From Bacillota bacterium (GTDB taxonomy: Bacteria > Bacillota > Sulfobacillia > Symbiobacteriales > ZC4RG38), in the NCBI GenBank assembly GCA_021890795.1, contig JAKKUO010000002.1, forward strand, positions 62,001 to 126,000: a DNA stretch of 64,000 nt, read 5' to 3'. The notes under the pieces are model-generated. The model was not told where the DNA came from, searched no databases, and worked only from the letters and a program-made list of their open reading frames with translations. The translations under genes were made by a program, and so were the position numbers. Below are positions 1 through 64,000 of the stretch, piece after piece (position 1 is the stretch's first letter; every line of letters begins with the position of its first letter).

Positions 1-272
1 CCCGGGGCCGGCGGATCCGGGTAGTGGAGGTGCTGCCCGTCGGCCGGGACCGCGCCCTCATCCTGGTGGAGGTCGCGGGCCAGTACCTCCTCATCGGCTC
101 CGGCCCCCAGGGGCTGACCTGCCTGGCTACCTTTGCAGATCCGGATGCCATCGCCCGGCTGGAAGCTGAGCCGGGCCCCGGATCCCCGGGGCCCGGTCCC
201 GGGGGGCGATCCCCGGGGACGGATCCCTTCCGGCGGGTCCTCGAGCGCTTTTTCCAGAAGGGGCACGAGTAA
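1..272 (+). CDS. fliO: Flagellar biosynthesis protein FliO, C-terminal part (cut by window start)
   Basis: FliO is a small membrane protein that assists assembly of the FliP ring of the flagellar type III export gate. The reading frame is open from base 3 and the protein must start upstream of the window. What is visible is the cytoplasmic beta-rich part, with the FliO-like pattern of Arg-Ile-Arg-Val-Val-Glu-Val-Leu-Pro-Val-Gly, then Ala-Leu-Ile-Leu-Val-Glu-Val and Tyr-Leu-Leu-Ile-Gly. The tail is Gly/Pro-rich. FliP starts three bases after the stop, as expected for a fliOPQR operon. A GTG at 24 could be read as a start, but the family pattern continues upstream of it, so I read it as internal. 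Confidence 0.8.
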   Translation, partial: RGRRIRVVEVLPVGRDRALILVEVAGQYLLIGSGPQGLTCLATFADPDAIARLEAEPGPGSPGPGPGGRSPGTDPFRRVLERFFQKGHE

Positions 273-275
273 GCC

Positions 276-1067
276 ATGCGCCGACGACTGAGGCGGACCC
301 TGTGGCTGTGGCTGCCGCCGGCGCTCCTGGTCCTGGTCCTGGTGCTCACCGCTGCCCAGGCCGGAGCCCAGCCTGAGGAGCCGGTCCCCCTCCCCCTGCC
401 GGAGGTCCGGATCGGGGTGGAGCCGGCAGACGAGCCCCGGGAAGTGGTCGCCAGCCTGCAGATCCTCTTCCTGCTGACGATCCTCTCCCTCGCCCCGGCT
501 CTCTTGGTCCTCACCACCTCCTTCACCCGGATCGTGGTGGTGCTGGCCTTCCTCCGGAACGCCCTGGGCACCCAGAACATGCCGCCCAACCAGGTGCTCA
601 TCGGCCTCGCCCTGTTCCTCACCTTCTTCGTCATGCAGCCCACCTGGGCCCAGATCCACCAGAACGCCCTGCAGCCCTACCTGGCGGGAGAGATCACCCG
701 GCAGGAAGCCCTGGCCGCGGCCGAGGCGCCCCTCCGGGAGTTCATGTTCCGGTACACCCGGGAGAAAGACCTCACCCTCTTTGTCGACGCGGCCAGGCTC
801 CCGCCCCCCGAGGGGCCGGAGGATGTGCCCTTCTGGGTGCTGGTCCCCGCCTACGCCCTCTCGGAGCTGAAGACGGCTTTTCAGATCGGCTTTCTCATCT
901 TCGTGCCCTTCCTCGTCATCGACATGGTGGTGGCCACCACCCTGATGTCCATGGGCATGTTCATGCTGCCGCCGATGCTGGTCTCCCTGCCTTTCAAGAT
1001 CCTCCTCTTCGTGGTGGTGGACGGCTGGCATCTGGTGGTGGAGCAGTTGCTCCTGAGCTTCCAGTGA
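276..1067 (+). CDS. fliP: Flagellar type III export gate protein FliP
   Basis: FliP forms, with FliQ and FliR, the export gate in the cytoplasmic membrane inside the flagellar basal body. The protein is 263 residues, usual for the family. An N-terminal signal-like hydrophobic stretch is followed by a short Pro-rich periplasmic segment. The FliP core then begins with a segment matching LTILSLAPALLVLTTSFTRI and continues with a helix containing LRNALGTQNMPPNQVL. The last two membrane helices (around residues 205-255) carry the MSMGMFMLPP stretch typical of FliP. The ATG is three bases after the fliO stop, so translation is probably coupled. Confidence 0.97.
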   Translation: MRRRLRRTLWLWLPPALLVLVLVLTAAQAGAQPEEPVPLPLPEVRIGVEPADEPREVVASLQILFLLTILSLAPALLVLTTSFTRIVVVLAFLRNALGTQNMPPNQVLIGLALFLTFFVMQPTWAQIHQNALQPYLAGEITRQEALAAAEAPLREFMFRYTREKDLTLFVDAARLPPPEGPEDVPFWVLVPAYALSELKTAFQIGFLIFVPFLVIDMVVATTLMSMGMFMLPPMLVSLPFKILLFVVVDGWHLVVEQLLLSFQ

Positions 1068-1127
1068 CCGCAAAGCAGGTTCCACTCGGGCCGGGGCTCC
1101 CCAGGCCCCGGGGGAAGAGGGAGAGCC

Positions 1128-1397
1128 GTGAGCGCGGAGATGGTGATGACCCTGGGCCGGGAATCCCTCGTGACGGTGCTGCTCCTCACCGCGCCGATCC
1201 TGGGCCTGGGGCTCTTGGTGGGGCTTTTGGTCAGCCTCTTTCAGGCCACCACCCAGATCAACGAACAGAGCCTGGCCTTCATTCCCAAGATCCTCGTGGT
1301 GATCCTGTCGATCTTCCTCTTTGGCCCCTGGATGCTCAACACGATGATGGACTTCACCCTGCGGGTCTTCGCCCGCATTCCGGACCTGGTGAGGTAG
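1128..1397 (+). CDS. fliQ: Flagellar type III export gate protein FliQ
   Basis: FliQ is the small two-helix subunit of the flagellar export gate. At 89 residues it has the family length. The signature is clear: two membrane helices joined by a loop with SLFQATTQINEQSLAFIPKI. The GTG at 1128 has a purine-rich ribosome binding site (about 1113-1122); an ATG at 1140 is possible but would shorten the N-terminus. It sits 60 bases after fliP and seven bases before fliR. Confidence 0.96.
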   Translation: MSAEMVMTLGRESLVTVLLLTAPILGLGLLVGLLVSLFQATTQINEQSLAFIPKILVVILSIFLFGPWMLNTMMDFTLRVFARIPDLVR

Positions 1398-1403
1398 GGT
1401 AGG

Positions 1404-2186
1404 GTGGATCGCCTCGAGCTCTTCCTCGGCCGCCTCGACCTGTTCCTGCTCCTCTTCTCCCGGTGGACGGGGCTCCTGGCCACGGCGCCGGTCTTCTCCC
1501 ACCGGCTGATCCCGGTCCAGGTCCGGGTGGCCCTGGCCGTGGTCTTCAGCCTGATCGCCCTGCCCCTCTTCGCGGGCGAACCGGCCCTCGCCTTTCCCGG
1601 GGGCCTGGCCCTGGCGGTGATCCGGGAGCTTCTCACCGGCATGCTGGTTGGGTTTGTCGCCTCCCTGCTCTTCAGCGCGATCGCCTTTGCCGGGGAACTT
1701 TTGGACATCGACCTGGGCTTTGCGGTCGTGAACGTCCTTGACCCCCTCTCCAGCCAGCCGGTGCCGATGCTGGGGAGCCTCCTCCAGATCCTCGCCCTCC
1801 TGTTCTACCTGGGGATGGACGGCCACCACAGCCTGCTTCTGGCGCTCCTGGAGAGCTACCAGGCGGTGCCCATCGCCGGGCTCAGCCCCGGCCCGGACTT
1901 TACCCAGCACCTGGTCCGGGCGGCCGGGGAGATCTTCCGGGCCGGCTTCCTCCTGGCGAGCCCGGTGCTCGCCGCGCTCTTCCTCGCCACCGTCGCCCTG
2001 GCCCTGGTGGGCCGGGCGGTGCCCCAGATGAACCTGTTCATCGTGGGGCTGCCGGCGAAGACCGGCGCCGGGCTCCTGCTGCTGGCCCTGCTCATCCCCG
2101 TCTACACCACCGCGTTCGCCGGGCTCTTCGACCAGATCCACCGGCAGGTGCTGGATTCCCTGCCCCTGATGGCCCCGGGGCCTTGA
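1404..2186 (+). CDS. fliR: Flagellar type III export gate protein FliR
   Basis: FliR completes the FliP-FliQ-FliR export gate. The product is 260 residues with about six hydrophobic segments. FliR-like features include an early WTGLLATAPVF segment, the RVALAVVFSLI stretch, a central loop with GFAVVNVLDPLSSQPVPMLG, and a late PQMNLFIVGLPAKTGAGLLL segment, which is the most conserved part of the family. It starts with GTG just after fliQ. flhB follows 22 bases downstream, so FliR and FlhB are separate proteins here and not the FliR-FlhB fusion seen in some clostridia. Confidence 0.96.
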   Translation: MDRLELFLGRLDLFLLLFSRWTGLLATAPVFSHRLIPVQVRVALAVVFSLIALPLFAGEPALAFPGGLALAVIRELLTGMLVGFVASLLFSAIAFAGELLDIDLGFAVVNVLDPLSSQPVPMLGSLLQILALLFYLGMDGHHSLLLALLESYQAVPIAGLSPGPDFTQHLVRAAGEIFRAGFLLASPVLAALFLATVALALVGRAVPQMNLFIVGLPAKTGAGLLLLALLIPVYTTAFAGLFDQIHRQVLDSLPLMAPGP

Positions 2187-2208
2187 GGGAAGGGAGGGAG
2201 ACAGGGCC

Positions 2209-3276
2209 GTGCGGCTGCAGTTCTTCGCCCGGGAGCCCACCGAGCCCGCTACCCCAAGGCGGCTGGAGAAGGCCCGGGAGCAAGGGCAGGTCTTCCGGTC
2301 CCCGGAGGTGGTGGCCGTCGCCACCCTTCTGGCGGCCTACCTGGCCCTGGTGGCTACCAGCGCCTGGACCTGGGACCGGCTGAGCCGGTTCGCGGTCCGG
2401 TGGTGGGGGGACCTGAGCCGGATGGAACTCACCCCGGGCAACCTCCCGGCTCTGGCCTGGCAGGCCACGGCCATCGGCCTCCTGGCCGCGGCGCCGGTGG
2501 CGGGCCTGGTGCTGGCGGCGGGGCTCTTGGCCAACTACCTGCAGGTCGGCTTCCTCTTCACCCTCCGCCCCCTGGCGCCGGACCTCCGGCGGATCGACCC
2601 GATCCAGGGGCTCCGGCGGATGCTCAGCCGCCGGGCCCTGGCGGAACTCGTGAAGTCCCTGGCCAAGGTCGCGGTGGTGGGGTGGGTGGCCTACCGGACC
2701 GTGGCCGGGGCCCTGCCGAAACTCCCGCTCCTCCTGGGCTCCAGCCCGGGCGGGGTCCTGGCGGAGACCGCCCGGCTGGTGGGGCTGCTCCTGGGCCGGG
2801 TGGCCCTCACGATGGCGGCCCTGGCCTTCCTGGACTACCTCTACCAGCGCTGGGAGTACTTCCAGTCCCTCCGGATGACCCGGGAGGAGATCAAGGAAGA
2901 GCTCCGGGAGACTGAGGGGAGCCCGGAGATCCGCCAGGCCATCCGCCGCCGGCAGCGGGAGCTGGCCCGGCGCCGGATGATGGCGGAGGTGCCGAAGGCG
3001 GACGTGGTGGTGACCAACCCCACCCACTACGCGGTGGCCCTCCGGTACGTCCCGGGGGAGATGGAGGCGCCGGTGGTGGTGGCCAAGGGCCGGGGGTTCG
3101 TCGCCCTCCGGATCCGGGAGGTCGCGGCGGCCGCGGACGTCCCGGTGGTGGAGAACCCGGAGCTGGCCCGGGGGCTCTACTTCAGCGTCGAGATCGGCGA
3201 CCCGGTGCCGCCGGAACTCTACCGGGCCGTGGCCGAGGTGCTGGCCTTCGTCTACCGGCTCAAGGGGAAGGTGTAG
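2209..3276 (+). CDS. flhB: Flagellar export switch protein FlhB
   Basis: FlhB switches flagellar type III export from rod/hook to filament substrates through self-cleavage. The protein is 355 residues: a short N-terminal tail with the conserved EPATPRRLEKAREQGQV, four membrane helices up to about residue 220, then a cytoplasmic domain. The autocleavage motif Asn-Pro-Thr-His is intact at residues 270-273, followed by the usual YAVALRY. The GTG start has a GGGAGGGAG-type binding site (about 2192-2200). It is followed by flhA after a 74-base gap containing no obvious terminator. Confidence 0.97.
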   Translation: MRLQFFAREPTEPATPRRLEKAREQGQVFRSPEVVAVATLLAAYLALVATSAWTWDRLSRFAVRWWGDLSRMELTPGNLPALAWQATAIGLLAAAPVAGLVLAAGLLANYLQVGFLFTLRPLAPDLRRIDPIQGLRRMLSRRALAELVKSLAKVAVVGWVAYRTVAGALPKLPLLLGSSPGGVLAETARLVGLLLGRVALTMAALAFLDYLYQRWEYFQSLRMTREEIKEELRETEGSPEIRQAIRRRQRELARRRMMAEVPKADVVVTNPTHYAVALRYVPGEMEAPVVVAKGRGFVALRIREVAAAADVPVVENPELARGLYFSVEIGDPVPPELYRAVAEVLAFVYRLKGKV

Positions 3277-3350
3277 GCAGCCCCGGACCTCTCCACCGGC
3301 GTACCGCGCTGTGCGGGTAGGAATCTTTCGGGATTTGAGGAGGTGCCTCT

Positions 3351-5408
3351 GTGCCCCGGGCCACCCTCTGGTCCAAGTACAGCGATGTCCTTTTTGCGGT
3401 GGCCGTCGTCGCGGTGGTCGCGATGATGGTCATCCGGGTGCCGCCGGTGGTGCTGGACTTCCTCCTGGCCTTCAACCTGGCCATGTCGATGGTCATCGTC
3501 CTGGTGGCCATCTACACCACGGAGCCCCTGGAGTTCTCCATCTTCCCGACCCTGCTGCTCATCACCACCCTCTTCCGCCTCGCCCTGAACGTCTCCTCGA
3601 CCCGGCTCATCCTCCTGGACGGCTTTGCCGGCCACGTGATCGAGAGCTTCGGCCGGTTCGTCCTGGGGAGCAACCCGGTGGTCGGCTTCATCGTCTTCCT
3701 CATCCTGGTGGTGGTCCAGTTCGTGGTCATCACCCGGGGCGCGGAGCGGGTCTCGGAGGTCGCGGCCCGGTTCACCCTCGACGCGATGCCCGGCAAGCAG
3801 ATGGCCATCGACGCGGACCTGAACGCGGGCCTCATCACCGAGCAGGAGGCCCGGGAGCGGCGGAAGGCCATCCAGCGGGAGGCGGACTTTTACGGGGCGA
3901 TGGACGGCGCCTCCAAGTTTGTGAAGGGCGACGCCATCGCCGGCCTGGTGATCGTCGCCGTCAACCTCATCGGCGGCTTCATCATCGGCATGACCCAGGG
4001 GATGAGCTTCCAGGAGGCCCTCCAGTCCTACTCGATCCTCACCGTGGGCGACGGCCTGGTCACCCAGCTTCCGGCCCTTTTGGTCTCCACCGCCGCGGGC
4101 ATCGTGGTCACCCGGGCGGCCTCCGAGACCAACCTGGGCCAGGATGTCCTGGCCCAGCTCGGCCGGCAGCCCCGGGCGCTTCTCATCACCGCCGGGATGC
4201 TGGGGGCTCTGGGGCTCCTGGTCCCCGGCCTGCCGCCCTTGCCCTTCCTCGCCCTGGCAGCGGTCTTGGGCGGTGTGGGGGTCTCCGTCAGCCGGGCGGC
4301 CCGGGCCCGGGCGGAGGCCGAGGCCCAGCAGCAGGCGGCCCAGGTCTCCCCGGCGGATGAGGCCCGGCGGCCCGAGGCGGTGCTGCAGCTGATCCAGGTC
4401 GATCCCCTGGAGCTGGAGCTGGGGTATGGCCTTCTGCCCCTGGCGGACCCGAGCATGGGCGGGGATCTCATGGACCGGGTGATGATGATCCGGCGGCAGA
4501 TCGCCCTGGAACTGGGGCTGGTGCTGCCCTACATCCGGGTCCGGGACAACATGGCGCTGAGGCCCAACCAGTACGTGGTGAAGCTCAAGGGGGTAGAAAT
4601 CGGCCAGGGGGAGGTGCTCCCGGACCACTACCTGGCCATGGACCCCAGCGGCACCGCGGAGCCTATCCCGGGGATCGAGACCCGGGAGCCGGCCTTCGGC
4701 CTGCCGGCCCTCTGGGTCAGCGCCGCGGACCGGGAACGGGCGGAGATGGCCGGCTACACCGTCGTCGACGCCGCCTCGGTCATCGCCACCCACCTCACAG
4801 AACTCGTCCGGCGCCATGCCCACGAGCTGCTTGGCCGCCAGGAGACCAAGGCCCTGGTGGACAAGGTCAAGGAGACCCACCCGGCGGTGGTGGAGGAGCT
4901 GGTCCCCAAGACCCTCACCCTCGGGGAGGTGCAGAAGGTCCTGCAGAACCTCCTCCGGGAAGGGGTCTCCATCCGGGACCTGGTGACCATCTTCGAAATC
5001 CTGGCGGACTACGGCGCCGTCACCCGGGATCCCGACGTGCTGACGGAGCACGTCCGGGCGGGCCTCGGCCGGGCCATCTGCCGGCAGTTCGGCCTCCAGG
5101 GTCGGGTGCGGGTGATCACCCTTCATCCGGAGCTGGAGCAGCGGATCTCCCAGGCCGTGGAGCGCCAGGCCGGGGGCACCTACCTCAGCCTGGAGCCGGA
5201 GACGGTCCACCGGCTGGTCGGGGAGATCGCCCGGCTGGCCCAGGAGGTGGCGGCGGGCGGCCAGACCCCGGTGGTGGTGACGGCCCCGGCCATCCGGCCG
5301 TACGTCAAGCGGCTGACGGAGCGGGCGATCCCTCGCCTCGTGGTCCTCTCCTGGAACGAACTGGACCCGGACCTTGAGGTGGAGGCCGCGGGGATGGTGA
5401 CGGTCTGA
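3351..5408 (+). CDS. flhA: Flagellar type III export protein FlhA
   Basis: FlhA is the large export-gate subunit that docks chaperone-substrate complexes and helps use the proton motive force. At 685 residues it has the usual length. The N-terminal half has eight predicted membrane helices with FlhA signatures such as FSIFPTLLLITTLFRLALNV and the FHIPEP-like loop region with RFTLDAMPGKQMAIDADLNA. The C-terminal half (from about residue 340) is the cytoplasmic ring domain. The GTG start at 3351 follows a GAGGAGG site (3337-3343). Its stop overlaps the flhF start by one base. Confidence 0.97.
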   Translation: MPRATLWSKYSDVLFAVAVVAVVAMMVIRVPPVVLDFLLAFNLAMSMVIVLVAIYTTEPLEFSIFPTLLLITTLFRLALNVSSTRLILLDGFAGHVIESFGRFVLGSNPVVGFIVFLILVVVQFVVITRGAERVSEVAARFTLDAMPGKQMAIDADLNAGLITEQEARERRKAIQREADFYGAMDGASKFVKGDAIAGLVIVAVNLIGGFIIGMTQGMSFQEALQSYSILTVGDGLVTQLPALLVSTAAGIVVTRAASETNLGQDVLAQLGRQPRALLITAGMLGALGLLVPGLPPLPFLALAAVLGGVGVSVSRAARARAEAEAQQQAAQVSPADEARRPEAVLQLIQVDPLELELGYGLLPLADPSMGGDLMDRVMMIRRQIALELGLVLPYIRVRDNMALRPNQYVVKLKGVEIGQGEVLPDHYLAMDPSGTAEPIPGIETREPAFGLPALWVSAADRERAEMAGYTVVDAASVIATHLTELVRRHAHELLGRQETKALVDKVKETHPAVVEELVPKTLTLGEVQKVLQNLLREGVSIRDLVTIFEILADYGAVTRDPDVLTEHVRAGLGRAICRQFGLQGRVRVITLHPELEQRISQAVERQAGGTYLSLEPETVHRLVGEIARLAQEVAAGGQTPVVVTAPAIRPYVKRLTERAIPRLVVLSWNELDPDLEVEAAGMVTV

Positions 5409-6714
5409 TGCAGGTGAAGAAGTTCCTGGCCAGGACCCTGGCCGATGCCGTCGCCCAGGTGCGGGCCGAGCTCGGCCCCGACGCGATCATCCTCCAGACC
5501 CAGAGGGTGAAGGTCGGCGGCATCTTCGGCCTCTTTGCCCAGCGGATGGTGGAGGTGACCGCCGCGGCGGACCCGGGGCTGCGGCTCCGGCCCGCAGCCC
5601 CGCCGCCCCCGGCGGAGACCCGGCAGGAGGCGGCGAGGGACCTGGGGGCCTCTCCGCAGCCCCCGGGGGCTGGGCCGGAGACCCCGGCGGCCCGCCGGGA
5701 CGCCGGCGGCCCGCCGGCCCCGGGGGAGACCGGGGGAAGGGCTGGGGGGCTGGCGGCCCCGGGGGAGATGGGGGCACTGGCCGGCAGGCCGGCGACCCCG
5801 CGAGAGACGGGGGCACAGGCCTGGGGGCCGGCGGCCCCGGCGGGGGAGCTCGCGGACCTGGTGGCCCGGATGGACCGGATGGACGGCCTCCTCACCCAGG
5901 TGCTGGAGCGGCTGGAGACCCCGCCCCGCTCGGGGCTCTTGCCGGAGGTCCAGCCGGTCTACACCGGGCTGGTCCAGAGCGGGGTGGAACCGGACCTGGC
6001 GACCTCCATCTGCCGGCGGGTCCAGAGCCGGTGGCGCCGGAGCCCGGAGACCCCGGTCCTGGACCTGGCCGAGGAGGTGCTGACCCAGTGCCTCGGGGTG
6101 CCGGAGACCATCCGGGTGGCCCCGGGGGAGCGGCGGGTGGTGGCCCTGATGGGCCCCACCGGGGTGGGCAAGACCACCACCCTGGCGAAGCTCGCCGCCT
6201 TCTGGGCCCTGCGCCGGGGGCTGAAGGTGGCGCTCATCACCGCGGACACCTACCGGATCGCAGCGGTGGAGCAGCTCCGGACCTACTGCGAGATCATCGG
6301 CCTCCCGCTGGAGGTGGTGGAGCGGCCGGAGGAGGTGCCGCGGGCCCTGGACCGGCATCGGGATGCGGACCTGATCCTGGTGGACACCGCCGGCCGCAGC
6401 CACCGGAACCGGGAGCAGATGGAGGAGCTGGCTGCCTACCTCGACGCTCTCCGGCCCGATGAGCGGTACCTGGTCCTGAGCCTCACCGCCTCCACCCGGG
6501 ATGCCCGGGCGGTGGTGGACAGCTACCGGCCCATCGGCTTCCACAAGCTGCTCTTCACCAAGCTGGACGAGGCCACGGCCCCGGGGGTCCTCCTCAACAC
6601 CCTGGTCCATGCCGGCCGGCCCCTCTCGTACATCACCACCGGCCAGAACGTCCCCGATGACATCGAGGTGGCCAGCCCTGAGCGGCTGAGCCGGATCCTC
6701 CTGGGGGATCGGTC

Positions 6715-6718
<4 letters not shown>
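5408..6718 (+). CDS. flhF: SRP-family GTPase FlhF (flagellar placement)
   Basis: FlhF is an SRP54/FtsY-type GTPase that helps set position and number of flagella, usually with FlhG. The protein is 436 residues. The N-terminus has the FlhF start MQVKKFLARTLADAVAQVRA. A Pro/Ala/Gly-rich linker (about residues 60-150) contains four imperfect 13-residue repeats. The NG GTPase domain follows, with P-loop GPTGVGKTTTLAKLA, the DTAGR motif and the TKLDEA motif. The start overlaps the flhA stop and the end overlaps flhG in an ATGA junction, which implies translational coupling through flhA-flhF-flhG. Confidence 0.96.
5705..5860 (+). repeat. Four imperfect 39-bp tandem repeats inside flhF
   Basis: Four in-frame copies of a 39-bp unit (5705, 5744, 5783, 5822) encode 13-residue units of the form GGPPAPGETGGRA, GGLAAPGEMGALA, GRPATPRETGAQA and WGPAAPAGELADL. 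They lie in the linker between the N-terminal segment and the GTPase domain of FlhF. The bases just upstream may be a degenerate fifth copy. Confidence 0.8.
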
Positions 6719-7629
<911 letters not shown>

Positions 7630-7673
7630 CCCGGCAGGGTCTTTGCACCGGGACCGCGGGTGGGGGGGCGGAG

Positions 7674-8444
7674 ATGAGACGGGCGGATCTCAGCGACCTG
7701 TGGCGGCGGTACAAGGAAGAGGGGGATCCCCGGGCCCGGGAGGAGCTGATCCTGGCCTATGCGCCCCTGGTGCGGTACCTGGCCGGTCGGCTGGCGGTGG
7801 CCCTGCCGCCCCAGGTGGAGCTCACCGACCTGGAGAGCTACGGCATGTTCGGCCTCTTGGAGGCGGTGGACCGGTACGACCCCCGCCGGGGCGTGAAGTT
7901 CGAGACCTACGCGACCCGGCGCATCCGGGGCGCCATCCTCGACGGGCTGCGGGCGGAGACCTGGGCCCCGGCCCTCAAGCAGAAGGCCCGGGAGCTGGAG
8001 GAGGCCTACGGCCGGCTGGAGGCAGAACTGGGCCGGAGCCCTACCGATGCGGAGCTGGCCGCGGCCCTGGGGATTACCCCCGAAGAGCTGGCCCGGCGGG
8101 AGGCGGAGGTGGGGGCGTCGGTGGTGCTCTCCCTGGAGGACAGCTTTCTGGGGCCGGACGGGGAGTCCGCTCCGGTGGCGGACCGGCTGGCGGACGACCA
8201 CGGGCCGGACCCGGTGGAGTCCGCCCTGGCGGAGGAGCGCCGGGAGATCCTGGCCGAGGCCATCTCCCGGCTGTCGGAGAAGGAGCGGCTGGTCATCACC
8301 CTCTTCTATTACGAGGGGCTGACCGCGACGGAGATCGCCGCGGTCTTAGGGCTCTCGGTGGCCCGGATCTCCCAGCTGCACGCCAGGGCGATCCTCCGGC
8401 TCCGGGGCCGTCTGGCCCGGCAGAAGCAGTACCTCATGCCGTGA
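7674..8444 (+). CDS. sigD: Flagellar/motility sigma factor (FliA/SigD/WhiG family)
   Basis: This is an RNA polymerase sigma factor of the sigma-28 group, which directs late flagellar and chemotaxis gene transcription. It is 256 residues, typical for the family. Region 2 is seen in LVRYLAGRLAVALPPQVELT and the FETYATRRIRGAILDGLRAE segment, region 3 in the middle, and region 4 near the C-terminus as a helix-turn-helix (LTATEIAAVLGLSVARISQL). It lies directly after flhG, the same place as sigD in the Bacillus fla/che operon. In Bacillus the che genes come before it; here they are about 40 kb downstream. Confidence 0.95.
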   Translation: MRRADLSDLWRRYKEEGDPRAREELILAYAPLVRYLAGRLAVALPPQVELTDLESYGMFGLLEAVDRYDPRRGVKFETYATRRIRGAILDGLRAETWAPALKQKARELEEAYGRLEAELGRSPTDAELAAALGITPEELARREAEVGASVVLSLEDSFLGPDGESAPVADRLADDHGPDPVESALAEERREILAEAISRLSEKERLVITLFYYEGLTATEIAAVLGLSVARISQLHARAILRLRGRLARQKQYLMP

Positions 8445-8454
8445 GGAGGGGCAG

Positions 8455-9888
8455 GTGCGAATGGGGCCCAGGGATCAGAGCCCGCCGGCCCCGGGTGCAC
8501 CCCGGCCCGGGACCGTGACGGTGCGCCTGGCCGAGGACCGGATGACCGCCTATCTCATCGTCGAGGGTCCCGAACCGGGCGGGGCGCCGGTGACGGTGGA
8601 ACAAGCCATGGAGAAGCTTCGGGAGGCCGGGGTCTGCTTCGGCCTCGACCCCGCCGCGGTGGAGCGGGCGGTGGCGGCCCAGGGGGAGCGGCCGATCACC
8701 GCGGTGGTGGCCCGGGGCAAGCCCCCGGTGCACGGCACCGACGGCCGGCTCGAGCTGCACCCGGAACTCCTCCGGGTGAGCGGCCGCCCCCGGGTCAACC
8801 CCGACGGCAGCGTCGACCTCTACGACCTGGGCCTGGTCCGGTCCGTGGCGGCCGGCACGGTCCTGCTGACCCGGATCCCGCCCACCCCCGGGACTCCTGG
8901 GATCAACGTGCTGGGGCAGGAGGTCCGGCCCCGCCCCGGCCGGGAGCCGGTGGTCCGCCTCGGCAAGGGGGTGGCCTGGACCCCGGACGGGCGGCAGGCG
9001 GTGGCCCAGGTCGACGGCCACGCCAGCTGGGTCCGGGAGACCCTCTCGGTCACCCCGGTCTTCACCGTCCGGGAAGACGTAGGCCCCTCCACCGGGAACA
9101 TCGAGTTCATCGGCTCGGTGGTGGTCCGGGGCAATGTCCTTCCCGGCTTCCAGGTCAAGGCCGGCGGCAGCGTGGAGATCCAGGGAGCGGTGGACTGCGG
9201 GGTGGTGGAGGCCGGCGGGGACCTGATGGTCCGGTTCGGGATCCAGGGGGGCGGCAGGGGCCGGGTCCGGGCGGGGGGCAACATCCGGGCCCGGTTCATC
9301 GAGAACTGCGAGGTCAGCGCCGGCGGCCACATCTGGGTCCAGGACGGGATCCTCCACAGCCGGGTGGAGGCCGGCGGCCGGGTCGAGGCCTTGGGCCGCC
9401 GGGGCACCGTCGCCGGCGGTCGGGTGCTGGCCGGGGAGGCGGTGATCGCCCGGTTCCTGGGGTCCCCCATGGGCACCCCGACGGAGGTGACGGTGGGGGT
9501 CCAGCCTCAGACCCGCCGGGAGCTGGAGGCCCTGCGCAGGGAGCTCCAGGAGGTGGAGCAGCAGCTCGGCCGGGCCCTCCAGACCCTGGCCCTGCTCCGG
9601 CAGCCCGAGCGGCTGTCGGGCCTCTCCCCGGAGCGGGTCGACGCCCTCCGGCGGCTGGCGGAGGCCCCGGCCTGGCTGACCGCCAAGCGGGATGAGCTCG
9701 CGGCCCGGATCCAGGAGCTGGAGGAGGCTTTGTCCGGGGTCCGGCAGGCCTGGGTGGAGGCCCAGACCCTCTGTTACCCCGGGGTGCGGGTGGTCATCGG
9801 CGGAGCGGTCTACGTGGCGACGGACAACCTCTCCCGGGTCCGGTTCACCGTGAACGAGGACCGGGAGGTGGTGATTGGCCCCGTGTGA
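8455..9888 (+). CDS. FapA/DUF342 family protein
   Basis: The 477-residue product belongs to the DUF342 (FapA polymerase-like) family of flagellar-assembly-associated proteins, which in Firmicutes often sit just after the flagellar sigma factor. An N-terminal segment precedes a long Gly/Val-rich region (about residues 200-350) with a right-handed beta-helix look: repeated short strands such as GGSVEIQGAVDCGVVEAGGD. A coiled coil follows (about 350-430) and a short C-terminal beta segment. A GAGGAGGGG ribosome binding site (8443-8451) serves GTG 8455 or ATG 8461. Its biochemical role is not established in this group. Confidence 0.85.
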   Translation: MRMGPRDQSPPAPGAPRPGTVTVRLAEDRMTAYLIVEGPEPGGAPVTVEQAMEKLREAGVCFGLDPAAVERAVAAQGERPITAVVARGKPPVHGTDGRLELHPELLRVSGRPRVNPDGSVDLYDLGLVRSVAAGTVLLTRIPPTPGTPGINVLGQEVRPRPGREPVVRLGKGVAWTPDGRQAVAQVDGHASWVRETLSVTPVFTVREDVGPSTGNIEFIGSVVVRGNVLPGFQVKAGGSVEIQGAVDCGVVEAGGDLMVRFGIQGGGRGRVRAGGNIRARFIENCEVSAGGHIWVQDGILHSRVEAGGRVEALGRRGTVAGGRVLAGEAVIARFLGSPMGTPTEVTVGVQPQTRRELEALRRELQEVEQQLGRALQTLALLRQPERLSGLSPERVDALRRLAEAPAWLTAKRDELAARIQELEEALSGVRQAWVEAQTLCYPGVRVVIGGAVYVATDNLSRVRFTVNEDREVVIGPV

Positions 9889-9909
9889 GGGCCCGGTCCG
9901 AGAGGGGGA

Positions 9910-10260
9910 GTGGCAATGGGCGGATTGAGGCCGGTGGACTTCCAGGGAGCGATGGGCCGGAGTCCGGAGACCACCCATCCGGCCCACCGGGAGGCCGGCC
10001 CCCAGGCGGCCCAGCACCTGTTTCAGGCAGAATTCCGGCAGGCCGTGGAGCGCCGGCAGCAGGCGGTGTCGGAGGTGCCTCCGGGGGAGCGGAGCCGGGT
10101 ACAGGGGGAGGGCGGCCGCCGGCGGCGGTCGGGGGCCCAGGGCGATGCCGGGGGCGAGGCCCGGCAGGGGGCGGCGGCCGGGGGGAGCCAGCCGGCGGAG
10201 CCTGGGCCGCCTGCCCCCGGGGAGCCGGGGAAAGGGACCCGGTTGGATATCCGGATCTGA
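9910..10260 (+). CDS. Small hydrophilic protein of unknown function
   Basis: A 116-residue hydrophilic product that I do not recognise with certainty. The N-terminal half is rich in Gln, Glu and Ala and has a probable helix (AAQHLFQAEFRQAVERRQQA); the C-terminal half is Arg/Gly/Pro-rich and likely disordered. The position, between FapA and a DUF6115-like gene, is one where small unnamed genes occur in other Firmicutes, which supports it being real. The start is either GTG 9910 or ATG 9916; the second has better spacing from the GAGGGGGAG site at 9902. Confidence 0.6.
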   Translation: MAMGGLRPVDFQGAMGRSPETTHPAHREAGPQAAQHLFQAEFRQAVERRQQAVSEVPPGERSRVQGEGGRRRRSGAQGDAGGEARQGAAAGGSQPAEPGPPAPGEPGKGTRLDIRI

Positions 10261-10297
10261 CGGCCCGGCCCAGGCCCCGGGGTGAGGAGGGACGGAG

Positions 10298-11038
10298 ATG
10301 CTGGCGGCGCTCATCTTGCTCCTGGGCACCGGGCTCCTTTTCTACGGCCTCTGGGAGATCCGCCGGTACCTGGACGCGCTGGCGCGGACCGAGCCGGAGC
10401 TCAGGGCCGCCGAGGCCCGGCTGGAGGAGCTGCTCGCGGACCTGGATGAGGCGATGGCGGCGGTGGACCGCCGGACCGGGGAGCTGGAGGCCCTCCTGGC
10501 CCGGGCCGATGCCTGCCTGGCCGCGCTGCGGCAGGCCTCCGTCGGCCCGGAGCCCAGTCTGCCGCTGAAGGGCACCGGGGCCCCGGGCACCGGGGCCCTG
10601 GAGGCCCCTGCCCCGGCTGAGCCCTCCCCGCCGGCGGGCCGCGCCGGTGCCTTCGGCCAGGCTGATCCCTGGCCGACCCTGGGCAGCGTGGAGACCCCTG
10701 CCCGGGCGGAATCCGAGGGGTCGGCAGCAGATCCCGGGGCGGACCCAGGGGCCCATACCCAGGCGGAGACCGAGTGGCGGGCAGCGGACCCCGGGGGCCC
10801 CTGGACCCTGGCGGACCGGGTGGGGGAGCTCGCGGACCAGGGGCTGGGGGAGGAGGCCATCGCGGCCCGCCTGGGCCTCACCCGGGGGGTGGTCCGGCTG
10901 GCCCTCGGACTCCGGGGGCTCCGGGGGGACCGCCGGGCTCCCGGCGGGACGGCCTCCCGCGGGCCGGAGGCGGGTCCGCCGCAGGACCGGGACCGCTCCC
11001 CGGACCTCAGGGCGGCCGGGGAGGGGGATGGGCGGTGA
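10298..11038 (+). CDS. DUF6115-like membrane-anchored protein with helix-turn-helix segment
   Basis: The product is 246 residues. It has an N-terminal membrane helix (LAALILLLGTGLLFYGLW), a coiled coil (about residues 20-85: PELRAAEARLEELLADLDEA), a long Pro/Ala/Gly linker, and a C-terminal helix-turn-helix-like segment with LADQGLGEEAIAARLGLTRG. This layout matches DUF6115 proteins found near the end of Firmicutes flagellar operons. Whether the helix-turn-helix binds DNA is unknown. The gene starts with ATG after a GAGGAGGGACGGAG site and overlaps the next small ORF by four bases. Confidence 0.7.
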   Translation: MLAALILLLGTGLLFYGLWEIRRYLDALARTEPELRAAEARLEELLADLDEAMAAVDRRTGELEALLARADACLAALRQASVGPEPSLPLKGTGAPGTGALEAPAPAEPSPPAGRAGAFGQADPWPTLGSVETPARAESEGSAADPGADPGAHTQAETEWRAADPGGPWTLADRVGELADQGLGEEAIAARLGLTRGVVRLALGLRGLRGDRRAPGGTASRGPEAGPPQDRDRSPDLRAAGEGDGR

Positions 11039-11139
11039 CCTGGCGGCTCTTCCGGGCGGGGCTGGCCATCGGCCTGGGCATCGGGTTGATCCTCACGGGA
11101 ATGGCGGTGGCCCTGGTCCAGGGGCTTTCCGGCCGGTGA
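11035..11139 (+). CDS. 34-residue single-helix membrane protein (putative)
   Basis: A GTG at 11035 overlaps the stop of the preceding gene (GTGA) and opens a 34-codon frame: VTWRLFRAGLAIGLGIGLIL followed by TGMAVALVQGLSGR. It has a basic N-terminus, one Gly-rich hydrophobic helix and a short polar tail, which is the look of a small membrane protein. The overlap suggests translational coupling. I infer that it is real from the overlap and the composition; there is no homology evidence available to me. The next gene also begins with a membrane helix. Confidence 0.45.
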   Translation: MTWRLFRAGLAIGLGIGLILTGMAVALVQGLSGR

Positions 11140-11186
11140 TACCCACCCTGCCGGGGGCATACTGGGAGGGTGGGAGGGGTGGCCCC

Positions 11187-11702
11187 GTGGCCCAGCGGAG
11201 CGGAGGGTTCTGGCGGGGGTTTGCCGCGGGGGCGGCGATGGTGGCCCTGGGGGGCCTGATCCTCGCCCTGGCGGTTTCCAGCCGGGGGGTGACCATCGCA
11301 GTGGACGCCCGGGCCCTGGGCGCCCAGGTGGAGGCTGCGGTCCGCCGCGAGGTGGCGGACCAGCTCCCCCGGGTGCTAGAGACGGCCGGGCAGGACCTGC
11401 CGGACCTGGTGGCGGCCCGGATCGCCCAGCACCTGACCGCGGGGCCTCTGCCCGTGGGCCCGGTGGAGGTGGACCTGCCCCCCGCCCTCCGGGAGGAACT
11501 CCGCCGGCGGCTGACCCTCGCGCTGGCGGAGGCGGGCCGGAGCTACCTGGCGGGGCTCGACCAGGAGGAGGTGGCGGCCCTGGCGGGCCGGGAGGCACGG
11601 CGGCTGGTGGAAAGCCAGCTCCTCGCCGGGGGCCGGGGGTATCGGGTGCTGGTCCGGCTCCTGCCCTGGTGGGCCGTCCCGGTGACGGTCCGGGGGCGGT
11701 GA
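11187..11702 (+). CDS. Membrane-anchored protein of unknown function
   Basis: The 171-residue product has a basic N-terminus, a membrane helix (WRGFAAGAAMVALGGLILAL) and then a mostly helical extracytoplasmic part. That part has many Ala, Leu, Arg and Glu residues and amphipathic heptads between about residues 40 and 150. I chose GTG 11187, which follows a GGGAGGGG site (about 11173-11180) and places the membrane helix near the start. The frame is open far upstream, but that stretch overlaps the previous gene in another frame. No family recognised. It ends just before the rpsB promoter. Confidence 0.6.
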   Translation: MAQRSGGFWRGFAAGAAMVALGGLILALAVSSRGVTIAVDARALGAQVEAAVRREVADQLPRVLETAGQDLPDLVAARIAQHLTAGPLPVGPVEVDLPPALREELRRRLTLALAEAGRSYLAGLDQEEVAALAGREARRLVESQLLAGGRGYRVLVRLLPWWAVPVTVRGR

Positions 11703-11733
11703 GCCGGACCGGCGCTTTACCGGCGCTTTCACC

Positions 11734-11763
11734 TTTACCTGGACAAGAACGCTGTGGTAAGAT
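11734..11763 (+). promoter_or_regulatory. Sigma-A-type promoter of rpsB
   Basis: TTTACC (11734-11739), an 18-base spacer, and TAAGAT (11758-11763) preceded by TGG, an extended -10. The distance to the rpsB start leaves a leader of about 145 bases. Confidence 0.65.
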
Positions 11764-11769
11764 AACCGA

Positions 11770-11915
11770 TGGTGCATCACACACGCCGGAGTACGGCCGC
11801 GGCGGTGCACCCTGGCAGCAGGGTGTTTCGCGGCCGGATGATGCCGGCGGCGGCCTGCCCGGCCGGGAGGGAAGCGGTCGGGTGGGGATAACCGAGCGGA
11901 GGTGAAAGACTTCCC
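11770..11915 (+). promoter_or_regulatory. rpsB leader, possible S2 autoregulatory RNA
   Basis: About 145 transcribed but untranslated bases precede rpsB. They contain several short GC-rich inverted repeats, for example GGTGCA/TGCACC (arms near 11769-11775 and 11803-11809), and end in GGAGGTGAAAG just ahead of the start. Ribosomal protein S2 leaders are known in Firmicutes; that this is one is inference from position and length. Confidence 0.35.
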
Positions 11916-12713
11916 ATGTCTGTGATTTCGATGAAGCAGCTCCTCGAGGCCGGCGTCCACTTCGGCCACCAGACCCGGCGCTGGAACCCCAAGATGAAGG
12001 AGTACATCTTCACAGAGCGGAACGGCATCTACATTATCGATCTGCAGAAGACCGTCCGCCTGATGGAGGTGGCCTACAACTTCGTCCGGCAGCTGGCGGC
12101 CGACGGCGGCAAGATCCTCTTCGTCGGCACCAAGAAGCAGGCCCAGGACGCGGTCCGGGAAGAGGCCGAGCGCTGCGGCATGTTCTACGTCAACCAGCGC
12201 TGGCTGGGCGGCATGCTGACCAACTTTGAGACCATCAAGAAGCGGCTGGCCCGGCTGGAAGAGCTGGAGGAGATCGAGAACACCGAGCGCTGGAACACCC
12301 TGACCAAGAAGGAGCAGGCCCAGCTCCTCCACGAGCGGGAGCGGCTGCGGAAGTTCCTGGGCGGCATCCGGGGCATGAAGAGCCTCCCCGACGCGGTCTA
12401 CATCATCGACCCGCGCAAGGAGCGGATCGCGGTGGCGGAGGCCCGGAAGCTGGGGATCCCCATCGTGGCCATCGTGGACACCAACTGCGACCCCGATGAG
12501 ATCGACTACGTCATCCCCGGCAACGACGACGCCATCCGGGCCGTGAAGCTCATCACCAGCAAGATCGCCGATGCCGTGCTGGAGGGGCGCCAGGGGGTCA
12601 GCGTCGCCCCGGCGGAGGAGGCGGAGTCGGCTGCCGAGGACGAGACGCCGGAAGAGGAGCCTGTGAGCGTCGAGGGCGACGAGGAAGAGTACGAGGCCCC
12701 GGCCGAGGTTTAG
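11916..12713 (+). CDS. rpsB: 30S ribosomal protein S2
   Basis: S2 is a late-assembling 30S subunit protein. The 265-residue product begins [20 protein letters not shown], the S2 signature. It also has [30 protein letters not shown], and the [20 protein letters not shown] motif. The last 35 or so residues are acidic and low in complexity, an extension that varies among species. The gene has its own promoter and is followed by a terminator-like hairpin before tsf. Confidence 0.98.
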
Positions 12714-12724
12714 CCTGCATACCC

Positions 12725-12780
12725 GCGGGGCGGGCAGGGGAAACTCCCCCTGGTCAGGGGCGTCTGCCCGCCCCGCTTTC
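12725..12780 (+). terminator. Terminator-like hairpin between rpsB and tsf
   Basis: Perfect 13-bp stem GCGGGGCGGGCAG (12725-12737) with CTGCCCGCCCCGC (12764-12776), a 26-base loop that can itself pair (GGGG with CCCC), then TTTC. The T run is short, so it may attenuate and not fully stop transcription into tsf. Confidence 0.6.
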
Positions 12781-12861
12781 GCGTGCCAACCAGTCTTGGA
12801 AGCTCGTTCCTGCCGGGAACCATTCCTCTGTCGTTGGTCTGTCCGTTAAGGAGGGAGTCGC

Positions 12862-13794
12862 ATGGCTGAGATCACCGCTGCCATGGTCAAGGAACTCCGG
12901 GAGAAGACCGGAGCCGGCATGATGGACTGCAAGAAGGCCCTGGAGGAGGCTGGCGGCGACATCAACCGGGCCATCGACATCCTGCGGGAGAAGGGCCTGG
13001 CCGCCGCGGCCAAGAAGGCGGCCCGGGTGGCCGCAGAGGGGCTGATCGCCGCCCATGTCTCCGGTGACGGCAAGGTCGGGGCCCTGGTGGAGGTCAACTG
13101 CGAGACCGACTTCGTGGCCCGGAACGAGGAGTTCCGCACCTTTGCCCTCACCCTGGCCCGGCAGGTGGCGGAAAAGGCGCCTGCGGACCTGGAGGCGCTG
13201 CTGAAGCAGCCCTACGCCGGCGGGGACGGCGTCACCGTCGAGGAGTTCGTCAAGGGCCTGGTGGCCAAGATCGGCGAGAACCAGTCGGTCCGCCGGTTCG
13301 TCCGGATGGCCGTGGACGGCGAGGGTGTGGTCCACCACTACATCCACGGCGGCACCGACGCCGGCCGGGTCGGCGTCCTGGTGCAGGTGGCGGGAAGCTC
13401 GGCCCCCGCGGTCCACGAGCTGGCCCACGAACTCTGCCTGCAGATCGCTTCCATGCGGCCTCAGTACCTCCGGCGGGAGGAGGTTCCGGAGGAGGTCCTG
13501 GAGCACGAGCGGCAGGTGCAGCGGCAGAAGGCCCTGAACGAGGGCAAGCCGGAGAAGATCGTCGACCGGATCGTCCAGGGCCAGATCGAGAAGTTCTTCC
13601 GGGAGAACGTGCTCCTGGAGCAGGCCTGGGTGAAGGATGACAAGAAGAAGATCGCCGACCTGGTCAGGGAGTACAGCCAGAAGGTCGGGGCCGAACTCCA
13701 GGTGGTGCGCTTTGCCCGATTCGAGGTCGGCGAGGGCATCGAGAAGAAGGCCGACGATTTCGCCGAAGAGGTCAAGCGGATGGCCGGCCAGTAA
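12862..13794 (+). CDS. tsf: Elongation factor Ts
   Basis: EF-Ts is the nucleotide exchange factor for EF-Tu. The product is 310 residues. The N-terminal UBA-like domain is MAEITAAMVKELREKTGAGM followed by MDCKKALEEAGGDINRAIDI; the core contains VNCETDFVARNEEF, the TDFV motif that contacts EF-Tu. The C-terminal region has NEGKPEKIVDRIVQGQIEKF and FRENVLLEQ, conserved in EF-Ts. The ATG follows AAGGAGGG. It lies directly after rpsB, as in nearly all bacteria, and is followed by a strong terminator. Confidence 0.98.
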   Translation: MAEITAAMVKELREKTGAGMMDCKKALEEAGGDINRAIDILREKGLAAAAKKAARVAAEGLIAAHVSGDGKVGALVEVNCETDFVARNEEFRTFALTLARQVAEKAPADLEALLKQPYAGGDGVTVEEFVKGLVAKIGENQSVRRFVRMAVDGEGVVHHYIHGGTDAGRVGVLVQVAGSSAPAVHELAHELCLQIASMRPQYLRREEVPEEVLEHERQVQRQKALNEGKPEKIVDRIVQGQIEKFFRENVLLEQAWVKDDKKKIADLVREYSQKVGAELQVVRFARFEVGEGIEKKADDFAEEVKRMAGQ

Positions 13795-13812
13795 GCCCGG
13801 CCAGGGTCAGCG

Positions 13813-13844
13813 AAGGGAGAACACCCGTGTGTTCTCCCTTTTCC
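13813..13844 (+). terminator. Intrinsic terminator after tsf
   Basis: Perfect 12-bp stem AAGGGAGAACAC (13813-13824) with GTGTTCTCCCTT (13829-13840), a four-base loop CCGT, ending in TTTT. It separates rpsB-tsf from pyrH. Confidence 0.9.
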
Positions 13845-13926
13845 TCAGCGGTGCTCCCTGCCGGCCGGGGCGGGCCCGGCGCACAGCGGAAAGGGAACGG
13901 CTCAACAGACGTAGAATCGAAGTTAG

Positions 13927-15226
<1,300 letters not shown>

Positions 15227-15230
15227 CCCC

Positions 15231-15470
15231 TTGACTTCCGATCAGGCGGCTGCAGCGGCCGGAGCGCTGGTAGGCCTGCCCTGGCCGGAAGCCGAGGAGC
15301 TGCTCCGGAGCCTGGGCATTCCCTACCGGACCCTGGTCACCCGCCCGCCCGGGCGGGGCGAGGGGGTGGGGGAGCCGCGGGTGGTGGGGGTCCGCCCCGG
15401 CCCGGACGCCCCCTGGCTGGTGATCCTGGCCTACCCGGAGTACCGCTCCGGCAGCATGGAGAGCACCTGA
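15231..15470 (+). CDS. Small conserved-looking protein between frr and uppS
   Basis: The TTG at 15231 gives a 79-residue product. The first half looks like a small helical module (GLPWPEAEELLRSLGIPYRT) followed by TRPPGRGEGVGEPRVVGVRP and a final strand (WLVILAYPEY). From memory, small unnamed proteins with a TRPP...RVV pattern occur at this same place in thermophilic clostridia; I cannot confirm that here. It starts four bases after the frr stop; GGAGG lies in the end of frr (15217-15221). Confidence 0.6.
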   Translation: MTSDQAAAAAGALVGLPWPEAEELLRSLGIPYRTLVTRPPGRGEGVGEPRVVGVRPGPDAPWLVILAYPEYRSGSMEST

Positions 15471-15482
15471 GCCGCGCATCCT

Positions 15483-15508
15483 GCCCCCGCGGTCCCGCGG
15501 GGGCCTTT
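15483..15508 (+). terminator. GC-rich hairpin before uppS (weak terminator)
   Basis: GCCCCCGCGG (15483-15492) can pair with CCGCGGGGGC (15495-15504), followed by CTTTG. There is no real T tract, so termination is uncertain. Confidence 0.4.
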
Positions 15509-15579
15509 GAGCAGCGGGGGTGCGGCCGCCGGAACCCCGGTCCGGCCGAATCCCCGCCCGGATCAGGAGGAAAGCACAC

Positions 15580-16377
15580 GTGTCGGAAACCAATTCCCGC
15601 TACACCAACGGTTCCCCGGCTGCCCAGGTACCCGCCGGCACTCCCCAGGCACCCGCCGGCGGCCGTTCCGGCCCCCGCCACGTGGCCATCATCATGGACG
15701 GCAACGGCCGCTGGGCCACGGAGCGGGGGCTCCCCCGGGTGGCAGGCCACCGGGCCGGTATTGAGGCCATCCGGCGGGTGGTGAAGGCCTGCCCGGAACT
15801 CGGTATTGAGATCCTCACCCTCTACGCCTTCTCCACCGAGAACTGGAAGCGGCCCCGGGACGAGGTCAACGCGCTGATGAACCTCCTGGTGGAGTACTGC
15901 CGCAAGGAGGTCGACGAGCTGGACCGCAATGGCGTCCGGATCCAGGTCCTGGGCCGGGTGGCCGAGCTGCCGGAACTCCAGCGCCGGGAAGTGGAGCGGG
16001 CGGTGGAAAGGACCCGGCACAACCGCCGGCTGATCCTCAACCTCGCGCTCAACTACGGCAGCCACGCGGAACTGGTCGATGCCTTCAAGGCTATCCTGGC
16101 CCGGGTCCTGGCCGGGGAGCTGGACCCGTCCCAGATCGACGAGCAGACCATCGCCGCCCACCTCTACACCGCCGGCATGCCGGACCCGGACCTGGTGATC
16201 CGGACCGGCGGCGAGTACCGCCTCTCCAACTTCCTGCTCTGGCAGGCTGCCTACGCCGAGCTTTGGGTGACCCCGGTCTACTGGCCGGAGTTCGACCGGT
16301 GCCACCTGGAGCAGGCCCTCGCGGAGTATGCCCGGCGGGAGCGGCGCTTCGGCGGCGTGCCCGCCCGGGGGCGGTAG
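15580..16377 (+). CDS. uppS: Isoprenyl transferase (undecaprenyl diphosphate synthase)
   Basis: UppS condenses isopentenyl diphosphate units in cis to make the C55 lipid carrier for cell-wall synthesis. The 265-residue product carries HVAIIMDGNGRWATERGLPR with the catalytic Asp and P-loop, then TLYAFSTENWKRP. LALNYGSHAEL and DLVIRTGGEYRLSNFLLWQ follow, all signature regions. I chose GTG 15580, nine bases after AGGAGG (15565-15570), over an earlier in-frame start at 15520. The N-terminal 30 residues are an unusual Pro/Ala/Gly extension. The stop is followed at once by cdsA. Confidence 0.96.
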   Translation: MSETNSRYTNGSPAAQVPAGTPQAPAGGRSGPRHVAIIMDGNGRWATERGLPRVAGHRAGIEAIRRVVKACPELGIEILTLYAFSTENWKRPRDEVNALMNLLVEYCRKEVDELDRNGVRIQVLGRVAELPELQRREVERAVERTRHNRRLILNLALNYGSHAELVDAFKAILARVLAGELDPSQIDEQTIAAHLYTAGMPDPDLVIRTGGEYRLSNFLLWQAAYAELWVTPVYWPEFDRCHLEQALAEYARRERRFGGVPARGR

Positions 16378-16380
16378 CCC

Positions 16381-17190
16381 ATGTGGCTGCGGGTCCTGAC
16401 CGCTGCGGTCACCCTCCCCCTCTTCCTCGGTGCCCTCTGGGCCGGGGGACCCGTCTTCACAGGCCTTTCGGCCCTTCTGGCCGGTATCGGTTTCTGGGAG
16501 TACAGCCAAATGTGGCGGCGCCAGGGCCGGGCGGTGCCGGCCGGGTTGGGAGCGGCCCTCGCCGCGGCCCTGGTCCTCACCGCCGGCTGGCAGGGGCCGC
16601 CGGGGCTGGTGGCCACCCTCACCGCCGCTGCCCTGGCCATCCTGGCCGTCCAGGTCCTGGGGTACCGCCGATACACCGCGGCGGACATGGGGCTCACCCT
16701 GGCCGGGGTGGTCTACGTGGGCTGGCTCTTCGCCCACTTTCCCCTCCTCCGGGAGCGCCCCGGCGACCTCCGGCCCCTGCTCTTTGCCTTTCTCATCACC
16801 TGGGTCTCGGATACCTCTGCCTACTTCGTCGGCCGGGCCCTGGGCCGGCGGAAGCTCGCCCCAGACCTGAGCCCCGGGAAGACCGTGGCCGGCGCAGCGG
16901 GGGGGATGATCCTCGCGGCCCTCGCCGGCGCGCTCGGCGCCTCCTCCCTTCTGGCAGGGGTGGCACCGGTAGACTCCCGGTGGCTGCCGGCCCTGGGAAC
17001 CGCCCTCGGTGCGGTGGGCGCGGCGGCCGGGCTGGTCGGGGACCTGGCGGAGTCGGCGCTCAAGCGCCACGTGGGGGTGAAGGACTCCGGCCAGCTCCTG
17101 CCGGGCCACGGCGGCGTACTGGACCGGTTTGACTCGGCCCTCTTTACGGTGCCGGTGGTCTACTATGCGTTGCTCCTCCTCGGAGGGTGA
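16381..17190 (+). CDS. cdsA: Phosphatidate cytidylyltransferase
   Basis: CdsA makes CDP-diacylglycerol from phosphatidic acid and CTP, the branch point of phospholipid synthesis, in the membrane. The 269-residue product has about eight membrane helices. Near the C-terminus is the family signature region GDLAESALKRHVGVKDSGQL with LPGHGGVLDRFDS, and the middle part has a WVSDTSAYFVGRALGRRKLA segment with PGKT. It starts three bases after uppS, the normal order uppS-cdsA-dxr, although one gene is inserted here between cdsA and dxr. Confidence 0.96.
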   Translation: MWLRVLTAAVTLPLFLGALWAGGPVFTGLSALLAGIGFWEYSQMWRRQGRAVPAGLGAALAAALVLTAGWQGPPGLVATLTAAALAILAVQVLGYRRYTAADMGLTLAGVVYVGWLFAHFPLLRERPGDLRPLLFAFLITWVSDTSAYFVGRALGRRKLAPDLSPGKTVAGAAGGMILAALAGALGASSLLAGVAPVDSRWLPALGTALGAVGAAAGLVGDLAESALKRHVGVKDSGQLLPGHGGVLDRFDSALFTVPVVYYALLLLGG

Positions 17191-17194
17191 TCCT

Positions 17195-18268
17195 GTGGCC
17201 GGATTGCGTTCCTGGCTGAGGGCGGTTCTGGGGCTGGCACTCTTTCTCCTCGGGAGCTACGCCGTCATCCGGTGGGTACTGCCCCTCATCCTGCCCTTCG
17301 TGTTGGCCGCCCTGCTGGCGGAGCTGATCAACCCGGTGGTGGACCGGCTCTCCAGCGGCCGGCGGCTCCGGCTTCCCCGGGGGCTGGCCACCCTGCTGGT
17401 CCTCCTGGTCCTGGCCGGGGGGATGGGGTTTGTCACCACCCTGGCGGTGGCCAAGCTGGTGCGGGAGCTCAGGGCCCTGGCGATGCAGCTGCCCTACTAC
17501 TACGCCCTCGCGATGGACCTGGCCCGATCCCTGGCGGCGGAGATCGGTGCCTACTCCGAGACCCTGCCCAGTTCGGTCACCGACCTGGTCTCCTCCGCCC
17601 TTTTCCGGCTCCAGAACCTCCTGGCCGAGAACCTGCCGGAGGTGCTCCATGCTCTGCAAGCCTTTGCGGGCCTGCCCGGGCTGATGATCAACCTCCTCAT
17701 TGTCGCGGTCGCTACCTTCTTCATCAGCCGGGACCGCCGGCAGATCGGCCGGTTCCTCCTCGGCCTCCTGCCCCCGGGCACCGGCGACAAGGTCCGGCGG
17801 GTGAAGGACGAGGTCTGGTCCGCCGCCATGGGGGTCGCCAAGGCCCAGCTCTTCCTCATCTCCCTCACCACCCTCCTGAGCATCCTCGGCCTCAGCCTGA
17901 TGGGGCTAGAGTACGCGGTGACCATGGGGCTGCTGGTGGGGATCGCGGACCTCCTGCCGGTGGTGGGGCCCGGCGCGATCTACCTGCCCTGGGCGGTCGC
18001 CGCGGCCCTGACCGGCAGACCGGCCCTGGGGATGCAGCTGGTGCTCCTCTACGGGCTGCTGGTCGCGATCCGGCAGGTGCTGGAGCCCAAGCTGGTAGGG
18101 GATCAGACCGGTCTGCACCCCCTGACCACCCTCTTTGCCATGTACCTGGGCTTCCAGTTCTTCGGCCCCTTTGGGGTCGTCCTGGGCCCCCTGGTGGCGA
18201 TCCTGCTCAAGGCCATGGTCCAGTCGGGCTTGCTGCCCATCTTCCCCGCAGCGGACGATGAGAGATGA
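17195..18268 (+). CDS. AI-2E family transporter-like membrane protein
   Basis: The 357-residue product has about eight membrane helices and belongs to the AI-2E/PerM (UPF0118) family. Members are membrane transport proteins; the substrate here is unknown. Family features are the early ILPFVLAALLAELINPVVDR segment, a long soluble helical part (about residues 75-170), and the late RQVLEPKLVGDQTGLHPLTT motif followed by a helical segment with FGPFGVVLGPLVAILLKAMV. I chose GTG 17195, eight bases after GGAGG (17182-17186), over the earlier frame opening that overlaps cdsA. It is inserted between cdsA and dxr. Confidence 0.9.
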   Translation: MAGLRSWLRAVLGLALFLLGSYAVIRWVLPLILPFVLAALLAELINPVVDRLSSGRRLRLPRGLATLLVLLVLAGGMGFVTTLAVAKLVRELRALAMQLPYYYALAMDLARSLAAEIGAYSETLPSSVTDLVSSALFRLQNLLAENLPEVLHALQAFAGLPGLMINLLIVAVATFFISRDRRQIGRFLLGLLPPGTGDKVRRVKDEVWSAAMGVAKAQLFLISLTTLLSILGLSLMGLEYAVTMGLLVGIADLLPVVGPGAIYLPWAVAAALTGRPALGMQLVLLYGLLVAIRQVLEPKLVGDQTGLHPLTTLFAMYLGFQFFGPFGVVLGPLVAILLKAMVQSGLLPIFPAADDER

Positions 18269-18283
18269 AGGAGTCGATGGCCC

Positions 18284-19435
18284 TTGCAAGGCGTTGCCAT
18301 CCTCGGTTCCACCGGTTCCATCGGCACCCAGGCCCTGGAGGTCATCCAGCGCTTCCCGGATCGGTTCCGGGTGGTGGCCCTGGCCGCCGGGCGCCGGGTG
18401 GAGGTGCTGGCGGAGCAGGTCCGGCGGTTCCGGCCGGAGTTGGTCGCGGTCGCCGGGCCGGAGGAGGCCCGGCGGCTCCGGGAGCTGCTCGGCAGCGGGC
18501 CTGAGCCCGAGATCCTGACCGGCGAGGAAGGGCTGGCGGCGGTGGCCACCGCGCCGGGGGCCGAGGCGGTGCTGACCGCGGTGGTGGGCACGGTGGGGCT
18601 TCAGCCTACCCTGGCTGCGATCCAGGCTGGCAAGCGGATCCTCCTGGCCAACAAGGAGACCCTGGTGGCCGCGGGGGAGCTGGTGATGCGGGAGGCGGCC
18701 CGGCACCGGGTGCCCATCATCCCGGTGGACTCGGAGCACAGCGCCCTCTTCCAGTGCCTCCAGGGGCATCCCCGGGAGGGGGTGGCCCGGCTGATCCTGA
18801 CCGCCTCCGGGGGGCCTTTCCGGGGATGGAAGCGGGCGGACCTGGAGCGGGCCACGGTGGAGATGGCCCTCCGCCATCCCCGGTGGCGGATGGGGCCGAA
18901 GGTGACCGTTGACTCGGCCACCCTGATGAACAAGGCCCTGGAGATGATCGAGGCCCGGTGGCTCTTCGACATCCCCATCGACCGGATCGGGGTGGTGGTC
19001 CACCCCCAGAGCATCGTCCACTCCCTGGTGGAGTTCCAGGACGGGTCGCTCCTGGCCCAGCTCGGGGCGACGGACATGCGGCTGCCGATCCAGTACGCCC
19101 TCAGTTACCCGGAGCGGCTCCCGGGCCCCCTGCCCTCCCTGGACTTGGTGGCCCTGGGGAGCCTGACCTTCGAGGCGGTGGATGAGGTCACCTTCCCTTC
19201 CTTGAACTACGCGCGGGCGGCGGTTACAATGGGGGGGACCATGCCGGCGGTGCTCAACGCCGCCAACGAGGTGGCCGTCCGCCGCTTCCTGTCCGGTGCC
19301 ATTCCCCTCACCGGCATCTACCGGATCGTCGAGGGCGTGATGGCGGCCCATACCCCGGTTCCCGAGCCGGACCTGGAGGCGATTCTGGCCGCGGACCGCT
19401 GGGCCCGCCAGGTGGCCGAGGCATTTCCCGCCTAG
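18284..19435 (+). CDS. dxr: 1-deoxy-D-xylulose-5-phosphate reductoisomerase
   Basis: Dxr converts DXP to 2-C-methyl-D-erythritol 4-phosphate with NADPH, the committed step of the MEP isoprenoid pathway. At 383 residues it is full length. It has the GSTGSIGTQALEVI NADPH-binding motif, LANKETLVAAGELV and PVDSEHSALFQCL with the metal-binding and catalytic acids. It also has the TASGGPFRG loop, and NKALEMIEARWLF. It starts with TTG 11 bases after a GAAGGAG site. It works with ispG two genes downstream. Confidence 0.97.
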   Translation: MQGVAILGSTGSIGTQALEVIQRFPDRFRVVALAAGRRVEVLAEQVRRFRPELVAVAGPEEARRLRELLGSGPEPEILTGEEGLAAVATAPGAEAVLTAVVGTVGLQPTLAAIQAGKRILLANKETLVAAGELVMREAARHRVPIIPVDSEHSALFQCLQGHPREGVARLILTASGGPFRGWKRADLERATVEMALRHPRWRMGPKVTVDSATLMNKALEMIEARWLFDIPIDRIGVVVHPQSIVHSLVEFQDGSLLAQLGATDMRLPIQYALSYPERLPGPLPSLDLVALGSLTFEAVDEVTFPSLNYARAAVTMGGTMPAVLNAANEVAVRRFLSGAIPLTGIYRIVEGVMAAHTPVPEPDLEAILAADRWARQVAEAFPA

Positions 19436-19450
19436 GAAGGTGAGTCACCG

Positions 19451-20473
19451 TTGACCAGCTGGCTGTGGGCAGTGCCCGTCTTCGGGCTCATTATCCTGGT
19501 CCACGAACTGGGCCACTTCCTGGCGGCCAAGCTTGCCGGTGTCCGGATCCACGAGTTTGCCATCGGCTTGGGACCCACCGTGGCGGCGGTGCGCCGGGGG
19601 GAGACCCGGTACACCCTGCGGCTGTTCCTGATCCTGGGCGGCTTTGTCCGGTGGGCCGGGGATGAGGGGGACCTCGAGGACCCCCGGGGGTTTACGGCCA
19701 AGCCGGTCTGGCAGCGGATGCTGATCATCTTCGCCGGCCCGGCGATGAACTTCATCCTGGCGGTGGCACTGCTGGCGGCGCTTTTCGGGTGGCACGGGCA
19801 GCCCGTCACCCTCAGCTACGTGGCCGGGGTGTTGCCCGGCTCCCCCGCCGCGGCGGCGGGGATCGCGGCCGGCGACCGGGTGGTGGCCATTGACGGCCGG
19901 CCGATCCGGAGCTTTGTGGAGCTGGCCGAGGCGGTCCGGGAAAGCCACGGCCGGACCCTGGCCTTCACCGTGGAGCGCCAGGGACAGCAGCTGACCATAC
20001 CGGTCGAACCCCGGCTGGATGCGGACGGCCAGTACCGGGTGGGCATCATGCCGGATCCCGACCGGGTGGAGTACCGGCGGATGGGGTGGGGGGAGGCCCT
20101 GGGCCAGGGGGTGTCCGTCACCCTCCACGTGGCCGGCGGGATCCTGCGGGCCGTCGGCGACATGATCACCGGCCGGCAGGCGCCCCAGCTTTCCGGCCCG
20201 GTGGGCATCGTTCAGACGGTAGCGGAGGCCAGCCGCCAGGGGCTGGACACCCTGGTGAGCCTCGCTGCGGTCCTTTCCATCAACATCGGCCTCTTCAACC
20301 TCTTTCCGATCCCGGCCCTGGACGGCTCCCGGCTGGTCTTCCTCAGCCTGGAGGCCCTCCGGGGACAGCGGCTCAATCCCGAGCGGGAGAACATGGCCCA
20401 CTTCGTCGGCTTCCTCCTACTCCTCGGGCTGATGGCCGCGCTGACCTACAAGGAACTGATGGCCCTGTTCTGA
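19451..20473 (+). CDS. rseP: RIP zinc metalloprotease RseP/RasP
   Basis: An intramembrane site-2 protease that cleaves regulatory membrane proteins, such as anti-sigma factors, and leftover signal peptides. The product is 340 residues. The zinc-binding HELGH motif is in the first helix (residues 17-21), one PDZ domain spans roughly residues 110-190, and the NLFPIPALDG motif with the third zinc ligand is in the last third. The TTG start lies 16 bases after dxr with an AAGGTGAG site. The dxr-rseP-ispG order is standard in Firmicutes. Confidence 0.96.
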   Translation: MTSWLWAVPVFGLIILVHELGHFLAAKLAGVRIHEFAIGLGPTVAAVRRGETRYTLRLFLILGGFVRWAGDEGDLEDPRGFTAKPVWQRMLIIFAGPAMNFILAVALLAALFGWHGQPVTLSYVAGVLPGSPAAAAGIAAGDRVVAIDGRPIRSFVELAEAVRESHGRTLAFTVERQGQQLTIPVEPRLDADGQYRVGIMPDPDRVEYRRMGWGEALGQGVSVTLHVAGGILRAVGDMITGRQAPQLSGPVGIVQTVAEASRQGLDTLVSLAAVLSINIGLFNLFPIPALDGSRLVFLSLEALRGQRLNPERENMAHFVGFLLLLGLMAALTYKELMALF

Positions 20474-20506
20474 CCGGGCGTGGGTTGCTAGAGGAGAGAT
20501 ACCGCC

Positions 20507-21640
20507 GTGAAGCGCCGGAAGTCTCGGCCTGTTCGGGTGCGGAACCTCACCATCGGTGGGGACGCACCCATCTCCGTCCAGACCATGACCAAGTGCGACA
20601 CCCGGGACGTCCAGGAGGTGCTGCGCCAGATCCGGGCCCTGGAGGAGGCCGGGGCGGATCTGGTCCGCCTGGCGGTGCCCAACATGGAGGCCGCGGAGGC
20701 CCTGAAGGAGATCCGCAAGGGGACCGACATGCCCCTGGTGGCGGACATCCACTTCGATTACCGGCTGGCCCTGAAGGCCCTGGAGGCCGGGGTTGACAAG
20801 CTGCGGCTCAACCCCGGGAACATCGGCGGCCGGGACCGGGTGGCGGTGGTGGTCCGGGAGGCCCGGGCCCGGGGAGTTCCCATCCGGATCGGCGTCAACG
20901 CCGGTTCCCTGGAGGAGGAGATCCTGGAGAAGTACGGCTACCCCACCGCGGAGGGGCTGGTGGAGTCCGCCCTCCGGCACGTCGCCATCCTGGAGGACAT
21001 GGACTTCCGGGATATCGTCATCTCCGTCAAGGCCTCGGACGTCCGGATGATGATCGACGCGTACCGGCTGCTGGCCGAAAAGTGCGACTACCCGCTCCAC
21101 CTCGGGGTGACCGAGGCCGGGACCCCCTTCACCGGCACCATCAAGTCCGCGGTGGGCATCGGGACGCTGCTGGCCGACGGCATCGGCGACACCATCCGGG
21201 TCAGCCTCGCGGGGGACCCGGTGGAGGAGGTCAAGGTCGCCTGGGAGATCCTGAAGAGCCTCAACCTCCGCACCCGGGGGGTGAACATCATCGCCTGCCC
21301 CTCCTGCGGCCGGGTCCAGATCGACCTGGTGAAGATCGCCCGGGAGGTGGAGGAGCGGCTCCGGCACATCGACGTGCCGCTGAACGTCGCGGTGATGGGC
21401 TGCGTCGTGAACGGCCCCGGGGAGGCCGCGGAGGCAGACGTGGCTCTCTTCGGCGGCAAGGGCGTGGGCATGCTGGTGGTGGACGGCCAGATGGTCCGGA
21501 AGATGACCGAGGACGAGATGGTGGACGTCCTGGTGGCCAAGGTGGAGGAGATGGCCGCCGCGCTCAAGGCCTCCGGGGAGGCGGAGCGCCGGGGCTACCA
21601 GCGGCGGCACGCTCGGCAGGCTGCCCGCCAGGAGGGGTGA
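20507..21640 (+). CDS. ispG: 4-hydroxy-3-methylbut-2-en-1-yl diphosphate synthase (flavodoxin)
   Basis: IspG is a [4Fe-4S] enzyme that makes HMBPP from MEcPP, the second to last step of the MEP pathway. It is 377 residues, the short bacterial form. The N-terminal TIM-barrel part has SVQTMTKCDTRDV and DKLRLNPGNIG. The cluster-binding Cys motifs are CPSCGR and VMGCVVNGPGEAAEADVA. The GTG start has a GAGGAGAG site. After ispG the usual Firmicutes order would go to proS; here two extra genes are inserted. Confidence 0.97.
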   Translation: MKRRKSRPVRVRNLTIGGDAPISVQTMTKCDTRDVQEVLRQIRALEEAGADLVRLAVPNMEAAEALKEIRKGTDMPLVADIHFDYRLALKALEAGVDKLRLNPGNIGGRDRVAVVVREARARGVPIRIGVNAGSLEEEILEKYGYPTAEGLVESALRHVAILEDMDFRDIVISVKASDVRMMIDAYRLLAEKCDYPLHLGVTEAGTPFTGTIKSAVGIGTLLADGIGDTIRVSLAGDPVEEVKVAWEILKSLNLRTRGVNIIACPSCGRVQIDLVKIAREVEERLRHIDVPLNVAVMGCVVNGPGEAAEADVALFGGKGVGMLVVDGQMVRKMTEDEMVDVLVAKVEEMAAALKASGEAERRGYQRRHARQAARQEG

Positions 21641-21643
21641 GGC

Positions 21644-22723
21644 TTGGAGCTTCAGATCCGGCCGAACCCCTGCCCCCAGGAGGAGGGGGCCCACCGGTAC
21701 CGGCTGCTCCTCACCGCCCCTGAGCCGGTGCGGATCACCGGGGTGACGGGCCGGATCCTGGACCCCGGCGGCCGGGAGGTCTGGCGGCAGGAGTGGGACC
21801 CCCGGGAACTCTTCGGCGTCCAGGACCTCGCCCCGGGGGAGACCGCGGTGGCGCCCCGGCTGAGCCTCGGCCGGTTCACCGGCGGCACCGCGGAGTGGGC
21901 GGTCCGGGGGGTGACCGCCGGAGGGGATCCCCGGGAGGCGGTGGCCCGGGTGGCCCTTACCCTGCCCCCGGGCACCGGGCGTGTGATCTTTCGCCGGCAG
22001 CCGGACCGGGAGGCGGTGGTCGCCCGGCCAGCCGGGGCCGGCGGCGCGCCGGCCCTGATCCTCATCCACGGCTCCGAGTCCCACGCGGCCTCCCTGGCCT
22101 GGTTGGCCGGGTGGGCCGCCCGCCGGGGGTACGTCGCGGTCGCCCTCTCCCAGCCGGGGTTCGGCGGTTCGGAGGGAGAGCCCGACTTCGCCGGCCCCGG
22201 GACGGTGGCGGCCTTGCAGGAAGGGTACGCCTGGGTTCGGAGCCTGCCGGAGGTGGACCCGGACCGGATCGGCCTCTGGGGGGTCTCCCGGGGGGCGGTG
22301 GCCGCGGCCAACCTGGCCACCGCGGGGCTTCTGCCCGGGCTGCGGGCCCTGGTCCTCCAGGCTGGGGCCTACGACCTGTTGGCCCCGGAACTGGAAGGGC
22401 TCCGGCAGCGGCTCCTGCCGGAACTGGGCGCGGAACGGGAGGCGGGCCCGGAGGAGGCCCTCCGGCGGCGGTCCGCGCTCTATCGGGCGGAGCGGATCCC
22501 CTGCCCGGTGCTGCTGCTGCATGGCGACCGGGACGAGGTGATTCCCGAGAGCCAGTCCCGGCGGCTGGCGGAGCGGCTCCGGGCCCTGGGCAAGCCCTGT
22601 ACCTACCGATGCTACCCGGGGCGGGGGCACTTCCTTCCGGCCCGGCGGGTCTGGGAGGAGGCGATCTTCCCGTTCCTGGATGAACTCCTGCGCCCTGGCG
22701 CAGGGAGCGGCCCCCGGCCCTGA
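21644..22723 (+). CDS. Alpha/beta hydrolase with N-terminal beta domain
   Basis: The 359-residue product combines an N-terminal beta-sandwich-like part (residues 1-115, e.g. VRITGVTGRILDPGGREVWR) with a C-terminal alpha/beta hydrolase. The hydrolase has an oxyanion HGSES motif, the nucleophile elbow GVSRG (Ser near residue 213), an HGDRDEVIP segment with the acid, and a terminal GRGHF His. This resembles acyl-aminoacyl-peptidase/dienelactone hydrolase-type enzymes; the substrate cannot be predicted. It starts with TTG three bases after the ispG stop, with GGAGGGG inside the end of ispG, so it is probably co-transcribed. Confidence 0.85.
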   Translation: MELQIRPNPCPQEEGAHRYRLLLTAPEPVRITGVTGRILDPGGREVWRQEWDPRELFGVQDLAPGETAVAPRLSLGRFTGGTAEWAVRGVTAGGDPREAVARVALTLPPGTGRVIFRRQPDREAVVARPAGAGGAPALILIHGSESHAASLAWLAGWAARRGYVAVALSQPGFGGSEGEPDFAGPGTVAALQEGYAWVRSLPEVDPDRIGLWGVSRGAVAAANLATAGLLPGLRALVLQAGAYDLLAPELEGLRQRLLPELGAEREAGPEEALRRRSALYRAERIPCPVLLLHGDRDEVIPESQSRRLAERLRALGKPCTYRCYPGRGHFLPARRVWEEAIFPFLDELLRPGAGSGPRP

Positions 22724-22738
22724 TTCCGGGGGCCTTCC
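22709..22738 (+). terminator. Weak terminator after the hydrolase gene
   Basis: GGCCCCCGG (22709-22717) pairs with CCGGGGGCC (22726-22734), an eight-base loop, then TTCC. The stem spans the stop codon. The T tract is poor. Confidence 0.4.
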
Positions 22739-22784
22739 CGCTGCCTGCCGGTTCCCGGGCGCCAGGCGGTAGGGAGGTGGGAGG

Positions 22785-23675
22785 ATGGTCGGAAGCCTGC
22801 CGGAGAAAGTGGGGGCCGCCCTGGAACGGATGCTGGCCCAGGCCGGGGCCGGGCGGGTGCGGTCCCTCCGGCCGGTCTCCGGCGGCGACATCAGCCAGGC
22901 TTACCACGTGGTGGCCGAGGGGGGAGAGTACTTCCTCAAGTACCGGGAGGGAGCGCCCCGGGGCTTTTTCGCCGCGGAGGCCCGGGGGCTCCGGCTGCTG
23001 GCCGAAGCCGGGGCGATCCGGGTGCCCCGGGTCTGGGGCTGGGAGGAGGACCCGGCGCTCATCCTCCTGGAGTGGCTGCCGCCTCCGCCCCGGGGAGCGG
23101 ACCGGGACCGGGCCGCGGCGGCTCTGGGCACGGGGCTGGCCCGGCTGCACCGGGTGCGGGGGCCGGCCTTCGGCCTCGGGGAGGACGGCTTCATCGGCGC
23201 CCTGCCCCAGCCCGGCGGCTGGTTCCAGGACTGGCCTTCCTGCTGGCGGCACCGGTTGGCCACCCAAGCCGATCACGCTGCCCGCCGGGGGCGCCTCGCC
23301 GGCGAGCGGGCCCGGCGGCTCGAGCGGCTCCTGGGGCGGCTGGAGGAGTGGCTGGAGGAGGACGCGGGGGGCCCCGCCCTTCTCCACGGCGACCTCTGGG
23401 GCGGCAACTGGATGGTGGGGCCGGCGGGGGAGCCGGTTCTGATCGACCCGGCGACCTTCTACGGTAGCCGGGAGGTGGACCTGGCGATGACCGAGCTTTT
23501 CGGCGGGTTTCCCCCGGCGTTCTATGCCGCCTACCAGGCGGAGTACCCCCTGCCCCCGGGGTACGAGGAGCGCCGGCCCCTGTACCAGCTCTACTACCTG
23601 CTGGTCCACCTCGCCCTCTTCGGCGAGGGATACGGGACCGGGGTCGACCGCATTCTCCGGCGGTACGTCGGCTGA
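22785..23675 (+). CDS. Fructosamine kinase family protein
   Basis: The 296-residue product belongs to the fructosamine/ketosamine-3-kinase family, which phosphorylates Amadori products on glycated proteins or small molecules and so helps remove them. The kinase-like fold shows GGDISQAYHVV near the N-terminus, FLKYREGAPRGFFAAEARGL with the ATP-binding Lys and Glu, and the catalytic loop LLHGDLWGGNWM. The metal-binding Asp is in IDPATFYGSREVDLAMTELF, a highly typical stretch. ATG follows GGGAGGTGGG. It stands alone between a weak terminator and the proS promoter. Confidence 0.93.
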   Translation: MVGSLPEKVGAALERMLAQAGAGRVRSLRPVSGGDISQAYHVVAEGGEYFLKYREGAPRGFFAAEARGLRLLAEAGAIRVPRVWGWEEDPALILLEWLPPPPRGADRDRAAAALGTGLARLHRVRGPAFGLGEDGFIGALPQPGGWFQDWPSCWRHRLATQADHAARRGRLAGERARRLERLLGRLEEWLEEDAGGPALLHGDLWGGNWMVGPAGEPVLIDPATFYGSREVDLAMTELFGGFPPAFYAAYQAEYPLPPGYEERRPLYQLYYLLVHLALFGEGYGTGVDRILRRYVG

Positions 23676-23689
23676 CCGACCCCGGCACG

Positions 23690-23719
23690 TTGACAGCCCT
23701 GGCCGCGGTCTGCTACATT
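23690..23719 (+). promoter_or_regulatory. Sigma-A-type promoter of the proS T-box leader
   Basis: Consensus TTGACA (23690-23695), an 18-base spacer and TACATT (23714-23719) preceded by TGC, an extended -10. It is the best promoter in the window and starts a leader of about 315 bases. Confidence 0.85.
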
Positions 23720-23725
23720 GTCCCT

Positions 23726-24016
23726 GATTCTCCAACGCGCTGCGCGGCGAACCCAGGCGAGGACCCAGGCGGGAGCCACGGCGGCACAGGGAGCCAGGTC
23801 CGGGACTGAGAGGCCGGCGCCGGCCGTGCCCGCCACCCAGCCTCGCCCCGCCCTCGGGGGCGGCGCCGCTCTCCGCGGGAGCCGGCGGGCCTCCCGGCGG
23901 GGCGGCTGACCCGGCCGTTATCCGGGCCTGAGGGGGCTCCCGCCGGGCGGGGGTCAATCAGGGTGGTACCGCGGAAGCAGGCCTTCCGTCCCTGACCGGG
24001 ACGGAAGGTGTTTTTG
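23726..24016 (+). promoter_or_regulatory. T-box leader (tRNA-Pro sensing) upstream of proS
   Basis: The leader ends with the T-box sequence AGGGTGGTACCGCGG (23960-23974), whose TGGTACC bulge pairs with the acceptor end of uncharged tRNA in the antiterminator. It is followed directly by an intrinsic terminator. Upstream is a GC-rich stem I region; a stretch near 23786-23815 (AGGGAGCC ... GGGACTGAGAGGCC) resembles the distal stem I. I could not assign the specifier codon with confidence; from the downstream gene a proline codon is expected. Uncharged tRNA would favour antitermination and proS expression. Confidence 0.93.
23982..24016 (+). terminator. T-box terminator hairpin
   Basis: Perfect 11-bp stem CCTTCCGTCCC (23982-23992) with GGGACGGAAGG (23998-24008), loop TGACC, then TGTTTTT. 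It is mutually exclusive with the antiterminator formed by the T-box sequence. Confidence 0.92.
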
Positions 24017-24042
24017 TCAGACCGTCAGGGAGGTCATTCAGG

Positions 24043-25491
24043 GTGGCTGAGGAGAAAGAGGTTGTCAAGGAGATCACGCCCCAGTCCGAGGACTTCTCCC
24101 GCTGGTACATCGACGTGGTCCGGAAGGCGGACCTGATGGACTACGCCCCGGTTCGGGGCTGCATCGTCTTCAAGCCTGACGGCTACGAGCTCTGGGAACG
24201 GTGCCAGCAGGCCCTCGACCGGCGGTTCAAGGAGACCGGCCACCGGAACGCCTACTTCCCGACCTTGATCCCTGAGAGCTTCTTCGAAAAGGAGAAGGAG
24301 CACGTCGAGGGCTTCAACCCGGAACTGCCCTGGGTGACGGAGGCGGGCGGGGAGAAGCTGGAGGAGCGGCTGGCGCTGCGGCCCACCTCCGAGACCATCA
24401 TCGGCTACATGTACGCCCGGTGGATCCAGTCCTACCGGGACCTGCCGATCCTGATCAACCAGTGGGCCAACGTCTTCCGCTGGGAGAAGCGGACCCTGCC
24501 GTTCCTGCGCACCACCGAGTTCCTCTGGCAGGAGGGGCACACCGCCCACGCGACGGAGGAGGAGGCCCGGGAGGAGACCCTCCGGATGCTGGAGGTCTAC
24601 CGGGACTTCGTCGAGACCGAGCTGGCGATCCCGGTGATTAAGGGGCAGAAGACCCCGTCGGAGAAGTTCGCGGGCGCGGTGGAGACCTACTCCATCGAGG
24701 CGATGATGAAGGACGGCAAGGCGGTCCAGGCAGGCACCTCCCACTACATGGGCACCAACTTCGCCCGGAGCTTTGACATCAAGTTCCTGGACCGGGACAA
24801 CCAGTTGAAGTACGTCCACACCACCTCCTGGGGCGTCTCCACCCGGCTTATCGGCTGCCTGGTCATGGTCCACGGCGACGACCGGGGCCTGGCCCTGCCG
24901 CCGAAGGTCGCGCCCACCCAGGTGGTGCTCATCCCCATCGGCCCGGCCAAGGCCCGGGAGGAGGTGCTGGCCCGGGCCCGGGAGCTCTACGCCCGGCTCC
25001 GGGAGGCCGGCATCCGGATCCGGCTCGACGACCGGGAGGAGTACACCCCCGGGTGGAAGTTCAACGAGTACGAGATGCGGGGGGTGCCCCTGCGGCTGGA
25101 GCTGGGGCCCCGGGACCTGCAGAACCACGCGGTGGTCGCCGCCCGCCGGGACACCGGCGAGAAGCTCACCCTCTCCCAGGACGGCCTGGTGGAGGCGGTG
25201 CAGAACCTCCTGGCGGAGATCCAGCAGAACATGTTCAAGAAGGCCCTCCAGTTCCGGGAGGAGCACAGCTACCAGGTCGAGACCCTGGACGAGATGAGCC
25301 GGATCCTCGAGGAGAAGACCGGCTTTGTCCTGGCCGGCTGGTGCGGCGACGCCGGCTGCGAGGCGAAGGTGAAGGAGACCACCAAGGCCACCGCCCGGAA
25401 CATCCCCTTCGATCCCCCCGCCCGGATGTCCCGGTGCCTGGTCTGCGGGCAGCCGGCCCGGCATACGGTATGGTTCGCCCGGGCCTACTGA
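24043..25491 (+). CDS. proS: Proline-tRNA ligase, archaeal/eukaryotic type (ProS type 3)
   Basis: ProRS charges tRNA-Pro. The 482-residue product is the archaeal/eukaryotic-like type found in Thermus and some Firmicutes. It starts with EDFSRWYIDVVRKADLMDYA and has GYELWERCQQALDRRF, the class II motif 2 region (INQWANVFRWEKRTLPFLRT) and motif 3-like HGDDRG. The C-terminal zinc domain has Cys in GWCGDAGCEAK and CLVCGQ, ending in a conserved Tyr (FARAY). It lacks the long insertion domain of the common bacterial type. GTG 24043 lies about ten bases after GGGAGG. Confidence 0.96.
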   Translation: MAEEKEVVKEITPQSEDFSRWYIDVVRKADLMDYAPVRGCIVFKPDGYELWERCQQALDRRFKETGHRNAYFPTLIPESFFEKEKEHVEGFNPELPWVTEAGGEKLEERLALRPTSETIIGYMYARWIQSYRDLPILINQWANVFRWEKRTLPFLRTTEFLWQEGHTAHATEEEAREETLRMLEVYRDFVETELAIPVIKGQKTPSEKFAGAVETYSIEAMMKDGKAVQAGTSHYMGTNFARSFDIKFLDRDNQLKYVHTTSWGVSTRLIGCLVMVHGDDRGLALPPKVAPTQVVLIPIGPAKAREEVLARARELYARLREAGIRIRLDDREEYTPGWKFNEYEMRGVPLRLELGPRDLQNHAVVAARRDTGEKLTLSQDGLVEAVQNLLAEIQQNMFKKALQFREEHSYQVETLDEMSRILEEKTGFVLAGWCGDAGCEAKVKETTKATARNIPFDPPARMSRCLVCGQPARHTVWFARAY

Positions 25492-25579
25492 TGCCGGACG
25501 CCCCGGGGCGCAGGAAGATCCGCCGGTCCCGGGGAATGAGAAACCGGTGCCTTTTCCGGGCGGCAGGAGACCTCGGCCC

Positions 25580-25610
25580 GGCCCGGACCCCGGTGTCCGG
25601 GCCCCTTGTT
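25580..25610 (+). terminator. Possible terminator between proS and the glycosyltransferase
   Basis: GGCCCGGAC (25580-25588) pairs with GTCCGGGCC (25595-25603), a six-base loop, followed by CCTTGTT. Only a weak T run. Confidence 0.45.
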
Positions 25611-25627
25611 CAGGAGGGCGTCGGACG

Positions 25628-26272
25628 GTGAAGGTGGCCGCGGTGATTCCCGCGTATAACGAAGAGGCCACCGTCGGGGAGATCGTGGCGACGACCCGCC
25701 GGGTGGACCTGATCGACGAAGTGGTGGTCGTCTCCGACGGGTCCACCGACCGCACCGCGGAGAGGGCCCGGGCCGCGGGCGCCCGGGTGATCGTCCTCCC
25801 GGAGAACCGGGGCAAGGCCGCGGCGATGAGGACCGGTGTGGAGGCGACGGAGGCCGACGTGATCCTCTTCCTCGACGCCGACCTCATCGGCCTCACCCCG
25901 GCTCACGTCCGCTCCCTGGTGCTCCCGGTGCTCCGGGGCGAGTGCGAGATGTCCATCGGCCTTTTCGACGAGGGCCGGCTGGCCACCGACCTCGCCCAGG
26001 TCCTCGCCCCGTACCTTTCGGGCCAGCGCGCGGTGCGCCGGGAGATCCTGATGCGGATGTTTGCCGAGGAGCCCGCGGCGGACCTCAGCCGCTTCGGCAT
26101 CGAGGTGGCCCTCACCCGGTTTGTCCGCCGGACCGGCGTCCGGGTCGTCGAGGTGCCCCTGGAGGAGATGACCCACCGGACCAAGGAGGAGAAGATGGGG
26201 CTGGTCCGGGGGCTGAGGGCCCGGATCCAGATGTACTGGGAGATTTTGAAGTACGCGCAAAGGGGTCACTGA
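25628..26272 (+). CDS. Family 2 glycosyltransferase
   Basis: The 214-residue product is a GT-A fold family 2 glycosyltransferase: VAAVIPAYNEEATVGEIVAT at the N-terminus, VVSDGSTDRTAERARAAGA, and the metal-binding LFLDADL. It is short, consisting of little more than the catalytic domain, with a basic C-terminal helix (LVRGLRARIQMYWEILKYAQ). It resembles small glycosyltransferases that act on polyprenyl phosphate or make glycosylglycerates; the acceptor is unknown. I chose GTG 25628, 10 bases after AGGAGGG (25611-25617), since the earlier frame opening has no family similarity. It is followed three bases later by the mgtC-like gene. Confidence 0.85.
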   Translation: MKVAAVIPAYNEEATVGEIVATTRRVDLIDEVVVVSDGSTDRTAERARAAGARVIVLPENRGKAAAMRTGVEATEADVILFLDADLIGLTPAHVRSLVLPVLRGECEMSIGLFDEGRLATDLAQVLAPYLSGQRAVRREILMRMFAEEPAADLSRFGIEVALTRFVRRTGVRVVEVPLEEMTHRTKEEKMGLVRGLRARIQMYWEILKYAQRGH

Positions 26273-26275
26273 GAG

Positions 26276-26962
26276 GTGTGGCCACTCCCTGACCTCAGCC
26301 AGTTCATCGGGATTCTCTTTCCCCTGGGCCTTGCGGCCCTCCTGGGCGGGATCATCGGCCTCGAGCGGGAGAGCGCGGGCCGGCCCGCGGGGCTGCGCAC
26401 CCACGTCCTGGTCGCGGTGGGATCGGCCCTGATCATGCAGATCTCCCTGGACATGCTCCGGTACCGGACGGAGACCTGGAATCCGGATCCGGGCCGGATC
26501 GCCGCCCAGATCGTCAGCGGGATCGGCTTTCTGGGGGCCGGCACCATCATGCGGGAGGGGGTGACGGTCCGGGGCCTCACCACCGCGGCCAGCCTCTGGG
26601 TGGTGGCCGCGGTGGGGATGGCGGTGGGCAGCGGCCTCTACCTGGAGGCCGCGGCGGCCTCGGTCCTGATCCTCCTCACCCTGACGGTGCTGCGGAAGGT
26701 GGAGGAGCGGTTCATCCGCATCGCCGGGGTCCAGACCCTGACGGTGCAGGTGATGGACACCCCCGGCCGGCTGGGGGACCTGGCTTCGGTCATCGCCCGG
26801 CACGGGGGGAACATCCGCAGTGTCAGCCTCCGGGGCGGCACCGCCCCGGGTACCGTTGAAATCACCTTTCGCCTGCGGCTCCCCCCCAGGGCGGACGCGG
26901 AGGCACTGGTCGCGGAGCTTCTCACCCTGGACGGGGTGCTGCAGGTGACGGAAGAGGAGTAG
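26276..26962 (+). CDS. MgtC/SapB family membrane protein
   Basis: The 228-residue product has four or five membrane helices followed by a C-terminal ACT-like soluble domain (about residues 150-228). The family motif is seen as LGGIIGLERESAGRPAGLRT with HVLVAVGSALIM, and the second conserved block as GIGFLGAGTIMREGVTVRGL with TTAASLWV. MgtC proteins influence magnesium and membrane potential homeostasis, but function differs between species. It begins with GTG three bases after the glycosyltransferase and ends five bases before polC. Confidence 0.92.
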   Translation: MWPLPDLSQFIGILFPLGLAALLGGIIGLERESAGRPAGLRTHVLVAVGSALIMQISLDMLRYRTETWNPDPGRIAAQIVSGIGFLGAGTIMREGVTVRGLTTAASLWVVAAVGMAVGSGLYLEAAAASVLILLTLTVLRKVEERFIRIAGVQTLTVQVMDTPGRLGDLASVIARHGGNIRSVSLRGGTAPGTVEITFRLRLPPRADAEALVAELLTLDGVLQVTEEE

Positions 26963-26967
26963 CCCGG

Positions 26968-29900
26968 ATGTCGCACCCTGAGCTACAGCCCTGGCTTAGC
27001 CGGATCGACCGGACCGCGCTGCCTGCCGAGGCAGCCCGGGCCCTGGAGGGCGCCCGGCTGCTGGGGGTGGAGGTCCGGCTTCGTTCGAAGCAGATCGTCA
27101 TCCGCTTGGAGGTCACGGGTCGGGTTCCCTTGCCCCAGCGGGAGGCCCTGGGCGCGGCCCTGCTCCGGGCCCTGCTCCCCGAGGTGGCCGGCGAGGGCGG
27201 CGGGGCCGGGGCGCCGGGGCTGCCCCAGGGGCTGGGGGTGCAGCTCGACCTGCGGCTGAAGGCCCCGCCCTGGGGGGTCCCGGCGGAGAAGCTGGTGGAG
27301 GAGGCCTGGCCCGATGTCCGGGCCCAGGCCAAGGCGCTCCTTCCCCGGGTGAACGGCATCCTGGACGATGTCACCCCCCGGTTGGTGGAGAACCGGGTGG
27401 AGCTGGAGTTCGCCGCGGACGCCCTCCGGGACGTGGTGGAGAAGGCCGGCGGGGCCCGGATCCTGGAGGAGCTCTTCCGGAAGGAGACCGGGCTGCCGCT
27501 CCGGGTGGCCCTTTTGGTGCCGGCTCCGCCGGAAACGCCTGAAAAGCCTGATGCGCCCGCGGAAGGTCCCGACAACCTCTTCGACGACGAGGAGCCCCGG
27601 CCGGAGGCGGAGGAGGCCGAGGAGGACCAGGCCCTCAGCCTCTACCAGTCCATCGTCCAGCAGCAGGCGGAGGAGGCGGCCCGGGCCGAGGGTGACCCGG
27701 GCGGCGGGGACGGCCGCGGCAAGGGCTTGCCCGAGGGGGTGGTTCGGGGCCGGCGGATCGACCCGGCGGAGCGCCCCCGGCCGCTCCGGGAGCTGACCGA
27801 GGAGGAGCCCGGACGGGTGGTGATCGAGGGGGAGGTCTTCTCCCTCGAGACCCGGGAGACCAAGACCGGCAAGGTCCTGGTGAGCTTTGCCGTCACCGAC
27901 TACACCGATTCCCTGGTCTGCAAGTTCTTCCGGGACCCCCAGAAGGATCCGGAGCTGCCGGCGGAGTTCAAAGAAGGCTGCTACGTCCGGGTCCGGGGCC
28001 GGCTGGCCTACGACGGCTTCTCCCGGGACCTCAGCCTCATGGCCGACGACGTCAACCTGGTCCCCCGCCCCCGGCGGATGGACAACGCGCCGGAGAAGCG
28101 GGTGGAGCTGCACCTGCACACCACCATGTCCGCGATGGACGCCCTCTGCGACCCCGAAAAGGTGGTCAAGCGGGCGGTGGAGTGGGGGCACAAGGCAGTG
28201 GCCATCACCGACCACGGGGTGGTCCAGGCCTTTCCCGCCGCCAGCCACGTGGAGGTGCCCGAGGACTTCCGGGTCATCTACGGCATGGAGGCTTACGTGG
28301 TGGACGACGCCACCCCCGTCATCCTCCGGGCGCCCCAGGGCCTTTCCCTCCGGGACGCGGAGTGGGTGGTGGTGGACATCGAGACCACCGGCTTCAACGC
28401 CATCGCCGACGACATCATCGAGCTCGGCGCCGTCAAGCTCCGGGGCGGGGAGATCGTCGACCGGTTCCAGTCCTTTGTCCGGCCGACCAAGGCCCTCTCC
28501 CGGGAGGTGCAGGAGCTCACCGGGATCACCCCGGAGATGCTCGAGAACGCCCCTGAGCCCGCCGAGGCTCTCCGGGCCTTCTTCGAGTTCTGCGGCGACG
28601 GGATCCTGGTAGCCCACAACGCCTCCTTTGACTACGGCTTCCTCCGGTACAACCGGCAGAAGTACCTGGGGGAGGACCTCCTGAACCCGGTGCTGGACAC
28701 CCTGATGCTGGCCCGGTCGGTGCTGCCGCACCTGAGGCGCTTCGGCCTCGACGTGCTGACCAAGGAGCTGGGGGTGCCCCTTGAGAACCATCACCGGGCG
28801 GACGCGGACGCCCGGACTGCGGCCCTCGTCCTGCAGAAGCTCCTTGACCGGGTGGCGCACGAGCACCCGGAGGTCACCCAGGTGGCCCACCTGAACCGGC
28901 TGGCGGCCAACATGAACGTGGAGCAGCTGAAGCCCCACCACGTCACCATCCTGGTCCAGCGGCAGGCAGGGGTGAAGAACCTCTACAAGCTGGTCTCCCG
29001 GAGCCACCTGGAGTACTTCAACCGGACCCCCCGGGTGCCCCGGACCCTCCTGGAGGAGCACCGGGAGGGGCTCCTCATCGGTTCGGCGTGCCTCCAGGGC
29101 GCGCTGGGGCAGGCCCTCCTCCGGGGCGCCTCCGACGAGGAGCTGGACGAGATCGCCGCCTGGTACGACTTCCTGGAGGTGCAGCCCCCCAGCAACTACC
29201 GGGCTCTGGTCCAGGCGGGGCAGGTGACCGAGGAGCAGCTCCAGGAGATGGTCCGGCGGGTGATCGCCCTGGGGGAGCGGCTCGGCAAGCCCGTCGTCGC
29301 CACCGGCGACGTCCACTTCCTCGACCCCCACGAGGAGATCCTGCGGAGCATCCTCAAGCACGGCATCGGCTGGCGGGAGGCCTATGACGGCCCCTGCTAC
29401 TTCCGGACCACCGAGGAGATGCTGGCGGAGTTCCGGTTCCTGCCGCCGGAAGTGGCCCGGCAGATCGTCATCGAGAACCCGAACCGGATCGCGGAGCGGA
29501 TCGAAAAGGTCCAGCCGGTGCCCAACAAGCTCTTCGCCCCGAAGCTGGAGGGGGCGGAGGAGCAGGTCCGGGAGATGACCTGGCGCCGGGCCAAGGAGAT
29601 CTACGGCGATCCCCTGCCGGAGCTGGTGCAGCAGCGGATCGAGAAGGAACTGAACGCGATCATCGGCAACGGCTACGCGGTGGTCTACTACATCTCCCAC
29701 CTCCTGGTGAAGAAGTCCCACGAGCTGGGGTATCTGGTCGGGTCCCGGGGGTCGGTGGGCTCCTCCTTCGTAGCCTGGTGCATGGGCATCACCGAGGTGA
29801 ACGCCCTGCCGCCCCACTACGTCTGCCCCGACTGCCACTACGTGGAGTGGTTTGCCGACGGCTCGGTGGGTTCGGGGTACGACCTGCCGGACAAGCCCTG

Positions 29901-31485
29901 CCCCCGGTGCGGCCGGGAGCAGCTGATGAAGGAAGGCCAGGACATCCCCTTCGAGACCTTCATGGGCTTCAAGGGGGACAAGGTGCCGGACATCGACCTC
30001 AACTTCTCCGGCGAGGTGCAGAGCAAGGTCCAGCAGTACTCCATCGAGCTGCTGGGCGGGCCGAGCCAGGTCTTCAAGGCCGGCACCGTCGGCACCATCG
30101 CGGAGAAGACCGCCTACGGCATGGTCCGGACCTGGGCCGAGGAGACCGGCCGGCGCCTCCGGGAGGCGGAGGTGGACCGGCTGGCCCGGGGGCTCACCGG
30201 GGTCAAGCGCACCACCGGCCAGCACCCCGGCGGCATGGTGGTGGTGCCGGTGGGGGTCGAGGTGGAGGAGGTCACCCCGGTCCAGTACCCCGCGGACGAC
30301 AAGGAGTCCGGCTGGCGGACCACCCACTTCGACTACCACAGCTTTGAGAACGCCCTCCTGAAGCTGGACATCCTCGGCCACGACGATCCCACCATGCTCC
30401 GGATGCTCCAGGACCTGACCGCGGAGCACCCGGTGCCGGAGCACCTGCGCAAGGGGCTCCGGTTCCTCCCCGATGGCCGGCTGGACGTCACCTCCATCCC
30501 GATGAACGACGAGAAGGTCCTGGCCCTCTTCCGGCCCGGGGAAGGGGCCCGGGTCCTGGGCCTCAAGGAGGGGCAGGTGGAGTACGACCTGGGCTCCATC
30601 GCCATCCCGGAGATGGGCACCGGGTTTGTCCGCCGGATGCTCTGCGAGACCATGCCCCGGACCTTCTCGGACCTGGTCCGGATCTCGGGCCTCTCCCACG
30701 GCACCGACGTCTGGACCAACAACGCCCAGGAGCTGATCCGGAAGGGCATCTGCACCCTGCAGACGGTCATCCCCACCCGGGACGACATCATGCTCCGGCT
30801 GATGTACTGGGGCATCGAGCCGGCCATGGCCTTCAAGATCATGGAGTCGGTGCGCAAGGGCAAGGGCCTCACCCCGGAGATGGAGGAGACCATGCGGGCC
30901 GCGGGGGTGCCGGACTGGTACATCTGGTCCTGCAAGCAGATCAAGTACATGTTCCCGAAGGCCCACGCGGCGGCCTACGTCCTCTCCGCCCTGCGGATCG
31001 CCTGGTTCAAGGTGTACATGCCCACCCTCTTCTACGCGGCCTACTTCACCGTCCGGGCCGCGGGGGCGCTGGATGCGGACCTCCTGGTGAAGGGCGAGGC
31101 CGCGGTCCGGGCCTACATGGAGCAGATCAAGCAGAAGGGCAAGGACGCCTCGCCCAAGGAGAAGGAGGCTCTGGTGGAATACGAGGTGGTCCTGGAGGCG
31201 CTGCTCCGGGGCATCCGGTTCCTGCCGGTGGACCTGTGGCGGTCCGATGCGGTCCGGTTCACCATCGAAGGGGACAAGACCCTGCGCTGCCCCTTCATCA
31301 GCCTCCCCGGCCTGGGGGAGGCCGCGGCCCGGGCCATTGTCCAGGCCCGGGAGGAGGCGCCCTTCCAGTCCGTGGAGGACCTGCGGAACCGGGCCCGGCT
31401 GAACAAGACGGTGATGGAACTGCTCCAGGCCCACGGCTGCCTCAAGGACCTGCCGGAGGGCAACCAGCTCAGTTTCGCCCTGTAG
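26968..31485 (+). CDS. polC: DNA polymerase III, PolC-type alpha subunit
   Basis: PolC is the replicative DNA polymerase of Firmicutes, with built-in proofreading. The product is 1505 residues, full length. In order it has an N-terminal domain, an OB fold (about residue 282, VVIEGEVFSLETRETKTGKV), a PHP domain (about 377, VELHLHTTMSAMDAL) split by the DnaQ-like exonuclease (about 468, VVDIETTGF; HNASFDYGFLR; DADARTAALVL), and the polymerase core. The core has GSRGSVGSSFVAW, a zinc module (CPDCHYVEW ... CPRCGRE), the active-site PDIDLNFSGE (about 1007-1016) and TGQHPGGMVV. The TAG stop lies in a 21-bp tandem repeat and the downstream gene is in the same frame. Confidence 0.98.
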   Translation: MSHPELQPWLSRIDRTALPAEAARALEGARLLGVEVRLRSKQIVIRLEVTGRVPLPQREALGAALLRALLPEVAGEGGGAGAPGLPQGLGVQLDLRLKAPPWGVPAEKLVEEAWPDVRAQAKALLPRVNGILDDVTPRLVENRVELEFAADALRDVVEKAGGARILEELFRKETGLPLRVALLVPAPPETPEKPDAPAEGPDNLFDDEEPRPEAEEAEEDQALSLYQSIVQQQAEEAARAEGDPGGGDGRGKGLPEGVVRGRRIDPAERPRPLRELTEEEPGRVVIEGEVFSLETRETKTGKVLVSFAVTDYTDSLVCKFFRDPQKDPELPAEFKEGCYVRVRGRLAYDGFSRDLSLMADDVNLVPRPRRMDNAPEKRVELHLHTTMSAMDALCDPEKVVKRAVEWGHKAVAITDHGVVQAFPAASHVEVPEDFRVIYGMEAYVVDDATPVILRAPQGLSLRDAEWVVVDIETTGFNAIADDIIELGAVKLRGGEIVDRFQSFVRPTKALSREVQELTGITPEMLENAPEPAEALRAFFEFCGDGILVAHNASFDYGFLRYNRQKYLGEDLLNPVLDTLMLARSVLPHLRRFGLDVLTKELGVPLENHHRADADARTAALVLQKLLDRVAHEHPEVTQVAHLNRLAANMNVEQLKPHHVTILVQRQAGVKNLYKLVSRSHLEYFNRTPRVPRTLLEEHREGLLIGSACLQGALGQALLRGASDEELDEIAAWYDFLEVQPPSNYRALVQAGQVTEEQLQEMVRRVIALGERLGKPVVATGDVHFLDPHEEILRSILKHGIGWREAYDGPCYFRTTEEMLAEFRFLPPEVARQIVIENPNRIAERIEKVQPVPNKLFAPKLEGAEEQVREMTWRRAKEIYGDPLPELVQQRIEKELNAIIGNGYAVVYYISHLLVKKSHELGYLVGSRGSVGSSFVAWCMGITEVNALPPHYVCPDCHYVEWFADGSVGSGYDLPDKPCPRCGREQLMKEGQDIPFETFMGFKGDKVPDIDLNFSGEVQSKVQQYSIELLGGPSQVFKAGTVGTIAEKTAYGMVRTWAEETGRRLREAEVDRLARGLTGVKRTTGQHPGGMVVVPVGVEVEEVTPVQYPADDKESGWRTTHFDYHSFENALLKLDILGHDDPTMLRMLQDLTAEHPVPEHLRKGLRFLPDGRLDVTSIPMNDEKVLALFRPGEGARVLGLKEGQVEYDLGSIAIPEMGTGFVRRMLCETMPRTFSDLVRISGLSHGTDVWTNNAQELIRKGICTLQTVIPTRDDIMLRLMYWGIEPAMAFKIMESVRKGKGLTPEMEETMRAAGVPDWYIWSCKQIKYMFPKAHAAAYVLSALRIAWFKVYMPTLFYAAYFTVRAAGALDADLLVKGEAAVRAYMEQIKQKGKDASPKEKEALVEYEVVLEALLRGIRFLPVDLWRSDAVRFTIEGDKTLRCPFISLPGLGEAAARAIVQAREEAPFQSVEDLRNRARLNKTVMELLQAHGCLKDLPEGNQLSFAL

Positions 31486-31536
31486 GCCGGAAGCTTCGCC
31501 CTGCAGCCCGGAAGCTTTTCCCTTCAGTCCGGAACC
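31474..31536 (+). repeat. Three imperfect 21-bp tandem repeats across the polC stop
   Basis: Units at 31474-31494, 31495-31515 and 31516-31536 share TTCGCCCTG.AG and CCGGAAGC. The first contains the polC stop TAG (31483-31485); the matching codon in the other two is CAG (31504-31506 and 31525-31527). Translated in the polC frame the units read FAL-stop-AGS, FALQPGS and FSLQSGT. Confidence 0.85.
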
Positions 31537-31581
31537 GGCGGCCGGCCCCGGGCCATGCCGGCCGCCCGGGAAGGGGGTGCG

Positions 31582-32580
31582 GTGGTGGCCCTGTACCTGG
31601 GACGGGGTAGCGAAGAGTACAACGCAGGGGTGGACTACTGTCCGGGGTGCGGCCGGGACCGGCGCCACCTCCTCCGGGTCCGGTCCCTGCGGGTGGAGAT
31701 CGGCCCCTGGCACTGGCACCTCTGCCGGCGGTACTCTCGGGTCTGCACCGGCTGTGGCCGGGAGGAACGGCTGCCGGAGCCGCCCCTGCAGTGGCCTCTG
31801 CCCGGTGAGGAGGAGGCGGCCGCCGAGCCGGGCGCCGGCCCCGCCGGGGAGGTGGGCGGCCCGGCCGGGGCCGGGGAGCCCGGGGTGGGCGGTGCCGGAG
31901 GGCCGGAGCCCGGGGAGCCCGTCCGGGGTCCCCGGTACCGGGAGCTGGCCCGGCGAATGGGCTACCTCCTCTCGCCCCTCGGGGTGCGGGAGCGGCAGCG
32001 GCTGGTGGAGGAGGCCGCCCCCGGCGCGGGGGGCCTGTTCCTGGAGCACGCGGGACACCTGGCCCGGGAGCTGGTGCGGCAGGCGGTGGCCCTCCGGGAG
32101 CCGGAGGTCCGGGACCCCCAGGCCCTGGAGCGGGCTCTGGCGGACCTGCTCTTCGCCTTTGCCTGGGAAGGGTACCTCGCGTACGCCGCGTGGGCCCAGC
32201 TCCAGGGGGCAGTACCGGCGGCGGGCCGGCGGGTCCGGGACCTGGCGGAGTTCCGCCGCCGGGTGGCTCCCCGGGCCTACCGCCGGGCCGAATGGGGCCG
32301 GGCGGAGGCCCCGCCGGAGCTGGTGGCCTGGTTCTGGGACCGGTCGGCGACGGCCTTCCCCCGGCTTCAGGAGGCCGGCCACCCCTTTGCCCCCCGGCTC
32401 CGGCCGGCGCTGGAGAAGGCCGCCCGGGATGCCCTCCACCTGGGGTATGGGGTGGCCGCAGCAGAAGGGCGGTTTGCCCCGGCCCCGGCGCCGGGGGCCG
32501 CGCCCGGGGCATCGGCGGCGCCGCACCCGGAGGAACCCCCGTCCCCGGGGCCGGCCGCCCACGGCACCAGCGGGCCCTGA
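31582..32580 (+). CDS. Zinc-ribbon protein of unknown function
   Basis: The product is about 333 residues and I do not recognise its family. The N-terminus has a probable treble-clef or zinc-ribbon module: CPGCGR and, after about 38 residues, CTGCGR, with HWHLCRRYSRV between. A Gly/Pro/Glu-rich linker follows, then a helical, Arg/Ala/Leu-rich domain of about 200 residues with aromatic patches (FAFAWEGYLAYAAWAQLQ), and a disordered Pro/Ala tail. Start candidates are GTG 31582 or 31585 (purine-rich site 31570-31577) or ATG 31555. The frame is continuous with polC except for one TAG. A good promoter follows it, so it ends its transcription unit. Confidence 0.65.
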   Translation: MVALYLGRGSEEYNAGVDYCPGCGRDRRHLLRVRSLRVEIGPWHWHLCRRYSRVCTGCGREERLPEPPLQWPLPGEEEAAAEPGAGPAGEVGGPAGAGEPGVGGAGGPEPGEPVRGPRYRELARRMGYLLSPLGVRERQRLVEEAAPGAGGLFLEHAGHLARELVRQAVALREPEVRDPQALERALADLLFAFAWEGYLAYAAWAQLQGAVPAAGRRVRDLAEFRRRVAPRAYRRAEWGRAEAPPELVAWFWDRSATAFPRLQEAGHPFAPRLRPALEKAARDALHLGYGVAAAEGRFAPAPAPGAAPGASAAPHPEEPPSPGPAAHGTSGP

Positions 32581-32614
32581 CATCGCCCGCGTGTGGCGGC
32601 CAAAGCGCCTGGGG

Positions 32615-32643
32615 TTGTCACCCGACCCCGGGTGGCGTATGAT
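32615..32643 (+). promoter_or_regulatory. Sigma-A-type promoter of the DUF4149/HAD cluster
   Basis: TTGTCA (32615-32620), a 17-base spacer and TATGAT (32638-32643), about 42 bases ahead of the first start codon. Confidence 0.75.
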
Positions 32644-32685
32644 GGGGACAGGCTAAGCCCTTGACAGAGGGAGGTTGCCGTAGGC

Positions 32686-33168
32686 TTGGAGACCATCCTG
32701 GCCGGGGTGGGGCTGGTGGCCCTTACCCTCTGGGTGGGCGGCATGTTTGGCGTCTTCCTCAGCACGCCGGTGCTCTTCCGCCGGCTGGAGAGCCGGGAGC
32801 AGGCGGGGGCCATCGCCGGCGAGATCATCGAGCGGGCCCAGCGGCTCGGCGGCCCCACCGGCGCCGTGGCCCTCCTGGCGGCGGCCCTCCGGTTCGGCGG
32901 TGCCGGGCGGTCCGGCCCGGCGCTTACCCTCCGGGCCCTGCCGGTGGCCCTGATCCTGGCCGCCATCGCCCTGTCCATGGCCAACCGGATGCTGGTGCAG
33001 GAAAGGATGCGGGAGATCAAGGAGGCCATCGGCGGGCCCATCGACGGGTTATCCCGGGAGCATCCCCTGCGGGTCCGATACAACCGGGCCCACGGCCTGT
33101 CCATGCTCCTCTTTGCCGCGGCCTTCGCCTTGGCGCTGATCGCGATTCCCATTCTGGCCCTGGGGTAG
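32686..33168 (+). CDS. DUF4149-like membrane protein (first copy)
   Basis: A 160-residue protein with four membrane helices, matching the DUF4149 (TMEM205-like) pattern. An N-terminal helix has LWVGGMFGVFLSTPVLFRRL, the third helix is followed by a charged loop with RMLVQERMREIKEAIGG, then HPLRVRYNRAHGLSMLLF. Function of the family is unknown. The TTG start follows GGGAGG (32669-32674). It is clearly related to the protein at 34060-34584: both share LSLWLGGMFG/LTLWVGGMFG, the R-M-x-x-I-x-x-x-I-G-x-P loop and the DPLRAEYDRWH/HPLRVRYNRAH motif. Confidence 0.8.
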   Translation: METILAGVGLVALTLWVGGMFGVFLSTPVLFRRLESREQAGAIAGEIIERAQRLGGPTGAVALLAAALRFGGAGRSGPALTLRALPVALILAAIALSMANRMLVQERMREIKEAIGGPIDGLSREHPLRVRYNRAHGLSMLLFAAAFALALIAIPILALG

Positions 33169-33177
33169 GAGAAGACG

Positions 33178-34056
33178 GTGCAGTACCGACTGGTGGCTCT
33201 CGACCTGGACGGCACCTTGCTGGATCGCCAGGGGCAGATCCGCCCCGCCAACATGGCCGCCCTGGCCCGGGCGGCCGCCCGGGGGGTGACGGTTGCCATC
33301 GTCACCGGCCGCCCGGTGGGTTCGGCCCGGGACCTCGCCCGGCAGCTCAGCCGGGGGATCGGCGCGCCGGTGCCCTTTGCTGCTTGCAACGGTGCGGTGG
33401 TCTTCGGTGCCGACGGCCGCCGCATCGCCGCCCGGCCGATCGCCAGTGGGGTTCTGGCCCAGGCTCTGGCGCTTCTGGAAGCAGAAGGGGCCCTGGTGGA
33501 GTGTTACGGGCTGGAACACGTCTTCATCGACCGGCTCCGCCAGCACCTCAGCCGGTGGTGGGATCCCGGGCGCCCGCCCCTGGCCAGGGCGGCGGGCGCC
33601 CTCCGGACCGCCTGGTATATGATCCGGACCAACCGGGTGCGGGTGGTGCGGAGCCTGCCCCAGTGGGCCCGGCAAGCCCGGGAGCCGGTGTGCAAGATCT
33701 TCGTCGTCGATCTGGATGAGGAGAGCAGCCGCCGGCTGGCGGACCGGCTGGCCGCGGCCCTGCCGACGCTGCACATCACCAGTTCCGGCCCTGACAACCT
33801 GGAGGTGGGCGCCCCCCAGGCCCACAAGGGCTGGGGGCTGCGGATGCTGGCGGAGTCCCTCCGGATTCCCCGGGAAGCGATCCTCGCCATCGGCGACGGC
33901 CTGAACGACCTGGAGATGCTGGAGTACGCCGGCCTGGGGGTGGCCATGGGCAACGGGGCGCCGGAGGTCCGGGCACGGGCCGACTGGGTGGCGCCAGGGG
34001 TCGAGGAGGACGGGGTGGCCCGGGCAGTGGAGCGGTGGATCCTGAAGGAGGCGTGA
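33178..34056 (+). CDS. Cof-type HAD superfamily phosphatase
   Basis: The 292-residue product is a Cof/YidA-type HAD phosphatase, an enzyme group that hydrolyses sugar phosphates, nucleotides or flavin phosphates. It has motif I LVALDLDGTLLD, motif II TGR, a type IIB cap (about residues 90-200) and motif III/IV at IGDGLNDLEMLEYAGLGVAM with GNG. The substrate cannot be told from the sequence. It sits 9 bases after one DUF4149-like gene and 3 bases before another, so the three are one transcription unit. The GTG start is preceded by AGGAGAAG. Confidence 0.93.
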   Translation: MQYRLVALDLDGTLLDRQGQIRPANMAALARAAARGVTVAIVTGRPVGSARDLARQLSRGIGAPVPFAACNGAVVFGADGRRIAARPIASGVLAQALALLEAEGALVECYGLEHVFIDRLRQHLSRWWDPGRPPLARAAGALRTAWYMIRTNRVRVVRSLPQWARQAREPVCKIFVVDLDEESSRRLADRLAAALPTLHITSSGPDNLEVGAPQAHKGWGLRMLAESLRIPREAILAIGDGLNDLEMLEYAGLGVAMGNGAPEVRARADWVAPGVEEDGVARAVERWILKEA

Positions 34057-34059
34057 CCG

Positions 34060-34584
34060 GTGCTGCGGCTGTGGAAGGCGCTGGAGATCCTGGGGCTCTC
34101 CCTCTGGCTGGGCGGTATGTTCGGCTTCGGAGCCATCACCGCTCCGGTCCTTTTCTCCACCCCGGGCCTCTCCCAGACCCTGGCGGGGACCGTGGCGGGG
34201 AAGGCGATTTCCCGGGTGGACCTCCTGGGCATCGGACTGGGCGTGGTGATCCTCGTTGCGCTGGTGATGGCCGGCCGCCAGCGGCCGGCCCGGCTGTGGC
34301 GGCTGGCCCCGGTGCTGGTGATGATCGGCCTGGCCGCCGCGAACCTGACCTATGTCCGGGGGCGGATGGCCGCCATCCGGGATCAGATCGGCCGGCCCCT
34401 GGAAGAGGTGGCGGTCACGGACCCCCTGCGGGCCGAGTACGACCGGTGGCACCGGATCTCGGCCAACCTCTGGCTGGCCAACGCCGCGGTGGGCACCGCC
34501 ACCCTCCTCTGGGCCAGCCTGGAGAACGGGGGCACCGGGGGCGGCCGGGGGGAGCCGCTGGTCCTCCGGCCCCGGATCCGGTGA
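34060..34584 (+). CDS. DUF4149-like membrane protein (second copy)
   Basis: A 174-residue protein with four membrane helices related to the product of 32686-33168. It keeps the first-helix motif LSLWLGGMFGFGAITAPVLF, the RMAAIRDQIGRPLEEV loop and the DPLRAEYDRWHRISANLWLA stretch. A Gly/Arg-rich C-terminal tail is new to this copy. The pair probably comes from a duplication, or both partner as a heteromer; that is inference. It starts with GTG three bases after the HAD gene, with GGAGGCG in the end of that gene. Confidence 0.8.
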   Translation: MLRLWKALEILGLSLWLGGMFGFGAITAPVLFSTPGLSQTLAGTVAGKAISRVDLLGIGLGVVILVALVMAGRQRPARLWRLAPVLVMIGLAAANLTYVRGRMAAIRDQIGRPLEEVAVTDPLRAEYDRWHRISANLWLANAAVGTATLLWASLENGGTGGGRGEPLVLRPRIR

Positions 34585-34657
34585 GGGGACGAACCTGTTG
34601 GCCATGAACGGCTCCGGCGACGGCTCCCCGGAGCACGCCGGGAAAGGAGCGGGGGAA

Positions 34658-35077
34658 GTGGACTGGGATCGGGAGATCCTCGGGATCCTGCGGAGCCACG
34701 GCGCGGGCCTGGCCGCGGATCACCTGCCCTGGGAGCCGCTGGTGGCCCGGTACCGGGCGGAGCCGGCGTCGGGCCGGCAGGCGATGGCGGAGCGGCTCCT
34801 GGCCATGATCGACCTGGATTACCGCAACCCCCACGCGGAGCAGGCCGCACTGGAGGAAGGGATCCCCGCTCTGCCCGGCGGGATGCAGCCGGAGGACCTC
34901 CTCTGCCTGGAGGCCGCCGCCTTCGCCGCGGTGGCCCTGGGCCTGCCCGGCGCCCGGGAGCGGCTCCAGGCCCTGCTCCGGGAGCCTCGCTTCCACGGGG
35001 TCTATCCCCACCTGCGGCGGCTCCACCTGGAATTGCCGGAACTGCTCCGATCCCCCGGGGCTGGCGGCGCAAAGTGA
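34658..35077 (+). CDS. Small helical protein of unknown function
   Basis: The 139-residue product is predicted all-helical and soluble. It begins VDWDREILGILRSHGAGLAA and contains ERLLAMIDLDYRNPHAEQAA and LPGGMQPEDLLCLEAAAFAA, with nothing I recognise as a domain. I chose GTG 34658, eight bases after AAGGAG (34644-34649); ATG 34604 would add 18 Gly/Ser-rich residues. It ends the cluster that began at 32686; the rimP promoter starts right after its stop. Confidence 0.6.
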   Translation: MDWDREILGILRSHGAGLAADHLPWEPLVARYRAEPASGRQAMAERLLAMIDLDYRNPHAEQAALEEGIPALPGGMQPEDLLCLEAAAFAAVALGLPGARERLQALLREPRFHGVYPHLRRLHLELPELLRSPGAGGAK

Positions 35078-35079
35078 CC

Positions 35080-35108
35080 TTGCCAACCAGCGGCAGCCGT
35101 GTTATCCT
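35080..35108 (+). promoter_or_regulatory. Sigma-A-type promoter of the rimP-nusA-infB operon
   Basis: TTGCCA (35080-35085), a 17-base spacer and TATCCT (35103-35108) preceded by TGT, an extended -10. It leaves a leader of about 230 bases before rimP. Confidence 0.8.
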
Positions 35109-35114
35109 ATACGA

Positions 35115-35345
35115 AGGTACAAAGCCGTGTCACGGTTCGCCGCACTGGGCCATATCTAGGTAGGAGACGGAGATGCCGCGGCCGGTTCCAGAGGCCGGAG
35201 CGCTGCTGGAGAGGACGGCGCCCGGCCCGGCCGGGTCACCTGACGACCGATCTGCAGGGAGTGGGTCACACGCCCACTCTTTTCAGTGTCCTGGGCAAGG
35301 TATCCGGAGCGGCTCAAGGTGCCCTCGGCGCGGGGCGGGGAAAGG
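35115..35345 (+). promoter_or_regulatory. rimP operon leader with a possible attenuator
   Basis: A 230-base untranslated leader. It contains a terminator-like hairpin at 35259-35284 and GC-rich repeats upstream (e.g. CCGGTTCCAGAGGCCGG near 35182-35198) that could compete with it. No tRNA or known riboswitch motif is visible. Confidence 0.4.
35259..35284 (+). terminator. Terminator-like hairpin in the rimP leader
   Basis: GAGTGGG (35259-35265) pairs with CCCACTC (35273-35279), a seven-base loop, followed by TTTT and C. It lies between the promoter and rimP, so it may act as an attenuator. Confidence 0.6.
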
Positions 35346-35837
35346 ATGGGAAGAGAGGGTTTGTCCAGTCGCATCGTTACCTTGGTGGAGGACCTGGCTC
35401 GCCCCATCGTGGAGGCCATGGGCCTGGAGTTGGTGGAAGTGGAATGGGTCCGGGAAGGGGGGCGGCGGTTCCTCCGGTTGTACATCGACCGGGAGGGCGG
35501 CGTCACCCTCGACGACTGCGAGGCCGTCAGCCGCTCCGTGGAGGCGGAGCTGGACCGGCTCGATCCGATTCCGGGCAGCTACTACCTGGAGGTTTCCTCG
35601 CCGGGGCTGGAGCGACCGCTTAAGCGGGATGCGGACTTTACCCGGTTTGCCGGCCGAACGGTGCGGGTGACCACCTACGCCCCGGTGGAGGGGCGGAAGG
35701 AGTTTGTGGGAGAACTCCTCGGGCTGGTGGAAGGCCAGGTCCGGCTGCGGCTGCCTGCGTCCCGCCAGGAGCCGGAGCGGGAGATCGCCATCCCCAGGGA
35801 CCAGGTGGCCAAAGCTCACCTGTACGTGGAGTTCTGA
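35346..35837 (+). CDS. rimP: Ribosome maturation factor RimP
   Basis: RimP helps assemble the 30S subunit. The product is 163 residues. It has the N-terminal EAMGLELVEVEWVREGGRRF segment, LYIDREGGVTLDDCEAVSRS and EVSSPGLERPLKRDADF, the family signature. A second SH3-like domain ends in IPRDQVAKAHLYVEF. I chose ATG 35346, although its binding site is very close; GTG 35319 and TTG 35361 are in frame and possible. It is the first gene of the nusA operon, as in most bacteria. Confidence 0.95.
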   Translation: MGREGLSSRIVTLVEDLARPIVEAMGLELVEVEWVREGGRRFLRLYIDREGGVTLDDCEAVSRSVEAELDRLDPIPGSYYLEVSSPGLERPLKRDADFTRFAGRTVRVTTYAPVEGRKEFVGELLGLVEGQVRLRLPASRQEPEREIAIPRDQVAKAHLYVEF

Positions 35838-35869
35838 CCCGGTCTCCGGGTTTGGGAGGGTCTGCATCC

Positions 35870-36940
35870 ATGAATGCGGAATTGCTCCGCGCGCTGGAAG
35901 ATCTTGAACGGGAGCGGGGCATCGGCAAGGAGATTCTGCTTCAGGCCATCGAGGCGGCACTGGTCTCTGCCTATCGCCGGAACTTCGGCGGCCAAAACGT
36001 GCGGGTCCTCGTGGACCGGGAGACCGGCGACATCAAGGTCTATTCCCAGAAAACGGTCGTCGAGAAGGTCCAGGACCCCCGGTTGGAGATCAGCCTGGAA
36101 GAGGCCCGGCTCAGCAACCCGACGATCCAGCTGGGCGACATCTTTGAGGTGGAGGTCCAGCATCGGGAGTTCGGCCGGATCGCGGCCCAGACCGCCAAGC
36201 AGGTGGTGGTGCAGCGGATCCGGGAGGCCGAACGGGGGGTCATGTACGAGGAGTTCTCCAGCCGGGAAGGGGAGCTGATCAGCGCACAGGTGAGCCGGCA
36301 GGACCGGGCCACCCGCACCATCTACCTGGACGTGGGCAAGGGTGTGGAGGCGATCCTGCCGCCCCAGGAGCAGATCCCCGGCGAGGTGCTGGTGGAAGGG
36401 CAGCGGATCCGGGCCTACGTGGTGGAGGTCCGCCGCACCCCCAAGGGCCCCCAGGTCACCTGCTCCCGGACCCACCCGGGGCTGCTGCGCCGGCTCTTTG
36501 AGCTGGAGGTGCCGGAGATCCACGACGGGGTGGTGGAGCTGAAGGCCATCGCCCGGGAAGCCGGTTCCCGGTCCAAGGCTGCGGTCTACTCCCGGGATGA
36601 GAACGTGGACCCGGTGGGCGCTTGCGTCGGCCCCAAGGGCCTCCGGGTGGAGAACATCGTCAAGGAACTCCAGGGCGAGAAGATCGACATCGTCCGGTGG
36701 GATCCCGACCCGGCGGTCTTCGTGGCCAACGCGCTCTCCCCGGCCAAGGTCCTCCGGGTCGATATCGAAGAGAACGGCCGGGTGGCCCGGGTGGTGGTGC
36801 CAGACCACCAGCTCTCCCTGGCCATCGGCCGGGAGGGGCAGAACGCCCGGCTGGCCGCCAAGCTGACCGGGTGGAAGATCGACATCAAGAGCGAATCCCA
36901 GGCCCGGGCCCTGGAGGAAGGGGCCGGCGCCATCGGATAA
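35870..36940 (+). CDS. nusA: Transcription termination/antitermination protein NusA
   Basis: NusA binds RNA polymerase and modulates pausing, termination and antitermination. The 356-residue product has the N-terminal polymerase-binding domain (MNAELLRALEDLERERGIGK), an S1 domain (about residues 130-200) and two KH domains (SRSKAAVYSRDENVDPVGAC with GPKG, and QLSLAIGREGQNARLAAKLT). It lacks the C-terminal acidic repeats of proteobacteria, as is normal for Gram-positive NusA. I chose ATG 35870, nine bases after GGGAGGG (35854-35860). Confidence 0.97.
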   Translation: MNAELLRALEDLERERGIGKEILLQAIEAALVSAYRRNFGGQNVRVLVDRETGDIKVYSQKTVVEKVQDPRLEISLEEARLSNPTIQLGDIFEVEVQHREFGRIAAQTAKQVVVQRIREAERGVMYEEFSSREGELISAQVSRQDRATRTIYLDVGKGVEAILPPQEQIPGEVLVEGQRIRAYVVEVRRTPKGPQVTCSRTHPGLLRRLFELEVPEIHDGVVELKAIAREAGSRSKAAVYSRDENVDPVGACVGPKGLRVENIVKELQGEKIDIVRWDPDPAVFVANALSPAKVLRVDIEENGRVARVVVPDHQLSLAIGREGQNARLAAKLTGWKIDIKSESQARALEEGAGAIG

Positions 36941-36979
36941 CCGCGCCGGGGCTGCCGGGGCGACCAGGAGGTGATGGCG

Positions 36980-37258
36980 GTGGCGAAGACCAAGAAAGTC
37001 CCCCTGCGCCGCTGCGTGGGGTGCCAGGAGATGAGACCGAAGAAGGAACTCCTGCGGGTGGTCCGGACGCCGGAGGGTGAGATCCTGGTGGACCCCACCG
37101 GCAAGAAGTCAGGCCGGGGTGCTTACATCTGCCGCAGTCCGGAGTGCCTGCAGGCGGCAATTAAGGGAAAGCGCCTGGAGCGGGACCTCGGCCACCCCAT
37201 CCCCGAGGCGGTCCTGGAGCAGCTGAAGGTAACCGTACAGACAGCCGTGCAGCCGTGA
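36980..37258 (+). CDS. rnpM: RNase P modulator RnpM (YlxR)
   Basis: A 92-residue YlxR (DUF448) protein. It has the family Cys pair and basic face in PLRRCVGCQEMRPKKELLRV, the DPTGKKSGRGAYICRSPECL stretch and a basic C-terminal part. In Bacillus and Clostridium YlxR binds nucleic acid and has been reported to modulate RNase P. GTG 36980 is eight bases after AGGAGG (36966-36971), better placed than GTG 36971 or ATG 36974. It lies between nusA and ylxQ, the usual Firmicutes place. Confidence 0.95.
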   Translation: MAKTKKVPLRRCVGCQEMRPKKELLRVVRTPEGEILVDPTGKKSGRGAYICRSPECLQAAIKGKRLERDLGHPIPEAVLEQLKVTVQTAVQP

Positions 37259-37303
37259 CGGCGGCATCCGGTCCGCCGGCCGCTCCGGTCGGCCACAGGT
37301 GGG

Positions 37304-37699
37304 GTGAATCGGTCGTTGCTCCCCCAGGGGGTTGGTTTTCTGTTAGGTCTGTGTCGCCGGGCCGGCCGGCTCGCCGCCGGCCACTGGGCGGTGGAGTCGG
37401 CCCTGCGCCGAGGCGCGGCCCGGCTGGTGATCGTGGCGGAAGATGCCGGGGCCTCGGCCCTCCGGCGACACCAGTCGCTCGCCCGGGACCGCGGGATCCC
37501 GGTCTACCGGGTTGGCAACCGTGAGGAACTGGGCAGGGCGGTTGGCCTGGAGCCGAAGGCTGTGCTGGCGGTGACCGACGGCGAACTGGCCCGGAAGGTG
37601 CGAGAAGCCCTGGACCGGGCAGCCGTCAAACCGCTGGAGATGGCAGCCCAGGCCGGTACCCGCCGGGAACGGGGGGATTCCCGCGGCAGCGAAGGGTGA
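37304..37699 (+). CDS. ylxQ: L7Ae-like RNA-binding protein YlxQ
   Basis: The 131-residue product is a ribosomal L7Ae/L30e-type protein of the YlxQ kind found between ylxR and infB. The fold shows as LLGLCRRAGRLAAGHWAVES, LVIVAEDAGASALRRHQSLA, GIPVYRVGNREELGRAVG and AVLAVTDGELARKV. YlxQ proteins resemble kink-turn RNA binders; the RNA target here is unknown. The last 25 residues are a variable polar tail. GTG 37304 follows AGGTGGG. Confidence 0.92.
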   Translation: MNRSLLPQGVGFLLGLCRRAGRLAAGHWAVESALRRGAARLVIVAEDAGASALRRHQSLARDRGIPVYRVGNREELGRAVGLEPKAVLAVTDGELARKVREALDRAAVKPLEMAAQAGTRRERGDSRGSEG

Positions 37700-37776
37700 C
37701 GCGGCCTCAGGGTCTCTAAGTCCTTCGGGCGAGCCTGCCCGTACGAAACTCTAATTTCTGGATGTGATTGCCCGAG

Positions 37777-40563
37777 ATGAGTGCCAAGGACCAGAAGGCT
37801 ACGGATGAGGTCAAGAACCAGGCCAAAAGCGAGGAGTCCAAGGGAACGGGCCGGACCGCGAAGCGGGAGGAGAACCGCCCCCCGGTGCGGGAGGCCAACG
37901 CGCCCCGGGCCTCGCTCCTGGATGTGTACTTCGGTGAGGGTGCCCAGAAGGACGCGGAGGGTACTGCCACCCGGCAGCCCTCCCGGGCCGAACGCCGGCG
38001 CGGGCTCCAGGAGCGGCCGGCTGCGGAGATCAACACCGCGGCCCTGAGGGCAGCCCGGCAGCAGCAGCCTGCTGCCGAGGTGGTCCGCCCGGCCGCGGAG
38101 GTCCGCCCTGCCGCCCAGCGCCCGCAGCCGACCCAGCCGCCGGCCCAGGCGGGCAAGGGAGCCCAGCCGCAGCAGCCGGCCCCGGCAGCCAAGGCCGCGC
38201 CGCAGCAGCCTGAGAAGGCGGCTCCGGCGGCCAAGGCCGGGCAGCAGCCTGCCGCCCAGGCGGAGAAGGCCCAGGCCAAGCAGCCGGCGGCGCAGCCTGC
38301 CGCGACCCAGGCGCAGGCCGGGGCGGCTCCGGCCCAGCCCGCTCAGGAGACCCCCAAGCCGCCGCCGCTGAAGACCTTCGTGCCCCGGGCGGTGGCCCCC
38401 GCGCCGCCGCCGCCCCAGCGGATCGAGAAGGCTCCCGAGCCGGCGAAGCCGGCGGCAGCGGCTCGTCCCGCCGCGGATGGGGCTCGGGGCGACCGGAGCC
38501 AGGGGCAGCGGCCTGCCGCCGCGGCGGCTGGCGCGCCAGCCCGGGGGGACCGGGGCCCGCGGCCCCAGGGCGGTGGCCGGCCTGGCGGGCGGCCCGGTGG
38601 CCGGCCGCGGCCTTTGGCCATCCCGAAGGTCGACCCCAAGATCGCAGAGCAGAAGCCGGAGTCCAAGCGGCCTGGCCAGACCAAGGTGGTCAAGGAGAAG
38701 CCGGTCATCGACGATGAGCTGGACCGGCGGGATCGTCCGCCAGAGGAGAAGCTGTTTGGCCGGCGGCCGCCGTCGAAGGCCGCGACGGTGGAGCGGCGGG
38801 CGGTTAAGCAAGAGATCACCATCGAAGGGCCGATTACCGTTAAGGAACTGGCCCATGAGATGGGCATCACCGCGGCCGAGGTGATCAAGAAGCTCCTGAA
38901 CCTCGGCATGCTGGTGACCATCAACCAGGAGCTGGACGTCGAGACCGCGCAGATCGTCGGCGCGGAGTTCGGCGTCACCGTCAAGGTGAAAGAGGTCGAG
39001 CCGGAGGTCGACTGGGACCAGATCGAGGATCCCAACGAGCCGGATGAGCTCAAGAAGCCCCGGCCGCCGGTGGTCGTCGTCATGGGCCACGTCGACCACG
39101 GCAAGACCACCCTCCTGGACGCGATCCGCCAGACCCGGGTGGCCCAGGGTGAGGCCGGCGGCATCACCCAGCACATCGGCGCCTACCAGGTGGACGTTGG
39201 CGGCAAGAAGATCACCTTCCTGGACACCCCCGGCCACGAGGCCTTCACCGCGATGCGGGCCCGGGGTGCCAAGGTGACGGACATCGCCGTCCTGGTGGTC
39301 GCCGCTGACGACGGCGTGATGCCCCAGACCGTCGAGGCGATCAACCACGCCAAGGCCGCGAACGTCCCCATCATCGTGGCCATCAACAAGATCGACAAGC
39401 CCGAGGCCAATCCGGATCGGGTCAAGGCGGAGCTGACCGAGCACGGCCTGGTGGTGGAGGAGTGGGGCGGCGACGTCATCGCCGTGCCCGTCTCCGCCAA
39501 GGAGAAGACCAACCTGGACCTCTTGCTGGAGAACATCCTCCTGGTGGCCGAGCTTCAGGACCTGAAGGCCAACCCGGACAAGGAGGCCCGGGGCACCATC
39601 CTCGAGGCCGAGCTGGACCGGGGCATGGGTCCCGTGGGCACGGTCCTGGTCCAGGCCGGTACCCTCAAGGTGGGTGACGCCTTCGTCTGCGGCGCCACCT
39701 GGGGCAAGGTCCGGGCGATGTTCGACGACCGGGGCCGGAAGGTGAAGAAGGCCGGGCCGTCGACCCCGGTGCGGGTGGTCGGCTTCGACGCCGTCCCCGA
39801 GGCCGGCGATGTCTTCCGGGTGGTGCCGGACGAGAAGCAGGCCCGGAGCATCGCGGAGAAGCGGGCCCTGGCCCGGCGGATGCAGGAGCAGTCCCAGGCT
39901 CGGGTCACCCTCGAGGATCTGATGGCCCGGGTGAAGGAAGGCGAGGTTCAGGACCTCAACATCATCATCAAGGCCGACGTGATGGGCTCGGTGGAGGCTC
40001 TCCGGGGGGCCCTGGAGAAGCTCTCCAACGAGGAGGTCCGGGTCCGGGTCATCCACGGCGGGGTCGGCGCCATCTCCGAGTCCGACGTGATGCTCGCCAC
40101 GGCCTCCCGGGCGATCATCATCGGCTTCAACGTGCGCCCGGACGAGCGGGCCGCCCAGGCCGCCCGGCAGCAGAACGTGGAGATCAAGACCTACCGGGTC
40201 ATCTACGAGGCCGTCGACGACGTCAAGGCCGCCATCCAGGGCATGCTGAAGCCCAAGTTCGAAGAGGTGCTCCTGGGCAAGGCCCGGGTGCAGGCGGTCT
40301 TCAAGGTGCCCAAGGTGGGCAACGTCGCCGGCTGCCTGGTGACCGAGGGCAAGGTGCTCCGCAGCGCCAAGGCCCGGCTGGTCCGGGACGGCACCGTGGT
40401 CTGGGAAGGCGAGATCGCCTCTCTCAAGCGGTTCAAGGACGACGTCCGGGAGGTTGCCACCGGCCTGGAGTGCGGTGTCGGCCTGGAGGGCTTCAACGAC
40501 ATCAAAGAAGGGGACATCATCGAGGTCTTCACCGTGCAGGAGGTCAAGGCCGGGGCATCCTAA
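37777..40563 (+). CDS. infB: Translation initiation factor IF-2
   Basis: IF-2 delivers fMet-tRNA to the 30S subunit and promotes subunit joining with GTP hydrolysis. The product is about 929 residues. The first 280 or so are a disordered Ala/Pro/Gln/Lys-rich extension. Then come the IF2 N-domain ([20 protein letters not shown]), the G domain with [14 protein letters not shown] (from about residue 437), [16 protein letters not shown] and [13 protein letters not shown], and the C-terminal domains. I chose ATG 37777, nine bases after GGATGTGA (37760-37767), a near-perfect match to the ribosome binding site; TTG 37768 is the alternative. Confidence 0.97.
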
Positions 40564-40626
40564 CCCCGGCCAGGGGGGCCGGTCCGCCGGGGCCGGCCTT
40601 CCCCGTATCCCGGGGGGTGGCGCGCC

Positions 40627-40908
40627 GTGGTGGTGGCGGTGATCCACTTCGACCTCAGCATTCCCCACGCGACCAGCCTCAAGGAGAAGCGGCGCGTGGT
40701 CAGCAGCATCATGGAAAAGGCCCGTTCCCGGTTCGGTGTGGCCGCGGCGGAGGTGGGGAGCCAGGACGCCTGGCAGCGGGCCGAGGTCGGGATGGCCCTG
40801 GTCTCCCCGGCCCTCCACCACGCCCGGGAGATGGCCGCCAAGGTGGTGGCTTTCGTGGAAAGCCACTTCGAGGGCGAGGTCTGCCGGGCCGAGGTCGAGA
40901 TCCTGTGA
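40627..40908 (+). CDS. ylxP: DUF503 family protein YlxP
   Basis: A 93-residue DUF503 protein, found between infB and rbfA in many Firmicutes. It has the family start VVAVIHFDLSIPHATSLKEK, then RRVVSSIMEKARSRFGVAAA and EVGSQDAWQRAEVGMALVS, and a ferredoxin-like fold is predicted. Its role is not settled; linkage suggests ribosome assembly or translation. The GTG start is 63 bases after infB. Confidence 0.94.
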   Translation: MVVAVIHFDLSIPHATSLKEKRRVVSSIMEKARSRFGVAAAEVGSQDAWQRAEVGMALVSPALHHAREMAAKVVAFVESHFEGEVCRAEVEIL

Positions 40909-40956
40909 GGGCAGGGAAAGTCCTGGGGGCGGACCGGCAGCGGGGAGGTGTCGTCC

Positions 40957-41331
40957 TTGCGGCAGCAGCGTCTGGCCGAACAGATTCGGGACGAAGTGGC
41001 CCAGATGTTGCAAGAAGAGGTGAAGGACCCGCGGATCGGCTTCGTCTCCATCGTCAAGGTGGAGCTCTCCTCTGACCTGCGGGTCGCGAAGGTCCACGTC
41101 AGCGTCCTGGGCGACCAGGAGGCCAAGGAGAACACCCTGAAGGGTCTGGAGAGCGCTCAGGGGTTTATCCGCCGGGAGCTGGGCCAGCGGCTCCGGCTCC
41201 GGTTCATCCCCGAGATCCGGTGGGTGCTGGACGAGGGGATTGAGCACGGTGCCCGGATCGCGGCGCTGCTAAAGGAGATCCGGCAGGGCACCGGTTCGGA
41301 AGGCGGGCAGACCGGGGGGCAGGGCGGATGA
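40957..41331 (+). CDS. rbfA: Ribosome-binding factor A
   Basis: RbfA is a 30S assembly factor acting on 16S rRNA near its 5' helix and linker. The product is 124 residues and has a KH-like fold. Typical features are [40 protein letters not shown] and [14 protein letters not shown], then [23 protein letters not shown] 40957 sits nine bases after GGGGAGG, better than GTG 40948, which overlaps that site. A Gly-rich tail overlaps the next gene by four bases (ATGA). Confidence 0.95.
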
Positions 41332-42413
41332 ACCCGCCGCGGCGCATCGGCCTGAAAGAGGCGGCGGCGATGCTGGCAGAGGCGGGGCGGGTCCTGCTCT
41401 TTCTACACATCTCGCCGGACGGTGACACCATCGGCTCCAGTCTGGCCCTCTGCCATGCCCTCCGGCGCCTGGGCAAGGAGGCCTGGTGCGTGGGGGTGGA
41501 CCCGGTGCCCCGGATCTTCCGGTTCCTCCCCGGCTGGGACAGCCTCTTCGTGCCCTGGGCCGAGGTCCAGGGGGAGTGGGACCTGGGGGTCTTCCTGGAT
41601 TGCGGGGACCGGCACCGGGTGGGCGCGGCGGAGCCGCTCCTCGAACGCTGCCGGGTCACCCTGAACATCGACCACCACGCCAGCAACAGCCTCTTCGGCG
41701 ACTACAACTGGATCGACCACCAGGCGGCCGCGGTGGGGGAGATGACCTACCGGCTGATCCAGGCTCTGGGGGTCCGCCTCGACCCCGGAATGGCCACCTG
41801 CCTCTACACCTCCCTGGTGACCGACACCGGAAGCTTCCGGTATGAGTCCACCACCCCGGAGACCCATCGGATCGCGGCGGAGCTCATCGCCGCCGGGGTA
41901 CGGCCGTACCAAGTGACCGAGGCGATCTTCGAAAACGAGACCCTCGGCCGGCTCCGGCTTCTCTCCCTCTGCCTGGGTACCCTGCGGCTCCACGCGGGCG
42001 GGCGGATCGCCACGATGCAGGTGCCGCTCGCCATGCTGGCGGAGGCGGGAGCGGAGCCGGAGGACGTGGACGGGCTGGTCAACTACGCCCGGTCGGTCCA
42101 GGGGGTCGAGGTGGGGATGCTCTTCCGGGAGCTGGAACCCGGCCGGGTCCGGGTCAACCTCCGGTCCCGGGGGCTGGTGGACGTGAGCGAGGTGGCCCGG
42201 CGGTTCGGCGGCGGCGGCCACCCCCGGGCCGCGGGCTGCACCCTGGCCGGCACCCTGGCAGAGGCCGAGGCCGCAGTGGTCGCGGCCGCGGCGGCCTGCT
42301 TTGCCCCGGACGGGGTCGCCGGGGATCCGGGTCCGGAGCCGCGGGAGGCTGCGGACCCGAATCGGCCGGCCGGGGCCGGGGACGTGGAGCCCGCAGGGGA
42401 GGGAGCGGGCTGA
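41328..42413 (+). CDS. nrnA: Bifunctional oligoribonuclease/PAP phosphatase NrnA (DHH family)
   Basis: NrnA degrades short oligoribonucleotides and dephosphorylates 3'-phosphoadenosine 5'-phosphate. The 361-residue product has the DHH domain motifs: [40 protein letters not shown] and [20 protein letters not shown]. The DHHA1 domain has the terminal [12 protein letters not shown] motif. The last 40 or so residues are a Gly/Pro/Ala tail. The start overlaps rbfA by four bases. It is the usual gene between rbfA and truB in Firmicutes. Confidence 0.96.
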
Positions 42414-42432
42414 GCCCCGGCAGCCCCTGGCC

Positions 42433-43326
42433 ATGGACGGTGTGCTGAACGTCCTCAAGCCCCCGGGGATGACCTCCCACGACGTGGTCGCCTACCTGCG
42501 CCGGCTCCTTCGGGAGCGGCGGGTGGGCCACACCGGCACCCTGGACCCCGGGGCCGCCGGGGTGCTGCCCGTCTGCCTCGGCCGGGCCACCCGGCTGGCG
42601 GAGTACCTCGCGGAGGCGGGGAAGGCCTACCGGGCGGAGGTCACCTTCGGAATCGCCACCGACACCCTGGATGCCTACGGGACCGAGACCGAGCGCCGGC
42701 CGGTACCGGAGCTGCGGGCCGGGGACCTCTTGGCGGTCCTGCCCCGGTTCCAGGGGGAGATTTGGCAGACCCCGCCCATGTACTCCGCGGTGAAGGTCGG
42801 GGGTCGGCGGCTCTACGAGCTAGCCCGGGCGGGGCAGGAGGTGGAGCGGGCGCCCCGGCAGGTGACCATCCACCGGCTCAGCCTGGTCGCCTTCCGGCCC
42901 GGGGAGTTTCCCGTGGCCCGGCTGGACGTGGTCTGTTCCAAGGGGACGTACATCCGCACCCTGGCCGCGGACCTGGGCGCGGCCCTGGGGGTGCCGGCCC
43001 ACCTCTCCCACCTGGTCCGGACCGGGTCCGGCCCCTTCACCCTGGAGACGGCGGTCACCCTGGAGGAGCTGGCCGCCCACGGGGCCGAACCGTACCTGGT
43101 CCCGCCGGCCCGGGCGCTGGCCCACCTGCCTCGGCTCATCCTCCGGGACCCCCGGGCGGCCCGGGCGGTGGCCCACGGCCGGGCGCCCCGGTTGCCCCGG
43201 GGCTGGACGCCGCCGGACCCGGGGCGGCCCTTCGCGGTCCTGGGCCCGGAGGAGGAACTCCTGGCCGTGGCCAGCCTCGGGACCCGGGGGGAGGTTCGGC
43301 TCCTCAAGGTGCTGGTCGGGGAGTGA
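42433..43326 (+). CDS. truB: tRNA pseudouridine(55) synthase TruB
   Basis: TruB makes pseudouridine 55 in the T loop of tRNAs. The product is 297 residues. The start MDGVLNVLKPPGMTSHDVVA and the catalytic motif GHTGTLDPGAAGVLPVCLG with Asp38 are clear, followed by KAYRAEVTFGIATDTLDAYG and CSKGTYIRTLAADLG. The C-terminal PUA-like part is about 65 residues. ATG 42433 was chosen over earlier in-frame codons that overlap nrnA, because it begins the conserved part. Confidence 0.97.
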   Translation: MDGVLNVLKPPGMTSHDVVAYLRRLLRERRVGHTGTLDPGAAGVLPVCLGRATRLAEYLAEAGKAYRAEVTFGIATDTLDAYGTETERRPVPELRAGDLLAVLPRFQGEIWQTPPMYSAVKVGGRRLYELARAGQEVERAPRQVTIHRLSLVAFRPGEFPVARLDVVCSKGTYIRTLAADLGAALGVPAHLSHLVRTGSGPFTLETAVTLEELAAHGAEPYLVPPARALAHLPRLILRDPRAARAVAHGRAPRLPRGWTPPDPGRPFAVLGPEEELLAVASLGTRGEVRLLKVLVGE

Positions 43327-43348
43327 CCGAGGGACGGAGGAAGGCCCA

Positions 43349-44350
43349 ATGTTACTGGTCCATACAACGGCTGCGGTGCCGCCGTCCCCCGGCGGCAACT
43401 GGGTCGCGATCGGCCACTGGGATGGGGTCCACCGGGGCCACCAGGCGATCATCCGGAATCTGGTGGCCGGCGCCCGGGCGGCAGGGGGTCAGGCGGTGGT
43501 GATGGGTTTTCACCCCCACGCGATGGCGGTCCTCCGGCCGACGGAGGCGCCCCGGCAGCTGCAAACGGTGCCGGAGCGGGCGGAAACCCTGGCCGCGCTG
43601 GGGGTGGATGTCCACCTGGTCCTGCCTTTCACCCGGGAGCTGGCCAACACCCCGCCGGAGGCCTTTGTCGATGAGGTGCTGATCCGGGGCCTCCGGGCCC
43701 GGCACGTGATGGTGGGGTTCAACTTCACCTTCGGCCGGGGCGGCGAGGGGACGGCGGAGACCCTTCGGGAGCTCTGCCGGCGCCACGGGGTGCCCGTCAC
43801 CGTCTGCCCGCCCCTCCGGTTGGGGGGCGAGACCGTCTCCTCCACCCTGGTCCGGTACCTGCTGGCCGCCGGGGAGGTGGAGCGGGCGGCGGAGCTTCTG
43901 GGCCGGCCCTACAGCCTGAGCGGCACGGTGGTCCCCGGGGATCGGCGGGGGCGGCTTCTGGGCTTCCCCACCGCCAACCTGGCCCTGGCGGAAGGCCGGC
44001 AGCTCCCCGGGGAGGGGGTCTACGCGGTCCGGGTCCGGGTCCTGCCCCCGGACCGGCACTACCTGCCCCCGCCCGGGTGGCCCGGCGGCGATGCGGAAGG
44101 GCCCATCTACGGCGGCATGGCCAACATCGGCCGCCGGCCCACCTTCGCGGGGGAGGAGCTCCGGGTGGAGGTCCATCTCCTGGACTTTTCCGGGGACCTC
44201 TACGGCCAGCGGCTGCAGGTGGAGTTCATCGCCCGGCTCCGGCCGGAGCGGGCCTTCCCCGGCCCCGAAGCCCTCCGGGCCCAGCTGGAGGCTGATGCGG
44301 CCGCCAGCCGGGCGATCCTGGTGGACTACCTGCCCGGCCGGGTCCGGTGA
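43349..44350 (+). CDS. ribF: Bifunctional riboflavin kinase/FAD synthetase
   Basis: RibF converts riboflavin to FMN and then FAD. The 333-residue product has the N-terminal nucleotidyltransferase domain with GHWDGVHRGHQAIIRNLVAG and VGFNFTFGRGGEGTAETLRE, and the C-terminal riboflavin kinase domain with GDRRGRLLGFPTANLALAEG, YGGMANIGRRPTFAGEE and VEVHLLDFSGDLYGQRLQVE. The usual GNFDGVH is GHWDGVH here, a mild change at the active-site entry. ATG follows GACGGAGGAAGG. It is the usual neighbour of truB. Confidence 0.97.
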   Translation: MLLVHTTAAVPPSPGGNWVAIGHWDGVHRGHQAIIRNLVAGARAAGGQAVVMGFHPHAMAVLRPTEAPRQLQTVPERAETLAALGVDVHLVLPFTRELANTPPEAFVDEVLIRGLRARHVMVGFNFTFGRGGEGTAETLRELCRRHGVPVTVCPPLRLGGETVSSTLVRYLLAAGEVERAAELLGRPYSLSGTVVPGDRRGRLLGFPTANLALAEGRQLPGEGVYAVRVRVLPPDRHYLPPPGWPGGDAEGPIYGGMANIGRRPTFAGEELRVEVHLLDFSGDLYGQRLQVEFIARLRPERAFPGPEALRAQLEADAAASRAILVDYLPGRVR

Positions 44351-44436
44351 GGCCGGCCGGGCGCCGTGGGGGAAGGAATCCGGCCTCCGGGGCGTGGGAC
44401 CAAGCGCAAAGTCCCAGAGAGCAGGGGGGAAAGGCA

Positions 44437-45321
44437 GTGGAGCGGCTGGACCGGATACTGGCGGAGGCGGGGCTGGGCACCCGCCGGCAGGTGCGCAAGC
44501 GGATCCGGGCCGGCCGGGTCCGGGTTGACGGCCGGGTGGTCCGGGACCCGACCCTCGCCGTGGACCCGCTGTCGGTCCGGATCGAGGTGGACGGCGTCCC
44601 CGTCCAGATCCGGCAGCACCTGTACCTCTTGCTCCACAAGCCCGCGGGGGTGATCACCGCCACCCGGGACCCCCGGCACCGGACGGTCCTTGACCTGGTC
44701 CCGGAGCCCCTGCGCCGGCCGGAGCTGCACCCCGTGGGCCGGCTGGACAAGGACACCGAGGGGCTTCTCCTCCTCACCACCGACGGGAAGCTGACCCACC
44801 GGCTCATCGCCCCCCGGTGGCACGTTGAGCGGACCTACTACGCCCGGCTGGACGGCCCGGTGGGGCCCGAGGACGTAGCGGCCTTTGCCGCGGGCCTCGT
44901 CCTGGAGGATGGTACGCCGTGCCTGCCGGCGGTCCTCACCCCGGGGCCCGGGCCGGAGGAAGCCCGGGTGACGGTGGTGGAGGGGAAGTACCACCAGGTG
45001 CGGCGGATGTTTCGGGTCCGGGGGCGGCAGGTCCTCTACCTCCGGCGGGAGCGGATGGGTCCCCTCACCCTGGACCCCACCCTGCCCCCCGGGGCCATCC
45101 GGGAGCTGACCCCGGAGGAGGTGGCGGCGCTGTACGCCGCGGTGGACCTGCCGTTGCCGGCGAGGGTGGCCGCCCAGTTCGCCAGCCAGGGCGCCCCGGT
45201 CACCGGCCAAGCCGTCCAGGTCGCCAGCGGAGGCGGCCAGGACGCCGGCCAAGGCGCCGGGGTCGCCGGCGGAGGCGGCTCGGACTCCCGCGGCAGCCTC
45301 CAGGGCTCCCGCGAAGGATAG
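44437..45321 (+). CDS. rRNA pseudouridine synthase of the RsuA/RluB family
   Basis: The 294-residue product makes pseudouridine in rRNA; whether the target is 16S or 23S cannot be told. It has an S4 RNA-binding domain ([20 protein letters not shown]), the core [20 protein letters not shown], and the catalytic [20 protein letters not shown] (Asp104). [11 protein letters not shown] is the last conserved motif. The final 50 residues are a Gly/Ala/Gln/Ser-rich tail with internal repeats. GTG 44437 follows a GGGGGGAAAGG site; the upstream in-frame stretch has no similarity to the family. Confidence 0.93.
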
Positions 45322-45334
45322 GGGGACTGGGCCG

Positions 45335-45363
45335 TTTACAGCCCGACGGGCTTGTGGTACACT
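45335..45363 (+). promoter_or_regulatory. Sigma-A-type promoter of rpsO
   Basis: TTTACA (45335-45340), a 17-base spacer and TACACT (45358-45363) preceded by TGG, an extended -10. The leader to rpsO is about 115 bases, with a possible S15-binding structure that I could not resolve. Confidence 0.8.
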
Positions 45364-45484
45364 TTTCTCCGGCATGCCCGGGGAAGGGCTGCTGCCCTGT
45401 GAACCTTCACCTCGGCCCGGTCGCGGACTCCGGCGACGGGCTGGGACGAAGGCGATGGGCTACTTTCAGGAGGAGGTTACCCCG

Positions 45485-45754
45485 ATGGCGCTCACTCCGG
45501 AACTGAAACAGTCGATCATCGCCCAGCACCGGCGGCACGAGACCGACACCGGCTCGCCGGAGGTCCAGATCGCGATCCTGACCGAGCGGATCAACCAGCT
45601 GACCGAGCACCTGCAGGCCCATCCCAAGGACCACCACAGCCGGCGGGGTCTGTTCAAGATGATCGGTCGCCGGCGGCGGCTCTTGGAGTACCTGAAGCGG
45701 ATCGACCGGGAGCGGTACAACGCGCTGATTGAGAAGCTCGGGATCCGCAGGTAG
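45485..45754 (+). CDS. rpsO: 30S ribosomal protein S15
   Basis: S15 is a primary 16S rRNA-binding protein of the 30S platform. It is 89 residues, the standard length. Features are the start [60 protein letters not shown] and [23 protein letters not shown] 45485 follows AGGAGGAGG. It has its own promoter and terminator. In many bacteria S15 represses its own translation and the gene precedes pnp, as here. Confidence 0.98.
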
Positions 45755-45760
45755 CACACG

Positions 45761-45795
45761 AGAGGGACCAGGGAACCCTGGTTCCTCTTCTTCTT
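45761..45795 (+). terminator. Intrinsic terminator after rpsO
   Basis: AGAGGGACCAGGG (45761-45773) pairs with CCCTGGTTCCTCT (45776-45788), one G-U pair, with a tight loop, followed by TCTTCTT. It separates rpsO from pnp. Confidence 0.8.
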
Positions 45796-45830
45796 GCCCC
45801 CTGCCTTGCAGCGGATCCCTGCTGCCGCGT

Positions 45831-45875
45831 TTTCCTCCGCAAAGGGGGGTGTAACTCCCTTCCGGGCGGAGGAAA
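45831..45875 (+). promoter_or_regulatory. Long hairpin in the pnp leader
   Basis: TTTCCTCCGC (45831-45840) pairs perfectly with GCGGAGGAAA (45866-45875) around a 25-base loop that can also pair (GGGG with CTCCC). In E. coli a leader hairpin cut by RNase III mediates pnp autoregulation; a similar role here is inference. Confidence 0.5.
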
Positions 45876-45962
45876 CAATATCCCGCGTGTGGAAGAAATC
45901 AGGGTTAGCAAAGAGGACCTATCGGGCAGCCACGTAGGGCGTGGCGCAGGAGGAGGAACAGA

Positions 45963-48257
45963 GTGGAACCCAAACAATTCCGCATGACGCTGGGGGGCCG
46001 GGAACTGATCCTCGAGACCGGGAAGCTGGCCAAGCAGGCCAACGGGGCCGTGCGGGTCCAGTACGGCGACACCGTGGTGCTGGTCACGGCCACCTGCTCG
46101 GCGACGCCCCGGGAAGGTATCGACTTCTTCCCCCTCGTTGTGGACTACGAGGAGCGGCTCTATGCGGTGGGCAAGATCCCGGGCAACTGGTTCCGCCGGG
46201 AGGGTAAGCCCACCACCAAGGCGATCCTCAACGCCCGGCTGACGGACCGGCCCATCCGTCCCCTCTTCCCCGAGGGCTTCCGGAACGACGTGCAGGTGGT
46301 GGCCACGGTCCTCTCCGTCGACCCCGACTGCGCGCCGGAACTCTGCTCCATTATCGGGGCCTCCGCGGCCCTGCACATCTCCGACATCCCGTGGAACGGC
46401 CCCATCGGCGCCTGCATCGTGGGCCGGGTGGACGGCCAGTTTGTCATCAACCCCACCGCCGAGCAGGCCGAGCGGAGCGACATGCACCTGGTGGTGGCGG
46501 CCACCGATAAGGCCGTGCTGATGGTGGAGGCCGGGGCCAAGGAGGTTCCGGAGGAGATCATCCTCGACGGGATCTTCTTCGGCTTCGACGTCTGCCGCGA
46601 GGTTGTGAAGCTCATCGAGCAGATGCGGGCAGAGGTGGGCAAGCCCAAGCGGGAGTTCCCCCTCTTCCTGCCCAGCCCGGAGCTCGAGCAGGCGGTGCGG
46701 GAGCTGGCCACCGAGCCCATCCGCCAGGCCCTGATGGAGAACCCGGACAAGCAGGCCCGGGAAGAGGCCCTGGCCAAGGTCGGGGAGGAGGTCCAGGCGG
46801 TCCTGGCCGACCAGTTCCCCGACGAGGCCAAGAACATCGCGGTGGTGCTGAAGAACATCCTCAAGGAGCAGGTCCGGGAGGCGATTCTCAAGCACCGGAT
46901 CCGGCCCGACGGGCGGCGGCCTGAGGAGATCCGGCCGCTCCACATCGAGGTAGGGGTGCTGCCCCGGACCCACGGCAGCGGCCTCTTCCAGCGGGGCCAG
47001 ACCCAGGTGCTCTCGGTCTGCACCCTGGGGACCGTCTCCGATGTGCTGCGGCTCGATGATCTGACGCTGGAAGAGTTCCGGCGGTACATGCACCACTACA
47101 ACTTCCCGCCTTACTCCGTGGGCGAGGTCCGGCCGATGCGGGGGCCCGGCCGCCGGGAGATCGGCCACGGGGCCCTGGCGGAGCGGGCCTTGGAGCCGGT
47201 GTTGCCCTCGGAGGATGAGTTCCCCTACACCATCCGGGTCGTCTCCGAGGTCCTGGAGTCCAACGGCTCCACCTCCATGGCCTCCACCTGCGGTTCGACC
47301 CTGGCGCTGATGGACGCCGGTGTGCCCATCAAGCGGCCGGTGGCCGGCATCGCCATGGGCCTGGTGGAGGGGCCTGACGGCCAGTACGAGGTGCTGACGG
47401 ACATCCAGGGGATCGAGGACGCCCTGGGGGACATGGACTTCAAGGTCGCAGGCACCCGGCTGGGCATCACCGCCCTGCAGATGGACATGAAGATCTCCGG
47501 TACCACCCGGGAGGTCTTCGAGAAGGCCCTGGCCCAGGCCCGGCAGGCCCGGCTCTACATCCTGGATGAGATGGAGAAGGTGATCCCGGAGCCCCGGAAG
47601 GAGCTCTCCCCGTGGGCGCCCCGGATCATCACCATGAAGATCAACCCGGAGAAGATCCGGGACGTCATCGGCCCCGGCGGCAAGATGATCCACAAGATCA
47701 TCCAGGAGTGCTCCGTGGGCGACCGGAAGATCGAGATCGACATCGAGGACGACGGCACGGTCCACATCGCCTCGGTGAACCAGGAGGCCGGTGAGAAGGC
47801 CCGGCGGATGATCGAGATGCTGGTCAAGGACCCCGAGCCGGGCAGCATCTACACCGGCAAGGTCACCCGGCTGATGACCTTCGGCGCCTTTGTCGAGATC
47901 CTCCCCGGCAAGGAAGGGCTGATCCACATCAGCGAACTGGCCGAGGAGCGGGTGGCCCGGGTTGAGGACGTGGTCAAGGTCGGGGACGAGGTCACCGTCA
48001 TGGTGACCGAGATCGACTCCCAGGGCCGGATCAACCTCTCCCGGAAGGCGGTGCTGAAGGCCGAGCGGGAAAAGCGCGGCGAGCTGCCGCCCGGCAAGAA
48101 GCAGGAGCCGCCCCGGGGCGCCCCCGCCGGTCCCAGGCCCGGCGCGAGCCGTCCCGGTGGCGGGCCCGGCGGCGGTCACCGGCCCGGCGGGCCCAGGCCG
48201 GATAACCGGGCCCGGACCGGCGGCCACGGCGGCTCCCGGCCCGGCCCCCGGCGCTGA
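45963..48257 (+). CDS. pnp: Polyribonucleotide nucleotidyltransferase (PNPase)
   Basis: PNPase degrades RNA 3'-5' by phosphorolysis and can add tails. The product is 764 residues. It has two RNase PH domains (first with [20 protein letters not shown], second with [19 protein letters not shown] and [20 protein letters not shown]), an alpha-helical linker, a KH domain ([18 protein letters not shown]) and an S1 domain ([20 protein letters not shown]). The last 55 or so residues are a Gly/Pro/Arg-rich tail, which explains why it is longer than Bacillus PNPase (about 705 residues). The GTG start follows AGGAGGAGG. Confidence 0.97.
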
Positions 48258-48268
48258 GGTGACCGCCG

Positions 48269-48721
48269 GTGGAGCGGGTACGGATCCGGGTCTACCGCTG
48301 CCCAGGCACCGAGGACCTGCCCCTGCCCCGGTACATGACCCCCCAGGCGGCGGGGATGGACCTGCCGGCCGCGGTGACCGAGCCGGTGGTCCTCGCCCCG
48401 GGGGATCGGGCCCTGATCCCGACGGGGCTGATCCTGGAGCTGCCCCCGGGGATCGAGGCCCAGGTGCGCCCCCGGAGCGGCCTCGCCCTCCGGCACGGGG
48501 TGACCTGCCTGAACAGCCCGGGGACCATCGACGCCGACTACCGGGGAGAGGTCGGGGTCATCCTGGTCAACCTCGGCCGGGAGCCCTTCACCGTTCACCG
48601 GGGCGACCGCATCGCCCAGCTGGTCTTCAGCCGGGTGGTGCAGGCAGAACTGGTGCCGACCCTGGAGATCACCCGGACAGAGCGAGGAGCAGGCGGTTTC
48701 GGGCACACCGGTGTCCGTTGA
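48269..48721 (+). CDS. dut: dUTP diphosphatase
   Basis: dUTPase hydrolyses dUTP to dUMP, keeping uracil out of DNA and feeding thymidylate synthesis. The 150-residue product has all five motifs: [54 protein letters not shown] and the C-terminal [10 protein letters not shown] arm. GTG 48269 starts it 11 bases after pnp, so it is probably in the pnp transcript. A terminator overlaps its 3' end. Confidence 0.97.
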
Positions 48722-48738
48722 CCTGCTCCCTCTTTTTT
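48686..48738 (+). terminator. Intrinsic terminator after dut
   Basis: GGAGCAGG (48686-48693) pairs with CCTGCTCC (48722-48729) around a loop holding the palindrome ACACCGGTGT, followed by CTCTTTTTTAT. The stem starts inside the dut coding region. Confidence 0.75.
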
Positions 48739-48775
48739 ATTTCCCAACGGTTTCGCTATAGTTATGTTAAGCAGG

Positions 48776-48805
48776 TTGATTGTTGCCCCGGCGAGGGGGT
48801 ATCTT
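48776..48805 (+). promoter_or_regulatory. Probable promoter of the chemotaxis operon
   Basis: TTGATT (48776-48781), an 18-base spacer and TATCTT (48800-48805), in an AT-rich stretch of an otherwise GC-rich region. No convincing sigma-28 promoter was seen although the motility sigma gene is present. Confidence 0.55.
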
Positions 48806-48846
48806 TTTAATTGGTAAAGTTCTATAGAAGGACTTTCCATCTCTTG

Positions 48847-48886
48847 TGTGGAATGACTGCCAGAGATGTGGAATGACTGCCAGAGA
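48847..48886 (+). repeat. Perfect 20-bp tandem duplication upstream of cheW
   Basis: Two exact copies of TGTGGAATGACTGCCAGAGA (48847-48866 and 48867-48886), about 45 bases downstream of the putative promoter and about 65 bases ahead of the first cheW, in the untranslated leader. Confidence 0.95.
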
Positions 48887-48952
48887 TCGCGAGCGGCGCG
48901 GCCGGCGGCCCAGGGAGTCCGCCGGTCCGGCCCGCCGCAGCGGGGGTGACAG

Positions 48953-49426
48953 GTGGCCTTGGCGGAACAGGTGGTGGTCTTCCGGGTCGGCGAGGGGTTC
49001 TACGCCGTACCCATCGGCCAGGTCCGGGAAGTGGTGGCCTGGACCCGGCCCATGCCCCTGCCGGGGAGTCCACCCCACGTGGAAGGTGTCCTCAGCCTCC
49101 GGGGCGAGGTAATCCCCGTGGTGGACCTGAGCCGGCGCTTCGGACGGACCCGGTCCGTGCCCGATGCCCAGTCCCGGATCCTGGTGGTGGAGATCGCCGG
49201 GCAGGTGGCCGGCGTGGTGGTGGATGCGGTCACGGAGGTCCTCACCCTGGCCGACGGGGCCCTCCAGCCGGTGGCGCCGGCCTTCCGAAATCCCGACGAC
49301 CCGCTGGTGGTCGGGGTCTTCCACCGCGGGGACGACCTGGTGGTCCTGGTGGACCTGGAGCGGGTGGTCGGGGAAGGCCAGGCGGCGATGGCCCAGAGCC
49401 AGGAGACCGGACAAGGGGAGATGTAG
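48953..49426 (+). CDS. cheW: Chemotaxis coupling protein CheW (first copy)
   Basis: CheW links chemoreceptors to the CheA kinase. The 157-residue product is one CheW domain: VVVFRVGEGFYAVPIGQVRE, VEGVLSLRGEVIPVVDLSRR and a C-terminal DDLVVLVDLERVV. A short polar tail follows. It starts with GTG after GGGGGTGACAGG and opens the operon. The second cheW begins two bases after its stop; the two differ clearly in sequence, so they are not a recent duplication. Confidence 0.95.
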   Translation: MALAEQVVVFRVGEGFYAVPIGQVREVVAWTRPMPLPGSPPHVEGVLSLRGEVIPVVDLSRRFGRTRSVPDAQSRILVVEIAGQVAGVVVDAVTEVLTLADGALQPVAPAFRNPDDPLVVGVFHRGDDLVVLVDLERVVGEGQAAMAQSQETGQGEM

Positions 49427-49428
49427 AG

Positions 49429-49980
49429 GTGGCTCAGTCAGTTCCGGTCCACGGTCCGGCCCAGCAGCCGGCCCAGAGCCCTCCGAGGACCCTGGGGGCG
49501 GCCCAGGAGGAGGTCCAGCTGGTGGTCTTCCAACTGGGGGATGAGCTCTACGGCGCGGAGATCCAGGCGGTCCGGGAAGTGGTGCGGGCCCAGGAGTACC
49601 GGATCACCCCCGTCCCCCGGACCCCGGCGTACCTGCTGGGGGTGACCAACCTCCGGGGCCGGGTGATCCCGGTGATCGACCTGCGCCGGCGCCTGGGCCA
49701 GCCCCCGGCCCCCCTGACCGGTGCGAGCCGCATCGCGGTGCTGGAGGGGGAACTCGGCACCGTCGGGATGGTGGTCGACGGGGTCTCGGAGGTGGTGCGG
49801 GTGCCGGTGGGCAGCATCGAGCCCCCCTCCCCGGTGATGGTGCGCCGGGACGGGGACTTCGTCCGGGGGGTGGCCCGGATGGGGGAGCGGCTGATCATCC
49901 TTTTGGACCTGGGGGCGGTGCTGGCCCGAGAAGACCGCAAGTCCCGGATCGAGGGGGGTCGCCATGCCGCTGGAGTTTGA
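49429..49980 (+). CDS. cheW: Chemotaxis coupling protein CheW (second copy)
   Basis: A second CheW, 183 residues. After a 27-residue Pro/Gln-rich N-terminal tail, the CheW domain has VQLVVFQLGDELYGAEIQAV and VPRTPAYLLGVTNLRGRVIP with VIDLRRRLGQ, the usual signature, and ends in RLIILLDLGAVL. GTG 49429 directly follows the stop of the first cheW; the earlier frame opening overlaps that gene. The last 17 bases overlap the start of cheA, which suggests coupled translation. Two CheW proteins may couple different receptors. Confidence 0.94.
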   Translation: MAQSVPVHGPAQQPAQSPPRTLGAAQEEVQLVVFQLGDELYGAEIQAVREVVRAQEYRITPVPRTPAYLLGVTNLRGRVIPVIDLRRRLGQPPAPLTGASRIAVLEGELGTVGMVVDGVSEVVRVPVGSIEPPSPVMVRRDGDFVRGVARMGERLIILLDLGAVLAREDRKSRIEGGRHAAGV

Positions 49981-52261
49981 CGCTTCGCCGGAGGATATCC
50001 GGGTCTTTCTGGACGAGGCAGAGGAACTGATCCAGATCATGGAAGAGGAGATCCTGCGGCTGGAGCGGGATCCCCAGGATGCCGAGGCGCTGCGGGAACT
50101 CTTCCGGGCTGCCCACACCCTGAAGGGATCCTCGGCCACCCTGGGGCACCGGCCCATGGCCGAGGTCACCCATGGGATGGAGAACCTGCTGGACCGGATC
50201 CGCAAGGGGCAGCTGGCGGTCAGCACCGGGATCGTCGACGCCCTCTTCGCTTGTCTCGACGTGCTGAAGGCCTTCAAGGATGAGATCGCCACCGGGGAGC
50301 CGGCGGGGGTGGACACGGGCCAGGTGCTGGCGGCCCTGGCGGCAGCCGGCGGCCCGGGAGAGGCGACCCCTGCCGGGGGCGGAGCCGGCTCCGGGGCGGG
50401 CTCCGGCGCTCCCGCCGCCCCGGCCGGCGACCACCCCGCCCTCCGGGACCTGGACCCGGCCGGCATCGAGCGGCTGCGGGCGGGGATCCGGGAGGGCCGG
50501 AGCCCCCTGTGGATCCAGTTGGCCGCCGACCCGACGGCGCCGATGCCCGGGGTGCGGTACTTCCAGGCCCTCCTCGCCCTGGGGGAGCTGGGCGAGGTGG
50601 TCCGCTCCTGGCCGACCCAGGAGGAGATCGAACAGGACCGGGTGGGGGAGACCCTCTCGGTGGTCTTCCTCGCCGACCGGCCTCTGGAAGAGGTGCGCGC
50701 CGCCCTGGCGGAGGTGCCGGAGGTAAGCCTCGGGGCCCTGGAGCCCCTGGCCCCGGCCCTGGGGGCCGGGGGTGAAGCCCCCGCTCCCGCCGGGACCCGG
50801 GAGGCAGCGGGAGCCCCGGCGGCGGCCGGGGAGGTTCCGGCTCACGACGGGTTCGCTCCGGCGGGCGGGCAGGTTTCCGCGCTCCCCGGCGCCGGCCCTG
50901 AAGGCCGGGGTGGCGTCCAGTCCGGCGCCCGGGCCCCGGGGGAGGCGGTCCGGGAGGCCGCCGGCGGCCGGTCCCGGCTCAAGGGGTCCCGGACGGTGCG
51001 GGTGGACGTGGAGGTGCTGGACCGGCTGATGGACCTGGTGGGGGAGCTGGTCATCGACCGGACCCGGCTGGTTCAGGTGCTGACCCGGCTGGAGGCGGAA
51101 CGGGAGGGGGATGACCAGCTCCGGGAGCTCCAGGCCGCGGCTGCCCACATCGGCCGGGTCACCGCCGAACTCCAGGAGGAGATCATGCGGGCCCGGATGC
51201 TGCCGGTGGAGAACCTCTTCAAGAAGTTCCCCCGGATGGTCCGGGACCTGGCCCAGCAGTTTGGCAAGGAGATCAACTTCGTCATCCGGGGCGAGGAGAC
51301 GGAACTCGACCGGTCGGTCATCGAGGAGATCGGCGATCCCCTCATGCACCTCCTGCGCAACGCCGTCGACCACGGCATCGAGCACCCGGAGGAGCGGGTC
51401 CGGGCTGGCAAGCCCCGGCAGGGCACGGTGCTCCTGGAGGCGGCCCACCAGGAGAACCACATCATCATCACCGTTCGGGACGACGGCCGGGGGATCGACC
51501 CGGACAAGATCCGGGCGGCCGCGGTGAAAAAGGGGATCCTCAGCCAGGAGCAGGTGGCCCGCCTCAGCGACGACGAGGCGATCCGGCTGATCTTCTCCCC
51601 GGGCTTTTCCACCGCGGAGAAAGTGAGCGAGATCTCCGGCCGGGGGGTCGGCCTCGATGTAGTGCACAAGAACATCGAGAAGCTGAACGGCGCGGTGGAG
51701 GTCCGGTCCCAGCCCGGCCAGGGCACCGAGTTCCGGATCAAACTGCCCCTCACCCTGGCCATCATCCGGGCGCTCCTCGTGGAGCACCGGGGCTGCGTCT
51801 ACGCCGTGCCCCTGAACTCCGTCACCGAGACCCTCCGGTTCAGCCGGTCGGAGGTGCAGACCGTCCGGGGCCGGGACGTGGTGGTCAACCGGGGCGCGGT
51901 GGTGCCCCTGATCCGGCTGGAGGAGGTCTTCGGCCTGGAGCCTGGGGATGGGACCGCCGGGGCGGCCGGGGAGATGCCGGCTCGGAAGACCGGGACGGCG
52001 TCCCCGGGGGGCGCCGGAGCCCAGGACCGGATTTTCGTGGTGATCGTCAACCTCTTCGGCCGGCAGGCCGGCATCGTGGTGGACGGGCTGCTCGGCGAGG
52101 GGGACGTGGTGATCAAGTCCCTGGGCCAGTACATCGGCGAGGTACCCGGCATCGCCGGCGCGACCCTGATGGGGGACGGCTCCGTCGCCCTGATCCTGGA
52201 CGTCGCGGGGCTGATGGAGCTGGCCGCCGGGCAGCACCGGGCCCGGGAGCGGATCGCCTGA
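49964..52261 (+). CDS. cheA: Chemotaxis histidine kinase CheA
   Basis: CheA autophosphorylates in response to receptors and passes phosphate to CheY and CheB. The 765-residue product has the P1 phosphotransfer domain with His51 in FRAAHTLKGSSA and a P2-like CheY-binding region (about 180-270). A linker precedes the P3 dimerisation helix pair (about 340-405) and the P4 kinase domain with LLRNAVDHGIEHPEERV, DDGRGID and GRGVGLDVV. The P5 CheW-like domain follows (about 590-755). Pro/Ala/Gly linkers flank P2. Confidence 0.97.
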   Translation: MPLEFDASPEDIRVFLDEAEELIQIMEEEILRLERDPQDAEALRELFRAAHTLKGSSATLGHRPMAEVTHGMENLLDRIRKGQLAVSTGIVDALFACLDVLKAFKDEIATGEPAGVDTGQVLAALAAAGGPGEATPAGGGAGSGAGSGAPAAPAGDHPALRDLDPAGIERLRAGIREGRSPLWIQLAADPTAPMPGVRYFQALLALGELGEVVRSWPTQEEIEQDRVGETLSVVFLADRPLEEVRAALAEVPEVSLGALEPLAPALGAGGEAPAPAGTREAAGAPAAAGEVPAHDGFAPAGGQVSALPGAGPEGRGGVQSGARAPGEAVREAAGGRSRLKGSRTVRVDVEVLDRLMDLVGELVIDRTRLVQVLTRLEAEREGDDQLRELQAAAAHIGRVTAELQEEIMRARMLPVENLFKKFPRMVRDLAQQFGKEINFVIRGEETELDRSVIEEIGDPLMHLLRNAVDHGIEHPEERVRAGKPRQGTVLLEAAHQENHIIITVRDDGRGIDPDKIRAAAVKKGILSQEQVARLSDDEAIRLIFSPGFSTAEKVSEISGRGVGLDVVHKNIEKLNGAVEVRSQPGQGTEFRIKLPLTLAIIRALLVEHRGCVYAVPLNSVTETLRFSRSEVQTVRGRDVVVNRGAVVPLIRLEEVFGLEPGDGTAGAAGEMPARKTGTASPGGAGAQDRIFVVIVNLFGRQAGIVVDGLLGEGDVVIKSLGQYIGEVPGIAGATLMGDGSVALILDVAGLMELAAGQHRARERIA

Positions 52262-52279
52262 CGGGCGGTGGGCCGTGCC

Positions 52280-52897
52280 ATGGAACTGGGCGAGCATCAG
52301 TGGCAGGCGCTCCGGCGGATCATCGAGGCCGGCCTCAAAGGGGCTGCGGCCGGCCTCTCCGCCCTGACGGGCGGAGCCATCGACCTGGGGAGCCCCCGGG
52401 TGGCGCTGATGCCCCTGGAGGTGGTGCCGGGCATCGCCGGGGGGCCCGGGGCGGTAGTGGTGGCGGTCTACGTCGGGGTCCGGGGGGACCTGCAGGGCCA
52501 TGTCATGCTGCTCCTGCCAGCGGATGCGGCTCTCCGGTTCGTGGAGATCCTCGCCCAGCAGCCCCCCGGCACCCTCCAGGAGCTTGACCCGATGGCCCGC
52601 AGCGCCTTGGCGGAAGCCGGGAACATCTGCGCCGCCCACTTCCTCACCGCGCTGGGGGATGCCACGGGCCTGAACGTGGTGCCGACCGCCCCGGTGGTGG
52701 TGGAAGACATGGCCGGTGCGATCCTCCAGACCGTGGTCGCCGACCTTTACCTGGGAGGGGATTGGGCACTGGTGGTGGAGACGGATTTCCAATCGGGCGA
52801 AGGCGCCCCCCGGAACGGGGTGAAGGGTCACCTGCTGCTGATGCCCGATCAGGAATCGATGGCCAGACTCGTCGCAGCTCTTGAGGCGATTCCATGA
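52280..52897 (+). CDS. cheC: CheC-like chemotaxis phosphatase
   Basis: CheC proteins dephosphorylate CheY-P and interact with CheD. The 205-residue product has one clear active-site helix, SALAEAGNICAAHFLTAL, with the Glu-x-x-Asn pattern. The place of the first active-site helix reads RRIIEAGLKGAAAGLSALTG, so the Asn of that site appears to be Leu. Only one catalytic site may therefore be active. The position between cheA and cheD supports CheC. ATG 52280 was chosen; GTG 52268 is possible. The stop overlaps cheD (ATGA). Confidence 0.85.
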   Translation: MELGEHQWQALRRIIEAGLKGAAAGLSALTGGAIDLGSPRVALMPLEVVPGIAGGPGAVVVAVYVGVRGDLQGHVMLLLPADAALRFVEILAQQPPGTLQELDPMARSALAEAGNICAAHFLTALGDATGLNVVPTAPVVVEDMAGAILQTVVADLYLGGDWALVVETDFQSGEGAPRNGVKGHLLLMPDQESMARLVAALEAIP

Positions 52898-53397
52898 GCG
52901 GCCTGCAGTCCATTCGCGTGCACCCCGTTCCCGTGGGGCTCGGCGAGATCCGCACCGGCCGGGACGGTGAGACCCTGGTCTGCTACGGCCTCGGCTCCTG
53001 CGTGGGCGTCGGGCTGGTGGACCCGGTGGCCCGGGTGGGGGCGATGGCCCACGTGGTGCTGCCGGATTCCAGCCTCAGCCGGGGCGCCCCGGTGGAAGGC
53101 AAGTTCGCCGACACCGCGGTGCCGGCCCTGGTGGCCCAGCTCCTCCGGATGGGAGCCCAGCGGGCCCGGCTTATCGCCAAGATCGCCGGCGGCGCCCGGG
53201 TGATCCACCTGCCGGGGGAGAGCCATCTGGACATCGGGGCCCGGAACGTCGAAGCGGTCAAGGAGGCCCTGCGCCGGGCGGGAATCCCCCTGGCGGCGGA
53301 GGACACCGGCGGGAGCTACGGCCGGACCGTGCTTTTCTATACGGGGACCGGCCAGATGGTGGTCTCCACCGTGGGCCGGGGCGAACGGATTCTGTAG
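52894..53397 (+). CDS. cheD: Chemoreceptor glutamine deamidase CheD
   Basis: CheD deamidates Gln residues of chemoreceptors and, bound to CheC, increases its phosphatase activity. The 167-residue product has the catalytic Cys36 in LGSCVGVGLVDPVARVG and His53 in GAMAHVVLPD, plus the KFADTAVPALVAQLLRMGAQ segment typical of CheD. It overlaps the end of the cheC gene by four bases, consistent with the CheC-CheD partnership. Confidence 0.96.
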   Translation: MSGLQSIRVHPVPVGLGEIRTGRDGETLVCYGLGSCVGVGLVDPVARVGAMAHVVLPDSSLSRGAPVEGKFADTAVPALVAQLLRMGAQRARLIAKIAGGARVIHLPGESHLDIGARNVEAVKEALRRAGIPLAAEDTGGSYGRTVLFYTGTGQMVVSTVGRGERIL

Positions 53398-53424
53398 CAG
53401 GGAGACGGTGAGGAGGGACGGGCC

Positions 53425-53781
53425 TTGCCCAAGATCCTGTTGGTCGACGATGCCGCCTTCATGCGGATGCGGTCGGCAAAGCTCCTGACCGAACACGGCT
53501 ACGAGGTAGAGGAGGCGGAGAACGGCCAGGAGGCGGTCCTGAAGTACCAGGCCTGCCGGCCGGATCTGGTGCTGATGGACATCACCATGCCGGTGATGGA
53601 CGGGATCACGGCGACCCGGGAGATCAAGCGGATCGACCCGAACGCCAAGATCGTCATGGTCAGCGCCCTGGGGCAGCAGTCCATGGTGATCGAGGCGATC
53701 AAGGCCGGCGCCAAGGACTTTGTGGTCAAGCCCTTTGAGCCCGAGAAGATCCTGGCCACGGTGCGGAAGTTCACTTCCTGA
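53425..53781 (+). CDS. cheY: Chemotaxis response regulator CheY
   Basis: A single-domain receiver of 118 residues, the motor-binding output of the pathway. It has the acidic pair Asp8-Asp9 in LLVDDAAFMR, phospho-acceptor Asp52 in LVLMDITMPVMDG, a Ser at the conserved Ser/Thr place (MVSALG) and Lys102 in VVKPFEPEK. It begins with TTG after GGAGGGACGGG. It follows cheD, and with cheC/cheX phosphatases in the same operon no cheZ is expected. Confidence 0.93.
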   Translation: MPKILLVDDAAFMRMRSAKLLTEHGYEVEEAENGQEAVLKYQACRPDLVLMDITMPVMDGITATREIKRIDPNAKIVMVSALGQQSMVIEAIKAGAKDFVVKPFEPEKILATVRKFTS

Positions 53782-53819
53782 GAAGACCACCGGGGCAGGA
53801 GGGGGGTGCGGAAGACCCC

Positions 53820-54935
53820 TTGGAACGACGGGAGCCGCCGGACAGCCGGCCTGTCCGGGTACTGGTCATCGATGACTCGGCGTTCATGCGCAAGGTCCTG
53901 ACGGAGCTGCTCTCTTCCGACCCGGGGATCGCGGTGGTCGGTACGGCCCGGGACGGGGTCGACGGGGTGCAGAAGGCGCTCCAGCTCCGGCCGGACGTCA
54001 TCACCCTCGACGTCGAGATGCCCCGGCTGGACGGGTACGGCACCCTGAAAGAGCTGATGGAGAAGTGCCCCACCCCGGTGGTGATGGTCTCCAGCCATAC
54101 CCGCGCCGGGGCGGAGGCCACCATCCGGGCCCTGGCCCTGGGGGCGGTGGATGTGGTGGCCAAGCCGTCGGGGCCCATCTCCCTGGACATGCACAAGGTC
54201 CGGGACGAACTGGTGCGGAAGGTGCGCGCGGCCGCCGGCGCTGCCGTCCGGCCCCGGCGGGTGCTGGCCGAGCTGCCGCCCCTCGAGGGCCGCCGGATCC
54301 GCGCCCCGGGGGTCCGGCCCCAGGGGGAGGCGGGGGTCGCCAGCCGGCTGGTGGTCATCGGCTGCTCCACCGGCGGCCCCGGGGCCCTGCACCAGGTCTT
54401 GCCCCGGCTGCCGGCGGACCTGCCGGTGGGGATCCTGGTGGTCCAGCACATGCCCCCGGGCTTCACCCGCTCCCTGGCCGAGCGGCTGAACGAGATCTCG
54501 GCCATCGCGGTCAAGGAGGCGGAGGAGGGGGACCCGATCCTCCCTGGCCAGGCCCTGGTGGCCCCCGGCGGGTATCACATGCTGGTGGGTCCCGGCGGCC
54601 GGGTCCGGCTGGACCAGAGCCCGCCGGTCCACGGGGTCCGGCCGGCGGTGGACCCGACCCTGGAGTCCGCGGTGCGGGAGTACGGCGGCCGGGTCCTGGC
54701 GGCCATCCTCACCGGCATGGGGTACGACGGCGCCCGGGGCGCCCTGGCGGTGAAGAAAGCCGGCGGCCTCTGTGTGGCGGAGGACGCCTCGACCTGCGTG
54801 GTCTACGGGATGCCCCGGGCGGTGGTGACCATGGGGCTGGCCGATGCGGTGCTGCCCATCCACGAGGTGGCTGCCGCCATCGTCCGGTACGCCCGGGGCG
54901 AGGCCATCGCCCGGGAAGGGGTGAGGCCCTCGTGA
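53820..54935 (+). CDS. cheB: Chemotaxis methylesterase/deamidase CheB
   Basis: CheB removes methyl groups from chemoreceptors when phosphorylated by CheA. The 371-residue product has a receiver domain with Asp64 (ITLDVEMPRLDG) and a catalytic domain with Ser183 in GCSTGGPGAL, His210 in VQHMPPGFT and Asp303 in GMGYDGA, the full triad. TTG 53820 follows GGAGGGGGG. It overlaps the cheR start by four bases (GTGA). Confidence 0.97.
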   Translation: MERREPPDSRPVRVLVIDDSAFMRKVLTELLSSDPGIAVVGTARDGVDGVQKALQLRPDVITLDVEMPRLDGYGTLKELMEKCPTPVVMVSSHTRAGAEATIRALALGAVDVVAKPSGPISLDMHKVRDELVRKVRAAAGAAVRPRRVLAELPPLEGRRIRAPGVRPQGEAGVASRLVVIGCSTGGPGALHQVLPRLPADLPVGILVVQHMPPGFTRSLAERLNEISAIAVKEAEEGDPILPGQALVAPGGYHMLVGPGGRVRLDQSPPVHGVRPAVDPTLESAVREYGGRVLAAILTGMGYDGARGALAVKKAGGLCVAEDASTCVVYGMPRAVVTMGLADAVLPIHEVAAAIVRYARGEAIAREGVRPS

Positions 54936-55759
54936 ACCTCCCCGGCTATCCGGTCTTCCGGCGCACGGTCCTGGAACTGACGGGCATCGACTTGGACCTG
55001 TACAAGGGCACGCAGCTCGAGCGGCGGCTCCAGGCCCTGCTCCGGCGGGTCGGCGTGCCCGACCTGGTCCGGTACAGCCGGATGCTCCGGGAAGAGAGCC
55101 GGCGGGTGCAGGAATTCCGGGATTTTCTTACCATCAACGTCACGGAATTCTTCCGGAACCCGGACAAGTTCCGGGAGCTGAAAGAGAGCATCCTCCCCGA
55201 CCTCCTGGCCCGGTCGCCCCGGGTGCGGATCTGGAGCGCCGGCTGCTCCACCGGGGCGGAGCCTTACTCGGTGGCCATCATCCTCGATGAACTGGGGGCG
55301 GCCAGCCGGGCGGAGATCCTGGCGACGGACATCGACGAGCGGGCCCTGGCCCAGGCCCGGCTCGGGGTCTATTCGGAGCGGGAGATGAAAGAGGTGGACC
55401 CGGAACGGCGCCGGCGGTACTTCGTGCCCACCGGCGACGGGTGGCAGGTGATCCCGGCCATCCGCCGGCGGGTCCGCTTCTGGGCCATGAACCTGCTGGC
55501 CGATCCCTTCCCCGAAGGGTGCGACCTCATCCTGTGCCGCAACGTGGTGATCTATTTCTCGGAAGAGGCCAAGGACCAGCTCTACCGCCGGTTTCGCGCC
55601 GCCCTGAAGCCGGGGGGCGTGCTCTTCGTCGGCGGAACCGAGAGTCTCCTGCGGGCGCGGGAGCTGGGCTTTGCCCCCATCGCCCCCTTCTTCTACCGGG
55701 CGATACCGGGTGAGCCGGCAGGGGCTGGGGTGGGAGCAGGGAGCACGAAAGGCAGGTAG
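54932..55759 (+). CDS. cheR: Chemotaxis methyltransferase CheR
   Basis: CheR methylates glutamates on chemoreceptors using S-adenosylmethionine. The 275-residue product has the N-terminal CheR helical domain with DLYKGTQLERRLQALLRRVG and VTEFFRNPDKFRELKE. The catalytic domain follows, with IWSAGCSTGAEPYSVAIILD (SAM binding), ATDIDERALAQA and CDLILCRNVVIYF. GTG 54932 overlaps the cheB stop. The opposing pair cheB-cheR is thus translationally coupled. Confidence 0.97.
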   Translation: MNLPGYPVFRRTVLELTGIDLDLYKGTQLERRLQALLRRVGVPDLVRYSRMLREESRRVQEFRDFLTINVTEFFRNPDKFRELKESILPDLLARSPRVRIWSAGCSTGAEPYSVAIILDELGAASRAEILATDIDERALAQARLGVYSEREMKEVDPERRRRYFVPTGDGWQVIPAIRRRVRFWAMNLLADPFPEGCDLILCRNVVIYFSEEAKDQLYRRFRAALKPGGVLFVGGTESLLRARELGFAPIAPFFYRAIPGEPAGAGVGAGSTKGR

Positions 55760-55766
55760 CAGGCGG

Positions 55767-56231
55767 ATGAAGGCGGAGTTTGTCAATCCCTTCGTCTCGG
55801 CGGCCTACCGGGTTCTGCAGACCGAGACCCGGACCGAGGTGACCAAGGGCCAGGTCACCCTGGAGGATTCCCCCCTGGTCTCGGACGAGGTGACGGTCCT
55901 CATCGGCGTGGTGGGCCGGGCCCAGGGGCTGGTCCTGTACGGGATGTCGGAGCGGACCGCCAAGGGAATCGTCGGTGCCATGACCGGCGAGGCGATCCCG
56001 GTCTTCGACGCCATGGCGGAGAGCGCCATCGCGGAGTTGGGCAACGTGATCACCGGGCTGGCCAGCGGCGACCTGGAGCGGGCCGGCTACCCCTGCAAGA
56101 TCGCCCCGCCCTCGGTGGTGGTGGGGAAGGGCACCAGCATCTCCACCCTGAACATTAAGCGGCTGGTGATCCCGCTCTACACCAAGTTCGGCGAACTCCA
56201 GGTGCACGTCGCTCTCCGGGAGACGTACTGA
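55767..56231 (+). CDS. cheX: CheX-like chemotaxis phosphatase
   Basis: CheX is a CheY-P phosphatase related to CheC. The 154-residue product has MKAEFVNPFVSAAYRVLQTE at the start, LYGMSERTAKGIVGAMTGE, and the active-site helix MAESAIAELGNVITGLAS with the Glu-x-x-Asn pattern intact. ATG 55767 follows GGCAGG; the earlier in-frame opening overlaps cheR. It is the last gene of the operon. With a possibly half-active CheC, CheX may supply the main phosphatase activity; that is inference. Confidence 0.92.
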   Translation: MKAEFVNPFVSAAYRVLQTETRTEVTKGQVTLEDSPLVSDEVTVLIGVVGRAQGLVLYGMSERTAKGIVGAMTGEAIPVFDAMAESAIAELGNVITGLASGDLERAGYPCKIAPPSVVVGKGTSISTLNIKRLVIPLYTKFGELQVHVALRETY

Positions 56232-56301
56232 CGCCGGGCCGCCTGCCGGGGTGACGGCCCCCTGGCGCGGAATCTGCCGCCGCAGCGGTGCGCCGGGCCG
56301 A

Positions 56302-56331
56302 TTGACAACCCCGGCGGGCGGCGTGTATCTT
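56302..56331 (+). promoter_or_regulatory. Sigma-A-type promoter of the dap/dpa operon
   Basis: Consensus TTGACA (56302-56307), an 18-base spacer and TATCTT (56326-56331). It leaves a leader of about 90 bases before dapB. No lysine riboswitch motif is seen. Confidence 0.75.
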
Positions 56332-56429
56332 TGTCGCAACGGACCTAGGAAGCGGCGGCGCACGCGTTGCGGGTTGCCGCGACCCGGCATACGCCACAAC
56401 GGAAACGGCAGAGGTTGAGGTGTTCAGCT

Positions 56430-57197
56430 GTGCAGGAGATCCCGGTCGTGATCGCCGGTGCCACGGGCAAGGTGGGCCGGGAGGTGGTGCGGGCCGTGCT
56501 CCGGGAGCCGGGGTTCCGGCTGGTGGGCGCCATCGCCCGCTCCGCCGCCGGCCGGGACATCGGCGAGGCCCTGGGGCTCGAGTCCGGTCCGGTGGGGGTG
56601 CCGGTGGCGCCGGACCTGCCCTCGGCCCTCTCCCGGCCGGAAGCCGCCGAGGCCCGGGTCCTGGTGGACTTCTCCAGCGCTGAGGCCTTCCGTTCTCTTT
56701 TCCCCGAGGCCCTGCGAAAACGGTTGGCCCTGGTGGTGGGGACCACGGGCTTTACCCAGGAGGAGCTGGCGGGGTACGCCCGGGCCTGCCGGGAAGCCGG
56801 CGTGGGGGCCGCGTTCATCGCGAACTTCGCCATCGGGGCGATGCTGATGATGAAATTCGCGGCGGAGGCCCGGAAGTACTTTCCCCACGTAGAGATCGTG
56901 GAGATGCACCACCACACCAAGCGGGACGCGCCCTCGGGCACGGCTCTTAGGACCCGGGCCCGGCTGGAAGCGGCCCAGGGGGATCTCCAGGGGCCGCCGG
57001 TGCCGATCCACTCGGTGCGGCTGCCGGGGCTGGTGGCCCACCAGGAGGTGATCTTCGGCGGGCCCGGGCAGGTGCTGACCATCCGGCACGACGCCACCTC
57101 CCGGGAGTGCTACGTCCCCGGTGTGCTCCTGGCCTGCCGGTGGGTCCTGGCCCACCCCGGTGAAGTGGCCTTTGACCTGGAGCAGCTCACCCGCTGA
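56430..57197 (+). CDS. dapB: 4-hydroxy-tetrahydrodipicolinate reductase
   Basis: DapB reduces the product of DapA to tetrahydrodipicolinate in lysine/diaminopimelate synthesis. The 255-residue product has the nucleotide-binding start VVIAGATGKVGREVVRA, VGTTGFTQEEL, and the catalytic EMHHHTKRDAPSGTALRTRA, which keeps the His and Lys of the active site. The GGPGQVLTIRHDATSRECYV stretch is typical of the family. I chose GTG 56430, about ten bases after GAGGTTGAGG; the earlier in-frame start at 56367 adds a basic stretch with no similarity. First gene of the operon. Confidence 0.96.
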   Translation: MQEIPVVIAGATGKVGREVVRAVLREPGFRLVGAIARSAAGRDIGEALGLESGPVGVPVAPDLPSALSRPEAAEARVLVDFSSAEAFRSLFPEALRKRLALVVGTTGFTQEELAGYARACREAGVGAAFIANFAIGAMLMMKFAAEARKYFPHVEIVEMHHHTKRDAPSGTALRTRARLEAAQGDLQGPPVPIHSVRLPGLVAHQEVIFGGPGQVLTIRHDATSRECYVPGVLLACRWVLAHPGEVAFDLEQLTR

Positions 57198-57263
57198 GCC
57201 CGGACAGGCGCCGCCCCCGGGCCCCCGCCATATGCTGGCGGTGAGGCAGCGGACGCCGGGGGG

Positions 57264-58172
57264 ATGGGGATGGGGGTCAGGGGCACGGCGGTGGCGGTCC
57301 TGGGCGGCGACGCCCGGATGCCGGTGGCGGCGGCGGAGCTGGCGGCCCTGGGGGCCCGGGTCCGGGCGGCGGGGTTGCCCTGCGGCGCGGCCCCGCCGGG
57401 GGCGGAGGTCTTTCGGGACCCCGGTGCGGCCCTGGCGGGGGCCGGAGCTGTGCTCCTGCCGGTCCAGGGGGTGGCCGAGGACGGATGGGTGTACACAGAG
57501 CCCGGGGCCGGGCCACTCCTGCTCCAACCGAGGGACCTGGACCGGCTGCCGCCGGGGAGCCTGGTGCTGACCGGCCTGGCTCCGGACTGGCTGCAGCAAG
57601 AGGCCCGGGAGCGGCACCTGCGGCTGGTGGAGTACCGGGACCGGGACGACTTCGCCCTGGCCAACGCGGTCCCCTCCGCGGAGGGGGCGATTCAGATGGC
57701 CATGGCCGCTTCGCCCCTCTGCCTCTTCGACAGTGAGGTGGTGGTCCTCGGGCTCGGCCGGACCGGGCTGGTCCTGGCCCGGATGCTCCGTGGGCTCGGC
57801 GCCCGGGTGGCCGGGGCAGCCCGGAAGGAAGCGGACCTGGCCCGGGCCTGGGCCCTGGGGCTCCGCCCCCTGCCCTGGGACCGGCTGGAGGAGGGGCTCC
57901 GGTCCGCGGACTTCGTCTTCAACACGGTGCCGGCCCTGGTGCTGACCCGGGAGCGGCTCGGGGTCCTGCCCCGGCACGCTGTGATTGTCGACCTTGCCTC
58001 CGCCCCCGGAGGCGTGGACTGGGCCGCGGCCCGGGAGCTCGGGATCCGCGCGGACCTGGCCCCGGGGCTGCCGGGCAAGGTGGCGCCGGTCACCGCCGGC
58101 CGCATCCTCGCCCAGCTGGTGGTCCGCTGCCTGGAAGGGGCTCCCCCGGGGGAGCCCCGGGAGGGGGCGTGA
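57264..58172 (+). CDS. dpaA: Dipicolinate synthase subunit A
   Basis: DpaA (SpoVFA) with DpaB oxidises a DapA-derived intermediate to dipicolinic acid, which is loaded into spores. The 302-residue product is a two-domain dehydrogenase-like protein: an N-terminal domain with VAVLGGDARMPVAAAELAAL and a Rossmann domain with VVVLGLGRTGLVLARMLRGL. FVFNTVPALVLTRERLGVLP follows. The protein ends with the LPGKVAPVTAGRILAQLV stretch, typical of DpaA. ATG 57264 or 57270. It overlaps dpaB by four bases (GTGA). Confidence 0.94.
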   Translation: MGMGVRGTAVAVLGGDARMPVAAAELAALGARVRAAGLPCGAAPPGAEVFRDPGAALAGAGAVLLPVQGVAEDGWVYTEPGAGPLLLQPRDLDRLPPGSLVLTGLAPDWLQQEARERHLRLVEYRDRDDFALANAVPSAEGAIQMAMAASPLCLFDSEVVVLGLGRTGLVLARMLRGLGARVAGAARKEADLARAWALGLRPLPWDRLEEGLRSADFVFNTVPALVLTRERLGVLPRHAVIVDLASAPGGVDWAAARELGIRADLAPGLPGKVAPVTAGRILAQLVVRCLEGAPPGEPREGA

Positions 58173-58783
58173 CGCGGATGGGGGTGCTGGAGAACCGGCG
58201 CATCGCCTTTGCGATGGCCGCCTCCCACTGCAACATGGACCGGGCGCTGCGGGCCATGGCCCAGGTGGTGGCCGCAGGCGCCGAGGTGATCCCGGTCCTT
58301 TCCCATAGCCTCAAAACCACCGCCACCCGGTTTGGCAAGCCAGAAGACTGGATCGAGCAGGCCCGGGCCATTTCCGGCCGGGAGCCGCTGACCACCATCC
58401 CCGAGGTGGAGCCCTTCGGCCCCCGGCGGGAGGTGGACTGCACCGTGGTCTGCCCCTGTACCGGCAACACCCTGGCCCGCCTCGCCAACGCCATCAACGA
58501 CAGCCCCGTCTGCATGGCCGTCAAGGCCACCCTGCGCAACGGCCGGCCTGTGGTCCTGGCCATCACCTCCAACGATATCCTGGGGCTGAACGCGAAGAAC
58601 CTGGGCATCCTCCTGGCGGCCAAGGGGGTCTACTTCGTCCCCTTCGGCCAGGACAATCCGGTGACCAAGCCCACCTCCGTGGATGCCCGGATCGAGGAGT
58701 ACCTTGTGCCCACCATCGCTGCCGCCCTCGAGGGGCACCAACTCCAACCCCTGCTCCTGGGCCCGCCCCAGATCAGCCCATAG
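58169..58783 (+). CDS. dpaB: Dipicolinate synthase subunit B (flavoprotein)
   Basis: DpaB (SpoVFB) is the flavoprotein-like partner of DpaA in dipicolinate synthesis in the mother cell. The 204-residue product has the flavoprotein fold with RIAFAMAASHCNMDRALRAM, then PCTGNTLARLANAINDSPVC and MAVKATLRNGRPVVLAITSN, and AAKGVYFVPFGQDNPVTKPT, all typical of DpaB. The GTG at 58169 overlaps the dpaA stop; ATG 58178 is possible. Its presence is good evidence that the organism makes endospores. Confidence 0.95.
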   Translation: MTRMGVLENRRIAFAMAASHCNMDRALRAMAQVVAAGAEVIPVLSHSLKTTATRFGKPEDWIEQARAISGREPLTTIPEVEPFGPRREVDCTVVCPCTGNTLARLANAINDSPVCMAVKATLRNGRPVVLAITSNDILGLNAKNLGILLAAKGVYFVPFGQDNPVTKPTSVDARIEEYLVPTIAAALEGHQLQPLLLGPPQISP

Positions 58784-58830
58784 GGCCCGTCCTCCAGGGG
58801 CGCAGCGGGAGAGAGAGGGTTGAAGCAGGG

Positions 58831-59838
58831 ATGAAGAACGTCGCCATTCTCGGCGCCTCCGGTCTGGTCGGACAGACGCTCCTCCGCCTGTTGGAGGAGC
58901 GCAACTTCCCCGTCGGTAAGCTCCGGATCCTGGCCACCGCCCGGAGCGCCGGCCAGACCGTCACCTTCCGGGGGCAGGAACTGGTCATCGAGGAGGCGAC
59001 CCCTGACGCCTTCGCCGGGGTCGACATCGCCTTTTTTGCCGCCTCCAACGAGGCCAGCCGGGAGCTGGCGCCAGAGGCGGTGCGCCGGGGTGCGGTGGTG
59101 ATCGACAAGTCCTCCTACTGGCGGATGCACCCCGAGGTGCCCCTGGCGGTGCCGGAGGTGAACCCCGACGCGATCCGGCAGCACCGGGGGATCATCGCCA
59201 GCCCCAACTGCTCCACCATCCAGCTGGTTCTGCCCCTCAAGGCCCTTCACGACGCCGCGGGGCTGAGGCGAGTGGTGGTCAGCACTTACCAGGCTGTCTC
59301 CGGCACCGGCAAGGAAGCGGTGGAGGAGCTGCGGCGGCAGGCGCCCCGGGTACTGGCGGGGGAGGACCCGGAGCCCCAGGTCTATCCCCGGCCCATCGCC
59401 TTCAACGTCCTGCCCCACTGCGACAGCTTCCAGGAGAACGGCTACACCCGGGAGGAGATGAAGCTCACCCTGGAGACCCGGAAGATCCTGGGCCTGCCGG
59501 ACCTGCCCATCGCGGCCACCGCGGTCCGGGTGCCGGTCTTCACCGGCCACTCCGAGGCGGTGCTGGTGGAGACCGAGGAGAAGCTGACCGCGGCCCAGGC
59601 CCGGGAGGTCCTGGCCCGGATGCCCGGGGTGGTGGTGGTGGACGACCCCGCGGCCCTGGCCTACCCCGACCCGCTCATGGCTGCAGGGCGGGACGAGGTC
59701 TTCGTCGGCCGGATCCGGGAGGACCTCTCCTCCCCCACCGGCCTCTGGCTCTGGGTGGTGAGCGACAACCTCCGCAAGGGCGCGGCCACCAACGCGATCC
59801 AGATCGCGGAGTTCCTGATCCGGGAAGGGCTCCGGTAG
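58831..59838 (+). CDS. asd: Aspartate-semialdehyde dehydrogenase
   Basis: Asd makes aspartate semialdehyde from aspartyl phosphate, shared by lysine, threonine, methionine and dipicolinate synthesis. The 335-residue product has the NADP-binding start VAILGASGLVGQTLLRLLEE, catalytic Cys127 in SPNCSTIQLVLPLKAL, VSTYQAVSGTGKEAVEEL and the RVPVFTGHSEAVLVETEE segment with the catalytic His. ATG follows GAGAGAGAGG. The asd-aspartokinase-dapA order matches the Bacillus dpaAB operon. Confidence 0.97.
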   Translation: MKNVAILGASGLVGQTLLRLLEERNFPVGKLRILATARSAGQTVTFRGQELVIEEATPDAFAGVDIAFFAASNEASRELAPEAVRRGAVVIDKSSYWRMHPEVPLAVPEVNPDAIRQHRGIIASPNCSTIQLVLPLKALHDAAGLRRVVVSTYQAVSGTGKEAVEELRRQAPRVLAGEDPEPQVYPRPIAFNVLPHCDSFQENGYTREEMKLTLETRKILGLPDLPIAATAVRVPVFTGHSEAVLVETEEKLTAAQAREVLARMPGVVVVDDPAALAYPDPLMAAGRDEVFVGRIREDLSSPTGLWLWVVSDNLRKGAATNAIQIAEFLIREGLR

Positions 59839-59878
59839 CGAGCCGGGGGGCAAACCCCGGGCATAAGGAGGGGGCCCC

Positions 59879-61111
59879 GTGCGGGTGATCGTCCAGAAGT
59901 TCGGCGGCACGTCCATCGCGACCCCAGAGGGGCGGCTCCGGCTCTCGGCCCGGGTGGAGGCAGCCCTGGGGGAGGGGCTGCGGCCGGTGGTGGTGGTCTC
60001 CGCGATGGGCCGCCGGGGGGACCCCTATGCCACCGACACGCTGCTGGACTTTGCCCGGGAGCACAGCCCGGAGCTTCCGGCCCGGGAGCGGGACCTCCTG
60101 ATGGCCTGCGGGGAGCTGATCAGCGCGGCGGTGGTGACCGGCGTGCTGGTGGGCCGGGGGATCCCGGCCCGGGCCCTCACCGGGGGCCAGGCGGGGATCC
60201 GGACCGACGGCCGGTACGGAGAGGCGGCGATCCGTGGGGTGGACCCCCGGCCCCTGCTGGGCTTGCTCGAGCAGGGCATGGTGCCGGTGGTGGCCGGCTT
60301 TCAGGGGGAGGGGCCTGAGGGCGACTTCACCACCCTCGGCCGGGGCGGGTCCGACACCACCGCGGCGGCCCTGGCCGGGGCGCTGCGAGCGGAGAGCTGT
60401 GAGATCTACACCGATGTGGACGGCCTCATGACCGCCGACCCCCGGGTTCTGCCCGAGGCCTGGCCCCTGCCGGTGGCCACCTACGACGAGGCCGCCCAGA
60501 TGGCCCACGCCGGCGCGCGGGTGGTCCACCCCCGCGCGGTGGAACTGGCGATGCAGAGCCAGGTGCCACTCCGCATCCGGTCCACCTTCTCCGACGCCCC
60601 GGGTACCCTGGTCACTTATGCCCCGGAGGCGGCCGGCCTGGAGCTGGCGGCCCGGCGTCCCCAGGGACCGGTGACCGGTGTCACCTACGTACCCCACTTG
60701 GCCCAGGTGCAACTCGAGGCAGCGCCGGAGGACGGCCGGAGCCAGGAGGCCCTGCGCCGGCTGGCGGAGGCGGGAATCTCCATCGACCTCATTAACCTCT
60801 CCCCCGGCTGGCAGGTCTTCTGCGTCGACCAGGGGCAGGCGGATCGGGCCCGGGCCCTCCTGCGGGACCTGGGGCTCTCCCCCCGGATCCGCACCGGTTG
60901 CGCCAAGGTCTCGGTGGTGGGCGCGGGGATGCGGGGCCGTCCGGGGGTGATGGCTACGGTGGTGGAGTCCCTGACCCGGGCCGGGGTGACCATCCTCCAG
61001 ACCGCGGACTCTCACGTCACCATCTCCTGCCTGGTCCGGGAGGAAGACCTGGCGGCCGCGGTGCGGGCGCTCCATACCGGCTTTGGCCTCGGGCAGGCCG
61101 GCGGCCGGTGA
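59879..61111 (+). CDS. dapG: Aspartokinase (DapG-type)
   Basis: Aspartokinase phosphorylates aspartate, the entry to the pathway. The 410-residue product has VIVQKFGGTSIATPEGRLRL, the VVVVSAMGRRGDPYATDTLL block and FTTLGRGGSDTTAAALAGAL. CEIYTDVDGLMTADPRVLPE follows, then two C-terminal ACT domains (about residues 265-400). In Bacillus the aspartokinase in the dpaAB operon is DapG, which is sensitive to diaminopimelate; the assignment here rests on position. GTG 59879 follows AAGGAGG (59865-59871). Confidence 0.92.
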   Translation: MRVIVQKFGGTSIATPEGRLRLSARVEAALGEGLRPVVVVSAMGRRGDPYATDTLLDFAREHSPELPARERDLLMACGELISAAVVTGVLVGRGIPARALTGGQAGIRTDGRYGEAAIRGVDPRPLLGLLEQGMVPVVAGFQGEGPEGDFTTLGRGGSDTTAAALAGALRAESCEIYTDVDGLMTADPRVLPEAWPLPVATYDEAAQMAHAGARVVHPRAVELAMQSQVPLRIRSTFSDAPGTLVTYAPEAAGLELAARRPQGPVTGVTYVPHLAQVQLEAAPEDGRSQEALRRLAEAGISIDLINLSPGWQVFCVDQGQADRARALLRDLGLSPRIRTGCAKVSVVGAGMRGRPGVMATVVESLTRAGVTILQTADSHVTISCLVREEDLAAAVRALHTGFGLGQAGGR

Positions 61112-61147
61112 CGGCGGCCGCCCGCAGGCCGCGCCCCCGCGCTAGGC

Positions 61148-61180
61148 GGTGCCGCCGGGGCGGTTCCGTCCGCCGGCACC
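61148..61180 (+). other. Hairpin in the gap between dapG and dapA
   Basis: GGTGCCG (61148-61154) pairs with CGGCACC (61174-61180), with an inner CGG/CCG pair. There is no T run, so it may stabilise or mark a processing site in the mRNA. The gap of 129 bases is the longest within this operon. Confidence 0.4.
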
Positions 61181-61240
61181 GGGGTATCCACCCAGATAGC
61201 AGCCCACAGGATCCGAGAACCCCCCACAGGAGGTGAGAGG

Positions 61241-62125
61241 ATGCCGCCCTTTGGCCGGTTGATCACCGCGATGGTCACGCCCCTGGCCCCGGACGGCAGC
61301 GTCGATTACCCCCGGGCCCGGGAGCTGGCCCGGCGGCTGGCGGACCAGGGCAACGACGCCCTGGTGGTCGCCGGCACCACCGGCGAATCCCCCACCCTCA
61401 CCCGGGAGGAGAAGCTGCGGCTCTTCGCCGAGGTGGTCGCGGAGGTGGGGGACCGGGTGCGGGTCATCGCCGGAACCGGCACCAACAACACCCAGGACTC
61501 CATCGCCCTCACCCGGGAGGCGGAAGCCACCGGGGTGCACGGCATTCTGCTGGTGACCCCTTATTACAACCGGCCGCCCCAGGAGGGGCTCTACCGGCAC
61601 TTCCGGGCCATCGCCGAGGCGACCCGGCTGCCGGTGATGCTCTACAACGTCCCCAGCCGCACGGCGGTGAACCTCGCCCCGGCGACGGTGGCCCGGCTGG
61701 CCCGAGACTGCCCGAACGTGGTCGCCCTCAAGGAGTGTGTGGCCGACCAGGTAGGGCCGGTTCTGGCCCAGGCCCCGGAGGGGTTTGCGGTCTACTCCGG
61801 CGACGACGCCGCCACCTTGCCGATGATGGCCCAGGGCGCGGCGGGGGTGGTGAGCGTCGCCAGCCACCTGGTCTCTCCCCAGATGCGCCGGATGATCGAC
61901 GCCTACATCCGGGGCGACGTCGCGGAGGCAGCCCGGATCCACCGGGAACTGCTGCCCCTCTTCAAGGGGCTGTTCCGGACCACCAACCCGATCCTGGTGA
62001 AGGCAGCCCTGGAACTGGTGGGCTTTCCCGTCGGCGGCCTGCGGCTCCCCCTGGTGGAGGCCACGGCGGAAGAGCGGGAGGAACTCCGCCGGGTGCTGGC
62101 CGCGGCGGGCTTGCTGGGAGCGTGA
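61241..62125 (+). CDS. dapA: 4-hydroxy-tetrahydrodipicolinate synthase
   Basis: DapA condenses pyruvate with aspartate semialdehyde, the first committed step to lysine, diaminopimelate and dipicolinate. The 294-residue product has FGRLITAMVTPLAPDGSVDY, the AGTTGESPTLTREEK motif, catalytic Tyr135 in LYNVPSRTAVNL and the Schiff-base Lys164 in VVALKEC. ATG follows AGGAGGTGAGAGG. The last codons and stop are duplicated 42 bases downstream. It is followed by a strong terminator, ending the operon. Confidence 0.97.
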   Translation: MPPFGRLITAMVTPLAPDGSVDYPRARELARRLADQGNDALVVAGTTGESPTLTREEKLRLFAEVVAEVGDRVRVIAGTGTNNTQDSIALTREAEATGVHGILLVTPYYNRPPQEGLYRHFRAIAEATRLPVMLYNVPSRTAVNLAPATVARLARDCPNVVALKECVADQVGPVLAQAPEGFAVYSGDDAATLPMMAQGAAGVVSVASHLVSPQMRRMIDAYIRGDVAEAARIHRELLPLFKGLFRTTNPILVKAALELVGFPVGGLRLPLVEATAEEREELRRVLAAAGLLGA

Positions 62126-62169
62126 GGAGGCTTACCAGGAGAATCAGGAGGATTGCTGGGAGCGTGAGG
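62111..62169 (+). repeat. 17-bp direct repeat of the dapA 3' end
   Basis: TTGCTGGGAGCGTGAGG occurs at 62111-62127, covering the last dapA codons and stop, and again at 62153-62169 just before the terminator. The spacing of 42 bases keeps the frame, so the second copy would also read Leu-Leu-Gly-Ala-stop. Confidence 0.9.
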
Positions 62170-62200
62170 GGGCCCTGGTGCACCGGGCCCCTGTTTTTTT
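62169..62200 (+). terminator. Intrinsic terminator after dapA
   Basis: GGGGCCC (62169-62175) pairs with GGGCCCC (62185-62191) around TGGTGCACC, followed by TGTTTTTTT. A strong terminator that ends the dap/dpa operon. Confidence 0.9.
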
Positions 62201-62230
62201 GGTTTCCCCATATTGCTCACCACAAACTAC

Positions 62231-62259
62231 TTGCATCTTGAGCGAAAGTGCGGTTTAAT
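62231..62259 (+). promoter_or_regulatory. Sigma-A-type promoter of the riboswitch/HD-GYP unit
   Basis: TTGCAT (62231-62236), a 17-base spacer and TTTAAT (62254-62259), in an AT-rich stretch. A second TTGACA occurs at 62315-62320 but its -10 is poor. The leader from here to the gene is about 310 bases. Confidence 0.65.
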
Positions 62260-62357
62260 GTTTTGCAAGAGGATTTGTTAGTGACACGCAACGACCGGCG
62301 TTCCAAGGTCCCTGTTGACATAGGTGTAGGTTCCTGCTGACATCGTTGCACCAAGGT

Positions 62358-62453
62358 CTCCCGACAAGGGCAAACCCGGCGAAAGCCGGGGGCGCAAAGC
62401 CAAGAGCCTACAGCGGGCCGGCCGGCCCGCCATGGTCGTCTGGCTGCCGGGAG
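62358..62453 (+). promoter_or_regulatory. Cyclic di-GMP-I (GEMM) riboswitch aptamer
   Basis: The aptamer is closed by CTCCCG (62358-62363) pairing with CGGGAG (62448-62453). Inside are the strongly conserved GEMM parts: AGGGCAAACC, the GCGAAAGC tetraloop hairpin, GGCGCAAAGCC, AAGAGCCTA, then a second hairpin ending with ATGGTCGTCTGGCTGCC. The order and spacing match the c-di-GMP-I class. It is followed about 20 bases later by a terminator, and then by a gene for a predicted c-di-GMP phosphodiesterase. Confidence 0.92.
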
Positions 62454-62471
62454 GTGCCGGGCCACTGCGCG

Positions 62472-62511
62472 CCCGTCGCCCGGGCATGCCCAGGCGGCGG
62501 GTACTTTCTTT
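62472..62511 (+). terminator. Terminator in the riboswitch expression platform
   Basis: CCCGTCGCC (62472-62480) pairs with GGCGGCGGG (62493-62501), with one G-U pair, around an inner GGGCATGCCC hairpin, followed by TACTTTCTTT. It lies between the aptamer and the gene, so the riboswitch probably acts on transcription. Whether ligand turns it on or off cannot be told by eye. Confidence 0.75.
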
Positions 62512-62575
62512 GCTGCCCGGGGCCGGGTTGGTCGCCCGGGGTTCCGGTCGGTTCCGACGGGGAGGTGTCGGAAGG

Positions 62576-64000
62576 TTGGCCAGCCTGACCAGGGGGGTAC
62601 TGGCCCATTCACAAAGCCGCCAGTGGGCGGAGCGATGCCGGGAACAGGGGCTCCGGCTGCTTGAGCGGGGCCTGCTGGTGGCCGCAGCCTGCCACTTCGA
62701 GGAGTGGCTGTGGGCCGTGGAGCCCGAGGGGGACCCCAACCAGGTGGTGTCAGCCCTGAACGCCCTGGCTTCTGCCGAGCAGCTCCGGGGAGAGCACGGC
62801 ACCGCCCTGGGCTGGCTGCGCCGGGCGGAACCGTACCTGGACAGCCCCGCCCTGGACCCCCGGCAGCGGATCCGGTACCATCTCAACCGATTTGTCTCCC
62901 TGCACTGGCTGGGGGCTGACGGGGAAGCCCGCCAGGTCGCGGAGGAGGCGGTGCGGCTGGCGGAGGCGTTGGGGAGCCCGGACCTGGCAGCGGCGGCCCT
63001 GCTCAACCGGAGCGCAGCCCTGGCCCGAGAGCAGGACTGGACGGGGATGAGGGAGGCGGCCGCAGAGGCCCTGGAGCACTACCGGCGCCTGGGAGACCCC
63101 CAGGGGGTGGTGGCTTCCCTGACCAACCTGGGGATCGCCCACCTGGAACTGGGGGAGCTGAGTAGGGCCCGGTCCGCCCTGGAGGAAGCTCTGGCCCTTG
63201 CTGAGGGCATGGCCCGGGTTCGGAGCGCGGGCCGCTTCGCCCCTCCGCCCCTGGGGTACATCCTGACCGAACTCGGCCGCCTCTCTCACCAGGAGGGCGA
63301 CCTGGACGGCGCCCTCCGGTGCGCGGCCCGGGCCCTGGAGGCCCTGCTGGCGGATGTGGCCACCCTGGACAAGGAGGAGGTCGCCAAGCTGTCGGAGCTC
63401 TTCGGCCGGATCTTCGCCGACCGGGGGGAGGTCCACCTGGCCCTCCGCTACCTCAACCGGGCCGCGGCCTACTTCTCCCAGTTGGGCCGAGTGCCGGAGT
63501 GGCAGCGGGTGGTGGACGCCCTGCAGCAGGTGCTCCAGCGCCGGGCTGGCCGGCTGCCGCCGGCGCCCCAGTTACCGGTGCCGGGCCTGGACTTCCTCAC
63601 CGCGGTGCTGGACATGACCGATGAGCTGGAGACGGTGGACCCGTACATCCGGAACCACTGCGAGCGGGTGGCCGCCCTGGCGGTGCTGCTGGGGGAGGCC
63701 CTGGGCCTTACCCCCCGGGAGATCCGTCTGCTCCGGTACGCCGGCCGGCTCCACGACCTGGGCAAGGTGGCGGTGGATGCCCAGATCCTGGCCAAGCCCG
63801 GCCCCTTGACGCCCCGGGAGTGGGAGCGGATCCGGGTTCATCCGGTGGTCGGCGCGGAGATGCTCCGCCCCTTCGGCCTGGAGGAAGAGGGGTTGGCAGC
63901 AATCCGGCACCACCACGAGCGCTGGGATGGCACCGGTTACCCGGACGGCCTTCGGGGCGAGGAGATTCCCCTGCTGGCCCGGATCCTGGCGGTGGCCGAC
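62576..64000 (+). CDS. TPR + HD-GYP domain protein, predicted c-di-GMP phosphodiesterase (cut by window end)
   Basis: The frame is open from TTG 62576 to the end of the window, 475 codons, without a stop. The first 330 or so residues are tetratricopeptide-like helical repeats (e.g. VVASLTNLGIAHLELGELSR and LGYILTELGRLSHQEGDLDG). From about residue 342 comes an HD-GYP domain with LLRYAGRLHDLGKVAVDAQI, where the HD pair is followed by Gly-Lys. IRVHPVVGAEML, HHHERWDGTGYPDGLRGEEI and ILAVAD follow. HD-GYP enzymes hydrolyse c-di-GMP. The start follows GGAGGTG (62561-62567) by eight bases. The gene lies behind the c-di-GMP riboswitch. Confidence 0.9.
   Translation, partial: MASLTRGVLAHSQSRQWAERCREQGLRLLERGLLVAAACHFEEWLWAVEPEGDPNQVVSALNALASAEQLRGEHGTALGWLRRAEPYLDSPALDPRQRIRYHLNRFVSLHWLGADGEARQVAEEAVRLAEALGSPDLAAAALLNRSAALAREQDWTGMREAAAEALEHYRRLGDPQGVVASLTNLGIAHLELGELSRARSALEEALALAEGMARVRSAGRFAPPPLGYILTELGRLSHQEGDLDGALRCAARALEALLADVATLDKEEVAKLSELFGRIFADRGEVHLALRYLNRAAAYFSQLGRVPEWQRVVDALQQVLQRRAGRLPPAPQLPVPGLDFLTAVLDMTDELETVDPYIRNHCERVAALAVLLGEALGLTPREIRLLRYAGRLHDLGKVAVDAQILAKPGPLTPREWERIRVHPVVGAEMLRPFGLEEEGLAAIRHHHERWDGTGYPDGLRGEEIPLLARILAVAD

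Follow-up and report, generated by a model that had tools for sequence, protein, structure and literature searches.

When a class I c-di-GMP riboswitch precedes the gene of a putative c-di-GMP phosphodiesterase, the question arises whether the signal would induce or shut off the enzyme that destroys it. We analyzed a 64,000-nucleotide stretch of DNA (the window) that carries such a leader, together with orthologous leaders and other class I riboswitches from the same bacterial class. The comparison points to a transcription-terminating OFF riboswitch, which would probably close a positive feedback loop on c-di-GMP. The aptamer with its intact binding-site nucleotides, the hairpin, the HD-GYP motif and the conserved linkage are established computationally; for the window itself we infer the ligand, the sign of control, the activity of the enzyme and the loop.

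The aptamer, its leader and the gene behind it

A cmscan search of the whole window yields one Rfam match at or above the gathering threshold, the c-di-GMP-I-GGC model RF03167 at 62360-62452 on the + strand (65.2 bits, cut-off 59; E 3.8e-13). The general c-di-GMP-I model RF01051 scores 71.4 bits at the same site (cut-off 35; genome E 5.2e-14), and P1 pairing gives exactly the limits of 62358 and 62453 from which the first-pass annotation had read a GEMM-I aptamer, so that both its call and the significant c-di-GMP-I match it looked for are borne out. Residues G20, A47 and C92, which contact the ligand in Vc2 (PMC4744006), correspond to G62369, A62396 and C62447 in the window, and their equivalents are invariant in an alignment of eight orthologous leaders. 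The RF03167 consensus has a G at the A47 position, which to judge from the model alignment is the mark of this variant, while the window has an A, as in RF01051. An altered ligand, as the "-GGC" label might suggest, was rejected because of this A; the element is thus treated as an ordinary c-di-GMP-I aptamer and is predicted to bind c-di-GMP. RF03167 is also the best label for leaders L008, L047, L146, L148, L009 and L012, despite an A at the same position. On leaders with this A the label may be a misleading annotation of ligand specificity.

The gene (L003:2576-4138) encodes 520 residues and extends 138 bases beyond the window, which leaves the last 45 residues outside. Translation is likely to start at TTG 62576, which has the Shine-Dalgarno sequence GGGGAGGTG; an earlier in-frame ATG at 62432 falls within the aptamer. 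Pfam identifies a TPR_12 domain (residues 138-210) and an HD_5 domain (348-511, E 1e-39), in agreement with the TPR and HD-GYP parts read in the first pass. The protein shares with PmGH-type HD-GYP enzymes seven of the eight metal ligands (H361, H393, D394, H422, two His within 445-447, and D475), the equivalents of D183 and K225 (D355 and K397), and the HHExWDGxGYP motif. It differs from PmGH in its N-terminal TPR region and in having Y357 at the position of E185. A Tyr in place of this third-metal Glu assigns the protein to the Y/F subfamily, which is predicted to be binuclear (PMC4159591). The best solved relative is the 3',3'-cGAMP phosphodiesterase 5z7c, followed by PmGH. The HD-GYP assignment is firm by sequence, and phosphodiesterase activity with c-di-GMP as the substrate is predicted.

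Upstream of the aptamer lies a candidate promoter (Table 1) in a block conserved in the sister species G002, the nearest relative. A strict consensus scan finds no promoter, so the candidate is weak. The inverted repeat CTTGCA (62230-62235)/TGCAAG (62264-62269) flanks it and could be an operator. Downstream, a hairpin follows the aptamer after 18 nt. Its stem (62472-62484/62489-62501) consists of 9 bp, one mismatch and 3 bp and is capped by a CATG loop, and the Shine-Dalgarno sequence lies 47 nt past it. The first-pass annotation had called an intrinsic terminator at 62472-62511; the hairpin stands (stem 62472-62501), whereas its U-tract is only weak. The T-tract of the window is of poor quality, and that of G002 is worse. 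A terminator consensus scan of 62100-62700 returns two terminator-like sites where 0.8 are expected, and is therefore weak evidence by itself. Read from the sequence, 62453-62462 and 62471-62480 are complementary except for one mismatch.

Table 1. Features of the riboswitch locus, in window coordinates
Feature	Position	Strand	Basis and remarks
dapA, upstream neighbor	61241..62125	+	NCBIfam TIGR00674
Candidate promoter: TTGCAT (62231-62236), 17-nt spacer, TTTAAT (62254-62259)	62231..62259	+	read from sequence
c-di-GMP class I riboswitch aptamer, including P1	62358..62453	+	RF03167 and RF01051 scores
P1 5' strand CTCCCG	62358..62363	+	pairs with CGGGAG 62448-62453
P1 3' strand (62448-62453) and proposed antiterminator 5' arm GGTGCCGGGC (62453-62462)	62448..62462	+	inferred
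Terminator-like hairpin CCCGTCGCC-c-GGG-CATG-CCC-a-GGCGGCGGG	62472..62501	+	sequence and folding; identical in G002
Weak U-tract TACTTTCTTTG	62502..62512	+	sequence
Shine-Dalgarno sequence GGGGAGGTG	62559..62567	+	sequence; 8 nt before TTG 62576; kept in G002
TPR + HD-GYP gene, predicted cyclic-dinucleotide phosphodiesterase	62576..64000, leaves window	+	Pfam, metal-ligand set

Conservation of the pair and its genomic setting

Full-length orthologues of the HD-GYP gene are present in ten genomes of the window's bacterial class. In eight of them the riboswitch lies directly upstream (G000, which is the window's own genome, and G002, G001, G090, G065, G010, G014 and G037); these span at least six families, with protein identities to the window from 93% down to 34%. 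No riboswitch was found in front of the orthologues in G036 and G012. A further copy in G082 (L247/L048; G082:C264:136-1553) breaks into two reading frames near 1116, by either a frameshift or an assembly error, and is followed by rnjA. The G082 contig ends just upstream of this copy, which is outside the count of eight in ten.

At this locus, dpaA, dpaB, asd (assigned by reading and synteny), an aspartate kinase gene and dapA precede the leader, and dapA has its own strong terminator near 62172-62205; RNase J (rnjA) and a ClpP-related gene lie downstream of the HD-GYP gene. Within the window's order (G000, G002, G001 and G090) the gene follows dapA, and rnjA comes next wherever the contig is long enough (L238-L240, L247). 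In four other families these dapA/rnjA neighbors were not found and the riboswitch is still there. That the neighbors change and the riboswitch stays implies that the pair has been kept together through relocation.

The hairpin position is kept in most orthologues, and the T-tract behind it varies: it is good in G090 (TTTTTT) and G014 (TTTTCGTTT), weak in G000, G002 and G001, and absent in G065 and G037. The G037 leader (L145:3068-3154) has no terminator and carries a likely Shine-Dalgarno sequence, GGTAGGTG, immediately behind the aptamer. A TACC immediately ahead of P1 might base-pair with this sequence, a hint that translation is what the ligand would switch off in that genome.

The window's own genome contains five GGDEF matches and flagellar rod genes, and c-di-GMP is likely synthesized there. 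A second class I riboswitch (L001:1501-1589; G000:C89:11768-11856) precedes a gene for a methyl-accepting chemotaxis protein, with its terminator, GCCGGACC...GGTCCGGC followed by CTTTTTCG, past the aptamer. Together, the GGDEF matches, the rod genes and this riboswitch indicate that the bacterium has both the signal and the outputs it usually controls.

Sign of control

Among the six orthologous leaders with a terminator-like hairpin, P1 and the hairpin are separated by 13-26 nt and overlap in none. Automatic calls across the class place the terminator past the aptamer in 67 of 79 cases and overlapping it in 12. The 12 overlapping terminators were considered as ON switches, and several of them (L035, L179, L199, L001) are composite stems with the terminator proper past the aptamer. 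Where there is no overlap, the ligand-bound aptamer and the terminator are able to coexist, and a P1 3' strand that can capture the 5' arm of the terminator would be the antiterminator of an OFF switch.

Such complementarity is seen at the level of the class. In 58 loci the aptamer 3' end (P1 3' strand) is more complementary to the 5' arm of its own terminator than in swapped pairs (p = 0.0035), and the result holds for the 42 non-redundant loci left when related leaders are removed (p = 0.004). The controls give p = 0.59 for the terminator 3' arm and p = 0.61 for the P1 5' strand. Compared with shuffled sequences, the class-wide z is -1.22 ± 0.22. For five orthologous leaders the shuffle p values are.61,.036,.15,.028 and.52, which combine to about 0.03 by Fisher's method, with G002 left out as too close. 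Swapping aptamers and platforms among six orthologues puts the native pairs modestly ahead, which is not significant by itself. In the window alone, complementarity does not exceed that of shuffled sequence (z +0.31), being drowned in a very G+C-rich leader. The layout of an OFF switch is thus found in six leaders and its complementarity is significant class-wide but not for the window alone. The first-pass remark that the window gives the parts and not the sign was right.

Folding gives a mixed answer to the suggestion that aptamer and terminator be folded together. In equilibrium folds of the full leader the terminator prevails whether the aptamer is formed or not (coupling about 0), and any control must therefore be kinetic. 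In partial transcripts of the free RNA, the terminator 5' arm is sequestered by upstream sequence; imposing the aptamer fold sets it free in G000, G002, G090 and G014, weakly in G001 and not in G010. Part of this direction is inherent in the method, since an imposed aptamer takes competing partners away from the hairpin and cannot add any; the real evidence on sign comes from the swap and shuffle tests.

These results favor a mechanism in which the transcript of the TPR-HD-GYP gene would open with a class I riboswitch that shuts the gene off by terminating transcription. In the ligand-free RNA, the aptamer 3' end (C92, the P1 3' strand and the spacer) would pair with the terminator 5' arm and allow read-through. 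With c-di-GMP bound, P1 would be locked and its strand unavailable, so that the terminator could form and transcription would stop before the gene. If the HD-GYP enzyme cuts c-di-GMP, a low signal would give more enzyme and a high signal would turn the enzyme off, a self-reinforcing loop that could make a firm choice between a low-signal and a high-signal state.

The first-pass annotation had named the opposite loop first. In that case c-di-GMP would prevent the terminator and induce its own destroyer through an ON switch, giving a negative, homeostatic loop. Such a loop has physiological appeal, some class I riboswitches do turn genes on (Vc2 has been described as a gene-on switch; PMC12564702), and an RNA this rich in G+C has many alternative folds. 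However, ON switches are usually built so that P1 shares sequence with the terminator 5' arm. Such an overlap is missing from all six orthologous leaders and is infrequent and partly composite among the automatic calls, and a P1 3' strand complementary to that arm is the requirement of an OFF switch. Layout and class-wide complementarity together make positive feedback likelier than a self-limiting loop, and we consider an ON switch unlikely. Control could instead act mainly on translation or RNA stability, or the leader could be non-responsive, with a hairpin that is no working terminator. The weak or absent U-tracts in five leaders and the position of the Shine-Dalgarno sequence in G037 would fit this, as would the class I riboswitch Bc1, which binds its ligand without a response in vivo (PMC11218506). 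Against it stand the kept hairpin position, the good T-tracts of G090 and G014, and the distance between hairpin and Shine-Dalgarno sequence in the window; we regard this reading as quite improbable.

The ligand could also be a related molecule, for example 3',3'-cGAMP, which the HD-GYP enzyme would then act on as well. Both the best Rfam label and the best solved relative of the protein lean this way, but the invariant G20, A47 and C92 equivalents do not: in class I riboswitches it is a G20A change that permits cGAMP binding (PMC7288161). RF01051, too, is well above its cut-off, and a cGAMP system appears very unlikely. Returning to the OFF switch, a more far-reaching reading is that RNA and enzyme form a bistable c-di-GMP module, kept through relocation, that ties the c-di-GMP state to spore formation. 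The tie is drawn from the place of the pair in one order, flanked by dipicolinate/lysine genes (dpaAB-asd-dapGA) on one side and by rnjA on the other; we hold this reading to be speculative and rather improbable.

Related systems and other class I riboswitches

Arrangement, riboswitch and enzyme are all of known kinds. What is new is that the pairing with one TPR-HD-GYP family is conserved, that it occupies a constant dapA-rnjA position in one order, and that the sign is argued by comparison. The leader shares with c-di-GMP-I (GEMM-I) RNAs (RF01051, clan CL00126) the aptamer fold, the G20/A47/C92 contacts and the position in the 5' leader. According to reviews, GEMM RNAs precede a number of genes for diguanylate cyclases and phosphodiesterases (PMC12564702, PMC7266159); what sets the present case apart is that one particular target, a TPR-HD-GYP gene, is kept across at least six families, with a sign inferred by comparison. 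The literature mentions control of turnover enzymes by c-di-GMP riboswitches, but reviewers stress that the targets are mostly output genes.

Class I riboswitches of C. difficile, the flagellar one included, are OFF switches (PMC11477304, PMC4744006). Cd1 before flgB is likewise a class I aptamer in a Gram-positive bacterium, and flagellar genes are the main targets in the window's bacterial class as well. C. difficile class I switches are described as not controlling c-di-GMP metabolic genes as a rule (PMC11477304), whereas here the target is a predicted turnover enzyme. A comparable circuit, though no relative, is that of E. coli PdeL, in which c-di-GMP represses expression of a c-di-GMP phosphodiesterase and positive feedback has been proposed (PMC5052742). 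In both cases c-di-GMP would lower the amount of its own destroyer; the PdeL protein itself senses the signal and acts as the transcription factor, while here the sensor would be an RNA and the enzyme an HD-GYP protein. The layout described here would close a positive loop and offer a small RNA-based example of a self-locking signal, alongside the protein-based loop of PdeL.

Behind 114 other class I loci of the same bacterial class, the first gene encodes a flagellar rod protein in 33 cases, a TadE-like protein in 10 and a transglutaminase in 8. Another HD-GYP protein follows in 5 (Pfam HD_5) and a GGDEF protein in 2, which makes control of turnover enzymes a minority yet recurrent theme. Pfam gave the five HD_5 matches as a total among the 114, with the loci unnamed. 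Our guess from reading the sequences is that the HD-GYP first genes are those at L160 and L223 (G046, G026), L171 and L224 (G058, G046) and L021 (G047), apparently of another architecture (membrane/GAF type). An unusual target is seen in G001, where a riboswitch (L012:1502-1607) lies about 230 nt before a gene that reads as pyrimidine-nucleoside-phosphorylase-like. In G012, two class I riboswitches stand in tandem in one leader (G012:C16:290-373 and 493-583; L169).
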